Shown here piece after piece: positions 1-44,960 of a DNA stretch of 44,960 bases (positions are counted from its first letter, which is position 1; every line of letters starts with the position of its first letter). The stretch is from an uncultured Pseudomonadales bacterium (GTDB taxonomy: Bacteria > Pseudomonadota > Gammaproteobacteria > Pseudomonadales > UBA7434). The DNA lies in contig CAJQKT010000023.1 of the NCBI GenBank assembly GCA_905478995.1, forward strand, positions 1-44,960, in the 5' to 3' direction. The notes under the pieces are model-generated. The model saw only the letters and a program-made list of their open reading frames with translations. It did no database searches and was not told the DNA's origin. The position numbers were made by a program, and so were the translations under genes.

Positions 1-359
1 CCGCCGGCAATTTTTACCGTATGGCCAGCGGCGACCAATTGCGCTTTAATTTTTTCGCGATGGTCGCCTTGGATTTCAATGGCGCCGTCTTTAATAGCAC
101 CGCCACATGAGCACAGCTGTTTAAGCTTTTTGGCAACAGCTTTGAGTTCGGCTTGTTCAACCATTAATCCGCGCACAATGGTCACGCCAGCACCTTTTCG
201 GCCTTTGGTTTCGCGCATAATGCGTACAACGCCATCACCGGTGCTGTTGGCCATTGCTCCAGCAGCTTGCTGGGCGCATTGGCAGTTTGCAAGGGGGCGG
301 TCGCAGGCGGGGCAAATTTTGCCTGTTTCGGTGCTGTAAACTCGGTTTTTATTCTGCAT
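1..359 (-). CDS. SUI1/YciH-family translation-factor-like protein, 3' end cut by window
   Basis: Reading the minus strand from ATG at 359 gives 119 residues that stay open to the window edge. The core holds DGVVRIMRETKGRKGAGVT and then CSCGGAIKDGAIEIQGDH, the hallmark of the bacterial SUI1/eIF1-like YciH family, which is proposed to influence start-codon selection on the ribosome. The last visible residues (VKIAG) match the usual family C-terminus, so probably only a codon or two and the stop are missing. The N-terminus carries a small cysteine cluster (CPACDRPLANCQC, residues ~16-28) that could bind metal; E. coli YciH lacks it. It lies 79 bp downstream of the cold-shock-domain gene on the same strand. 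The family call is secure; the molecular role is inferred from the family. Confidence 0.85.
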   Translation of the reverse strand, partial: MQNKNRVYSTETGKICPACDRPLANCQCAQQAAGAMANSTGDGVVRIMRETKGRKGAGVTIVRGLMVEQAELKAVAKKLKQLCSCGGAIKDGAIEIQGDHREKIKAQLVAAGHTVKIAG

Positions 360-424
360 GTTAAACCCGCGCGCTATTCAGCGTTTAGGTGGGCTTTAGC
401 CGAATGGGCCGACTAAAACCGCAC

Positions 425-444
425 GATTAGCACGAGTGCTAATC
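425..444. repeat. Perfect 9+9 palindrome at the 3' end of the cold-shock gene
   Basis: GATTAGCAC, a two-base GA spacer, then GTGCTAATC. It spans the stop codon of the minus-strand cold-shock-domain gene. On the minus strand it is followed by GTGCGGTTTTAG, a poor U-tract, so it could be a weak terminator or mRNA-stabilising hairpin. The arms resemble CIRCE half-sites, but the spacing is wrong for HrcA. Confidence 0.5.
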
Positions 445-879
445 AATCACTTCAACGTCGTCGGCTTCTTGGCCTTTAGCGCCGGCCACAATCATAAACT
501 CAACGCGCTTGCCTGGAGATAGGCGCGGGCTATCTTTACGCACAGATCGAAAGTGCACAAAAATTTCATCGCCGTTATCGCAATTAATAAAGCCAAAGCC
601 TTTGCCGCCGTTAAACCACTTTACTTCGCCTTGTTGGCGGCCGCCTTTCACGGCTTTTTTCTTGGCTTGCTTGGCTGGTTTGCTGCCGCCGTTTTGGGCG
701 CCAGTATTGATTTTAATGCCGGTAAGAAACACACAGGCTATAGCTACAATTAAAAAGCTCAGCGCGGCAGTGGTGTCAAACTGAAACAATGTTGATGGTT
801 CTGATGTATAGCCAAAATAAATAGCTGAGGCAGGTATAGCAACCACGCAACAAATAAGCAGTCGATTAAATATGCTCAT
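439..879 (-). CDS. Membrane-anchored cold-shock-domain protein
   Basis: The C-terminal ~65 residues form a cold-shock domain with RNP1-like KWFNGGKGFGFI and RNP2-like EIFVHF, the single-stranded RNA/DNA binding surface of CspA-type proteins. Ahead of it are two hydrophobic stretches (about residues 4-22 and 36-55) and then a Lys-rich linker (KPAKQAKKKAVKGGR). The protein is therefore predicted to sit in the inner membrane with the nucleic-acid-binding domain in the cytoplasm. ATG at 879 was chosen because GAGA lies nine bases upstream; in-frame ATG 888 and TTG 894 are alternatives. Ordinary Csp proteins are ~70 residues and soluble, so the anchor is the unusual part. Binding target and function are unknown. 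Confidence 0.85.
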   Translation of the reverse strand: MSIFNRLLICCVVAIPASAIYFGYTSEPSTLFQFDTTAALSFLIVAIACVFLTGIKINTGAQNGGSKPAKQAKKKAVKGGRQQGEVKWFNGGKGFGFINCDNGDEIFVHFRSVRKDSPRLSPGKRVEFMIVAGAKGQEADDVEVID

Positions 880-911
880 TGGATTCATTCTCAATAGTTA
901 ACAATAAAACA

Positions 912-931
912 GCCGAAGCCAAAGCTTCGGC
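912..931 (-). terminator. Intrinsic terminator after the small acidic-tailed gene
   Basis: Perfect 8-bp stem GCCGAAGC / GCTTCGGC with a 4-base loop. On the minus strand it is followed by TGTTTTATTGTT. It lies just past the stop of the gene at 950-1186 and would end a transcript running through suhB and that gene. Confidence 0.75.
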
Positions 932-949
932 CCCTTACAAAGGCCTTAC

Positions 950-1186
950 TTAGCTTTCTTCGCTAGCATCGGCTGCTGGTGCTTCTTCGGCTGGCGCTTC
1001 TTCTTCTTCAGCGGCTGCTTCAGGCTCAGGTGCTTTAGTTGCGGGTGCTTTGACTAAGTCTTCAGCCAATAAAATGGCCACTTTAGCTTCGCCATTGATC
1101 CATTTATTTTTGGCACCTTTTACGCCGTAGCGGTTGTTGCGCTTTTGATAAATGTTGTACTCGGCAGTGGATTTTACAAGTTTCAT
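950..1186 (-). CDS. Small conserved hypothetical protein with acidic Ala/Glu tail
   Basis: 78 residues from ATG at 1186, preceded on the minus strand by AGAAAGGTAGCACT, a usable Shine-Dalgarno. Residues 1-45 are a compact basic segment (KSTAEYNIYQKRNNRYGVK) resembling small hypothetical proteins I recall from pseudomonads and relatives. Residues ~46-78 are low-complexity Ala/Glu/Pro (EEEEAPAEEAPAADASEES) and probably disordered. There is no signal peptide or membrane segment. It lies 45 bp downstream of suhB on the same strand, with a terminator after it, so it is likely the last gene of that transcript. No function can be assigned. Confidence 0.7.
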   Translation of the reverse strand: MKLVKSTAEYNIYQKRNNRYGVKGAKNKWINGEAKVAILLAEDLVKAPATKAPEPEAAAEEEEAPAEEAPAADASEES

Positions 1187-1231
1187 AGTGCTACCTTTCT
1201 GAGGTTAATGGTAAGAAAAAAACTAACGTTA

Positions 1232-2047
1232 TTAGTGAGGTTTTACGTCACCCATGTGGTGATTGACAACTTTGAGCAAAACTTTAAATATTTTTGGGTT
1301 GCCACAAACAATGTTGCCTGTTTGTAGGCTAGTGTTGCCGCCTTGAAAATCGGCCACTAAGCCACCGGCTTCTTGCACCAGTAATATACCCGCTGCAACG
1401 TCCCATTCTTTGAGGCCGTATTCCCAAAAGGCGTCCATTCTACCGGCCGCCACATAGGCTAGGTCGAGCGCTGCTGAGCCTGCCCGGCGAATGCCTGCGC
1501 TGTTGTTGGCAAAGTGCTCAACGCATTGCATATAGCCGTGAATAAACGGCTGCTGGCTAGCGCGATAGGGAATGCCGGTACCCAACAGGGCGCCGTCAAA
1601 ATTGTGTTTGTCGCTGACGCGCAGACGCTTACCGTTAAGTGAGGCACCACGACCGCGACTGGCGGTAAACTCTTCACGGCGTATCGGGTCGTAAATGACG
1701 GCATGTTCGTGACGCCCATTTTTCACACAGCCAATTGAAACGGCATAGTGCGGAATGCCCCGCAAGAAATTGGTGGTGCCATCTAGCGGGTCGACATACC
1801 AAGTGGTATCGGAGTGCCCCGACGCGCCGGTGATAAGCCCGCCCTCTTCACACAAAATGTTGTCGTCGGGCCATGCTTTGCGCAGTTGAGACACAATTTC
1901 AGCTTCGGCGGCTTTATCGACATTAGAGACAAAATCATTTCGCTCTTTTTCTTCGATTTTGACCAGGTCCATGCGTTCGCTGGCTTTGGCTATAAGGTCG
2001 CCTGCAGCTCGAGCGGCGCGGAGCGCGATGTTAATGGCTGGTTCCAA
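1232..2047 (-). CDS. suhB: Inositol-1-monophosphatase SuhB
   Basis: Mg-dependent inositol monophosphatase family enzyme. In E. coli SuhB also acts in rRNA transcription antitermination. The family metal and catalytic motifs are present: CEEGG, WYVDPLDGTTNFLRG and, near the C-terminus, EWDVAAG. Length is about 271 residues, typical for the family. The likely start is TTG at 2047, giving MEPAINIALRAARAAGDLI, which matches the usual SuhB N-terminus and has GAGG six bases upstream. A further in-frame TTG at 2059 lies at or before that ribosome site and is less likely. The gene is divergent from trmJ, a pairing common in gammaproteobacteria. Confidence 0.93.
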   Translation of the reverse strand: MEPAINIALRAARAAGDLIAKASERMDLVKIEEKERNDFVSNVDKAAEAEIVSQLRKAWPDDNILCEEGGLITGASGHSDTTWYVDPLDGTTNFLRGIPHYAVSIGCVKNGRHEHAVIYDPIRREEFTASRGRGASLNGKRLRVSDKHNFDGALLGTGIPYRASQQPFIHGYMQCVEHFANNSAGIRRAGSAALDLAYVAAGRMDAFWEYGLKEWDVAAGILLVQEAGGLVADFQGGNTSLQTGNIVCGNPKIFKVLLKVVNHHMGDVKPH

Positions 2048-2337
2048 TGGAAGCCTCAAAAAGTGTGGTCAGTAAAAAGGATTTAGTTATCGATGAGCGT
2101 AGTGCCCTCGAAAAATGACGCGGAAGTATACCAGAGAGCAAGCGTGAAAAAATGTTGATAGTGAATAAGGGACGGGGCTAATTGGGTTGGGGCGGGAGTT
2201 GAACACGCCCAAGTGGCTCTTGGTTGCTTTGGCCCTGTTTCGGGCGTAATTATGAGCCAGAAATCGCTGCAGTGCTTTATGCCTTGGCTAGCTTTGGGTA
2301 GACTGCGCCCTAATTTTCTTATTTGGACACCTATTGA

Positions 2338-3072
2338 ATGGCTGCGCAGCGTGATATCCGGATTGTTCTTGTTAACCCCACTCACCCGGGCAATGTGGGT
2401 GCTGCGGCTAGGGCCATGAAAAACATGGGTCTGAGCCAGCTCGTGCTCGTTGACCCGCAAGAATTTCCTGACCCGCGTGCTATTTGGCGGGCGGCCGGAG
2501 CTAAAGATCTTGTTACGAATGCGCGGGTGGTTGCAACGCTCGATGAGGCCATTGGCGATTGCCAGCTTGTGGTGGGCACTTCGGCTCGCGAGCGGCGTAT
2601 TCCTTGGCCCATGGTTGAGCCTCGTGCCTGCGCCGATACTTTATACAGTCAGCCAGAAGATGCGCGTATGGCCATTTTGTTTGGTCGAGAAGACCGCGGT
2701 TTAACCAATGATGAGCTGCAATGCTGTAATTTACATGTCAATGTGCCCACCTGCGATGCCTACCGTTCGTTAAATTTGGGGATGGCTGTGCAGATCCTTT
2801 GCTACGAGCTGCGGATGCGCTCGTTGCAAGATGAAGAGCGGGCGGTCGACCCCATGGACGAGTGGGACGAGCCTATCGCTAGCTCCGACGATGTCGAGCG
2901 TTTTTATGAACATTTGCATACTACCTTAGAGCAGCTGGACTTCTATAATCGAGATAACCCTGGTCAAATGCTCACGCGCATGCGCCGATTATTTAATCGT
3001 GCGCGGTTAGATAGAATGGAGTTGAATATTCTGCGCGGTGTTTTGAGTGAAGTGCAGAAAAAAATAAAATAA
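2338..3072 (+). CDS. trmJ: tRNA (cytidine/uridine-2'-O-)-methyltransferase TrmJ
   Basis: SPOUT-class methyltransferase that 2'-O-methylates position 32 of tRNA anticodon loops using SAM. The N-terminus IRIVLVNPTHPGNVGAAARAMKNMG is the conserved opening (read here in two parts: IRIVLVNPTHPGNVG and AAARAMKNMG). FGREDRGLTNDE and NLGMAVQILCYELR form the knotted SAM-binding site, and the C-terminal ~80 residues are the helical dimerisation extension. The 244-residue length is normal. The Shine-Dalgarno is weak. In many relatives trmJ is followed by cysE and iscR; here the isc operon begins only 12.5 kb downstream. Confidence 0.93.
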   Translation: MAAQRDIRIVLVNPTHPGNVGAAARAMKNMGLSQLVLVDPQEFPDPRAIWRAAGAKDLVTNARVVATLDEAIGDCQLVVGTSARERRIPWPMVEPRACADTLYSQPEDARMAILFGREDRGLTNDELQCCNLHVNVPTCDAYRSLNLGMAVQILCYELRMRSLQDEERAVDPMDEWDEPIASSDDVERFYEHLHTTLEQLDFYNRDNPGQMLTRMRRLFNRARLDRMELNILRGVLSEVQKKIK

Positions 3073-3185
3073 AAGGCGGTTGCTTTTTCTTTTGAGCGGA
3101 TCGGTTTTCATTTATGCTAGCGGAGGTTGTGAATGCATAGACACGCGACAGCTCATTTTATAATTAACTTGCAGGAGAATAAGTA

Positions 3186-3497
3186 ATGGCTATTTTTGCG
3201 CCAAAATGTGATCGATGTGGACAGCGTACCCGCCATGAAGAAAAAGGCAGGCCACTGTGTGAAGACTGCATGCAGAAAATGCAGCTGATGCTAGATGCAG
3301 CGAATGAGAATGTTCATTTGTGTCCTGTTGATAGCGCAGCTATGCAAAAAGAAATTGCGCATATGATTGTTATTGATAAATGCCCTCAGTGTAACGGCGT
3401 ATGGTTGGACGGCGGCGAGCTAAGCAAGTTGACTCACGACGTACAGGCCGATGCCATTATGGCAGTAACTCGAGGTTACACCATTGGTATGCCTTGA
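3186..3497 (+). CDS. Small zf-TFIIB-type zinc-ribbon protein
   Basis: 103 residues with a strong Shine-Dalgarno (AGGAG) before ATG 3186. There are two cysteine modules. Residues ~8-28 hold CDRCGQRTRHEEKGRPLCEDC, a C-x2-C...C-x2-C ribbon (quoted: CDRCG and CEDC). Residues ~47-82 hold LCPVD...DKCPQCNGVWLDGGEL, the signature of the zf-TFIIB family (PF13453). The protein is probably cytosolic and binds two zinc ions. Proteins of this family are widespread and mostly uncharacterised. The gene stands alone between trmJ and the outer-membrane proteins. Fold is confidently recognised; function is unknown. Confidence 0.82.
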   Translation: MAIFAPKCDRCGQRTRHEEKGRPLCEDCMQKMQLMLDAANENVHLCPVDSAAMQKEIAHMIVIDKCPQCNGVWLDGGELSKLTHDVQADAIMAVTRGYTIGMP

Positions 3498-3610
3498 TTG
3501 CAGTGGCATATAAAGGTCATTAGAGTTAATATTTTTCGCACTTAAATGATTTGGGCGCGACAAAATTTGAATACGAAAATCTTGTCAAATAAAATCAAAA
3601 GGGTCGTATT

Positions 3611-4120
3611 ATGAAAAAAATATTGAGAAGTTTATTTGTTATTACTTGCAGTGTTTATGCGTCTCTGACTTTAGCGCAGAGTTATGTAGGATTGAAATTA
3701 GGGCATGCTGAGATTATGTCTGACCTTGAATCTTCCAGCAGTTTGGGTTGGTATCTAGGTCATGCCGTGAGCGAAAATTTCGCTGTTGAACTCAATTATG
3801 ACAGTTTCGGTGATGCCGATATCGAGGGCGTAGATGTCGAGTTAAGCGCCGATGCACTATCTGTTTATGGAGTATTTAAAGTTGATATTAAAACGGGTGT
3901 GACGCCCTATGCAAAAATGGGTTTGGCACGCCTGCGCGTAAAGCAGGAAGCAAACTGCTGCGGTATCGATGACGAATCTAATTACGAAACGCAGTTTGCT
4001 TATGGCGTTGGTTTGATGGGCGGCTCAAAAAAATTAAATGTTAGACTTGAGTACTCTGCGATTAATGCCGATGAAGAAAAGTTGGCTAATTTTTCTTTGG
4101 GAATTCAGATTGGTATATAG
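3611..4120 (+). CDS. Outer-membrane beta-barrel protein (OmpA-like/PF13505 type), copy 1
   Basis: 169 residues. A signal peptide (KKILRSLFVITCSVYASLTLAQ, cleaved after ~22; quoted in part as SLFVITCSVYASLTLAQ) is followed by SYVGLKLGHAE and alternating-hydrophobic strands such as AVELNYDSFGDADI, YAKMGLARLRV and FAYGVGLMGG. This is the pattern of small 8-stranded barrels. AAGGG lies seven bases before the ATG. The C-terminus is GIQIGI, lacking the final aromatic typical of BAM substrates. A vicinal cysteine pair (EANCCGIDD) sits in a predicted loop. It is a clear paralogue of the next gene. Role unknown; porin, adhesin or structural barrel are all possible. Confidence 0.78.
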   Translation: MKKILRSLFVITCSVYASLTLAQSYVGLKLGHAEIMSDLESSSSLGWYLGHAVSENFAVELNYDSFGDADIEGVDVELSADALSVYGVFKVDIKTGVTPYAKMGLARLRVKQEANCCGIDDESNYETQFAYGVGLMGGSKKLNVRLEYSAINADEEKLANFSLGIQIGI

Positions 4121-4222
4121 TTTTTTCTATCTGCGTTGATAATTTCCGTGTTGTTCTTCTCAATGCGTTTTTATTAGATTGATGGCTGGGTTTTTTTAGG
4201 ATGTCGGCCTCGTGAGGATTTT

Positions 4223-4789
4223 ATGATACAAAAATTAAGTTTATTCTTAGCAGCAGCTATTTTATCGATTCACGCGTCTGCCTCTTTAGCTCAAGGCTAT
4301 ATGGGTCTGCAGGTTGGGCAGGCGGACATGAACCTAGATATACTATCAAAGCTAGATACCTCAACCAGTGTTGGCGTGTACGGTGGCTACAGCATCAATA
4401 AGTATTTTGCGGTAGAGCTTAGCTACAGCGACTATGGTGATGAAGATGTTAACTATAGCGGCCCTGGCGCGCTAGGCGACCCCGTTGCCCCTAGATGGAC
4501 TGTAAGCTCCGATTCCCTTTCTTTTCATGGCTTAATCAAGGCTCCATTTGATGATGGCTTGACGCTTTATGCCAAGGCGGGCTGGTCCATGTGGGATGTG
4601 GAGCTTGATGTTAACGATGCGCCTCGCGATGGTTATGAGGATTCTTCTAGCAACGGCACAGATTTTTCTTATGGTTTGGGGGTGATGTTCGATGCCTCAA
4701 GGCACGTATCTCTTCGGCTAGATTATACGGCGGTTACTACCGACAAGAGCAGTGCAAATATTTCAGTGGGTGTTCAATACAATTTGTAG
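4223..4789 (+). CDS. Outer-membrane beta-barrel protein, copy 2
   Basis: 188 residues with TGAGGA four bases before the ATG. It has a signal peptide (LFLAAAILSIHASASLAQ), then GYMGLQVGQADMNL, closely matching the mature start of the preceding protein. Shared later patterns include FAVELSYSDYGDEDV, LTLYAKAGWSMWDVEL and FSYGLGVMFDASRHVSLRLDY. Compared with copy 1 it has a longer extracellular-type loop (residues ~75-95) and lacks the cysteine pair. The C-terminus is VQYNL. The genes lie about 100 bp apart and end at a shared strong terminator, suggesting a tandem duplication that has diverged. No substrate can be inferred. Confidence 0.8.
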   Translation: MIQKLSLFLAAAILSIHASASLAQGYMGLQVGQADMNLDILSKLDTSTSVGVYGGYSINKYFAVELSYSDYGDEDVNYSGPGALGDPVAPRWTVSSDSLSFHGLIKAPFDDGLTLYAKAGWSMWDVELDVNDAPRDGYEDSSSNGTDFSYGLGVMFDASRHVSLRLDYTAVTTDKSSANISVGVQYNL

Positions 4790-4817
4790 TGCGCTTAAAT
4801 ATCGAACTTTGAGTAGT

Positions 4818-4854
4818 AAAAAAGCCGCGCCTTTAAAAGTCGCGGCTTTTTTTT
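4818..4854. terminator. Bidirectional intrinsic terminator
   Basis: AAAAAAGCCGCG, an 11-base loop, then CGCGGCTTTTTTTT. It has a T-tract on both strands. It serves the plus-strand barrel gene ending at 4789 and the minus-strand dusC ending at 4833, and overlaps the last codons of dusC. Confidence 0.9.
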
Positions 4855-5837
4855 ATGTGTGTATTAAGCAGTACGCTATCAAACTCATGAGGCTTTTTAT
4901 ACCGTTTAATTTTTTCAAAAAAGGGTTCGGCTTCGGGGTAATGCATTTTTAAATAAAATAGCCACTGCTTTACTCGATTTCCTAGAAATCGTAGTGGGTA
5001 GGCGTCTTTGGTATCTAGGTAAAACGTTCGCAGTAAACCAATAATGTCATGCCAATTTAGCGGTTGATAATCGCGCCCTTCGTTAAAGGCTCTAATTTGC
5101 AAGGCTAAGTCGGGGCAGGCCACTAACCCTCGACCCAGCATAAAATCTTCACAACCGCTGTCTTGCTTGCACTGCTGCCAATCACGTATGTTCCAAATCT
5201 CACCATTGGCGATAACGGGTATCGCAATAGTTTCTACTACGTGGGCAATATAGGTCCAGTAGGCAGGTGGATTGTAGCCATCAGCGCGTGAGCGGGCATG
5301 TATACATAACTCGTCGGCGCCGGCTTCGGCAATGGCTATGGCGTTGTCTAAATATAAACTTCTATCTTCAAATCCCAGCCTAATTTTTGCCGTAACAGGC
5401 GTGCTGCTAGGCACGGCCGAGCGCACTGCGCGCACAATATCGCCGACCAAAGCAGGGTTTTTGAGCAGGACTGACCCGCCGTGGCTGCTGTTAACTTGTT
5501 TGGCGGGGCAGCCAAAGTTCAGGTCAATGGCTGAGGCACCTAACAGTGCGGCTGTGTGAGCGCTTTGTGCCAGAGTTGCGGGGTTGCTGCCCAGTAGTTG
5601 AATGCGCACCGGTGTGCCGTTAGACGTACTGCTTTTAATTTTTTCGCTTGCGCTGGCTTGCTCAGGTTGAGCCTGGCTGAGCTCGGGGCAGTCGCGTAAA
5701 AACGTTTTATCGGTAAGCGGGGTATCGTTGACGCGCATAAACTCGGTAACGAAAATATCGACACCGCCAATGGCGCTATAAATGCTGCGAAAGTGATGAT
5801 CAATAACCCCTTCCATCGGGGCGAGGAAAAGGCGCAT
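4833..5837 (-). CDS. dusC: tRNA-dihydrouridine(16) synthase DusC
   Basis: FMN-dependent enzyme that reduces U16 in tRNA D-loops. The start MRLFLAPMEGVIDHHFR and the motif TEFMRVND are typical of the DusC subgroup rather than DusA or DusB. The catalytic cysteine lies in LNFGCPAKQVNSSHGGS, followed by KIRLGFED and IPVIANGEIW, the FMN/barrel signatures. Length 334 is slightly over E. coli DusC (~315); the extra residues lie in a low-complexity insertion (QAQPEQASASEKIKSSTSNG) before the QLLGSN strand. The gene appears monocistronic, with a terminator at its 3' end. Confidence 0.9.
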   Translation of the reverse strand: MRLFLAPMEGVIDHHFRSIYSAIGGVDIFVTEFMRVNDTPLTDKTFLRDCPELSQAQPEQASASEKIKSSTSNGTPVRIQLLGSNPATLAQSAHTAALLGASAIDLNFGCPAKQVNSSHGGSVLLKNPALVGDIVRAVRSAVPSSTPVTAKIRLGFEDRSLYLDNAIAIAEAGADELCIHARSRADGYNPPAYWTYIAHVVETIAIPVIANGEIWNIRDWQQCKQDSGCEDFMLGRGLVACPDLALQIRAFNEGRDYQPLNWHDIIGLLRTFYLDTKDAYPLRFLGNRVKQWLFYLKMHYPEAEPFFEKIKRYKKPHEFDSVLLNTHIKKSRDF

Positions 5838-5929
5838 GGTTATATACGATTACAATAAGTGCTGGGCATTAACGCTTGGTGCGCTAAAGTCGGCTTTTGT
5901 AAGTCTTTAACTGATGGGGCTAACACGGG

Positions 5930-7096
5930 TTAACCCAAGTAACTGAGCATCACTCCGGCAGCCACGGCCGAGCCCACCACGCCGGCCACATTGGGTCCCA
6001 TGGCATGCATTAATAAAAAGTTTTGCGGGTTGTATTCAAGCCCAACTTTATTAGATACGCGCGCAGCCATCGGTACCGCTGAGACACCCGCCGAACCAAT
6101 GAGAGGGTTGATTTTTGTTTTTAAAAACAAATTCATGGTCTTTGCCATGATCACTCCGCAGGCCGTACCAATGCTAAATGCCACTAGGCCCAGCGCTAAA
6201 ATACCCAGCGTTTTGGCATTTAAAAATGCATCGGCACTTAATTTCGCACCAACGCCTAAGCCTAATAAAATGGTCACCGTATTGATGAGTGCGTTTTGTG
6301 ATGTGTCGCTCAGGCGATCTACCACGCCTGATTCGCGCATCAGGTTACCAAAACAAAACATACCCAATAGTGGCGCTGCAGACGGCAGGAATAGCGCTAC
6401 CAAGAGCAAAAGCATTAATGGAAAAATAATTTTTTCAACTTGATGAACCGGGCGCAGCTGTTCCATTTTAATTTTGCGCTCGGCATCGTTGGTTAGTGCG
6501 CGCATAATGGGTGGTTGAATCATCGGTACCAAAGCCATATACGAGTAGGCGGCTACGGCAATGGCACCTAATAAGTCGGGCGCTAAACGTGAGGCGACAA
6601 AAATTGAGGTGGGGCCGTCGGCACCGCCAATAATACCAATGGCGGCCGCTTCATTGATGGTAAAGGGCAGGATGCCAAAATGGTTAAGGAGCACGGCGCC
6701 AATAAGCGTAGCGAAAATGCCAAATTGCGCGGCGGCACCCAGCAGCAGTGTTTTAGGGTTAGAGAGTAGCGGCCCGAAGTCGGTCATGGCGCCTACACCC
6801 ATAAAAATGAGTAGGGGGAATACGCCGGTCTCTATGCCAATATGATAGATGTAGTAAAGCAGGCCTGCGGGTGTTACCAGATGCCCCATGGCATCGTAAA
6901 CGGGCGCATCATAAAAGCCAGCGCCAGGGATGTTGACAAAAATTGCGCCAACCCCAATGGGCACTAACAGCAGCGGTTCAAAGCCTTTGTTAATAGCCAT
7001 AAAGAGTAATACGAGCCCCACTAAAATCATGAGCGCTTGTCCGCCGGCCATTTGTGCAATACCGGAGGCTTGTAATAGAGTATCTAGCTGATTCAT
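5930..7096 (-). CDS. oadB: Oxaloacetate decarboxylase, sodium-pumping beta subunit
   Basis: Integral membrane subunit that decarboxylates carboxybiotin and couples it to Na+ export. 388 residues with about nine or more hydrophobic helices. The conserved Asp motif [19 protein letters not shown] is present, as is [20 protein letters not shown] near the C-terminus, both characteristic of OadB/MmdB/GcdB. The start lies nine bases after the oadA stop, implying tight translational coupling. Family-wide the subunit can serve oxaloacetate, methylmalonyl-CoA or glutaconyl-CoA decarboxylases; the adjacent alpha subunit fixes the substrate as oxaloacetate. Confidence 0.94.
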
Positions 7097-7105
7097 TATT
7101 GGCTC

Positions 7106-8878
7106 TTAGTTGATGGTTAGCAGGGTATCGCCAACAGAAACAGAATCTCCGGCTTTAACGCTAATCGTATCGATTACACCTGATTTGGCAGCGCGAATTT
7201 CGGTTTCCATTTTCATCGCTTCGAGAATAATTAAAATATCGCCTTCGACAACGCTTTGTCCCGGTTCCACTGCGACTCTCCAGATAGTGCCAGCTAGTGG
7301 CGCTGCAACCGGCTCGCCCTGACTGCTTGCGGCAGTGGCGGTGGGTGTTGATGCTGCTGATGCTAGACTCAGCGGTGCGCCATTAATAGGCGCAAGGTGA
7401 GTAACATCGCCACCGGTATTAACCTTAACGACATAGTCATGGCCTTCAACGGTAACGGTGAATGTGTCGCTATCTTGATTCGGTGCTGCTTCAAAGGCCG
7501 CTGCGTTGCCGCGATTGGCCAAGAATTTTGGTGCAACTTGCGGAAACAGCGCATAAGTGAGTGCGTCGTCAATTTTATCTTGAGCTAATTCAAGGCCTTG
7601 CTCGGTGGCAAGCGCATCTAAGTCGGCAATGATTTGATCCATTTCATCGTCGATCAAATCAGCAGGGCGGCAGGTGATGGCCTCAGCGCCTGCCAGTACA
7701 CGTTGCTGCAGCGCTTCATTGTACGGCGCAGGCGCAGCGCCGTACTCGCCTTTGAGTATGCCTTGCGTTTCTTTTGAAATTGACTTGTAGCGCTCCCCAG
7801 TTAATACATTAAGCACCGCTTGCGTGCCTACAATTTGCGAGGTAGGTGTGACGAGTGGGATGTGGCCTAAGTCTTGGCGCACACGTGGAATTTCTTGTAA
7901 TACCTCATCAAACTTATCCTCAGCCCCTTGTTCGCGCAGCTGATTTTCCATGTTAGTTAACATGCCGCCCGGTACTTGTGCGACTAAAATACGTGAGTCA
8001 GTACCGCGCATGGCACCCTCAAATTTCGCATATTTTTTGCGTATTTCACGAAAGTAGGCTGCGATTTCTTCAAGTAAATTGAGGTCTAGGCCGGTATCTC
8101 GACGGGTGCCTTGCAGTGCAGCTACCACGGTTTCGGTCGCGCTGTGGCCATAGGTCATCGACATCGATGAAATAGCGGTGTCGACTCGATCAACGCCTGC
8201 TTCAATGGCTTTTAAAATGGCCATGTCGGACATGCCAGCAGTGGCATGGCAATGCAGCTGTATCTCTAAATCGGTTTCTTGCTTGAGCCGAGTGATTAAA
8301 CTGAACGCATCGTAGGGGTTGATGATTCCGGCCATGTCCTTAATGACTAAAGAATCTACGCCTAAGTCTTCAATTTGTTTGGCCAGGCTAAGCCACGCAT
8401 CTTGATTGTGCACCGGTGATGTGGTGTATGACAGCGTGCCTTGCGCATGTTTACCCTGACGCTTCACGGCATCTATGGCGGTTTTGAAATTGCGCGGATC
8501 GTTCATCGCATCGAAGATGCGGAACACATCGACGCCATTGGTCGCTGCACGCTCGATGAATTTTTCAACTACGTCATCGGCATAGTGGCGGTAGCCCAAT
8601 AAGTTTTGCCCGCGCAATAACATTTGTTGCGGCGTGTTGGGCATTGCCTTTTTAAACTCACGAATTCGATCCCAAGGGTCTTCGCCTAAAAAGCGAATGC
8701 AGGCATCAAATGTGGCGCCGCCCCATGTTTCTAGCGACCAAAATCCCACCTGGTCGAGCTTTTGAGTAATGGGCAGCATATCGTCGATACGCATACGCGT
8801 AGCAAATAACGATTGGTGGGCATCGCGCAAGACTACGTCGGTAATGCCTAAGGGTTGTGCTGGAGTATTTGTCGTCAT
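7106..8878 (-). CDS. oadA: Oxaloacetate decarboxylase alpha subunit (carboxyltransferase plus biotin carrier)
   Basis: 590-residue cytosolic subunit that moves CO2 from oxaloacetate to biotin. The N-terminal carboxyltransferase domain (about 1-300) contains [17 protein letters not shown] and [13 protein letters not shown]-like text (seen as [13 protein letters not shown]). A conserved carboxylase domain follows (~310-460). An Ala/Thr/Ser-rich linker leads to the biotinyl domain, with biotinylated lysine in [11 protein letters not shown]. Order and length match OadA of other gammaproteobacteria. It lies between oadG (38 bp gap) and oadB (9 bp gap) in the usual oadGAB order. The reaction yields pyruvate and CO2 and exports Na+. 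Confidence 0.95.
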
Positions 8879-8916
8879 GTTTTGGGTGCTGTGTGGTTAA
8901 AAATAGTGCGTCGGTA

Positions 8917-9147
8917 TTACGGTGCTTTGCGCTCTTTTATGGCGGCGGTTAAAACCTTTAAGAGGGTTGAATCTATTGCCGCTGCTTCTAACTCTTGTGT
9001 GGCGAGCTTAGGCACAGGCTTGGGAATCAGGCGCTCAACGGCCGCTGACATTAAAAAGGTGGCAATGATCAGTATGTTCAAGAATATGAACACTGTGCCC
9101 ATGCCAAACGCCATTAAATTTAAACCTTCAGACAGTATTGGAGACAT
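8917..9147 (-). CDS. oadG: Oxaloacetate decarboxylase gamma subunit
   Basis: 76 residues: one N-terminal transmembrane helix (GMGTVFIFLNILIIATFLMSA, in part FIFLNILIIATFLMSA) followed by a charged cytosolic tail with RLIPKPVPKLA. This is the layout of OadG, which anchors alpha to beta and promotes complex assembly. Position as first gene of the oadGAB transcript supports the call; sequence alone would be weak because gamma subunits diverge quickly. AAGG lies upstream of the ATG. The tail lacks the His-rich end seen in some gamma subunits. Confidence 0.85.
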   Translation of the reverse strand: MSPILSEGLNLMAFGMGTVFIFLNILIIATFLMSAAVERLIPKPVPKLATQELEAAAIDSTLLKVLTAAIKERKAP

Positions 9148-9556
9148 AGCTTAGGGCCCTTAATATTTTGAGCAGTGAGTAATCAATCGATGTGCTGCGC
9201 GCAACGACAGCGGCTGGAGCATCAAGCCTGAGTTCACTGGGTGAAGTTTGTTGGCGTTGGTTAGTTTTCACCGCATTCATGCGATGAATAAATTCGGCAG
9301 TAACTTACTTGATCTGGTGCATTTAGGCAATGGCCACCAAAGCGCTTAACCCGATAATTGGCGCTGAGGCTCCACAAACAAAATATTTTGGTTGGGTCAG
9401 CTTGGAGACTGGCGTGTGAGTGGTTAGCGGGCTTTTAAATTATCGGCGGTGGTTGTAAGCGCGATACGGACATGATGCGGCAGGCCTGTCATGATTGACT
9501 GTTTTTTATACACTTTAGGGGTGTTTTTGGCCACGAGTGTTGTTGCCAATCATCGT

Positions 9557-9601
9557 ATAGCGACTATAAATGTAAAAATTCTTTACACTTGTAGTCGCTA
9601 T
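9557..9601. repeat. 20-bp imperfect inverted repeat, probable operator
   Basis: Left arm ATAGCGACTATAAATGTAAA, five-base centre AATTC, right arm TTTACACTTGTAGTCGCTAT. Only two arm positions differ, and the inner TGTAAA/TTTACA is perfect. There is no T-tract, so it is unlike a terminator. The right arm covers the -35 box of the candidate promoter at 9582-9610, suggesting a repressor or activator site. The regulator is unknown. Confidence 0.6.
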
Positions 9602-9610
9602 GCGTACGAT
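9582..9610 (+). promoter_or_regulatory. Candidate sigma-70 promoter for the PEP-CTERM gene
   Basis: -35 TTTACA (5/6 to consensus), exact 17-bp spacer, -10 TACGAT (4/6). It lies about 100 bp before the ATG at 9712 and the -35 lies inside the inverted repeat. Prediction by eye only. Confidence 0.4.
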
Positions 9611-9711
9611 TACTAAACAAGCGAAGCTGTTTCATTGTTTTTCTTAAAAAGCAGCTAACGAAGGGGCTCAGCCTAAATAAATACTCTTTTAAAAATGGGC
9701 GGTTTTACACA

Positions 9712-10257
9712 ATGAAAATACTTATCAAAATCTTAGCTGCAACATTACTGGCGTTTACAGTGAATGCCCAGGCCGGTCTGCAAACGTGCACTGCAGGGAT
9801 TGGTGGTTCTAGTGCTACATTTGGGCTTGATGCTGCAACCGATGCGCAGTGTTTTGAGGGCAACGACACTAACAGCATTAACTCAACTTTTGAGCTTTTT
9901 GGGCAGACAGGGTGGATTCTTTCGGACAAGAACGATGATTCGAATGGGGATGGAACCATCGAGTTTGCCGCTTCGCCCACAAACGGCATTAAATCGGGAT
10001 CATGGGAGATCGATACTCTCGCCGGTTTGACCGACATCGTTATCACATTAAAGGCAGGAAATGGCTTTGGCGCTTTTCTCCTTGATTTGACCGTTTCTAA
10101 TCCACTTGCGGGAACATGGTCTTCATCTAAAGACCTCTCGCACGCATCTATTTACTACCGCGGTGAGCCGACTGAGGTGCCAGAGCCTAGCGCCCTCGCT
10201 TTGCTGGGATTAGGGTTTCTGGGAATAAGCCTATTTGGGCGCAGAGCTCGAAAATAG
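9712..10257 (+). CDS. PEP-CTERM sorting-domain exported protein
   Basis: 181 residues. A signal peptide (LIKILAATLLAFTVNAQA) is followed by a Cys-containing start (GLQTCTAGIG), a Gly/Asn/Asp/Ser-rich beta-type middle, and a C-terminal PEP-CTERM tripartite signal: VPEPSALALLGLGFLGISLF then RRARK. Such proteins are cut and anchored or secreted by an EpsH-type exosortase, usually linked with exopolysaccharide. No exosortase or EPS gene is in this window, so the enzyme must be elsewhere if functional. The mature part has two Cys (about residues 24 and 46) that may form a disulfide. Monocistronic: a candidate promoter before it and a terminator after it. Confidence 0.9.
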   Translation: MKILIKILAATLLAFTVNAQAGLQTCTAGIGGSSATFGLDAATDAQCFEGNDTNSINSTFELFGQTGWILSDKNDDSNGDGTIEFAASPTNGIKSGSWEIDTLAGLTDIVITLKAGNGFGAFLLDLTVSNPLAGTWSSSKDLSHASIYYRGEPTEVPEPSALALLGLGFLGISLFGRRARK

Positions 10258-10298
10258 CGTTTCAAAATAAGCAGCGTTTCAATATAAAAAGCTACTTG

Positions 10299-10328
10299 AA
10301 AAACCATCTCAATTGAGGTGGTTTTTTT
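10299..10328. terminator. Intrinsic terminator after the PEP-CTERM gene
   Basis: AAAAACCATCTC, loop AATT, GAGGTGGTTTTTTT; 11-12 bp stem with one G-T type pair and seven T. The A-run on the left arm makes it plausible on the minus strand too, for the GGDEF-EAL gene ending at 10359. Confidence 0.88.
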
Positions 10329-10358
10329 ATGGGCGCTGAGGTTGTTTAAGCAAGCTTT

Positions 10359-12314
10359 TTAGCCTGCTTGCCGGCTATTCTTTGACGAGGCTTGGAACGT
10401 TACAGAGGCGAGTGTGGGTATTTTTGCGGGAGGTAATGCCGGGGAGAAATAATAACCCTGTGCAGCTTCGCATTTTCGTTCTTTGAGCCAAGCTAGCTGC
10501 TCTTCGGTTTCTACGCCCTCTGCTACAACAGTGGCGCCTAGCGAGTGGCTCAGCTTAATGATGGCATCGGCTATCGTGGCGCTCTCTGGGTTATCAGTGA
10601 CTTGCCCAATGAATGAGCGATCGATTTTTATTACTTGTATGGGTAGTTGGTGTAGATAGCTTAAGCTGGAGTAGCCCGTACCGAAATCATCGATACTCAC
10701 TTCTAGGCCCAATGCCCGCAGCATAGACAACTGATGGTTGGCTCGATGAAGATCTTCAATGACACAGTTTTCAGTGATTTCAACGCCAATCATTCTGCCA
10801 GGTAGATTATTCCGACGCAGGGCATCATAAAAAATATCGGGTAGGTTTTGTTCTGTAAACTGCAATGGAGAAAGGTTAATTGCCACCGGTATCTCTAACC
10901 CTTGGCGAAACCATCTTGCAGCCTGCTTGCAACCTTCGTTAATTATCCACTCCGACAGTTCATTGATCAGGCCCCCTTCCTCGGCGTGTGGAATGAACTC
11001 ATCGGGCGGTGTGTACGAGCCATCGGCTCTGGGCCAGCGTATTAATGCTTCTACACCTAATATGCGATTGGTCTCAACATTGTATTTTGGTTGGTAGTGC
11101 AAAATAAAATCTTGTTTTTCTATGCCCTCTTTAATGGCCAGTCTCATTGCGCGGGCTTGTTGAATATTGGCAACTAGTTCGTGAGAAAAAACATGAAACG
11201 CTGATTCGCTGATTTTATTTTTCTTGGCATGATACATGGCAAGATCTGCATTTCTAATCAGTTCAGAAGTAGTTGCTCCATCATTTGGATAGGTGGCAAC
11301 CCCCATAGAGATATATGTGCCAACTTGGGCTTCGTTGCACGTTATTTTTTTTCCGCATCGGTGAATTATTTGTTCGCAGATGGCTTGCACGTAAGCAGCA
11401 GTTTTAATGCCTCTTAAAATAATTGCAAACTCATCGCCACCCAGTCGTGCAACTGTATCGGTATTTTTAACCACGGAGAGTATGTTGTTTGCGACATGGC
11501 GCAGCAGTTGGTCTCCTGCCTGATGGCCGTGCTCATCATTGACTTCTTTGAATGCATTTAAATCTAATATAATGACAGAGAAAACTTCGCTGCTGCGTAA
11601 AGAGGCTTCAAGTGCCTCTTCCATTTTTTTATTGAATAGAGCGCGGTTGGCTATGTTGGTTAAGTTGTCATGGGTTGCCATATGTTGAGCTGATACAGCG
11701 ATCTCTACGCGCTCATTAATGTCAATAAATGCGCCTGCAAGCCATAAAGCTTTGCCGTTGGTATCAAAATGAGTTCTGGCGTTCAGCTTAAACCACCTGG
11801 CTGCGCCAGTACCTACGGCGATTTCACATTCAAGGTTGACGGTTGTTTCTGAAGCCATCGCTTTGTTGAGGCGCGCTTTGACTTCGCTGCGAGTTTCTCC
11901 AACGAATATAGATAAATTGCTTAATTGTTCGGCAACTTCTTTTAAAGGCAAGTGAAACATATTGGCTAAGCGTTCTGAGCAGCGGACTTCTAGGGTTTCG
12001 CAGTTTATTTCCCACAGGCCTGCTTCGCTGGCGGCTAACACAAGCTCGAAGCGCTTGTTAGATTTTTCTAAATCTTGTGCGGCTTTATCCGAAAGGTTTT
12101 TAGCGGCCGTTAGCTCTTGCGTTCTTTCGTCGACGCGTTTATCAAGCTGTGCTATTAATTCTTGCAGGCTTTGATTGGCTTGATAGAGCTCGTAACTCTT
12201 TTCTTCTAAAATAGACTCCGCCTGTTTGCGCGCGCTTTTTTGTCGCTCCAGTTGGCGTTTAAGAATTAAAATCTCTTCATCAGATTCTAACTTTTTGGGT
12301 GCAAGGTCTTTCAT
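10359..12314 (-). CDS. PAS-GGDEF-EAL cyclic-di-GMP enzyme linked to H-NOX
   Basis: 651 residues from ATG 12314. Order: Lys/Glu-rich coiled coil (~10-90), PAS-like sensor (~95-215, ending in AGAFIDINERV), GGDEF (signature ARLGGDEFAIIL at ~290) and EAL (GVEALIRWPR at ~420, then IDDFGTGYSSLSYL, VIKIDRSFI, VVAEGVETEEQ). GGDEF and the EAL catalytic motifs look intact, so both synthesis and hydrolysis of c-di-GMP are possible. The upstream I-site position reads KNTD rather than RxxD, so product inhibition may be weak. No membrane segment, so cytosolic. The chosen start lies one base after the H-NOX stop; a start at 12359 inside H-NOX is possible. Pairing with H-NOX suggests NO control of activity. 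Confidence 0.9.
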   Translation of the reverse strand: MKDLAPKKLESDEEILILKRQLERQKSARKQAESILEEKSYELYQANQSLQELIAQLDKRVDERTQELTAAKNLSDKAAQDLEKSNKRFELVLAASEAGLWEINCETLEVRCSERLANMFHLPLKEVAEQLSNLSIFVGETRSEVKARLNKAMASETTVNLECEIAVGTGAARWFKLNARTHFDTNGKALWLAGAFIDINERVEIAVSAQHMATHDNLTNIANRALFNKKMEEALEASLRSSEVFSVIILDLNAFKEVNDEHGHQAGDQLLRHVANNILSVVKNTDTVARLGGDEFAIILRGIKTAAYVQAICEQIIHRCGKKITCNEAQVGTYISMGVATYPNDGATTSELIRNADLAMYHAKKNKISESAFHVFSHELVANIQQARAMRLAIKEGIEKQDFILHYQPKYNVETNRILGVEALIRWPRADGSYTPPDEFIPHAEEGGLINELSEWIINEGCKQAARWFRQGLEIPVAINLSPLQFTEQNLPDIFYDALRRNNLPGRMIGVEITENCVIEDLHRANHQLSMLRALGLEVSIDDFGTGYSSLSYLHQLPIQVIKIDRSFIGQVTDNPESATIADAIIKLSHSLGATVVAEGVETEEQLAWLKERKCEAAQGYYFSPALPPAKIPTLASVTFQASSKNSRQAG

Positions 12315-12315
12315 A

Positions 12316-12870
12316 CTATGCAGATTTTTTTGTTCGCAGGAGTTGAAAACTAATTTCATGGTCAGACGGCTGTTCGCTATCAGCCACACTCAGCGTAAAT
12401 GCGTTATTGAAATAATCTGCGCAACCCAATAACAAGCCTTCTGCAACTTTGGCAAATGGTCGGCACGAACTGTAATGCAGCAATAGGTTGTTATCGTCGA
12501 CTTCATCGCAGCGCAAGCGTGGTAGTTCAGCATCGGGATAGAGCTTTTCAACTTCTACATGAATGTAGCTATCAATGGCTTTTATAAATTCAAAGCAGTC
12601 TTGGTTTTGTGGAATAAACTGTGGCAGCGTTTCCATTAACTTGCCAAATAAATTTTGTCCATAAGTTTGGAGTAGGTCGGGCAGTGGTGTTTTGGTAATT
12701 TGAGATAGGCGTATCACCATGGCAATGAGCTCTTGGTGGTCGTAGGTGCCTACCGAGGTGTAAATTCCTCCGCTGGGTAGCTCTGTCGTTTCCAGCATTT
12801 CATCAACTACAACAATCCCAAAGGCTTCTTCGGCCATTTCTAAAAATTCACAAAAAATTATACCCTTCAT
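12316..12870 (-). CDS. H-NOX heme nitric-oxide/oxygen sensor
   Basis: 184 residues. The proximal heme-ligand histidine is in SYIHVEVEKLYPDAELP (His ~104). The heme-propionate clamp YxSxR is present as YSSCR (Tyr133, Ser135, Arg137). These are diagnostic of the HNOB/H-NOX fold. Stand-alone bacterial H-NOX proteins bind NO and regulate a neighbouring signalling enzyme, commonly a GGDEF-EAL protein or histidine kinase; the next gene here is a GGDEF-EAL protein one base downstream. ATG 12870 follows a purine-rich GGGGTGG at good spacing, better than the in-frame GTG at 12882. The distal-pocket residue that would allow O2 binding cannot be judged by eye. Confidence 0.93.
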   Translation of the reverse strand: MKGIIFCEFLEMAEEAFGIVVVDEMLETTELPSGGIYTSVGTYDHQELIAMVIRLSQITKTPLPDLLQTYGQNLFGKLMETLPQFIPQNQDCFEFIKAIDSYIHVEVEKLYPDAELPRLRCDEVDDNNLLLHYSSCRPFAKVAEGLLLGCADYFNNAFTLSVADSEQPSDHEISFQLLRTKKSA

Positions 12871-13134
12871 GCTTGTTACCACCCCAGTTCACACGTTCAA
12901 CGGCCTTCAAAATATTTAGCTCAGCAATTTGGCTTTGCGTGTCGGCAAAAGCCTTTTCATTGCTAAAACATTATTGTGATCTTCTGAAAAGCCTAGCACA
13001 AAAAGAGCGCAGTCATGCGTGATTAAAGGGGGTGCCTGGCGCTTTTTGGCTTTTGCGAGCGCTAACAATATGAGCGGCGAAAAAGGTACCGCGATTTGTT
13101 GGGTGCAGTGCTTCTGTTAAGAGGTTTTTAAGGT

Positions 13135-14352
13135 CTACTCGGTATTAAAAGTTAGCCCGGCATGGGTCTCCAGCCTGTTGATTATTTTTTCACCAAAAAG
13201 GCTGGCTGGAGTCCAAAAGCCGCCAGGCTTTTCATCCATATCTTGCGCTAAGCATAGCGCGGCTTGTCCAAGCATTTTGGCGGTCGAGCCATAGCCAGGA
13301 TCGCTATCGCCGGTGACTTTGCAGCGTATAGTTTGACCATCTTGAGTGGTGCCAATGAAGCGCAAATCGTAATAGCCATCTCGTTGTGCCTGCGGGCTCG
13401 GCCCCTCTCCGGGCTTGGGTAAGATGGTTTTCTCCATCAACCATCGGGTGGGCGGAAGGATGGCGGCGAGCATAAATCCGCCTAGCCCTGCGGTTAGGGC
13501 TGCCGCGCTCATACCGCCCTTTGCTTTGGGGCCGGTAATCATTGCTTCTTCATACAGGAAGTTCTCACCGTATTGCTTATGCAACAGGGCATTACTGCGA
13601 TGCACTACCCGAACGTTAATGGCAGCCATTACAAAAGGAGCGATCCATGCCTGCACGTCTTTGTCATATTGCGCAGATTTGAGATTAATTTGCCTAGCTT
13701 TAAAGCCATGGTCAGTCGGACACAATGCGTAGGGGCTGGCAATTATTTTACGTATGTTTTTGTCTTGCATGGCCTCTTTTATCGCGTTCAGCATGCTGGC
13801 GATGGTACCGCCAGAGGCGCCGCCTTTCATGGCCTTTACTCGCATCTTAACGCTGTTGCAGTGTTGCTTGAGTGTTTGGTTCGACTTTTGTTGCAAAAAA
13901 TATACGCCTAGGTCCGACGGTATAGAGTCGAAGCCGCAGCAGTTGACAATGCGCGCGCCCGATTTTTTTGCCGCAGCTTCATAGCGCCCAAGCATTTTAT
14001 GAATCCATTGGGGCTCACCGGTTAAGTCGCAATAATCGGTGCCCAAAGCCACGCAGGATTGAATTACTGGCTCGCCATACAGTGCATAGGGCCCCACAGT
14101 CGAGACAATGACTCTGGTTGCGCCACACATGGCGTCAATGCTTGCTGGGTTGCAGGTATCAGCCACAATGACCGGGAGGTCTTCTGCGGCTTCGCCGAGT
14201 GACAACTTTAGCTGATTAAGTTTGGTTTGCGACCGCCCAGCGATCGCCCACTTCACATCTCCATCTAATGGCTGCTGAGAGAGCATATATTTTGTTAAAA
14301 TCGCACCCACAAAACTTGTTGCGCCAAATAAAATAATATCGAATTCCCGCAT
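13135..14352 (-). CDS. Saccharopine-dehydrogenase-like NAD(P) reductase (trans-acting enoyl reductase type)
   Basis: 405 residues. The N-terminal Rossmann fold begins at IILFGATSFVGAILTKYML with a dinucleotide-binding glycine motif, followed by VIVSTVGPYALYGEPVIQSC and YCDLTGEPQWIHKM, all typical of the saccharopine dehydrogenase-like family that includes mycobacterial trans-acting enoyl reductases. RIVNCCGFDSIPSDLG is a further conserved stretch. In many marine gammaproteobacteria these proteins are annotated only generally; a role in lipid or polyketide-type metabolism is a family-level guess. It is divergent from the SOUL gene and appears monocistronic. Confidence 0.85.
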   Translation of the reverse strand: MREFDIILFGATSFVGAILTKYMLSQQPLDGDVKWAIAGRSQTKLNQLKLSLGEAAEDLPVIVADTCNPASIDAMCGATRVIVSTVGPYALYGEPVIQSCVALGTDYCDLTGEPQWIHKMLGRYEAAAKKSGARIVNCCGFDSIPSDLGVYFLQQKSNQTLKQHCNSVKMRVKAMKGGASGGTIASMLNAIKEAMQDKNIRKIIASPYALCPTDHGFKARQINLKSAQYDKDVQAWIAPFVMAAINVRVVHRSNALLHKQYGENFLYEEAMITGPKAKGGMSAAALTAGLGGFMLAAILPPTRWLMEKTILPKPGEGPSPQAQRDGYYDLRFIGTTQDGQTIRCKVTGDSDPGYGSTAKMLGQAALCLAQDMDEKPGGFWTPASLFGEKIINRLETHAGLTFNTE

Positions 14353-14696
14353 AGATTAATCCTCATTGTGTAGCGTTACAAAAATCAAACGCTATCGCTT
14401 TTAAAGCAGTTTTAGTTGGGGCTCTTATCAAAGAGGCGCTGAATTTATGGAGCTAGTTACTCCGTATTACTATGTCATACAGTGCCGGAGGCTGAAACGG
14501 TTAAGCTGGCTATTTTTGCCGATATTACAAGTCGGTGTTGGCGGCGCTGAGGCCGGATTTACCGTAGGGTGTATCTAACATGCGTGAGGTGTCTGAGCAT
14601 GATCTGTTTTCGCGATCATGGCGTATATCAGAACCTAATTATCGAAGCTGTAGGCGGTCTTATAAAATGCAGCTATCAAGTAGGCGGTCTCAAAAA
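14353..14696. other. 344-bp divergent intergenic region upstream of reductase and SOUL genes
   Basis: Contains an inverted repeat at 14371-14394 near the reductase start and the first unit of a 30-bp tandem duplication at the SOUL end. An in-frame ATG at 14580 would extend the SOUL protein by 39 residues, but the extension is Arg/Ser-rich and precedes a good signal peptide, so I treat it as leader. Confidence 0.5.
14371..14394. repeat. 7+7 inverted repeat upstream of the reductase gene
   Basis: TAGCGTT, ten bases, AACGCTA, about 20 bp upstream of the reductase ATG (14352, minus strand). Could be an operator; could be chance. Confidence 0.35.
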
Positions 14697-14709
14697 ATGC
14701 ATTTATCAG
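14650..14709. repeat. Tandem duplication, two 30-bp units, at the SOUL gene start
   Basis: Units 14650-14679 and 14680-14709 match at 25 of 30 positions. Each contains GTAGGCGGTCT followed by an A-rich spacer and an in-frame ATG (14667 and 14697). The duplication therefore copied a ribosome-binding-site/start-codon unit. Confidence 0.8.
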
Positions 14710-15350
14710 GCTTTTTTAAGCGATATGGCCAGGTGTTGGTTTTTCTATCCATTACGCAGCTAGCGGGTCATGCCATGGCGCTTGAAAAACCGGAATATAA
14801 AATACTTTATCAAGAGGGCAAGCTGGAATACCGGCTTTATCAGCCTTATATTGTGGCCGAAACCGAGGTGGTTGGGGAGCAGAGCTACAAGGCTGCATCG
14901 AATGAAGGCTTCATGCGCTTGTTCAGGTACATATCCGGCGGCAACATCGATCAAGCCAGCATAGCTATGACAGCTCCGGTGCAGCGCCATCGAGTTAGTG
15001 AGGAGGTAGCCATGACCGCGCCCGTGCAGCACTTACCAACGGCTCAGGGTTGGAAGGTGGCATTTATGCTACCAAGTCAATATGCACTCGATGATGCGCC
15101 GGTGCCTTTGGATCCGCGCGTCGTGATCAGACCCATGCCGGAGCGTTTAATGGCTGTGTTGCGCTACTCAGGCAGATGGACCGAGAAAAATTTAGCGAAA
15201 TACGAGGGGCGGTTGCGCGAGCGTCTGCAAGAGCACGGCATAGCGGTACAGGGGGTGATCGAGTCGGCTGCCTACAACCCCCCATTTACGCCACCATTTA
15301 TGCGCCGTAACGAGGTCATGCTGAAGGTTCAGGGTTATCCGGCTGAGTGA
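14697..15350 (+). CDS. SOUL-family heme-binding protein, exported
   Basis: 217 residues from ATG 14697. A signal peptide (YGQVLVFLSITQLAGHAMA) is followed by EKPEYKILYQEGKLEYRLY, the normal start of the SOUL/HEBP domain, then SIAMTAPVQ and VAMTAPVQ (the repeated family motif), FMLPSQYALDDAPVPLDPRV and a C-terminal PFTPPFMRRNEVML. SOUL proteins bind heme or other tetrapyrroles; in bacteria the role is unclear. The signal peptide suggests a periplasmic location. Start choice: ATG 14697 gives a clean signal peptide and has AGGCGG nine bases upstream; in-frame ATG 14667 in the duplicated unit and ATG 14580 are alternatives. Confidence 0.9.
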   Translation: MHLSGFFKRYGQVLVFLSITQLAGHAMALEKPEYKILYQEGKLEYRLYQPYIVAETEVVGEQSYKAASNEGFMRLFRYISGGNIDQASIAMTAPVQRHRVSEEVAMTAPVQHLPTAQGWKVAFMLPSQYALDDAPVPLDPRVVIRPMPERLMAVLRYSGRWTEKNLAKYEGRLRERLQEHGIAVQGVIESAAYNPPFTPPFMRRNEVMLKVQGYPAE

Positions 15351-15385
15351 TGGGTAGCGTGTAGTGGGGTGAATATTTAAAGGTT

Positions 15386-15403
15386 CATTAAATCAATGGC
15401 TTG
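15386..15403 (+). repeat. 18-bp exact repeat, copy 1
   Basis: CATTAAATCAATGGCTTG, found again at 35296-35313 in the same orientation. Both copies are intergenic. Origin unknown. Confidence 0.6.
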
Positions 15404-15457
15404 TAAATGTTGACTGGTATTTTTATGGCCACAAAACCCACTAATTCACTCAATTAT

Positions 15458-15490
15458 ATACTTGACTAAATCACTCAGGTTTAGGATAAT
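15458..15490 (+). promoter_or_regulatory. isc operon promoter overlapped by an IscR type-1 site
   Basis: -35 TTGACT (15462-15467), 17-bp spacer, -10 GATAAT (15485-15490). The 25 bp at 15458-15482 fit the E. coli IscR type-1 consensus at about 23 of 25 positions, including ATACTTGACT and the distal TC. IscR with its [2Fe-2S] cluster would thus block the promoter when Fe-S supply is adequate. Confidence 0.82.
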
Positions 15491-15587
15491 TTAACACGAA
15501 GCAGGCGCCTCATAGAGAGGGCCTTGCCGAGCGAGGTTTGTCTCTAGCGCGCCCTGCGCAACCAGTTGATTTTAATGAGAAAATACG

Positions 15588-16073
15588 ATGCGCTTAACCA
15601 CTAAAGGCCGGTATGCGGTAACCGCGCTGCTCGACCTCGCGCTGCACAGCGAGTCAGGGCCGGTGAGCTTGGCTGAAATTGCAAAGCGGCAGGAATTGTC
15701 GCTTTCTTACCTCGAGCAGCTTTTTGTGAAGCTGCGTCGTAATAAATTAGTGGCTAGTTCTCGCGGCCCAGGGGGCGGATATTCATTTGACCGAGATCTA
15801 GCAACTGTATCGGTGGCAGACATCATCGAAGCGGTTGACGAAGTCGTTGATGCCACGAACTGCTCAGGTAAAAGTGATTGTCATGAGGGGCAAACTTGCC
15901 TAACGCATCATTTGTGGGATGACTTAACGCGTCAAATACATGACTTTTTGGATGGGATTTCTTTGGCAGACTTGGTTCAGCGCAAAGAAATTCAAGCAGT
16001 TTCGGCGCGGCAAAGGCATGCATTTGCTGAGGCCAACCTTGAGCAAGTGGTGCGAATCGCAGTTAGTGATTAG
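15588..16073 (+). CDS. iscR: Fe-S cluster-responsive repressor IscR
   Basis: 161-residue Rrf2-family regulator. The N-terminal winged helix begins MRLTTKGRYAVTALLDLAL. Cluster ligands Cys92, Cys98, Cys104 and His107 fall in NCSGKSDCHEGQTCLTHH, at the same positions as in E. coli IscR. [2Fe-2S]-IscR represses the isc operon; apo-IscR binds type-2 sites elsewhere. It is the first gene of iscRSUA-hscBA-fdx-iscX. An autoregulatory operator is visible at 15458-15482. The C-terminus is a little extended and polar. Confidence 0.96.
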   Translation: MRLTTKGRYAVTALLDLALHSESGPVSLAEIAKRQELSLSYLEQLFVKLRRNKLVASSRGPGGGYSFDRDLATVSVADIIEAVDEVVDATNCSGKSDCHEGQTCLTHHLWDDLTRQIHDFLDGISLADLVQRKEIQAVSARQRHAFAEANLEQVVRIAVSD

Positions 16074-16124
16074 CGAGCCTATATTGTTTTCACATTTTAT
16101 TTTTTTAAACATTTGGAGTACATA

Positions 16125-17339
16125 ATGAAATTGCCGATTTATCTTGACTACTCAGCCACCACGCCGGTCGATGCGGGTGTAGCTGCAAAGATGTCGGAAT
16201 GCTTAACGAACGAAGGCATTTTTGGTAACCCTGCATCCCGTTCGCATCAGTTTGGTTGGCAAGCTGAAGAAGCGGCTGAAACTGCTCGGTCGCAAGTAGC
16301 CGAGCTCATTAATGCTGACCCCCGTGAAATCGTTTGGACCTCAGGTGCAACCGAATCGGATAATCTGGCGATTAAGGGCGCCGCGCACTTTTATCAGGGT
16401 AAGGGTAAGCATATTATTACCTCGTCTATCGAGCATAAAGCGGTGCTCGATACTTGCCGGCAGCTGGAGCGAGAGGGTTTTGAAGTGACTTATCTCAAGC
16501 CCGATAGTGATGGTTTAACTCAGGCTGCTGCGGTAGAGGCTGCGATTCGCGACGACACCATTTTGGTTTCAATTATGCATGCCAATAATGAAATCGGTGT
16601 ATTAAATGATATTGCTGCTATCGGTGAAGTTACCCGGGCGCGAAAAATTATTTTGCACGTGGATGGGGCGCAGTCGGTGGGAAAAATACCTGTTGATATA
16701 GAAGCCTTGAAAATTGATTTGATGTCGATGTCGGCACATAAAATGTATGGTCCCAAAGGTATTGGTGCTTTGTTTGTGCGACGCAAGCCGCGGGTGCGAA
16801 TCGAATCTCAAATGCATGGCGGTGGACAGGAGCGAGGCATGCGATCGGGCACGCTGCCCACGCACCAGCTAGTAGGTTTTGGTGAGGCGGCGCGCATTGC
16901 TCATGAAACAATGGCCGCTGACAATGAGCGCATAGCAGCTTTGCGTGAGCGATTGTGGCAGGGTGTGTGTGACATGGAAGAAGTCTATTTGAATGGTCAT
17001 GGTGAGCATCACTTGCCTGGCATGCTCAATGTCAGTTTTAATTTTGTTGAGGGTGAGTCGCTCATTATGGCACTTAAAGATTTAGCTATATCATCAGGCT
17101 CAGCGTGCACTTCAGCCAGCCTTGAGCCGTCTTATGTGCTGCGAGCGTTGGGTCGTAGCGATGAGTTGGCGCACAGCTCGTTGCGCTTTAGCGTTGGGCG
17201 CTACACCACCGAAGCTGAGATTGATTTCACCATTAAAAAGGTGCGCGCAGCGGTTGAGAAATTACGCGATCTATCTCCTTTATGGGATATGTTCAAAGAT
17301 GGTGTCGATCTAGACTCGGTTAAGTGGGCTGCTCACTAA
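16125..17339 (+). CDS. iscS: Cysteine desulfurase IscS
   Basis: 404 residues, the same length as E. coli IscS. PLP enzyme that takes sulfur from L-cysteine and hands it to IscU and other acceptors. Visible: [16 protein letters not shown], the PLP lysine in [12 protein letters not shown] (~206), and the active-site cysteine loop [20 protein letters not shown] (Cys ~328). ATG 16125 is chosen because GGAG lies six bases upstream; the in-frame TTG at 16113 overlaps that site. Second gene of the isc operon. It probably also supplies tRNA thiolation. Confidence 0.97.
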
Positions 17340-17437
17340 AAAGCTACTCTGCCGGAAGAATGGTATAACTAATTGGTTAAAGCTGACTCTAATACAGAGA
17401 AGGTTTTAAAAAAGCGTTAAAACAGAGGTAAGAACTA

Positions 17438-17833
17438 ATGGCATACGGTAAAAAAGTGCTCGATCATTACGAGAATCCACGCAATGTTGGTAAGTTAGAC
17501 ACGAGTGATGCATCGGTTGGTACTGGTATGGTAGGTGCGCCTGCTTGTGGCGATGTAATGCGCCTGCAAATCAAAGTAAATGACGATGGTGTTATTGAAG
17601 ATGCTAAGTTCAAGACTTATGGCTGTGGCTCGGCTATCGCGTCTAGTTCATTGCTAACAGAATGGGTGAAGGGTAAAACCTTAGACCAGGCCCTGGAAAT
17701 AAAAAATACTGATATCGTCGAAGAGCTGGCTTTACCGCCCGTTAAAATTCACTGCTCGGTACTAGCCGAAGACGCTATTAAGGCGGCTATTTCAGATTTA
17801 AAAGAAAAGTCTGCTGCTCAGGAAGCCGTGTAG
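17438..17833 (+). CDS. iscU: Fe-S cluster scaffold IscU
   Basis: 131 residues. The three scaffold cysteines are visible in [20 protein letters not shown] and [11 protein letters not shown], along with the conserved Asp after the first Cys. The HscA-recognition LPPVK motif is present (ALPPVKIHC). IscU accepts sulfur from IscS, assembles [2Fe-2S] and releases it with HscA/HscB. About 100 bp separate it from iscS. It lies 4 bp before iscA. Confidence 0.97.
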
Positions 17834-17837
17834 AACG

Positions 17838-18161
17838 ATGGCTATTACCATGACCGATACGGCTATTCAGCATGTTCGCCAACAACTCGAACAGCGTGGC
17901 GAGGGTGTAGGTATTCGTGTGGGCGTCAAAACTACCGGCTGTTCTGGTATGGCTTACGTGCTCGAATTTGTTGATGATGTTGAAGTCAGTGACGAGGTTT
18001 TTGAATTTCAAGGCGTAAAGCTGGTGGTTGACCCGAAAAGTCTTGTCTATATAGATGGGACTCAAATGGACTTTGTGAAAGAGGGTTTAAACGAAGGTTT
18101 TGAGTTTAAAAACCCCAATGCAGCAGGCGAATGTGGCTGCGGTGAAAGTTTTACTGTGTGA
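17838..18161 (+). CDS. iscA: A-type Fe-S carrier IscA
   Basis: 107 residues. Contains [17 protein letters not shown] with the first conserved Cys (~35) and the C-terminal CGCGESF pair (Cys 99 and 101), the three ligands of A-type carriers. It carries iron or [4Fe-4S] clusters to targets. Its stop TGA overlaps the GTG start of hscB, implying translational coupling. Confidence 0.96.
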
Positions 18162-18721
18162 GCGCGCCAATAGCTGTGAATATCGAAAGTAATTACTTTA
18201 CGCTGATGGGTTTGCCGCAGCGATTTGAAGTTGATCTCAAGGTTCTGAAAAAAAATTCGCGTGAATTACAGCGAAAATACCACCCTGACCGTTTTTGTAA
18301 CGCAACTCCGCAAGAGCAACGATTAGCGGCGCAGTTTTCTGCGCAAATAAATACTGCTGTGAGTGTGTTGGGTAACCCTGTGCAGCGAGCGATGCATTTG
18401 CTTGCGCTGCAAGGCCTAGTGTTAGATGCTCAAAATTATACGGAAAAAGATAGTGCGTTTTTATTTGAACAAATGGAATTACGTGAGTCTCTTGAGGAAA
18501 GCCGTGATGAGCGAGACGCTAAGACCCTCAAGGCGCTGTTGAGTGACGTTGCTAATTCTTTTCGTGTGGCGCAGCAGGATTTTTCGGCTACCGAAATTGG
18601 TCAGGGCCAAACGCCGGATCTGCCATTGCTGGATAGCCAGGCGCTAGCTGCATTGGTAAGCAAGATGCGTTTTTTCGAAAAGCTCAACGAAGAAGTCAGC
18701 GTGGCGCTTAAGGCATTATAA
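18158..18721 (+). CDS. hscB: J-domain co-chaperone HscB
   Basis: 187 residues. The N-terminal J domain has [14 protein letters not shown] and the HPD loop in KYHPDRF; the C-terminal three-helix bundle binds IscU. HscB delivers IscU to HscA and stimulates its ATPase. The start is GTG at 18158, overlapping the iscA stop by four bases; a GTG for VNIESNYF a few codons later is a less likely alternative. Length is slightly above E. coli HscB (171). Confidence 0.95.
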
Positions 18722-18794
18722 AAGTCGATAGTTCTGCAGCCCTGTTATCAAAACTGATTAGTTTTTTATCCATCACCAATAGAACGAGTTTAGC

Positions 18795-20711
18795 GTGGCG
18801 TTATTAAAAATTTCAGAACCTGGTAAGTCGCCCATGCCTCATCAGTTCAAGCGGGCAGTGGGAATTGACCTTGGCACAACAAATTCGTTAGTGGCTACAG
18901 TGCCGCCTGGCAAGTCTCCGCATGTTATTGTCGATGCTCAAGGAGACGCTTTACTACCTTCTGTTGTTCATTATGCCGAAGATCAAATTAATTTAGTTGG
19001 TCAGCCTGCGCTCGATATGTCTATTGCTGATCCACACAATACATTAGCCTCTTTTAAGCGCTGGATGGGGCGTTCTATAGATGATATTCAAAGCGATGAC
19101 TCTTATGACTACGTAAGGCCGGATGCTGTTGACGGATCGCCTGATGCAAGCAAAGCTTCAGCGTTAGTTGCCGTGCATACGCGGGCTGGAGCTGTGACTG
19201 CGGTTGAGGCCTCTGCTGAGGTTCTTAAAAATCTGGCTGCCCGTGCAGAGAGTGCATTAGGTGGGCAGCTACAGGGTGCCGTTATTACTGTACCCGCATA
19301 TTTTGATGATGCCCAGCGCCAAGCCACTAAAGATGCCGCTATGCTAGCTGGCGTTAATGTGTTGCGGCTGATTAACGAGCCCACGGCTGCGGCTGTGGCT
19401 TATGGTCTAGATAAAGCCGATGATCGCTATATAGCGGTTTATGATTTGGGTGGCGGCACCTTTGATGTTTCTATTTTGCAGCTTAGTGAAGGCGTTTTTG
19501 AAGTGCTGGCTACCGGCGGTAATGCGGCGCTAGGGGGCGATGACTTTGACCGCGCGATTGCTGACTGGGTGTTGGCGCAGGCAGCAGTTTCGGCCGCCGA
19601 TTTAGGTCCTTCAGCGTACCGCCAGTTGCTGCAAGAGTCTCGTGCAGCGAAGCAAGCATTGTCGGAGCACCGTGCAGTGGGGCTTGCGGTAGCCGGCAAT
19701 GGTGTTGATTGGGCTGGTGAGTTGAGTCGACAGCAATTTGAAGAATTGATCGATGGTTTAGTCGAGCAGACGTTAGCTGGTTGCAAAGTCAGCTTAGCTG
19801 ATGCCGATTTAGTTCCGAGTGATATTGGCGATGTAGTCATGGTTGGCGGTTCAACTCGGGTGCCAAGAGTACGCGAGAAGGTGGCGCTGTTATTTGGCCA
19901 AGAGCCGAAGATCGACGTTGACCCCGATCAAGTTGTGGCTCTGGGCGCTGCGATTCAGGCCGATATGTTGGTTGGCAATAATCAAGAGCGCGAATTATTG
20001 TTATTGGATGTGTTGCCGCTTTCATTAGGGATTGAAACTATGGGTGGTTTAGTTGAAAAAATCATTCATCGCAACACATCTATTCCCTGCACTCGCGGCC
20101 AGGAATTCACTACTTATAAAGATGGCCAAACAGCGCTCGCATTGCATGTGCTGCAAGGCGAGCGAGAGCGTGTGGCGGATTGTAGATCGTTAGCCCGCTT
20201 TGAGCTGCGCGGTATACCGGCGATGGTGGCTGGCGCGGCGCATATCCAGGTGACCTTTGATGTTGATGCCAACGGTATGTTGGAGGTGAGTGCGTGCGAG
20301 ACCAATACCGGTGTGGCTGCCAGTATTAAAGTGCAGCCTTCGTATGGGCTAGCGGAATCTCAGATAACGGCTATGTTGCAGGCATCGCATCAGTTTGCGC
20401 GCGACGATCTTGAGGTGCGCGCTTTGATTGAGCAGCGCATCGAAGCTGAGTCGTTGCTCGATGCAGTGCAGGCGGCGCTTCAAGCCGATCGGCATTTACT
20501 TGACGCGAGCGAAGTGCAGCGCATCGATTCGGCTATTACTGAACTCGCTGCTGCAGCCAAGCAGGACGAGGTGGTCTCAATTAAAGATGCTATTGCGCGA
20601 CTAGGTCATCAGACGGAAGCATTTGCTGCGCGGCGTATGAATCAAAGTATTAAGCAGGCATTGCAGGGGCGTCATATTGATGCGATTGCTGATCCTGTGC
20701 AAGATGACTAA
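18795..20711 (+). CDS. hscA: Specialised Hsp70 HscA
   Basis: 638 residues. The opening [17 protein letters not shown] is distinctive of HscA and supports the GTG start at 18795. Hsp70 ATPase signatures: [30 protein letters not shown] and [16 protein letters not shown]. The substrate domain follows from about residue 395 ([17 protein letters not shown]). It recognises the LPPVK motif of IscU and drives cluster transfer with HscB. Length is slightly above E. coli HscA (616). Confidence 0.96.
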
Positions 20712-20747
20712 TCGAATTATTTAACCTTCAGACAAAGGTAGTTTACT

Positions 20748-21080
20748 GTGCCACAGATTATTGTATTGCCCCATGCCGACCTAGCACCTGAGGGCGCTGC
20801 GTTTGACGCAGCACCTGGCACGACTATTTGCGATGCATTGTTGGCACATCACGTCGATATTGAGCATGCCTGTGAAAAGTCATGCGCCTGCACAACCTGC
20901 CATGTCATTGTTCGTGAGGGTTTCGATTCGCTTGAAGAGGCCGACGATTTAGAAGAGGATTATCTAGACAAGGCTTGGGGCGTGGCTCCGGAAAGTCGCT
21001 TGAGTTGCCAGGCGCTCGTAGCCGATCAAGATTTGGTGGTTGAAATTCCTAAATACACAATCAATCATGCTAGAGAATAG
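20748..21080 (+). CDS. fdx: [2Fe-2S] ferredoxin of the isc operon
   Basis: 110 residues with GTG start at 20748. Adrenodoxin-type ligands are present: CEKSCACTTCHVIV (Cys at spacing C-x5-C-x2-C) and a fourth Cys in RLSCQALV. It supplies electrons for cluster assembly or persulfide reduction on IscU. Position between hscA and iscX is the canonical one. The C-terminal VVEIPKYTINHARE is typical of Isc ferredoxins. Confidence 0.96.
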   Translation: MPQIIVLPHADLAPEGAAFDAAPGTTICDALLAHHVDIEHACEKSCACTTCHVIVREGFDSLEEADDLEEDYLDKAWGVAPESRLSCQALVADQDLVVEIPKYTINHARE

Positions 21081-21156
21081 AATACTAAACGTGTTGTAGC
21101 ATAAATGACGTTGAGACCTGAATTTTTAAAACTAAATTGTAAGAGGGCTGCTCACC

Positions 21157-21351
21157 ATGCGCTGGACTGATATAAATGACATTGCTATTGAGCTGTGCGA
21201 TGCCCATCCCGATGTAAACCCCTTGGCCATCAACTTTGTTGACCTTCGCAATTGGGTTATTTCGCTAGATGATTTTGATGACGACCCAGATCGTTGCGGC
21301 GAAAAACTTCTTGAGGGGATTCAAATGGCCTGGATTGAAGAGGCTAGCTAG
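21157..21351 (+). CDS. iscX: IscX (YfhJ) Fe-S assembly modulator
   Basis: 64 residues, a small acidic protein beginning MRWTDINDIAIELCDAHPDV. It contains VDLRNWVISLDDFDDDP and the usual C-terminal LEGIQMAWIEE. IscX binds IscS and modulates sulfur transfer depending on iron. AGAGGG lies nine bases before the ATG. It is the last gene of the operon; the stop is only 13 bp from the convergent stop of the ScfR-type regulator. Confidence 0.95.
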   Translation: MRWTDINDIAIELCDAHPDVNPLAINFVDLRNWVISLDDFDDDPDRCGEKLLEGIQMAWIEEAS

Positions 21352-21364
21352 TAAGCTGGATTTG

Positions 21365-22882
21365 TTAATCCTTGCAGCACGGAGTGCGGGGGCATTGACT
21401 GCGACGTGGGCAAATTAGTCGCGCTTCCTTTTCTATCCCCCTCTCTAACCAACCAATATTCAGTATTTTTGCCACAGCTGTGAGTGCTTGTTTGGGTGCC
21501 TTGGGTAGCACATTGCTGCCGCCATTTTGCAGGCACGCTTGCTTCATTTCTTCGGCAATTTCGGTCGCGGGTAGGCCTTGTGCCTTCAATGCGGGAACTA
21601 CATCGATGCCGGCGCACAGCACATGCGGCTTGTCCGCAAGATCTTTGACTTTAATCGATTCGCAGGCATAGATTCGGGCACCGTTAGCGGTTTCTAGAAT
21701 GGATATTTGTGCCGAAGATTCTTTAGATTGCGTGTCTAGCATTCTAAACACTGCCCAGTGCTGGCAGGGGTCTTGTACCATGCGCATATTGCCCCACGGC
21801 AGTGGAATACCATTACCGCGGTATACCGCGTTAAGTTTGCCAGGTGGGTAGGCATCAAAGTAATGCCAGTGTGGATAGTTCGACACTGCGGTCATCCGGC
21901 GCAATGCAACGGCGGCGGTAACGTTTAACGTTTTGGCCACACTAATTTCATGCGCTTGTTGTTCGAGCAGTCTGCGAAACGGCACGCGTGGGCAGAGCAG
22001 GGCGCCGGCAAAATAGCTTACTTCAAAGTCGCGCCAAGCCTGTAAGATTTCTTGGGCGTTGACACTCTCCGTACTATGCACTTGCGAAAAATGAGAATTA
22101 TCGTCGACGCTACTTCCTTCTCGGCTAGCAAACAGCATGCTGGTCACTTCGTCGGTTGCATGTAGCACCATATGACCAATATGTGCGGCCAAATCATATT
22201 TTAAACGTGTAGGCTGCTTTTTTAATGAGTGATGAATATTTATCGTGTTGGGGGGCTCGAAGAAAGATCGTATAAATGTGTTAGGTGGATAGCCTGACCG
22301 TTTTATTAAATGCTCGGGTAGCTGTTTAAACCAATTGATGGATAAGTTCATGTGTTTGCAAATAGTAAGCAAAGCCTCAACATCCATCGGCATTTGTTTT
22401 TTGCCCGTCTCTTCGGCGGCTCGCTCTAGGTCGGGAAAGCGGTTTTGGTTTTTTTCTTGATGGGCTCGAATAAGTAGGTGCGCAAATTCTCTGCCAGTGA
22501 CGCCCGACTGCGAAAGTAATTCGGGGATGGCTATTTGCAGGTTTTCTTCAGAGAATAAAAAACCGGGTTCGAGTGCAATGCCTTGAATACCGCCTTGGCC
22601 ACTTTTGTCGGGCACAATAGAAGTGCTCTCTGCGGTATTGTCGAGAAACCAGTTCTGATCTTTTTGGAAAACTTTGGCGATAACGCCTAACATTGATGCA
22701 CTAGGCACGCGTTTTCCGCGCTCGATCATAGACAGATAAGAAACGGACGGGGCTGACTCTGGGTCGATTTTGACGCAGCGAGCCGAGAGGTCTTCCATGG
22801 TCAAGTTGTTGTTTTTACGCAGGTTTCTTATTTTTGTGCCTAAGAAGTGTGCGTTTCGTATGACTGTTTTGGATGGTTTCAT
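21365..22882 (-). CDS. ScfR-type (short-chain fatty acyl) transcriptional regulator
   Basis: 505 residues. N-terminal XRE-type helix-turn-helix (~12-75: LSMIERGKRVPSASML) is followed by an IrrE-like domain in which the zinc-protease motif is degenerate (AAHIGHMVLH, lacking the HExxH glutamate). The C-terminal DUF2083-type ligand domain ends in a Cys-rich stretch (CPRRSQCPRTPCCKD). Proteins of this layout (RamB/ScfR type) control acetate and glyoxylate-cycle genes in other bacteria. The gene is divergent from aceA with only 183 bp between starts, which supports control of aceA. There is no Shine-Dalgarno before ATG 22882; a palindrome occupies that position, so autorepression or leaderless translation is possible. 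Confidence 0.87.
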   Translation of the reverse strand: MKPSKTVIRNAHFLGTKIRNLRKNNNLTMEDLSARCVKIDPESAPSVSYLSMIERGKRVPSASMLGVIAKVFQKDQNWFLDNTAESTSIVPDKSGQGGIQGIALEPGFLFSEENLQIAIPELLSQSGVTGREFAHLLIRAHQEKNQNRFPDLERAAEETGKKQMPMDVEALLTICKHMNLSINWFKQLPEHLIKRSGYPPNTFIRSFFEPPNTINIHHSLKKQPTRLKYDLAAHIGHMVLHATDEVTSMLFASREGSSVDDNSHFSQVHSTESVNAQEILQAWRDFEVSYFAGALLCPRVPFRRLLEQQAHEISVAKTLNVTAAVALRRMTAVSNYPHWHYFDAYPPGKLNAVYRGNGIPLPWGNMRMVQDPCQHWAVFRMLDTQSKESSAQISILETANGARIYACESIKVKDLADKPHVLCAGIDVVPALKAQGLPATEIAEEMKQACLQNGGSNVLPKAPKQALTAVAKILNIGWLERGIEKEARLICPRRSQCPRTPCCKD

Positions 22883-22884
22883 TT

Positions 22885-22942
22885 TGTAAAGTTTACATTG
22901 TGAAATTTCTATTGTGTAATTTTAATCTATTATTTTGTACAA
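22885..22942. promoter_or_regulatory. Operator-like cluster between regulator and aceA
   Basis: Three motifs in 58 bp. A palindrome TGTAAA-G-TTTACA lies at 22885-22897, abutting the regulator start. A direct repeat ATTGTGAAATTT / ATTGTGTAATTT lies at 22897-22908 and 22911-22922. A palindrome TTGTACAA lies at 22935-22942. The AT-rich stretch also holds a TATTAT -10-like box at 22928. Likely binding sites of the adjacent regulator. Confidence 0.55.
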
Positions 22943-22960
22943 TTCAACCAACCCACAGAG

Positions 22961-23014
22961 CCCACGTCCAGAGGATCGTCAATCTAGCCCGTTGTGGACG
23001 TAGGCCTTTTTACA
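22961..23014 (+). other. Terminator-like hairpin in the aceA leader
   Basis: GCCCACGTCC (22960-22969) pairs with GGACGTAGGC (22996-23005) with one mismatch across a 26-base loop, followed by CTTTTTACATTTT. It lies 60-100 bp before the aceA ATG. It may be an attenuator or an extra protein-binding inverted repeat. Confidence 0.5.
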
Positions 23015-23065
23015 TTTTGAATGTACTCCACCATTAATTTATTGTTAGAGGAAGCCCAAAAAATC

Positions 23066-24664
23066 ATGAGCAATTATCAAGATGCGGTCAAAAATGCTGA
23101 GCTAAGTGTTGCCAAATATGGCGAGCACTTTAAAGCTGTTAATCCTGAGTCTGTTGCGCGTATGCGGCTGCAAAATCGTTTTCATTCGGGGCTTGATATC
23201 GCACGTTATACGGCAACTATTATGCGCGAAGATATGGCTGCCTATGACGTTGATTCTTCGAAGTACACACAATCTTTAGGCTGCTGGCATGGTTTTATTG
23301 GCCAGCAAAAAATGATTTCCATTAAAAAGCATTTTGGCGATACGCGGCAGCGTTACTTGTATCTTTCGGGTTGGATGGTAGCCGCTTTACGCTCAGAGTT
23401 TGGTCCTTTACCTGATCAATCGATGCATGAAAAAACCAGTGTCTCCGCGTTAATTGCAGAGTTATATGACTTCCTTAAGCAGGCAGATGCCCGCGAATTG
23501 CGGCATTTATTTAAAGATCTCGATGCGGCCCGTGCTGCCGGCGATGAAGTTGCCGAAAAAGACACGCAAAATAAAATAGATAATTTTCAAACGCATGTTG
23601 TACCTATTGTTGCCGATATTGACGCGGGATTTGGCAATGAAGAAGCTACCTATTTATTGGCTAAAAAAATGATTGAAGCGGGTGCTTGCTGCATTCAAAT
23701 TGAAAACCAAGTTTCCGATGCCAAGCAGTGCGGGCATCAAGATGGCAAGGTGACGGTACCGCACGAAGACTTCTTGGCAAAAATAAATGCGGTGCGTTAT
23801 GCATTTCTTGAGTTGGGTGTAGACGACGGTGTTATCGTGGCGCGTACCGATTCACTGGGTGCTGGGTTGACCCAAAAGATCCCAGTATCGCAAGAGCCCG
23901 GTGACCTCGCTTCACAATATAACGCTTATATTGAAGGAGAGGAGGTCAGCTCTACCGACGATTTGCGCGAAGGCGATATGGTCATTCGCCGTGATGGTAA
24001 AACTATTCGTCCTGAGCGGTTACCTAACGGTTTGGTGCGCTTTAAGGCAGGCACAGGCGAAGATCGCTGTGTGCTTGACTGTATTACATCGCTGCAAAAT
24101 GGCGCAGATCTACTTTGGATTGAGACTGAGAAACCACACATTGGCCAAATAGCGGGCATGGTAAATAGGATTCGTGAAGTGGTACCAAACGCCAAATTGG
24201 TCTACAACAACAGCCCGTCCTTCAATTGGACGTTGAGTTTCCGTCAGCAAGTTTTCGATACTTGGCAGACTGAGGGTAAAGATGTCTCAGGCTATGTGCG
24301 CGATGAGTTAATGAGTGTTGACTACGATGAGACTGCGTTATCTGTTGAGGCTGACGAGCAGATTCGTTCTTTCCAAAAAAATGCGGCTGCGCAGGCTGGA
24401 ATCTTCCACCATTTAATTACGCTACCTACTTATCATACGGCAGCACTATCGACTGACAACTTGGCTAAAGATTACTTTGGCGACGAAGGGATGCTTGCTT
24501 ATGTTGCCGGTGTGCAGCGACGTGAAATTCGTCAAGGCTTGGCTACTGTTAAGCATCAAGATATGGCCGGAAGTAATATTGGCGATGACCACAAAGAGTA
24601 TTTCTCGGGTGGTAATGCACTAAAAGCTTCAGGTAAAGACAACACAATGAATCAATTCGGCTAG
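23066..24664 (+). CDS. aceA: Isocitrate lyase (large, pseudomonad-type)
   Basis: 532 residues from ATG 23066. Cleaves isocitrate to glyoxylate and succinate, the first step of the glyoxylate shunt. Family text includes YTQSLGCWHGFIGQQKMISIKKHF (in part GCWHGFIGQQKM), VADIDAGFGNEEATYLL, and the catalytic loop AKQCGHQDGKVTVPH. The ~530-residue length marks the larger subclass seen in Pseudomonas rather than the ~435-residue E. coli form. ATG 23066 matches family starts (MSNYQ...); the in-frame ATG 23021 would add 15 residues. The malate synthase gene is not in this window. The gene ends at a strong terminator. Confidence 0.96.
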   Translation: MSNYQDAVKNAELSVAKYGEHFKAVNPESVARMRLQNRFHSGLDIARYTATIMREDMAAYDVDSSKYTQSLGCWHGFIGQQKMISIKKHFGDTRQRYLYLSGWMVAALRSEFGPLPDQSMHEKTSVSALIAELYDFLKQADARELRHLFKDLDAARAAGDEVAEKDTQNKIDNFQTHVVPIVADIDAGFGNEEATYLLAKKMIEAGACCIQIENQVSDAKQCGHQDGKVTVPHEDFLAKINAVRYAFLELGVDDGVIVARTDSLGAGLTQKIPVSQEPGDLASQYNAYIEGEEVSSTDDLREGDMVIRRDGKTIRPERLPNGLVRFKAGTGEDRCVLDCITSLQNGADLLWIETEKPHIGQIAGMVNRIREVVPNAKLVYNNSPSFNWTLSFRQQVFDTWQTEGKDVSGYVRDELMSVDYDETALSVEADEQIRSFQKNAAAQAGIFHHLITLPTYHTAALSTDNLAKDYFGDEGMLAYVAGVQRREIRQGLATVKHQDMAGSNIGDDHKEYFSGGNALKASGKDNTMNQFG

Positions 24665-24693
24665 TGCCATGTTGATATGATTTCCCTTTTGAG

Positions 24694-24729
24694 GCTGCGC
24701 TGATATATTTTTGGCGCGGCTTTTTTTTT
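24694..24729 (+). terminator. Intrinsic terminator after aceA
   Basis: GCTGCGC, a 13-base loop, GCGCGGC, then nine T. One G-T type pair in a 7-bp stem. It separates aceA from rraA. Confidence 0.85.
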
Positions 24730-24778
24730 GGCTAGCGGCACGGATTTTTTAGCGCAAAGATTTAGGTGTAATGCCACT

Positions 24779-25258
24779 ATGAAAACGACAGACCTTATCG
24801 ACAAGTACGAAGATGCCTTGAGCGTCGTTAATATCGCGGCTTATCAACATTATGGGACTAAGCGAGAGTTTCATGGCAAGGTGATCACCGTTCGATGCTT
24901 CGAAGACAACACAAAAGCCAAGGCATTACTGGAAACTCAGGGTGACGGCAGAGTCTTAGTAATTGATGGCAGGGCTTCCTATGGAAGGGCGTTGATGGGT
25001 GATAACGTAGCAGCTATTGCCATCAAGAATGGTTGGGAGGGTGTTATTGTCAACGGTTACATTCGTGATGTTGCCGATATTAACCACATGCCGATTGGCG
25101 TGGTGGCGCTGGGTTCAACACCAAGAAGGCCAAAAAAAAATAATGACGGGGAACGTAATATCACGCTTTCATTTGCCGATGCGCAATTTGTTCCAGGCAG
25201 CTATGTTTATGTCGATGACGATGGCATGCTTTTGTCAGCGACGGAGATTTTTTTATAG
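24779..25258 (+). CDS. rraA: RraA, regulator of RNase E activity
   Basis: 159 residues, close to E. coli RraA (161). Conserved stretches include FHGKVITVRCFEDN, VLVIDGRASYGRALMGDN, NGWEGVIVNGYIRDV and GSYVYVDDDGMLLS. RraA binds the RNase E C-terminal scaffold and slows mRNA turnover in E. coli; the fold is also found in aldolases (4-hydroxy-4-methyl-2-oxoglutarate aldolase), so an enzymatic relative is a weaker alternative. ATG 24779 is chosen over the upstream in-frame 24728, which lies in the terminator T-run. It has its own transcription unit after the aceA terminator. Confidence 0.9.
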   Translation: MKTTDLIDKYEDALSVVNIAAYQHYGTKREFHGKVITVRCFEDNTKAKALLETQGDGRVLVIDGRASYGRALMGDNVAAIAIKNGWEGVIVNGYIRDVADINHMPIGVVALGSTPRRPKKNNDGERNITLSFADAQFVPGSYVYVDDDGMLLSATEIFL

Positions 25259-25294
25259 CTAGCGTAACTTGGCGCTGCAAATAGCTGGGTATTT

Positions 25295-26407
25295 TTATAT
25301 AGCCTCTTTTAACGCTGAGAGACACAGCTCAACATTTTCGTCGCGTGCCGAATACCCCATTAGGCCAATACGCCAAACCTTGCCGGCAAAGTCGCCAAGT
25401 CCCGCACCTATCTCCAAATTATGTTGCTCGAGTAGCTGTTTGCGTATCGCCGCGTCATCGGCGCCTTCTGGAATCCATATAGAATTTAACTGAGGCAATC
25501 GGTAGGGGGCATCTACCACAAAACTAATGCCTATTTTTTCAAGGCCATCGCGCAGCTTATTGTGCATTGCCGTATGCCGTGCGAAGCTGGTCTCAAGTCC
25601 CTCTTGTTTGAGCATCAGCAGTGCTTCGTGTAGGCCGTATAGTGCGTTAATAGGAGCAGTATGATGATAGGCTCGCTTTGCCCCTTCGCCCCAATAACCC
25701 ATGAGCAAGTTGAGGTCGAGAAACCAGCTTTGCACCGGTGTTTTTCGCTCTCGAATCGTTTTTGCGGCGAGCTCACTAAACGATACCGGCGATAAGCCTG
25801 GTGAGCATGAAAGACATTTTTGACTGCCAGAGTAAGCGGCATCAGCCTGCCACGCGTCGAGCTCAATCGCAATGCCGCCCAGTGAGGTCACGCAGTCTAC
25901 AATGCTCAGGCAATCGTATTGCTTGGCAAGTTGGCATAGTGTTTTAGCGTCAGATTGAACGCCCGTTGAAGTTTCAGCATGGACGAAAGCCACTAACTTA
26001 GCATCCGGGTTGGCTTTGAGCGCGGCTTCGAGTTTATCTGGCGAAACCGGAGTGCCCCACGCATCATCAACGCGAACGGCTTCGGCGCCGCAGCGTATAA
26101 CGTTTTCGATCATGCGCGTACCAAATACACCGTTCACACAGATGATCGCCTTGTCGCCCGGTTCGAGCAAATTAACAAAGCAGCTTTCCATGCCAGCTGA
26201 GCCAGGCGCCGATACACAAAAGGTCAGTTCATTCTCAGTTTGAAATGCATATTGAATGAGTGCCTTCATTTCATCCATCATGCGAATAAATTCTGGGTCA
26301 AGATGGCCAATTGTGGGTCTACCCATGGCGGCGAGAATATTTGGGTGAACATCAGACGGCCCCGGGCCCATTAACGTTCTCAACGGTGGGTTGAAGCTAT
26401 TTATCAT
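25295..26407 (-). CDS. Alanine/serine-glyoxylate aminotransferase family protein
   Basis: 370-residue class-V PLP aminotransferase. Visible: LMGPGPSDVHPNIL at the N-terminus, APGSAGMESCFVNLLEPGD, the cofactor-binding VDCVTSLGGIAIELDAW, and the PLP lysine in SGSQKCLSCSPGLSPV. This pattern is typical of alanine-glyoxylate and serine-pyruvate/glyoxylate aminotransferases. It would transaminate glyoxylate to glycine. It converges on rraA and lies 0.6 kb from aceA, which makes glyoxylate, so metabolic linkage is plausible. The amino donor cannot be fixed from sequence. Confidence 0.9.
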   Translation of the reverse strand: MINSFNPPLRTLMGPGPSDVHPNILAAMGRPTIGHLDPEFIRMMDEMKALIQYAFQTENELTFCVSAPGSAGMESCFVNLLEPGDKAIICVNGVFGTRMIENVIRCGAEAVRVDDAWGTPVSPDKLEAALKANPDAKLVAFVHAETSTGVQSDAKTLCQLAKQYDCLSIVDCVTSLGGIAIELDAWQADAAYSGSQKCLSCSPGLSPVSFSELAAKTIRERKTPVQSWFLDLNLLMGYWGEGAKRAYHHTAPINALYGLHEALLMLKQEGLETSFARHTAMHNKLRDGLEKIGISFVVDAPYRLPQLNSIWIPEGADDAAIRKQLLEQHNLEIGAGLGDFAGKVWRIGLMGYSARDENVELCLSALKEAI

Positions 26408-26789
26408 GGCGATTTCACTTGGTGTTAAAGGTTTTTGTTTACGCTGCTTGCTCGAAGAGAAGCCTGCGACGTTTCTATCGTGTGAGGCTTGAATTCGCGA
26501 GTGGTAAGTAATTTTTACTTTGTTTATCTTAACAGAATAGAGCCACTTATTAAAATAATTTGCCGGTTTTATGGTGCGTTATGCAAGGCCAATTTTAGCC
26601 ATTTTCGATGTTGCATCTTAACGTTCTGGCGGTTGCATAAGCACGGAGTAAGCAAGCATAAATGCTCAGGCTGCTGTAGAATATACATCTTGGCTGTGGA
26701 CTAATTTTCGGCCAGGCACGCGTGCTACATTTATTAGAGGTTAGGCGGCAGTCGCATCACATTTTTTAAACTCTATTGGGGATTTTATA
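26408..26789. other. 382-bp divergent intergenic region
   Basis: AT-rich stretch with a small palindrome AAGTAA-TTT-TTACTT at 26506-26520. A 71-codon open frame at 26489-26704 shows no coding character. Promoters for the aminotransferase (minus) and the DUF4399 gene (plus) must lie here, but I could not place one convincingly. Confidence 0.5.
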
Positions 26790-27233
26790 ATGTACAACAT
26801 AAAAACTTTTCGCTTGGGTTTTTACTGCTTAGGGCTCATAGCCTGGTTGTTTTCTGCTGCGATATTTGCACAAGATGAGGCTGCGGCCTCCGACTCGGCC
26901 CATTTATATATTGCTAGCCCAGTTGACAATGAAGTGGTTCCGCAAACGTTTAAAGTGGTTTTTGGATTGTCGGGGATGGGCGTCGCCCCCGCGGGTGTAC
27001 AGCGTGAAAAGACAGGGCACCACCATTTACTCATTGATTTAGATGTACTGCCCGATATGAGTCAGTCACTGCCGAGCTCTGAGAATATTGTTCATTTTGG
27101 TGGTGGCCAGACCGAGACGCGACTGACTCTTGCACCAGGGGAGCATACGTTGCAGCTCTTGCTGGGTGATTATTTGCATCGACCTCACAGCTCTCCGTTA
27201 CTTTCAAAAAAAATCACCATCACCGTAAAATGA
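26790..27233 (+). CDS. Exported DUF4399 protein
   Basis: 147 residues. A signal peptide (LGLIAWLFSAAIFAQ) is followed by a single compact domain starting LYIASPVDNEVVPQTFKVVFG and containing GHHHLLIDLD, HFGGGQTETRLTLAPGEHTLQLLLGDY. This matches DUF4399, a beta-sandwich family with a conserved His cluster that could bind metal. Predicted periplasmic. GGGGA lies before the ATG. It is 36 bp upstream of the protease gene and probably co-transcribed. Function unknown. Confidence 0.85.
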   Translation: MYNIKTFRLGFYCLGLIAWLFSAAIFAQDEAAASDSAHLYIASPVDNEVVPQTFKVVFGLSGMGVAPAGVQREKTGHHHLLIDLDVLPDMSQSLPSSENIVHFGGGQTETRLTLAPGEHTLQLLLGDYLHRPHSSPLLSKKITITVK

Positions 27234-27269
27234 TTTTATTTTTTACTGGCCAGTAGGCTGAGGGCTTTA

Positions 27270-28427
27270 GTGATACGCCTGCTCATGGTGCCGACATGCG
27301 CGGCGACATTTTTGTTGTCGCTTGTCATCGCGCTGAGCGTCTTGCCTGCAATTGGATGGGCGCAAATTTACAAATATCAAGATGCTACTGGTAAGTGGCA
27401 GTTTACCGATAAGCCGCCTCAGGCTGGTCAAGAGGTAAAAATATATAGCGAAAAATCCAATAAAAAGCGGCTAGAAAAAAATGTCAAAAAGACGCTAGAA
27501 AGAAAATTTAAACCATTGTCAGCGATTGAAAAGGCGACCACGGCTGTAGTCAAAGTTCAAACTACGCTAGGTTCGGGGTCCGGATTTTTTGTATCGCAGG
27601 ATGGTTTTTTAGTTACAAATAGGCATGTGATCCGACCGGCGAAGTTAGCCACTGCGGACATTGAAAAAACGTTTTTCCAAGCGGAAGGCAATTTAATAAA
27701 GTCTCGCAAATTATTGGCTACTAAGCGGGCGCAGCTTGCTAAAAATCAACGGCGTCTAACTGATTATGTCCGCTATTTCGAGGGGTTGAGTGATTCGGAG
27801 CAAGCCCAGGAGCGCAGAGCATATAACAAAAAAATTAAATCTCACGCTAGTAATAGGCAGGCCATTGAGCGTTTTTCGGCAAGGTTGAAAAGTGAGGCCA
27901 GTGAATTGGGCGCGGCGCGCAGTCGTTATAATCTGCGGCACTCTAACACCATGCTTGCGCAGCAGTTTACAATAATATTAAAAGACGATACGCCACTCAA
28001 TGCACGGCTTGTTGCGCTAAGCGATCGCTATGATCTGGCCTTGTTAAAAGTAGACGGCCATACAACCCCTTTTATTCCAATAGCTAAAAATAATATCTAC
28101 CGTCAGGGCCATGAGGTTTTTGCCATTGGTAGCCCTCTGGGCAATACTGATTATATGACCTCGGGTATTATTACGAGCTTAAAGCGAGATCAAATTGTCA
28201 TTGACGCACAGATTTTGCCGGGGAATAGTGGTGGGCCCTTAATTAATTCACAAGGTTTGGTGATCGGCATCAATATTTGGAAACTAGTGGCTAACGATTC
28301 TAAAGGCTTGGATGGTTTTGGCGTGGCTATTGCGGCGGATCGATTGCTGAGTGAGTTTGGCCAGCTGCGAGCTGCCATTGCAACGTTGCGCCAGCGGTCG
28401 GAGAGTCTGTTAGAGGAACAGGTATGA
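27270..28427 (+). CDS. Exported trypsin-like serine protease with DUF4124 and helical insertion
   Basis: 385 residues. Signal peptide (~1-31), DUF4124-like segment IYKYQDATGKWQFTDKPPQ (33-51), basic linker (62-80), then a chymotrypsin/DegP-type protease domain. The triad is His119 (TNRHVI), Asp255 (DRYDLALL) and Ser320 (PGNSGGPL), so it looks active. No PDZ domain follows. Between His119 and Asp255 lies a ~105-residue Lys/Arg/Glu/Ala-rich helical insertion (about 125-230), where typical HtrA proteases have only ~30 residues. GTG 27270 has GAGGG upstream; ATG 27285 is an alternative. It follows the DUF4399 gene, and its stop overlaps a 33-codon ORF. Confidence 0.87.
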   Translation: MIRLLMVPTCAATFLLSLVIALSVLPAIGWAQIYKYQDATGKWQFTDKPPQAGQEVKIYSEKSNKKRLEKNVKKTLERKFKPLSAIEKATTAVVKVQTTLGSGSGFFVSQDGFLVTNRHVIRPAKLATADIEKTFFQAEGNLIKSRKLLATKRAQLAKNQRRLTDYVRYFEGLSDSEQAQERRAYNKKIKSHASNRQAIERFSARLKSEASELGAARSRYNLRHSNTMLAQQFTIILKDDTPLNARLVALSDRYDLALLKVDGHTTPFIPIAKNNIYRQGHEVFAIGSPLGNTDYMTSGIITSLKRDQIVIDAQILPGNSGGPLINSQGLVIGINIWKLVANDSKGLDGFGVAIAADRLLSEFGQLRAAIATLRQRSESLLEEQV

Positions 28428-28525
28428 TGAAAAAAAATAAAATGGCTGTGCCAAGCGCGCGACCTAAAACAGACACATTGCGTGAAGAAATATTGCGAGA
28501 CTATAAGCTGGGTAACGATGGGTAG
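28424..28525 (+). CDS. Candidate 33-residue protein overlapping the protease stop
   Basis: ATG 28424 overlaps the protease stop as ATGA, a typical coupling arrangement. The product is MMKKNKMAVPSARPKTDTL followed by REEILRDYKLGNDG: a basic start and a predicted short helix. There is no signal peptide or recognisable domain. The only support is the overlap and reading-frame geometry, so it may be chance. Confidence 0.35.
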   Translation: MMKKNKMAVPSARPKTDTLREEILRDYKLGNDG

Positions 28526-28602
28526 AGGCGTAAATTCTATGGCCAATTGCGCTACATTCGTTGCTAGTTGATTTTTAAAACCTAAAAAAGCAGAGGGTGA
28601 CT

Positions 28603-29586
28603 ATGAAATATATCGAGGTGGTTGCTCCGCAAGGCAGCGCTGACACTATTAGAGCGATAGCAGAAAGCGTTAAGGCCTATGATATTCGCCTTGGTGAGGT
28701 GGGTGATGATGGCCTACAGCAGATGCGCCTATTAGTGGGTGATAGCGCATTACAAAAGACGCTCGACAATCTACAGTCGGTTCTTGGTGGCACAGCCGAA
28801 GCTAGAATAGTGGTACTTGAGATTGAAACGTCATTGCCGCGCTCACGTGATGATGATCGGCATGACGCCCCGAGTGCCGTCATTCGTGAATCGCTCTACG
28901 ACGATGTTGCTAGAAGCTCCCGATTCGACCGAAATTACTTATTGTTGGTTGTGTTGTCTACCGTAGTAGCAGCTATTGGCCTAATTGAAAATAACGTTAC
29001 TGTGGTTGTAGGGGCGATGGTGATTGCGCCTTTGTTGGGCCCCAACTTAGCCTTGAGCTTGGGCGCTGCCTTGGGCGATATCGATTTAGTCAAAGAGGCT
29101 GTGAAATCCCTCGTCGTGGGGATTTTATTGGCAGTTGCCATCGCGTTTTTGGCCGGTTTTTTTTGGCCAGGATCGGCCTCACCTAATACTGAGTTGATGA
29201 GTAGAACTTTAGTCGGCATAGATGCAGTTGTGCTGGCTTTGGCCTCGGGGGCTGCTGCTGCACTGTCGTTAACAACAGGCTTATCGAGCGTTTTGGTGGG
29301 TGTTATGGTGGCCGCAGCGCTTTTGCCGCCGGCCGTCACTATTGGCATTATGCTAAGTCAGGGTAGTTGGCATTTTGCATTGAGTGCAGCGGTATTGTTA
29401 GCGGTTAATATCGCCGCATTAAATTTGGCCAGTAAAGTGGTTTTTTTGGCTAAAGGGATAGGGCCGCGCACTTGGGTTGAGAAGGAAAAGGTAAAGCACT
29501 CAATGGCTGTTTATTTGCTCAGCTGGGTTTTACTACTGCTTGTGGTGGTTTTTTTTATGATTTTACCTCAATCGCTAACACATTAG
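28603..29586 (+). CDS. DUF389/TIGR00341-type multi-pass membrane protein
   Basis: 327 residues. The N-terminal ~110 residues are a soluble, ferredoxin-like domain. The rest has about six or seven membrane helices, including LLLVVLSTVVAAIGLIENN, VVVGAMVIAPLLGPNLALSLG and SLTTGLSSVLVGVMVAAALLPP. The motif VGAMVIAPLLGP is characteristic of DUF389 (TIGR00341). Function is unknown in the family. ATG 28603 follows AGAGGG at five bases; the in-frame GTG 28597 overlaps that site. It may be co-transcribed with the protease, about 75 bp beyond the small ORF. Confidence 0.88.
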   Translation: MKYIEVVAPQGSADTIRAIAESVKAYDIRLGEVGDDGLQQMRLLVGDSALQKTLDNLQSVLGGTAEARIVVLEIETSLPRSRDDDRHDAPSAVIRESLYDDVARSSRFDRNYLLLVVLSTVVAAIGLIENNVTVVVGAMVIAPLLGPNLALSLGAALGDIDLVKEAVKSLVVGILLAVAIAFLAGFFWPGSASPNTELMSRTLVGIDAVVLALASGAAAALSLTTGLSSVLVGVMVAAALLPPAVTIGIMLSQGSWHFALSAAVLLAVNIAALNLASKVVFLAKGIGPRTWVEKEKVKHSMAVYLLSWVLLLLVVVFFMILPQSLTH

Positions 29587-29631
29587 CTTAGTCTAATTAG
29601 GCTAGTGTGCTGTTCGGTATTGAGTGCGTTT

Positions 29632-30672
29632 TTACTCAGTATGAATTGTTTTTTCTTCGGCTTTTAATTCGGCGAGCAAAGCCTTGTAGTCGGCCGGTAG
29701 GTCTGCAGAAAAGCTCGATTCTTCACCAGTATAAGGGTGAATAAAGCTCAGCGCAGTGGCATGAAGTGCCTGACGTGGGAAGCGCCTTAATGATTCATCG
29801 AGTGAATCGCTAATTTGGGCTGAGCGCCTATAACGAGAGTTGTAGACAGGGTCGCCTACCAGAGGGTGTCGAATATGTGCCATGTGCACGCGGATCTGGT
29901 GTGTGCGGCCAGTTTCAAGATTAATACGCAGTTCTGTATGCTGAGAAAACCTTTCTTCAATACGAAAGTGGGTGATGGCCGGTTTAGCCGTGCTGGAGGC
30001 TACAGAGGTTTTGTACACAGCCATCTTTATACGAACGCTTGCATGCCTGCCTACAGGCTGGTCTACAGTTCCACCAGAGATGAGTTTGCCACAAACGATC
30101 GCTCGATAGACGCGACTTACGGTTCGCGCTTGGAGCTGCTCAACTAAGCTGGCATGTGCACTTAGCGATTTGGCAACTACCAGAAGACCGGTGGTGTCTT
30201 TATCGAGTCGGTGCACAATGCCGCAGCGTGGTAGCTCCGCATTGGCTGGGCAATGTGCGAGTACGGCGTTGGCAAGTGTGCCTGAATTGAGCCCTGGTGC
30301 AGGATGAACCGTGCATGCTGCAGGTTTGTCGAGCACCAACAAGTGCTCATCTTCGAATACAATGTTGAGGGGTATATTTTCAGGCTGCCACGGCGTTTCA
30401 ATTTCAAACTCGGCGTCGAGTACCAGCTGGCTGCCGCTTTGCAGCTTTTGCTTAGTTTTGCCGGGTTGGCCATCTACGGTAAGATCTCCGGACTTGATCC
30501 ATTGTTGGAGCCTGCCGCGGGAGAATTCCGGGAACAATTGCGCCGCGGCCTGATCGAAGCGTAAGCCATGGGTTTGCGCAGATACTTCAGCCGTTCGCTT
30601 AATGGGCTCGCGTGCAGGGGCTATCCCAGCTTGTGAATCTTTAGTGGTTTTGTTACTTGGCGCATCGTTCAT
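29632..30672 (-). CDS. rluD: 23S rRNA pseudouridine synthase RluD
   Basis: 346 residues. S4 RNA-binding domain at ~40-100 (RFDQAAAQLFPEFSRGRLQQW), then the catalytic domain with the active aspartate in HRLDKDTTGLLVVAK and later LETGRTHQIRVHMAH. It makes pseudouridines 1911, 1915 and 1917 in helix 69 of 23S rRNA. The N-terminus has a ~30-residue polar extension. It is divergent from bamD, as in Pseudomonas and E. coli. The usual downstream gene pgeF/yfiH is absent here. Confidence 0.93.
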   Translation of the reverse strand: MNDAPSNKTTKDSQAGIAPAREPIKRTAEVSAQTHGLRFDQAAAQLFPEFSRGRLQQWIKSGDLTVDGQPGKTKQKLQSGSQLVLDAEFEIETPWQPENIPLNIVFEDEHLLVLDKPAACTVHPAPGLNSGTLANAVLAHCPANAELPRCGIVHRLDKDTTGLLVVAKSLSAHASLVEQLQARTVSRVYRAIVCGKLISGGTVDQPVGRHASVRIKMAVYKTSVASSTAKPAITHFRIEERFSQHTELRINLETGRTHQIRVHMAHIRHPLVGDPVYNSRYRRSAQISDSLDESLRRFPRQALHATALSFIHPYTGEESSFSADLPADYKALLAELKAEEKTIHTE

Positions 30673-30800
30673 AAACGGGGATCATGATCCTTGCTAAAAT
30701 CGATACCGGCATACTTAGCCGGATAATGTAGTTCAATTCATTGTACCTGAATAGCGGTGAAATAATTTGCCCCATACCGGTACGCACTGGGTTTTTATTG

Positions 30801-31712
30801 ATGACAATATTTGCATTTAATGCTCGTTGCCAGCGCGGTTTACTGCTGTTGCTACTGCTGGTTAATTTCAGCGGTTGCTCGATCTTCGGCGGCAAAGACG
30901 AAGACACCGAGCGAGAAAAGACCCGCGCATTGACCGAAACTCAGCTCTATAACAGAGTGCAGGAGCTGCTCGATGATAAAAGTTACGACTTGGCGGTGCG
31001 CAACTTGCAGTTGCTTGAATCGCGCTTTCCTTTTGGCTCCTACGCCGAACAAGCCCAGTTAGAAATTGTTTATGCGTATCATAAAAGCGGTGACGACGAT
31101 GCAGCCATAGCCGCTGCTGAGCGGTTTTTGCGGCTTCATCCAGGGCATCCTGACGCTGATTATGCTTGGTATATGAAGGGCTTGGCTAATTACACGCTCA
31201 AGCCTGGTTTGCTGGCGCGCTTTTATAAGCCGGACTATTCTTCGCGTGATGTGGAGCCTGCGCGCCGATCGTTCCGTGAGTTCCAACAGTTTATTAGCCG
31301 ATACCCCGACAGTCCTTACGCTGCCGATGCGCGTGTCAGAATGATTCATGTTAAACAGGTATTGGCGCGCCATGAAATCACGGTGGCCAATTACTATATT
31401 AAACGGCATGCTTATATCGCCGCGATCAATCGCGCAACGGCAGTCATCGAGCAGTACCCGCAAACCGAGGCTACGGGTGATGCATTGGCCGTATTGGCCT
31501 ATGCCTATAGTCGCGCGGGGCTTGATGAGTTAGCCGAGAAAAATGTCGCGTTACTCCAGCAAAACTTTCCACAGCATGCAGCCCTAGACGCCCAAGGTGG
31601 TTTTCGCTATGGCAGTAATTTCGATCCTGAGCAGCGCTCTACTATCAATCGCGTGAGCCTTGGCTTTTTTGATGCTCCGCGAGCGCCTCGTTTTGACTCG
31701 CGAGAGTCTTGA
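30801..31712 (+). CDS. bamD: Outer-membrane assembly lipoprotein BamD
   Basis: 303 residues from ATG 30801. A lipoprotein signal ends in LLLVNFSGCS with lipidated Cys at ~26. Five TPR-type helical repeats follow: LYNRVQELLDDKSYDLAVRN, LESRFPFGSYAEQAQLEIVYA, FLRLHPGHPDADYAWYMKG and others (each quoted in part). BamD is the essential scaffold of the BAM complex that folds beta-barrels. An in-frame upstream start at 30741 lacks signal-peptide character. The C-terminus extends ~50 residues beyond E. coli BamD (245). Divergent from rluD. Confidence 0.92.
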   Translation: MTIFAFNARCQRGLLLLLLLVNFSGCSIFGGKDEDTEREKTRALTETQLYNRVQELLDDKSYDLAVRNLQLLESRFPFGSYAEQAQLEIVYAYHKSGDDDAAIAAAERFLRLHPGHPDADYAWYMKGLANYTLKPGLLARFYKPDYSSRDVEPARRSFREFQQFISRYPDSPYAADARVRMIHVKQVLARHEITVANYYIKRHAYIAAINRATAVIEQYPQTEATGDALAVLAYAYSRAGLDELAEKNVALLQQNFPQHAALDAQGGFRYGSNFDPEQRSTINRVSLGFFDAPRAPRFDSRES

Positions 31713-31849
31713 TGCATGATAAATCGCGGCGTTGCCGTGCAGTCATTTTATGGTTAGCGGCACCGTTAATGGCTGCCAGTAGCCGCTCTACTTAACAGCC
31801 TGGTTTGCCTACGTATACCAATAGACGATGAGCTAGTAGCGTCTGCGTA

Positions 31850-31877
31850 CTTGAAAAAACGAGATTCGCCCCGATAT
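31850..31877 (+). promoter_or_regulatory. Sigma-32 (RpoH) heat-shock promoter of clpB
   Basis: -35 CTTGAAA at 31850, a 12-13 bp spacer, -10 CCCCGATAT at 31869. This fits the CTTGAA-N13-CCCCAT consensus closely and lies about 37 bp before the clpB ATG. Confidence 0.8.
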
Positions 31878-31913
31878 ACACTACCAGTGCTATCTATTGC
31901 GAGGCAATGAATC

Positions 31914-34583
31914 ATGCGTATCGATCGTTTCACCAACAGTTTGCAAATGGCCCTGGCTGATGCTCAGTCGATGGCCGTGGGTAAAAATCATGCCGCGATT
32001 GAGCCTGCACATTTATTGCTCGCTACGCTTAATCAAGATTCATCGTCGATCCGACCGATCCTTGAACAGACCGATGGCAACCTCGCCAAGTTGCGCGCTT
32101 CTCTTAAAGAAAAAATTGATCATTGCGCTGTTTTGCAGCAGGCAACCGGTGAAGTGGCTATGTCGCCAGCACTGGCCAAGCTACTTAACCTTGCCGATAA
32201 ATATGCGCAAGATAGCGGTGATCAATATATTGCTACTGAGGCTGTCCTCGGTGCAGCTATGCTCAGCGGCTCGGAGCTTCAGCCTTTGTTGGAGGCTGCC
32301 GGCTATGATGCTAACAAGATTCAACAGGCCATTACCAATGTTAGAGGAGGCGAGACGGTGTCATCTGCAGAAGCTGAAGGAAATCGGCAGTCGTTAGATA
32401 AATACACCATCGATCTGACTGAGCGCGCTGAACAGGGCAAGCTTGATCCGGTGATTGGCCGTGACGATGAAATTAGACGCACAATTCAGGTGTTACAGCG
32501 ACGTACCAAAAATAATCCTGTATTAATTGGAGAGCCCGGTGTCGGTAAGACCGCTATTGTAGAGGGCTTGGCGCAAAGAATTGTGAATGGCGAGGTGCCA
32601 GAGGGGCTGAAAAACAAGCGTCTGCTATCACTCGACCTTGGTGCCTTGCTAGCTGGCGCTAAATTTCGCGGGGATTTCGAAGAGCGTCTTAAGGCCGTAT
32701 TGAAAGAGCTCTCGCAAGAAGAGGGGCAGGTCATATTGTTTATTGATGAGCTGCACACCATGGTAGGTGCGGGTAAAGCCGAGGGCGCAATGGATGCGGG
32801 TAATATGCTTAAGCCAGCTTTGGCTCGTGGCGAGTTGCATTGCGTGGGCGCAACGACGCTCAACGAGTATCGGCAATTCATCGAAAAAGACGCCGCTCTT
32901 GAGCGCCGCTTTCAAAAAGTGTTAGTTGGTGAGCCCTCTGAAGAAGATACCATTGCCATTTTACGTGGATTGAAAGAGCGCTATGAGGTCCATCATGGTG
33001 TAGACATTACCGATGCTGCAATTATTTCGGCGGCTAAATTGTCGCAGCGCTATATCACCGACCGACAGTTGCCCGATAAAGCCATTGACTTAATTGATGA
33101 GGCCGGTAGTCGAATTCGCATGGAAATTGATTCCAAGCCGGAAGTCATGGATAAACTTGAGCGACGTTTAATTCAGCTTAAAATTCAGCGCGAAGCGGTT
33201 AAAAAAGATAAAGATCAAGCCGCTAAGGCGCAGCTGAAAATTTTGCAAGACGATATTTTAGTGGTAGAAAAAGAGTTTGCTGATCTTGAAGAAGTCTGGA
33301 AGGCTGAAAAGGCCACTGTGCAAGGCGACCAGCAATTAAAATCGGAACTGGAGCAGGCGCGGATTGCGTTGGATGCGGCGGGGCGTGCAGGTGATTTACA
33401 AAAAATGTCGGAGCTGCAGTACGGCACAATACCCGAGTTGGAGAAACGGTTGCAGAGCATGATAGAAGTCGATAAAACTTCGATGACATTATTACGCAGT
33501 AGCGTTGGCGAAGAAGAAATAGCCGAGGTGGTTTCTCGCTGGACTGGTATTCCTGTTGCGAAAATGCTCGAGGGTGAGAAAGAAAAATTATTACAAATGG
33601 AAAGCCAGTTGCATGCACGTGTGATTGGGCAAGACGAGGCTGTAATAGCAGTGTCTAATGCCGTACGTCGTTCGCGCGCCGGCCTGTCAGACCCCAATCG
33701 TCCGAACGGCTCGTTTTTGTTTTTAGGCCCTACCGGTGTGGGTAAGACTGAATTGTGTAAGGCGCTGGCAAGTTTTTTGTTTGATAGTGAGGCGGCAATG
33801 GTTCGTTTAGATATGTCAGAGTTTATGGAGAAGCACTCCGTGGCTCGATTGATTGGAGCGCCACCAGGGTATGTTGGATATGACGAGGGAGGCTATCTTA
33901 CCGAAGCCATTCGTCGTAGACCCTATTCGTTATTGTTGCTGGATGAAATAGAAAAAGCACACCCAGATGTCTTCAATATTTTATTACAGGTACTTGAAGA
34001 CGGCCGTTTGACTGATAGTCAGGGCCGTACTGTTGATTTTAAAAATACCGTTATTGTAATGACCTCAAATTTAGGCTCGGATGTTATTCAGGAATTAGCT
34101 CAAGATAAATCATTTGATGCAATTTCGTTTGCGGGTAATGAGCAGTCTACGGAGGCTGAGCAGGACTCAGCACTGACCGTCGGCCGCTACAATGCAATGA
34201 AATCCGCGGTGATGGATGTGGTTGGGAAACACTTTCGCCCCGAGTTTATTAATCGTGTTGATGAAAGTGTTGTGTTTCATCCTTTGGGTAAGCGACATAT
34301 TCGAGGCATCGCCGACATTCAGCTTGAGTTTCTCAGGCAGCGTTTAAAAGAGCGTGAACTAACGCTAGCTATCAGTGATGAGGTTATGGAGCAGTTGGTT
34401 GAAACAGGCTTTGACCCGGTATACGGTGCACGTCCGTTGAAGCGAGTGATTCAACAGTACCTTGAGAATCCGTTAGCACAAAAATTGCTTGCGGGAACAT
34501 TTGTGGCGGGCGACACGATCTGCGTTGAGCTCCCTGCAAATCCTAGCGGTGCATTTATTTTCACTAAAAAACAGCTCCATTAA
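31914..34583 (+). CDS. clpB: ATP-dependent disaggregase ClpB
   Basis: 889 residues. N domain (1-~145), AAA-1 with Walker [14 protein letters not shown] (~205) and the DEXX region [13 protein letters not shown], the coiled-coil middle domain (~400-520), AAA-2 with [14 protein letters not shown] and [14 protein letters not shown], then the C-terminal domain. It rescues aggregated proteins with DnaK. It is longer than E. coli ClpB (857); the excess includes an acidic insertion ([17 protein letters not shown]) just after [11 protein letters not shown]. It is monocistronic behind a sigma-32 promoter. Confidence 0.96.
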
Positions 34584-34667
34584 ACCACCGTCGCTAATGT
34601 AAGCTCTCATCTTGCCGCTAAATTTGGGGGGTAGCTTAGGATTTAGGTTCGGCGGCGCTGTGCCAGC

Positions 34668-34958
34668 TTAGGCATGCTTTGCGATAGTATCTAAATAAGG
34701 TTGGCTGTAACGATGGGCTTTGAGAACGTCCGTGATGCTTTGCCCAGCTGCATTGTGCGCGGTGACATCGCCGCCTGCGCTAGTAAAAAAACCTACGAAA
34801 TCATCGAAGTCTTCAGCGCGCATTGATTGATAAGCTTTGAGCAGTTTATGAAAGTCTGCATTTTCACCCGCCGGTGGTAAAAGATGGAGAAATTCACGGA
34901 TGCGAGATTCACTCCATACTGGGTCAATCACTTTTTCTTTGTCTTTCTTTAATGCCAT
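34668..34958 (-). CDS. PA4642-like conserved hypothetical protein
   Basis: 96 residues, acidic/basic mix with no signal or membrane segment. RIREFLHLLPPAGENADFHKL, AYQSMRAEDFDDFVGFFTSAG and the ankyrin-like NAAGQSITDVLKAHRYSQPYL match the PA4642 family of pseudomonads and relatives. The C-terminal half looks like a single ankyrin-type repeat. Function unknown. The gene converges on clpB. Confidence 0.82.
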   Translation of the reverse strand: MALKKDKEKVIDPVWSESRIREFLHLLPPAGENADFHKLLKAYQSMRAEDFDDFVGFFTSAGGDVTAHNAAGQSITDVLKAHRYSQPYLDTIAKHA

Positions 34959-35295
34959 CCTAATGCCTATCTGGTTCGTGTCTAATGATCAGAATATTGA
35001 TCTGCCTTAGAGCTAATAGCCTAACAATCCGGCGCTCTAAGAAACGCTTTTGTTTATTAAGGGCACTTACTCACCCCAAGCAGCCCTGGCGGTAGAGGCC
35101 TGCCAAGCGCGAGCATTATACGCATACACTCAATGCTGCGCAGCCTCAAGGTTTAGGCTTTATTGCTGCTGGAGCGCTTTGGCGCGGGAGATGGCTAGCT
35201 TTTTTAGCGGCTGATAGCAGGCTGGAAAGTGTCGATAAAATAGCCATTTAGGGGTTTCTGAATGGCTTTGAGATCGCGCCTATGAAAATAAAATC

Positions 35296-35313
35296 CATTA
35301 AATCAATGGCTTG
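35296..35313 (+). repeat. 18-bp exact repeat, copy 2
   Basis: CATTAAATCAATGGCTTG, identical to 15386-15403. Intergenic, about 120 bp before the plus-strand terminator hairpin. Confidence 0.6.
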
Positions 35314-35433
35314 AGGCTCTTGGCTCGCTTGCTGCTTACTTATTAACCAGGGGGCCTGTGCTGGCTTACCGGTAGCAATAGTTTTTAATGTGGAGCGGGG
35401 AAGGCACCAATAATAAGAATAATAATCTTGGGC

Positions 35434-35478
35434 AAGCCCTGACATGACTTTTCCGAGTTTATGTCAGGGCTTATTTTT
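35434..35478 (+). terminator. Strong plus-strand intrinsic terminator with no annotated gene upstream
   Basis: Perfect 12-bp stem AAGCCCTGACAT / ATGTCAGGGCTT with a 15-base loop, followed by ATTTTTT. On the minus strand the hairpin is followed by GCCCAAG, so it works best for plus-strand transcription. No plus-strand gene lies between clpB and here. Confidence 0.75.
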
Positions 35479-35520
35479 TGCCTGTAAGGTTTACACCGAT
35501 CGAAAACAAGTAGGCTAGTT

Positions 35521-36966
35521 CTACGCGTTGAGTTTTTGCGCAAGTATACGGTTTACTTCGCCTGGATTAGCCTGGCCTTGAGACATCTTCATCACTTGAC
35601 CGACAAAATACCCTACCAGTTTTTTACGTTTATCGGGTTCAGCGGCGCGATATTGCGCTACCTGTGGAGCGCTGTTTGCAATGACTTGGTCGATAAGCGC
35701 TTCGATCGCGCTGCTGTCACTCAACTGCTTGAGGCCTTGCGTTTCAATAATTTCATCAGCAGTGCCCCCGTCGCCACACATGACCTCGAATACTTGCTTA
35801 GCAATTTTCCCCGAGATAGTTTGGTCGATAATTCGCGTGATTAAATGCCCAAGTGCCCGGGCATCAACGGGCGACTGACCAATACTAAGATCGGCTTTAT
35901 TTAAGTAGGCTAGCAGGTCGCCCATGACCCAGTTGGCCGCCAATTTTGGATCCTGACACTGCTGCGCTACAGCTTCAAAAAACTCTGCCACAGTGCGATC
36001 TTCAACGAGTAGCCCTGCATCGTAGGCAGATAGTCCATAGTCGTTTTGAAAGCGCAGCATTTTTTGATCGGGCAGCTCGGGCATGCTGTTTTGCAATGCG
36101 GTAATCGTTTCCTCTGCAATCACTACGGGCAGCAAGTCAGGGCAGGGGAAGTAACGATAATCATTGGCTTCTTCTTTGCTGCGCATACTGCGAGTTTCGT
36201 TTTTCTCGCTATCATAGAGTCGTGTTTCTTGAGTGATGGACTTCCCATCTTCAAGTAAATCGATTTGTCGTGCGACTTCTACATTGATGGCTTTTTCAAT
36301 AAATTTGAATGAGTTGAGATTTTTAGTTTCTGTGCGCGTGCCAAGCGTATCGCTACCGACAGGCCGGATTGATACATTAGCATCGCATCGCAGCGAGCCC
36401 TGCGACATGTCGCCGTCCGATATGCCTAAATAAGTCACGATGGCGTGAATCTTCTTAAAGCAAGCCACCGCTTCAGCCGCAGAGCGCATGTCGGGCTCAG
36501 TAACGATTTCAATAAGTGGCGTACCGGCTCTATTAAGATCAATGCCAGTCATGCCATGAAAATCTTCGTGCAATGATTTACCGGCATCTTCCTCAAGGTG
36601 GGCGTGATGGATGCGAACATTGCGGATGTTATTGTCGCCATCAATTAGCTCAATGGTCCCTGCACCCACAATGGGCTTTTCTAACTGGGTGGTTTGATAG
36701 CCTTTGGGAAGATCGGGGTAGAAGTAATTTTTTCGCTCGAACACCGATGTGCGCGTGATGTCGGCTTGGATTGCCAGCCCGAACAATATAGCGCTGTGAA
36801 AAGCTTGCTCGTTGGCAACGGGTAGGGTGCCTGGCATGGCCATATCAACTGCATTGGCCTGTGTATTGGGTGCTGCGCCAAACGCTGTAGACGAGCCGCT
36901 AAATATTTTAGATTGAGTGGCAAGTTGTACATGCACTTCCAATCCGATAACTGTTTCCCATTGCAT
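35521..36966 (-). CDS. gatB: Asp-tRNA(Asn)/Glu-tRNA(Gln) amidotransferase subunit B
   Basis: 481 residues. Opens [24 protein letters not shown] (in part [15 protein letters not shown]), with LPKGYQTTQ, the zinc/kinase region [17 protein letters not shown] and the YqeY-type tail domain from ~415. It phosphorylates and amidates the misacylated tRNA using ammonia from GatA. It is the last gene of the minus-strand gatCAB operon, 63 bp after gatA. Presence suggests transamidation supplies Asn- and/or Gln-tRNA. Confidence 0.96.
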
Positions 36967-37029
36967 AACTAAACCTTAATGACTGCGTGTGTGCGCATGA
37001 CTAAAATGCATGCGTGGTTGATGGTTGTA

Positions 37030-38499
37030 TTAATCGATTGGTGAGCGCTGGTGCCAATCGGTGACTTGTTGGTACTGATGTGCGGTATTCAAAATCGTGG
37101 ACTCGTCAAAATAGTTGCCAACAAGCTGCAAGCCGACCGGCATTTCATCAATGAAGCCAGCCGGGATTGACATGCCTGGGAGCCCTGCCAGGTTGACGGC
37201 GATGGTATAGATATCTTCCAAATACATTTCAACAGGATCACTTTGCTTGGCACCCAGTGCAAAGGCAGGTGATGGAGAGGTTGGTCCTGCGATGACGTCG
37301 ACCTTTTCAAAGGCTTTGACAAAGTCTTCTTTAATGAGGCGGCGTATTTGTTGCGCCTTACGATAGTAGGCATCGTAGTAACCCGCCGACAATGCGTAGG
37401 CGCCCACTAAAATGCGTCGCTTGACCTCGTCACCAAAGCCCTCGCTACGAGTACGTGTGTACATGTCTTCAAGGTCGGTTGGATTTTCGCAGCGATAACC
37501 ATAGCGAACACCGTCAAAGCGCGAAAGGTTAGACGAGGCTTCGGCGGGTGCAATAACATAATAGGCGGGCACCGAGAGTGCTGAGTTGGGTAGCTCGATA
37601 TCGACTAGTTCGGCTCCAAGCGCCGTTAGTTGTTGCAGCGCCTCATGAACTTTATCGGCCATTGCTGTGTTGAGTCGTTGGTCAAAGTATTCCTTGGGTA
37701 GGCCAATGCGTAAGCCTTTAATCGATTTTGGTAGCTGCTTAGTAAAATCGGAGCATTCAGCATGAGCGCTAGTAGAATCCAGCGGATCGTGGCCGACCAT
37801 GGTGTTGAGTAGTACCGCAGCATCAGCGGCGCTGCGTGTCATCGGTCCGCCCTGATCTAAACTTGATGCGAAGGCAATCATGCCATAGCGACTAACGCGC
37901 CCATAAGTCGGCTTCAAGCCGGTGATACCGCACAGTGCTGCGGGCTGTCTGATGGAGCCACCGGTATCGGTGCCGGTGGCGGCGGGTGCGAGCCTAGCGG
38001 CTACAGCTGCGGCCGAGCCGCCTGAAGAGCCGCCGGGTACTGTGTTGGTGTTCCAGGGGTTTTTTACAGGGCCGTAGTAGCTGGTCTCGTTGGATGAGCC
38101 CATGGCGAACTCGTCCATATTGGTTTTGCCCAGCATCACCGCGCCGGCTTGTTGCATGCGGGCTATCACCGTTGCATCGTACGGTGGTATGAAGTTATCG
38201 AGCATTTTAGAGCCGCAGCTTGTGCGCATGCCGCGAGTACAAAAAATATCTTTCTGTGCAATCGGAATGCCCAGCAAATCTGCTGTATCGCCATTGGCTA
38301 AGCGTTGGTCTGCTTCATCAGCGAGCATAAGCGCACGCTCAGCGTCGACGCTAATAAAACAGTTGAGCTCGGTATCGAGCTGTGCGATGCGCTGCAAAAA
38401 ATGCTCGGTCAGTTCGTGCGAACTAAATTGTTTTTGCTGCAGGCCACTGTGTAGCTCGGCAATCGTTAGATTGTGTAGTTCAGTATTGGGCTTAGTCAT
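37030..38499 (-). CDS. gatA: Asp-tRNA(Asn)/Glu-tRNA(Gln) amidotransferase subunit A
   Basis: 489 residues, amidase-signature family. The catalytic triad is visible: Lys in PIAQKDIFC, cis-Ser in [14 protein letters not shown], and Ser in [13 protein letters not shown]. It hydrolyses glutamine and channels ammonia to GatB. The C-terminal [23 protein letters not shown] is typical. It lies about 190 bp after gatC, a larger gap than usual for this operon, with no obvious terminator between. Confidence 0.96.
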
Positions 38500-38691
38500 T
38501 GATATAGGCTTTGCGGTTAGTTGTGAGTGATATTAATAGCCGGCAAGTTTTTATTCGGCGTGTGCATCATTAATTGAGCCGTAGCGTGGCTCTGTAGGAA
38601 ATTAGAGCCGGGTCATTAAACAAACCCCTTGTGTGTTGCTTGTTACTTATTGATTGATGCGTGAAATATAAGGAGCATCTTGGTGGAATAT

Positions 38692-38991
38692 TTAATCGAT
38701 GACTCGCGGGACGAGGAAAAGTCCGTCTTCGCAAGCTGGAGCCCCTTCAAGAAGTTCGTTGCGGCGCGCAATTTTGTCAGCAGGCTCATCGACTTGATCG
38801 GTACGCAAGATTTGAACGGCATCCAGCGAGTTAGCCATCGGTTCAACCGCCGATGTGTCGACCGCCTGCATCTGGTCAACCAGCTCTAAAATAGAGCTCA
38901 GGCGCTGGGTAATATCATCCATTTCATTGTCGTTCAATTTCACCCGTGCAAGCTTAGCGGTTTGGATGATTTGTTCTTTAGATATTGTCAT
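38692..38991 (-). CDS. gatC: Asp-tRNA(Asn)/Glu-tRNA(Gln) amidotransferase subunit C
   Basis: 99 residues from ATG 38991. Begins MTISKEQIIQTAKLARVKL and contains LSSILELVDQMQAVDTSAVEPM and the C-terminal RNELLEGAPACEDGLFLVPRVID, all typical of GatC, which wraps around GatA and stabilises the complex. A longer open frame to 39096 adds 35 basic residues without family similarity. First gene of gatCAB and divergent from mreB, as in Pseudomonas. Confidence 0.93.
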   Translation of the reverse strand: MTISKEQIIQTAKLARVKLNDNEMDDITQRLSSILELVDQMQAVDTSAVEPMANSLDAVQILRTDQVDEPADKIARRNELLEGAPACEDGLFLVPRVID

Positions 38992-40603
<1,612 letters not shown>

Positions 40604-40615
40604 TTTTTTTGCGGC

Positions 40616-40668
40616 GCCTAAATATGACTCACTGACTGCTATTCGTTGGTACATTTAGGCCGTTTTTT
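40616..40668 (+). terminator. Terminator/attenuator between mreB and mreC
   Basis: Perfect 8-bp stem GCCTAAAT / ATTTAGGC with a 29-base loop, followed by CGTTTTTT. It begins 12 bp after the mreB stop. The long loop suggests partial read-through, which would give more mreB than mreCD transcript. Confidence 0.65.
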
Positions 40669-40730
40669 CTCAGATAAACACCGCAGTCAGCGCGCGTAGC
40701 GTTGCTGAAGTTTACGCACAGGGTAGCCTT

Positions 40731-41564
40731 ATCAAACCTATTTTCGGTAAAGCGCCGTCAGTTGGCGCTCGCGTATTATTGATTGGGGTTTTTTCGCTCG
40801 CGATTCTCATCGCCGATTTTAAATTTTCTGCTTTTAGTGGTCTGCGCGATGCTGGCGCTACGGTTGCAGCACCTTTTTACTGGGTCAGCCAGCAGCCGCG
40901 CAATCTGTGGCATGGCATTGATACTTACTTTTCTTCGCGCGAGCATTTGTTAGAAGAAAACGAGCGACTGCATGGCGAAGCTCGCGTGCTTCGCGGCAAA
41001 CTACAAAAGCTTGTGTCTTTAACCGCGCAAAATGTGCGGCTTAAGGAGTTATTGAGCTCATCAACGGTCGTTGAAGATAGCGTGCTGGTGGCGGAAACGA
41101 TCAGCGTATCGCCTAGCCCATTCCAGCATCAAATTACTATTGATAAAGGCACGCAAGACGGCCTCTATATTGGTCAGGCCGTGATTGATGCCTACGGGCT
41201 TGTAGGGCAGGTTATAGAAGTTAATAGCGGCTCTGCTCGTGTTATTTTAATTAGTGATTCGCGCCATGCGATACCGGTGCAGGTCAATAGAAATGGTGTG
41301 CGCGCTATTGCCGAAGGAACTGGGCGTGCAGACACTTTGTTGCTGCCCAACATGGTCGAGACCACCGATATTAAAGCGGGTGATCTGCTAGTGAGTTCAG
41401 GGTTAGGGCAGCGTTTTCCCGTCGGTTATCCGGTGGGTGTCGTTGAGTCGGTTGAGTCCGATCCGGGGCAGGCTTTCTTGAATATTGTTGTTCGCCCAAG
41501 CGCCAAACTCGATCGAGGTCGCTACGTGTTGCTGGTATTTGCAGGCGAGCGTGAAGGTCGTTAG
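40731..41564 (+). CDS. mreC: Rod-shape-determining protein MreC, apparent AUC start
   Basis: Bitopic inner-membrane protein of the elongasome: short cytosolic start, one helix (ARVLLIGVFSLAILIADF), coiled coil (~60-105) and periplasmic beta domains (ITIDKGTQDGLYIGQAVID, GDLLVSSGLGQRFPVGYPVG). The frame encodes the family-like N-terminus IKPIFGKAPSVGARVLL, yet upstream of it there is no ATG, GTG, TTG or CTG before the in-frame stop at 40656. The first conventional codon is TTG 40779, inside the membrane helix. ATC 40731 has AGGG seven bases upstream and would give MKPIFGKAPS. I list 40731; a start at 40779 or an upstream sequence error are the alternatives. Its stop abuts mreD. Confidence 0.88.
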   Translation: MKPIFGKAPSVGARVLLIGVFSLAILIADFKFSAFSGLRDAGATVAAPFYWVSQQPRNLWHGIDTYFSSREHLLEENERLHGEARVLRGKLQKLVSLTAQNVRLKELLSSSTVVEDSVLVAETISVSPSPFQHQITIDKGTQDGLYIGQAVIDAYGLVGQVIEVNSGSARVILISDSRHAIPVQVNRNGVRAIAEGTGRADTLLLPNMVETTDIKAGDLLVSSGLGQRFPVGYPVGVVESVESDPGQAFLNIVVRPSAKLDRGRYVLLVFAGEREGR

Positions 41565-42074
41565 ATGCAAATGAATAGCTCACAAAATTATGTTCGGGCG
41601 GGTGACGGGCCAGATTACTTCTCGTGGTCTTTACTTCTCTTCACATCGCTCGCTGGCCTTTTGGCATCAATTTGGCCGATGCCTATTTGGGCTGTTTGGA
41701 TAAGGCCAGAATTTGCTGCAATGCTGGTTATTTACTGGGTTTTGTTCGCCCCTTTTCGCGTTGGCATGCTTTACGGTTGGTCAATGGGCTTTATGCTCGA
41801 CCTCTTGATGGGCACAGCGCTGTGCCAACACGCTCTAGGACTCACCATAGTGGCCTATGTGATTTTTCTTGTTCATCAGCGTTTAAGAATGTTTGCAATA
41901 CCCCAGCAAGCCATTGCGGTGTTTGTCATCGTGAGCCTCTACCAATTAGTTAACTATTGGATGCTTGGGTTTTCCGGCGGTGGTTATGCTAGCTTCGCAT
42001 TGATACTCCCAGCTTTAGCCAGTGCGATATGTTGGCCTTTTACGCGGCTGCTACTCGATCGCTTGCGGATGTAA
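41565..42074 (+). CDS. mreD: Rod-shape-determining protein MreD
   Basis: 169-residue polytopic inner-membrane protein with five to six helices (LLLFTSLAGLLASIWPMPIWAVW, FRVGMLYGWSMGFMLDLLMGT; quoted in part). It partners MreC in rod-shape maintenance. The conserved GMLYGWSMGFMLDLLMG motif is present. ATG 41565 follows directly on the mreC stop; a second ATG two codons later is equally possible. Confidence 0.93.
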   Translation: MQMNSSQNYVRAGDGPDYFSWSLLLFTSLAGLLASIWPMPIWAVWIRPEFAAMLVIYWVLFAPFRVGMLYGWSMGFMLDLLMGTALCQHALGLTIVAYVIFLVHQRLRMFAIPQQAIAVFVIVSLYQLVNYWMLGFSGGGYASFALILPALASAICWPFTRLLLDRLRM

Positions 42075-42219
42075 ATACAGCTTTTTTGGCTCTAATGAAT
42101 TACAGAGCTTGTTACTAATAAAAAATTATAGCCTGGCCGGCTAGCACATCCAGCGCCCCGTTATCTCAAAACGAAGGGTCCGCAGTGGTCTTTTTTTAGC
42201 TTTATAAATCAGTGAGCCT

Positions 42220-42864
42220 ATGCCTAAATTTTTTCTTGCGTCACAATCGCCACGCCGTGCAGCTTTGCTTGAGCAAATAGGTGTTCCATTTGCACAATTG
42301 CTTCCTTGTATTGATGAGACGCGCGCTGCCAGTGAGTCGCCGGTAAATTATGTACGTCGAATGGCTCTTGAAAAAGCGATGGCAGGGGTCGCGCTCATTG
42401 AGCCCATTAGCGATGGTGATCTCTTTGCTGTGCTGGGCGCCGATACCGTGGTGGTCAAAGCTAATCGCGTGTTGGGTAAACCGGCCGATAAAAACGATTA
42501 TTGCAGTATGCTCACTGAGCTATCTGATGCTGAACATGAGGTGCTCACGGCAGCCACCGTTGTACTGGCCAGCGCCGACGATAAGCCTAATGGGGTGCTT
42601 TCGATCACTCGTGAATGTTCGGTGTTAAGTAATACCAAGGTTAAATTTAAACCACTGTCGACAGGAGAAGTCGAAGCTTATTGGCAAACGGGGGAGCCAC
42701 TAGATAAAGCCGGAGGCTATGCCATCCAAGGTGTCGGGGCTTTGTTCGTTGAGTCTGTGGTGGGCAGTTATTCTGGCGTGGTGGGTTTGCCATTGTTTGA
42801 AATAGGCCAGCTTTTTGAGCGTTTGGGCATATCCACAAAGTTGCATCAGTGCACAGATACCTAA
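42220..42864 (+). CDS. maf: Maf-family nucleotide pyrophosphatase
   Basis: 214 residues. Starts with FFLASQSPRRAALLEQIGV, the Maf signature, followed by DETRAASESPVNYVRRMALEKA and VLGADTVVV with the catalytic Asp. Members hydrolyse dTTP/UTP or modified NTPs and can inhibit septum formation when overproduced. Position between mreD and rng matches E. coli yhdE, the dTTP/UTP pyrophosphatase. GEVEAYWQTGEPLDKAGGYAIQG (in part) is also typical. Confidence 0.94.
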   Translation: MPKFFLASQSPRRAALLEQIGVPFAQLLPCIDETRAASESPVNYVRRMALEKAMAGVALIEPISDGDLFAVLGADTVVVKANRVLGKPADKNDYCSMLTELSDAEHEVLTAATVVLASADDKPNGVLSITRECSVLSNTKVKFKPLSTGEVEAYWQTGEPLDKAGGYAIQGVGALFVESVVGSYSGVVGLPLFEIGQLFERLGISTKLHQCTDT

Positions 42865-42989
42865 GCGGGCATGTTGATATAATTTGGCTGGCGCAGCACC
42901 AAGCTATTGTCCGCTGCTAAGACCATGTTATGTAGTTTGATGCTGTTTTATAAAGCCTGTTTTTTATTCTAACGATTGAAGTAAGTGCC

Positions 42990-44468
42990 ATGAGTGAAGA
43001 AATATTAATGAACGTTACGCCGATAGAGGCGCGGGTAGCATTGGTTGAAAATGGAGTTCTGCAAGAGGTCTTCATTGAACGTGAGCGTAGTCGGGGTATC
43101 GTCGGTAATATTTATCTTGGTAAGGTCGTTAGAGTTTTGCCAGGTATGCAAGCTGCCTTTGTCGATATAGGAATGGATAAGGCGAGTTATTTACATGTTG
43201 ATGATATCGTCTCAGTGGGTGGTAACGATGTGAGTGGCCCGCTGGCTATTCAACAAAAAATACGTGAAGGCGATGAGATTTTAGTTCAAGTCCTTAAAGA
43301 TCCGCTGGGTACTAAGGGTGCTCGCGTTAGCGGGTTTTTATCAGTCTCTTCGCGTAATCTCGTGTTTATGGCACGGTCTGAGCATATTGGCGTTTCGAAT
43401 AAAATTGCAAGTCAGAGTCTGCGCGATGAACTAAAAAAAACCTTGGTTGATGTTCTCAAGAGCGAGTCAAGTATGGGTTCGCAACCAATGACGGGCGGAT
43501 ACATTATTCGAACCGCTGCAGAGGTTTTTGTTGAGCAGGATTTTGTTTCAGACATTCGTTATTTGAAGCGATTGTGGGCTGCCTTAGAGAAAAAAATTAA
43601 GGCGCAAAGTGCGCCTAGCTTGATTTATGAAGAGTTGCATATTAGCGAGAGGGTTATGCGTGATAATGTCTATCCCGAGCTGGAGAGAATTCGCGTTGAT
43701 GACCAAGAGGTGTATGACCGCTTGTGCCAATTTTCTGAAAAGTTTGTGCCTGAGTACAGAGAAAAAATTGAATTTTATCAGGCAGAGCGTCCCATTTTCG
43801 ATTTGTTTGGTGTCGAAGATGAAGTCGACAAGGCGCTGGGTCGCAAGGTTGAGTTAAAGTCGGGTGGTTATCTGATTTTTGATCAAACTGAAGCTTTGAC
43901 CACCATAGATATCAATACTGGAGGGTTTGTTGGTAAGCGCAATCTAGCGGAGACGATTTTTAAAACGAATTTGGAGGCGGCCAGCACGCTAGCGCGCCAG
44001 CTTCGGTTGCGTAATTTAGGTGGCATTATCATCATCGACTTTATTGACATGCTTAGCGAGGAGCATCAGCGCCAGGTAATACGAACGTTAGAAAAAGCGT
44101 TAGGTAAAGACCGGTCGAGGACGAGTATGAGTGCTTTTTCGAAATTAGGTTTAATTGAGATGACCCGACAGCGGACTCGTGAAAGTTTGGAGCATACCCT
44201 TTGTGAGGGCTGTCCCGTATGTCATGAGCGGGGCATGGTGCGTTCGCCCGAAACAGTGTGTTGCGAAATATTCCGAGAAATTTTACGCGCAGCACGTACC
44301 TATGACCACGATAAATTATTAGTGCTGGCTTCGCAGACTGTGGTCGATCGCCTCATTGACGAAGACGCTTCGGCGGTTGCCGATTTACAAGAATCTTTAG
44401 GTAAGATTATCGAATTCCAGGTCGAGCCTGTTTACACACAAGAGCAGTACGATGTTGTATTTTTATAA
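42990..44468 (+). CDS. rng: Ribonuclease G
   Basis: 492 residues, RNase E/G family without the RNase E C-terminal scaffold. S1 domain at ~36-115 (GNIYLGKVVRVLPGMQAAFVDIG; in part). Catalytic metal aspartates lie in TTIDINTGGFVG and IIIDFIDML. The zinc-link cysteines are in CEGCPVCHERG. It processes the 5' end of 16S rRNA and some mRNAs. Length and the SEEILMNVTPIEARVALVE start fit RNase G rather than a full RNase E. Follows maf, as in E. coli, and is followed by yhdP. Confidence 0.96.
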   Translation: MSEEILMNVTPIEARVALVENGVLQEVFIERERSRGIVGNIYLGKVVRVLPGMQAAFVDIGMDKASYLHVDDIVSVGGNDVSGPLAIQQKIREGDEILVQVLKDPLGTKGARVSGFLSVSSRNLVFMARSEHIGVSNKIASQSLRDELKKTLVDVLKSESSMGSQPMTGGYIIRTAAEVFVEQDFVSDIRYLKRLWAALEKKIKAQSAPSLIYEELHISERVMRDNVYPELERIRVDDQEVYDRLCQFSEKFVPEYREKIEFYQAERPIFDLFGVEDEVDKALGRKVELKSGGYLIFDQTEALTTIDINTGGFVGKRNLAETIFKTNLEAASTLARQLRLRNLGGIIIIDFIDMLSEEHQRQVIRTLEKALGKDRSRTSMSAFSKLGLIEMTRQRTRESLEHTLCEGCPVCHERGMVRSPETVCCEIFREILRAARTYDHDKLLVLASQTVVDRLIDEDASAVADLQESLGKIIEFQVEPVYTQEQYDVVFL

Positions 44469-44500
44469 GATGACTCGCCTTATCGCAAGAGGTGGCGTCG

Positions 44501-44960
44501 GTGGTTGATACGCCCGCCAAATCATGGGCCGGTATTGCTCTGTTCAGTTTTTTGTTTGTCTTGATTGGCATGCATTTGCTGGTTGCGCTTTGGTCTGTTG
44601 TCGGTCGCAGTTATGCGGGTGACTTGAGCCGCTATGACGAACAGCTCGCGGCTAATCTGGCCAAGCTAACCGAGCTCGAATGGCAGGTAAGTGGGTTGCG
44701 CCTAGAGTGGCACGGTGCTAATCCGTTAATCGCCATCGATAAACTTACCGTAGATTTTCCTGCGGGCAAGGCAATACATCCGACTGCTAAGCTGTTGCGC
44801 GACCATAAGGTTGATAACTTACTGGTGGTGGACGAGGCGCATGTGTATGTTGATATCGTCTCATCATTGCTTGCTCGCGAGCTGCGATTATATGGATTGC
44901 GCGCTCGCCAAGTTAGCTTAACTTTAGAAAAAAATAAGCATAATGAGATAAGTTTAACTG
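44501..44960 (+). CDS. yhdP: YhdP-type AsmA-like membrane protein, 5' part only
   Basis: About 153 residues are visible, open to the window end. One N-terminal membrane helix (AGIALFSFLFVLIGMHLLVAL) precedes a periplasmic region LEWQVSGLRLEWHGANPLIAIDKLTVDF, typical of YhdP/TIGR02099 proteins that bridge the envelope and move phospholipids toward the outer membrane. Position directly after rng is the canonical one. GTG 44501 has AAGAGG eight bases upstream; in-frame GTG 44492 overlaps that site. Full YhdP is over 1200 residues, so most lies outside. Confidence 0.85.
   Translation, partial: MVDTPAKSWAGIALFSFLFVLIGMHLLVALWSVVGRSYAGDLSRYDEQLAANLAKLTELEWQVSGLRLEWHGANPLIAIDKLTVDFPAGKAIHPTAKLLRDHKVDNLLVVDEAHVYVDIVSSLLARELRLYGLRARQVSLTLEKNKHNEISLT

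Follow-up and report, generated by a model that had tools for sequence, protein, structure and literature searches.

The mreC gene in the stretch of DNA analysed here (the window, 44,960 nucleotides from an uncultured Pseudomonadales bacterium) is very likely translated from an AUC codon at position 40731, i.e. from one of the three AUH codons (AUU, AUC and AUA; ATH in the DNA) instead of from AUG, GUG or UUG. Position and conservation of this start were shown by comparison of genomes; there are no expression, proteomic or ribosome-profiling data. It is also very likely that AUH is the usual start of mreC in the order and a common one in the class as a whole, and that lineages have switched repeatedly between AUH and AUG, GUG or UUG.

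All features of the locus lie on the forward strand. The upstream gene of the operon, mreB (39560-40603), was identified by profile (NF010539, TIGR00904) and starts with ATG at 39560. A spacer of 127 nt (40604-40730) separates it from mreC, which extends from ATC (40731-40733) to 41564 and encodes 277 amino acids plus the stop. In a profile search the mreC product scored 224.7 bits against TIGR00219 (curated cut-off 92.75) and 149.3 bits against PF04085 (28). The next gene (41565-42074, ATG start) is in the place of mreD, which lies 3' of mreC in annotated E. coli; its identity is inferred from position only. In the mreC frame a TAG stop (40656-40658) is followed by 24 codons preceding the ATC. 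The first conventional in-frame start is a TTG at 40779-40781, and between the stop and this codon the codon listing contained no ATG, GTG, TTG or CTG. The additional isoleucine codons in this interval, ATA 40674 and ATT 40740, are both off the conserved position. From 40731 the sequence reads ATC AAA CCT ATT TTC GGT AAA GCG CCG, and the protein would begin MKPIFGKAPS, as in E. coli; the residue encoded by the ATC aligns with residue 1, Met, of E. coli MreC in its full-length solved structure (7eft). An AGGG (40720-40723) ends seven bases 5' of the ATC. As a Shine-Dalgarno site it is modest to weak, with a duplex of −3.9 kcal/mol at ATC 40731 against −2.2 kcal/mol at TTG 40779.

Within the genus of the window, mreC was found in 11 of 12 genomes, one match being truncated at a contig end. 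The homologous codon was ATT in seven and ATC in three of the ten readable genomes, and ATG, GTG or TTG was present there in none of the ten. In several members in-frame stops are located five to eight codons 5' of the ATH, the nearest at five. In one locus (L004) an out-of-frame mini-ORF, ATG CAC CAT TAA, overlaps the ATT start of mreC just 3' of the Shine-Dalgarno site. G011, a separate assembly whose MreC is 99% identical, carries the same ATC as the window. According to the GTDB placement, other genera of the family are not represented among the available genomes.

An earlier reading of the locus, made from sequence alone, had placed the start at AUC 40731 instead of TTG 40779, and this held: the close genomes to which it pointed as a check read ATT or ATC throughout, and a start matching 40779 was seen in no set of homologues. 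Its statements on the missing ATG, GTG, TTG and CTG and on an AGGG seven bases before the ATC also held, the latter with the modest match given above. The base error that it listed as a point to check is opposed by the identical codon of G011 (raw reads were unavailable). It underestimated the breadth of the phenomenon, which spreads across order and class.

Among named relatives (the best 80 of 568 confirmed ones), the codon was ATT in 40, ATC in 31 and ATA in 9, that is ATH in all 80 and ATG in none. This set consists mostly of Pseudomonas and Stutzerimonas, with Zooshikella, Dasania, Marinimicrobium, Aestuariicella and others, and includes complete isolate chromosomes. The query used for fetching and aligning starts with Ile, which biases the position toward Ile, and the 80 of 80 was not relied on alone. 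mreB started with ATG in all 79 named loci where its start was found; starts in general are therefore normal in these loci. In some named relatives TAG GAG CGG GCC directly precedes the ATC.

For the wider samples the position was set by residues 2-15 only, excluding the codon in question. The order was represented by 115 evenly drawn genomes, 113 of them with mreC, of which 109 outside the genus were read; it shares at least two loci with the named set. For the class, each family contributed one genome. A match was present in 105 of 114, 103 of them outside the order, and of these 89 were read and 14 left out as short or weak. Loci were counted as anchored when residue 5 was F and residue 4 was L, I, V or M, although some anchors are weak, for example that of a GTG gene (L150); 13 order and 18 class loci, 31 of 198, remained unanchored. 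The 96 anchored order genes comprised 74 with ATH (35 ATT, 33 ATC, 6 ATA), 10 with ATG, 2 with GTG, 1 with TTG and 9 with another codon. For the 71 anchored class genes the figures were 48 ATH (19 ATT, 17 ATC, 12 ATA), 7 ATG, 1 GTG, 1 TTG and 14 other. Together, 122 of 167 anchored genes had ATH, 22 had ATG, GTG or TTG and 23 had no start-like codon there, so that ATH made up 122 of 144 start-like codons. The genes with another codon mostly seem to start elsewhere in frame; their starts were not called. A tree with 157 rows, 132 of them ATH and 25 conventional, required a minimum of 17 state changes, with gain and loss indistinguishable. A brief look at 16 loci from other classes showed a different N-terminus, again without calling starts.

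Several properties mark this codon as a start. ATH, ATG, GTG or TTG occupied codon 1 in 144 of the 167 anchored genes (86%), compared with 3-10% at any single codon from −8 to −1; at codon 4 the figure was 38%, an Ile being conserved there. The alternation of ATH with ATG, GTG and TTG at one aligned position is the pattern expected of a start codon. No in-frame ATG, GTG or TTG was present between the upstream stop and the ATH in 8 of 10 genus, 67 of 80 named, 62 of 74 order and 44 of 48 class genes, the median distance from stop to ATH being 7.5-11 codons. Codons 2-16 had a pN/pS of 0.22 (genus) and 0.16 (named relatives), whereas codons −7 to −1 gave 1.41 and 0.77. In the order and class sets, where divergence is near saturation, the values were 0.59 and 0.53 against 0.88 and 0.95 upstream. 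The ATH had a stronger Shine-Dalgarno duplex than the nearest conventional start 3' of it in 10 of 10 genus, 78 of 80 named, 71 of 74 order and 48 of 48 class genes (207 of 212 pooled), and a match of at least 4 nt was found in 104 of the 122 order and class ATH genes compared with 30% of background windows. The spacing was mostly 5-8 nt from codon 1. Some observations count against the reading. The choice among the three codons did not depart from internal Ile usage in the genus or order sets, and did so only in the named set (ATT 40, ATC 31, ATA 9 against 22.5, 55.6 and 1.9 expected) and in the class set. ATH is absent from 45 of the 167 anchored genes, the 31 unanchored loci contribute nothing, and the Shine-Dalgarno match of the window itself is weak.

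How such a start would work can at present only be inferred. The initiator tRNA most probably reads AUH as fMet with a mismatch at the third base, and hence inefficiently, and IF3 would discriminate against this pairing as it does for infC and pcnB. Weak initiation at AUH may in this way keep MreC, a membrane scaffold, scarce relative to MreB, with the good Shine-Dalgarno site found in most species putatively offsetting part of the loss. Published work lends some quantitative background: in S. aureus, reporters with an AUU or AUA start reached about 10% of the yield from AUG in poor medium, and as much as 30% in one instance when the medium was rich (PMC13009471), and raised IF3 lowered fMet initiation at AUU in a reconstituted system (PMC10158994). 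Control by IF3 and a level of MreC well below that of MreB, both put forward in the sequence-only reading, remain plausible but inferred and untested.

If AUH lowers initiation, a compensation by the ribosome-binding site might be visible. The median Shine-Dalgarno duplex in the order and class sets was −3.2 for genes with ATG, GTG or TTG (n = 22) against −7.2 for genes with ATH (n = 122), in an unpaired comparison. When paired phylogenetically, about three of six pairs were in favor of a trade-off between AUH and Shine-Dalgarno strength, none against and three equal, which is not significant. The weaker sites at ATG, GTG and TTG genes, as if output were held steady, are only suggestive, with too few pairs. 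A bolder reading is possible, namely a class-wide tie of initiation capacity to cell shape. IF3 level and initiation fidelity would set MreC, cells would tune lateral wall growth to the state of their ribosomes, and loss of the link would lead to AUG with a weaker ribosome-binding site.

The start of infC itself complicates the picture. In the class, infC was judged by eye to start with ATH in 19 or 20 of 21 resolved loci (29 read). In the genus of the window it starts with GTG in all 10 genomes with a match (loci L302-L311; the copy in the window's genome is G000:C82:12927-13430). Here infC has lost the classic AUH start while mreC keeps one. That mreC and not infC carries the AUH start in this genus counts against a simple IF3 story. 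In one member, G009, infC (L311, L312; G009:C330) is split over two frames with an internal stop, perhaps by an assembly error.

The sequence-only reading had further invoked a hairpin before mreC that would help to hold MreC low, and this part was not supported. A stem followed by TTTTTT (40611-40663) looks terminator-like by eye; its loop is longer than our scan allows, hence it was not listed, and the scan listed no terminator between mreB and mreC and no forward-strand promoter. The folding of the stem did not surpass that of shuffled sequences (z = −0.40), and the same was true of 40604-40676; the fold of 40671-40770 reached z = −1.59. The stem occurs in altered form in a near relative (L002) and is missing from the members with a short spacer; in four of the ten genus members the spacer is just 26 nt long. 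The stem is not conserved across the genus, and a meaningful hairpin before the start was not confirmed.

Of the alternative explanations, the one that survives best accepts the AUH start and denies it regulatory meaning. The codon could be a near-neutral relic, and transcription, or ribosome-binding-site strength alone, would determine how much MreC is made. This is possible. In its favor, repeated switches to ATG, GTG or TTG were tolerated (the at least 17 changes in the tree), and ATG genes have weaker Shine-Dalgarno sites, as if two routes reached the same output. Against it, AUH prevails in the 122 of 144 start-like codons although a single base change would restore AUG, and the S. aureus yields from AUU and AUA are far below that from AUG (PMC13009471); whether the level of MreC matters is untested.

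A second alternative, which we regard as very unlikely, is that translation begins at TTG 40779, or at a matching GTG or TTG in relatives, and that the codons upstream are an untranslated leader. TTG 40779 is indeed the first conventional in-frame start, and the sole annotated P. aeruginosa record at hand uses such a downstream start, GTG 267. Codons 2-16, however, are under purifying selection as protein (the values of 0.22 and 0.16 above), whereas the codons before the ATH are not, and E. coli translates the segment matching the codons before TTG 40779. The first conventional codon downstream is scattered from codon 3 to codon 98 and is thus not a conserved start, and its Shine-Dalgarno site is the weaker one in the same 207 of 212 genes. 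With a start at TTG 40779 the protein would moreover lose its basic N-terminus and part of the membrane helix. It was rejected for the coding conservation 5' of the TTG and the weaker Shine-Dalgarno site.

Initiation at another non-canonical codon further upstream, such as ATA 40674 or the codon preceding the ATC, would give an N-terminal extension and appears just as improbable. The frame of the window is open over the 24 upstream codons, and P. aeruginosa has two ATC codons in tandem. The frame is closed shortly before the ATH in many relatives, however, as the median of 7.5-11 codons to the stop indicates, and only 16 of 167 genes had ATH or NTG at codon −1. These counts, the stops and the Shine-Dalgarno spacing, mostly 5-8 nt from codon 1, led us to reject an upstream start. 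Finally, a base error that made ATC from ATG or GTG is conceivable in an assembly of 102 contigs and is all but excluded, being refuted by relatives: the independent G011 has the same ATC, eight further genus members have ATT or ATC, and the named relatives, complete isolate chromosomes included, have ATH in 80 of 80.

With the AUC start at 40731 retained, mreC can be set beside the known AUH systems. One is infC, encoding IF3, which shares with mreC a conserved AUU, AUC or AUA start across distant bacteria, together with an expected poor initiation and an expected sensing of the start by IF3. In E. coli, infC is reported to start with AUU and to be under autocontrol by IF3 (Butler, Sacerdot and others). 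infC, however, encodes a translation factor and mreC a membrane scaffold of the cell-elongation machinery, so that no self-feedback is involved, and in the genus of the window the two genes differ in their starts, GTG for infC and ATH for mreC. pcnB, encoding poly(A) polymerase in E. coli, is like mreC a gene outside translation with an AUH start, there AUU, and is reportedly limited by it (Binns and Masters 2002). The AUH start of mreC, for its part, is spread over many families. In S. aureus, ccpN (AUA) and cvfC1 (AUU) have conserved AUH starts with strong Shine-Dalgarno sites, as do most mreC genes. Ribo-Ret revealed these starts, and their yield-lowering effect was demonstrated (PMC13009471). 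These are other genes in a different phylum, and their start was shown experimentally whereas that of mreC is inferred. E. coli mreC, finally, is the same gene in the same operon order with a start at the homologous codon; its annotated start, however, is ATG (ATG AAG CCA ATT TTT), with little Shine-Dalgarno sequence before it.

AUH starts are a kind already known. Bacterial starts other than AUG, GUG and UUG are regarded as very rare, with infC and pcnB as E. coli examples (PMC9410913). Within the literature searched, mreC appears to be a new and unusually widespread carrier. We found no report of a non-AUG start of mreC in the open-access literature searched. Subscription journals were mostly outside this search, and a study of non-AUG genes in bacteria (Gvozdjak and Samanta, arXiv 2008.10758), which was not covered, could list mreC.

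Late annotated starts may explain why the AUH start went unremarked, as far as one record can tell. CP123788.1 (L313, 1-1131) is a linear P. aeruginosa 'plasmid' record of 1131 bases that covers the end of mreB plus most of mreC and nothing else, and is evidently a chromosomal mreB-mreC fragment. It reads TAG GAG CGG ATC ATC AAA CCG CTA TTC, with the conserved ATC at 219. mreC is annotated there from GTG 267, 16 codons past ATC 219 and inside the membrane helix, and the first 16 residues are missing. It is the only annotated Pseudomonas record at hand and no measure of frequency. A structural paper assigns both the cytoplasmic part and the membrane segment of P. aeruginosa MreC to residues 1-14 (PMC8137920). 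Fourteen residues do not suffice for the two, as would be expected if the numbering of MreC were truncated, although this link is inferred and no more than possible.

The AUH start of mreC can be missed by gene-finding software and, if our reading is true, the N-termini of MreC are possibly misplaced in public annotation. If true, it would also make mreC a general example, in a large part of the Gammaproteobacteria, of a core cell-shape gene outside the translation apparatus whose start codon keeps its expression low.
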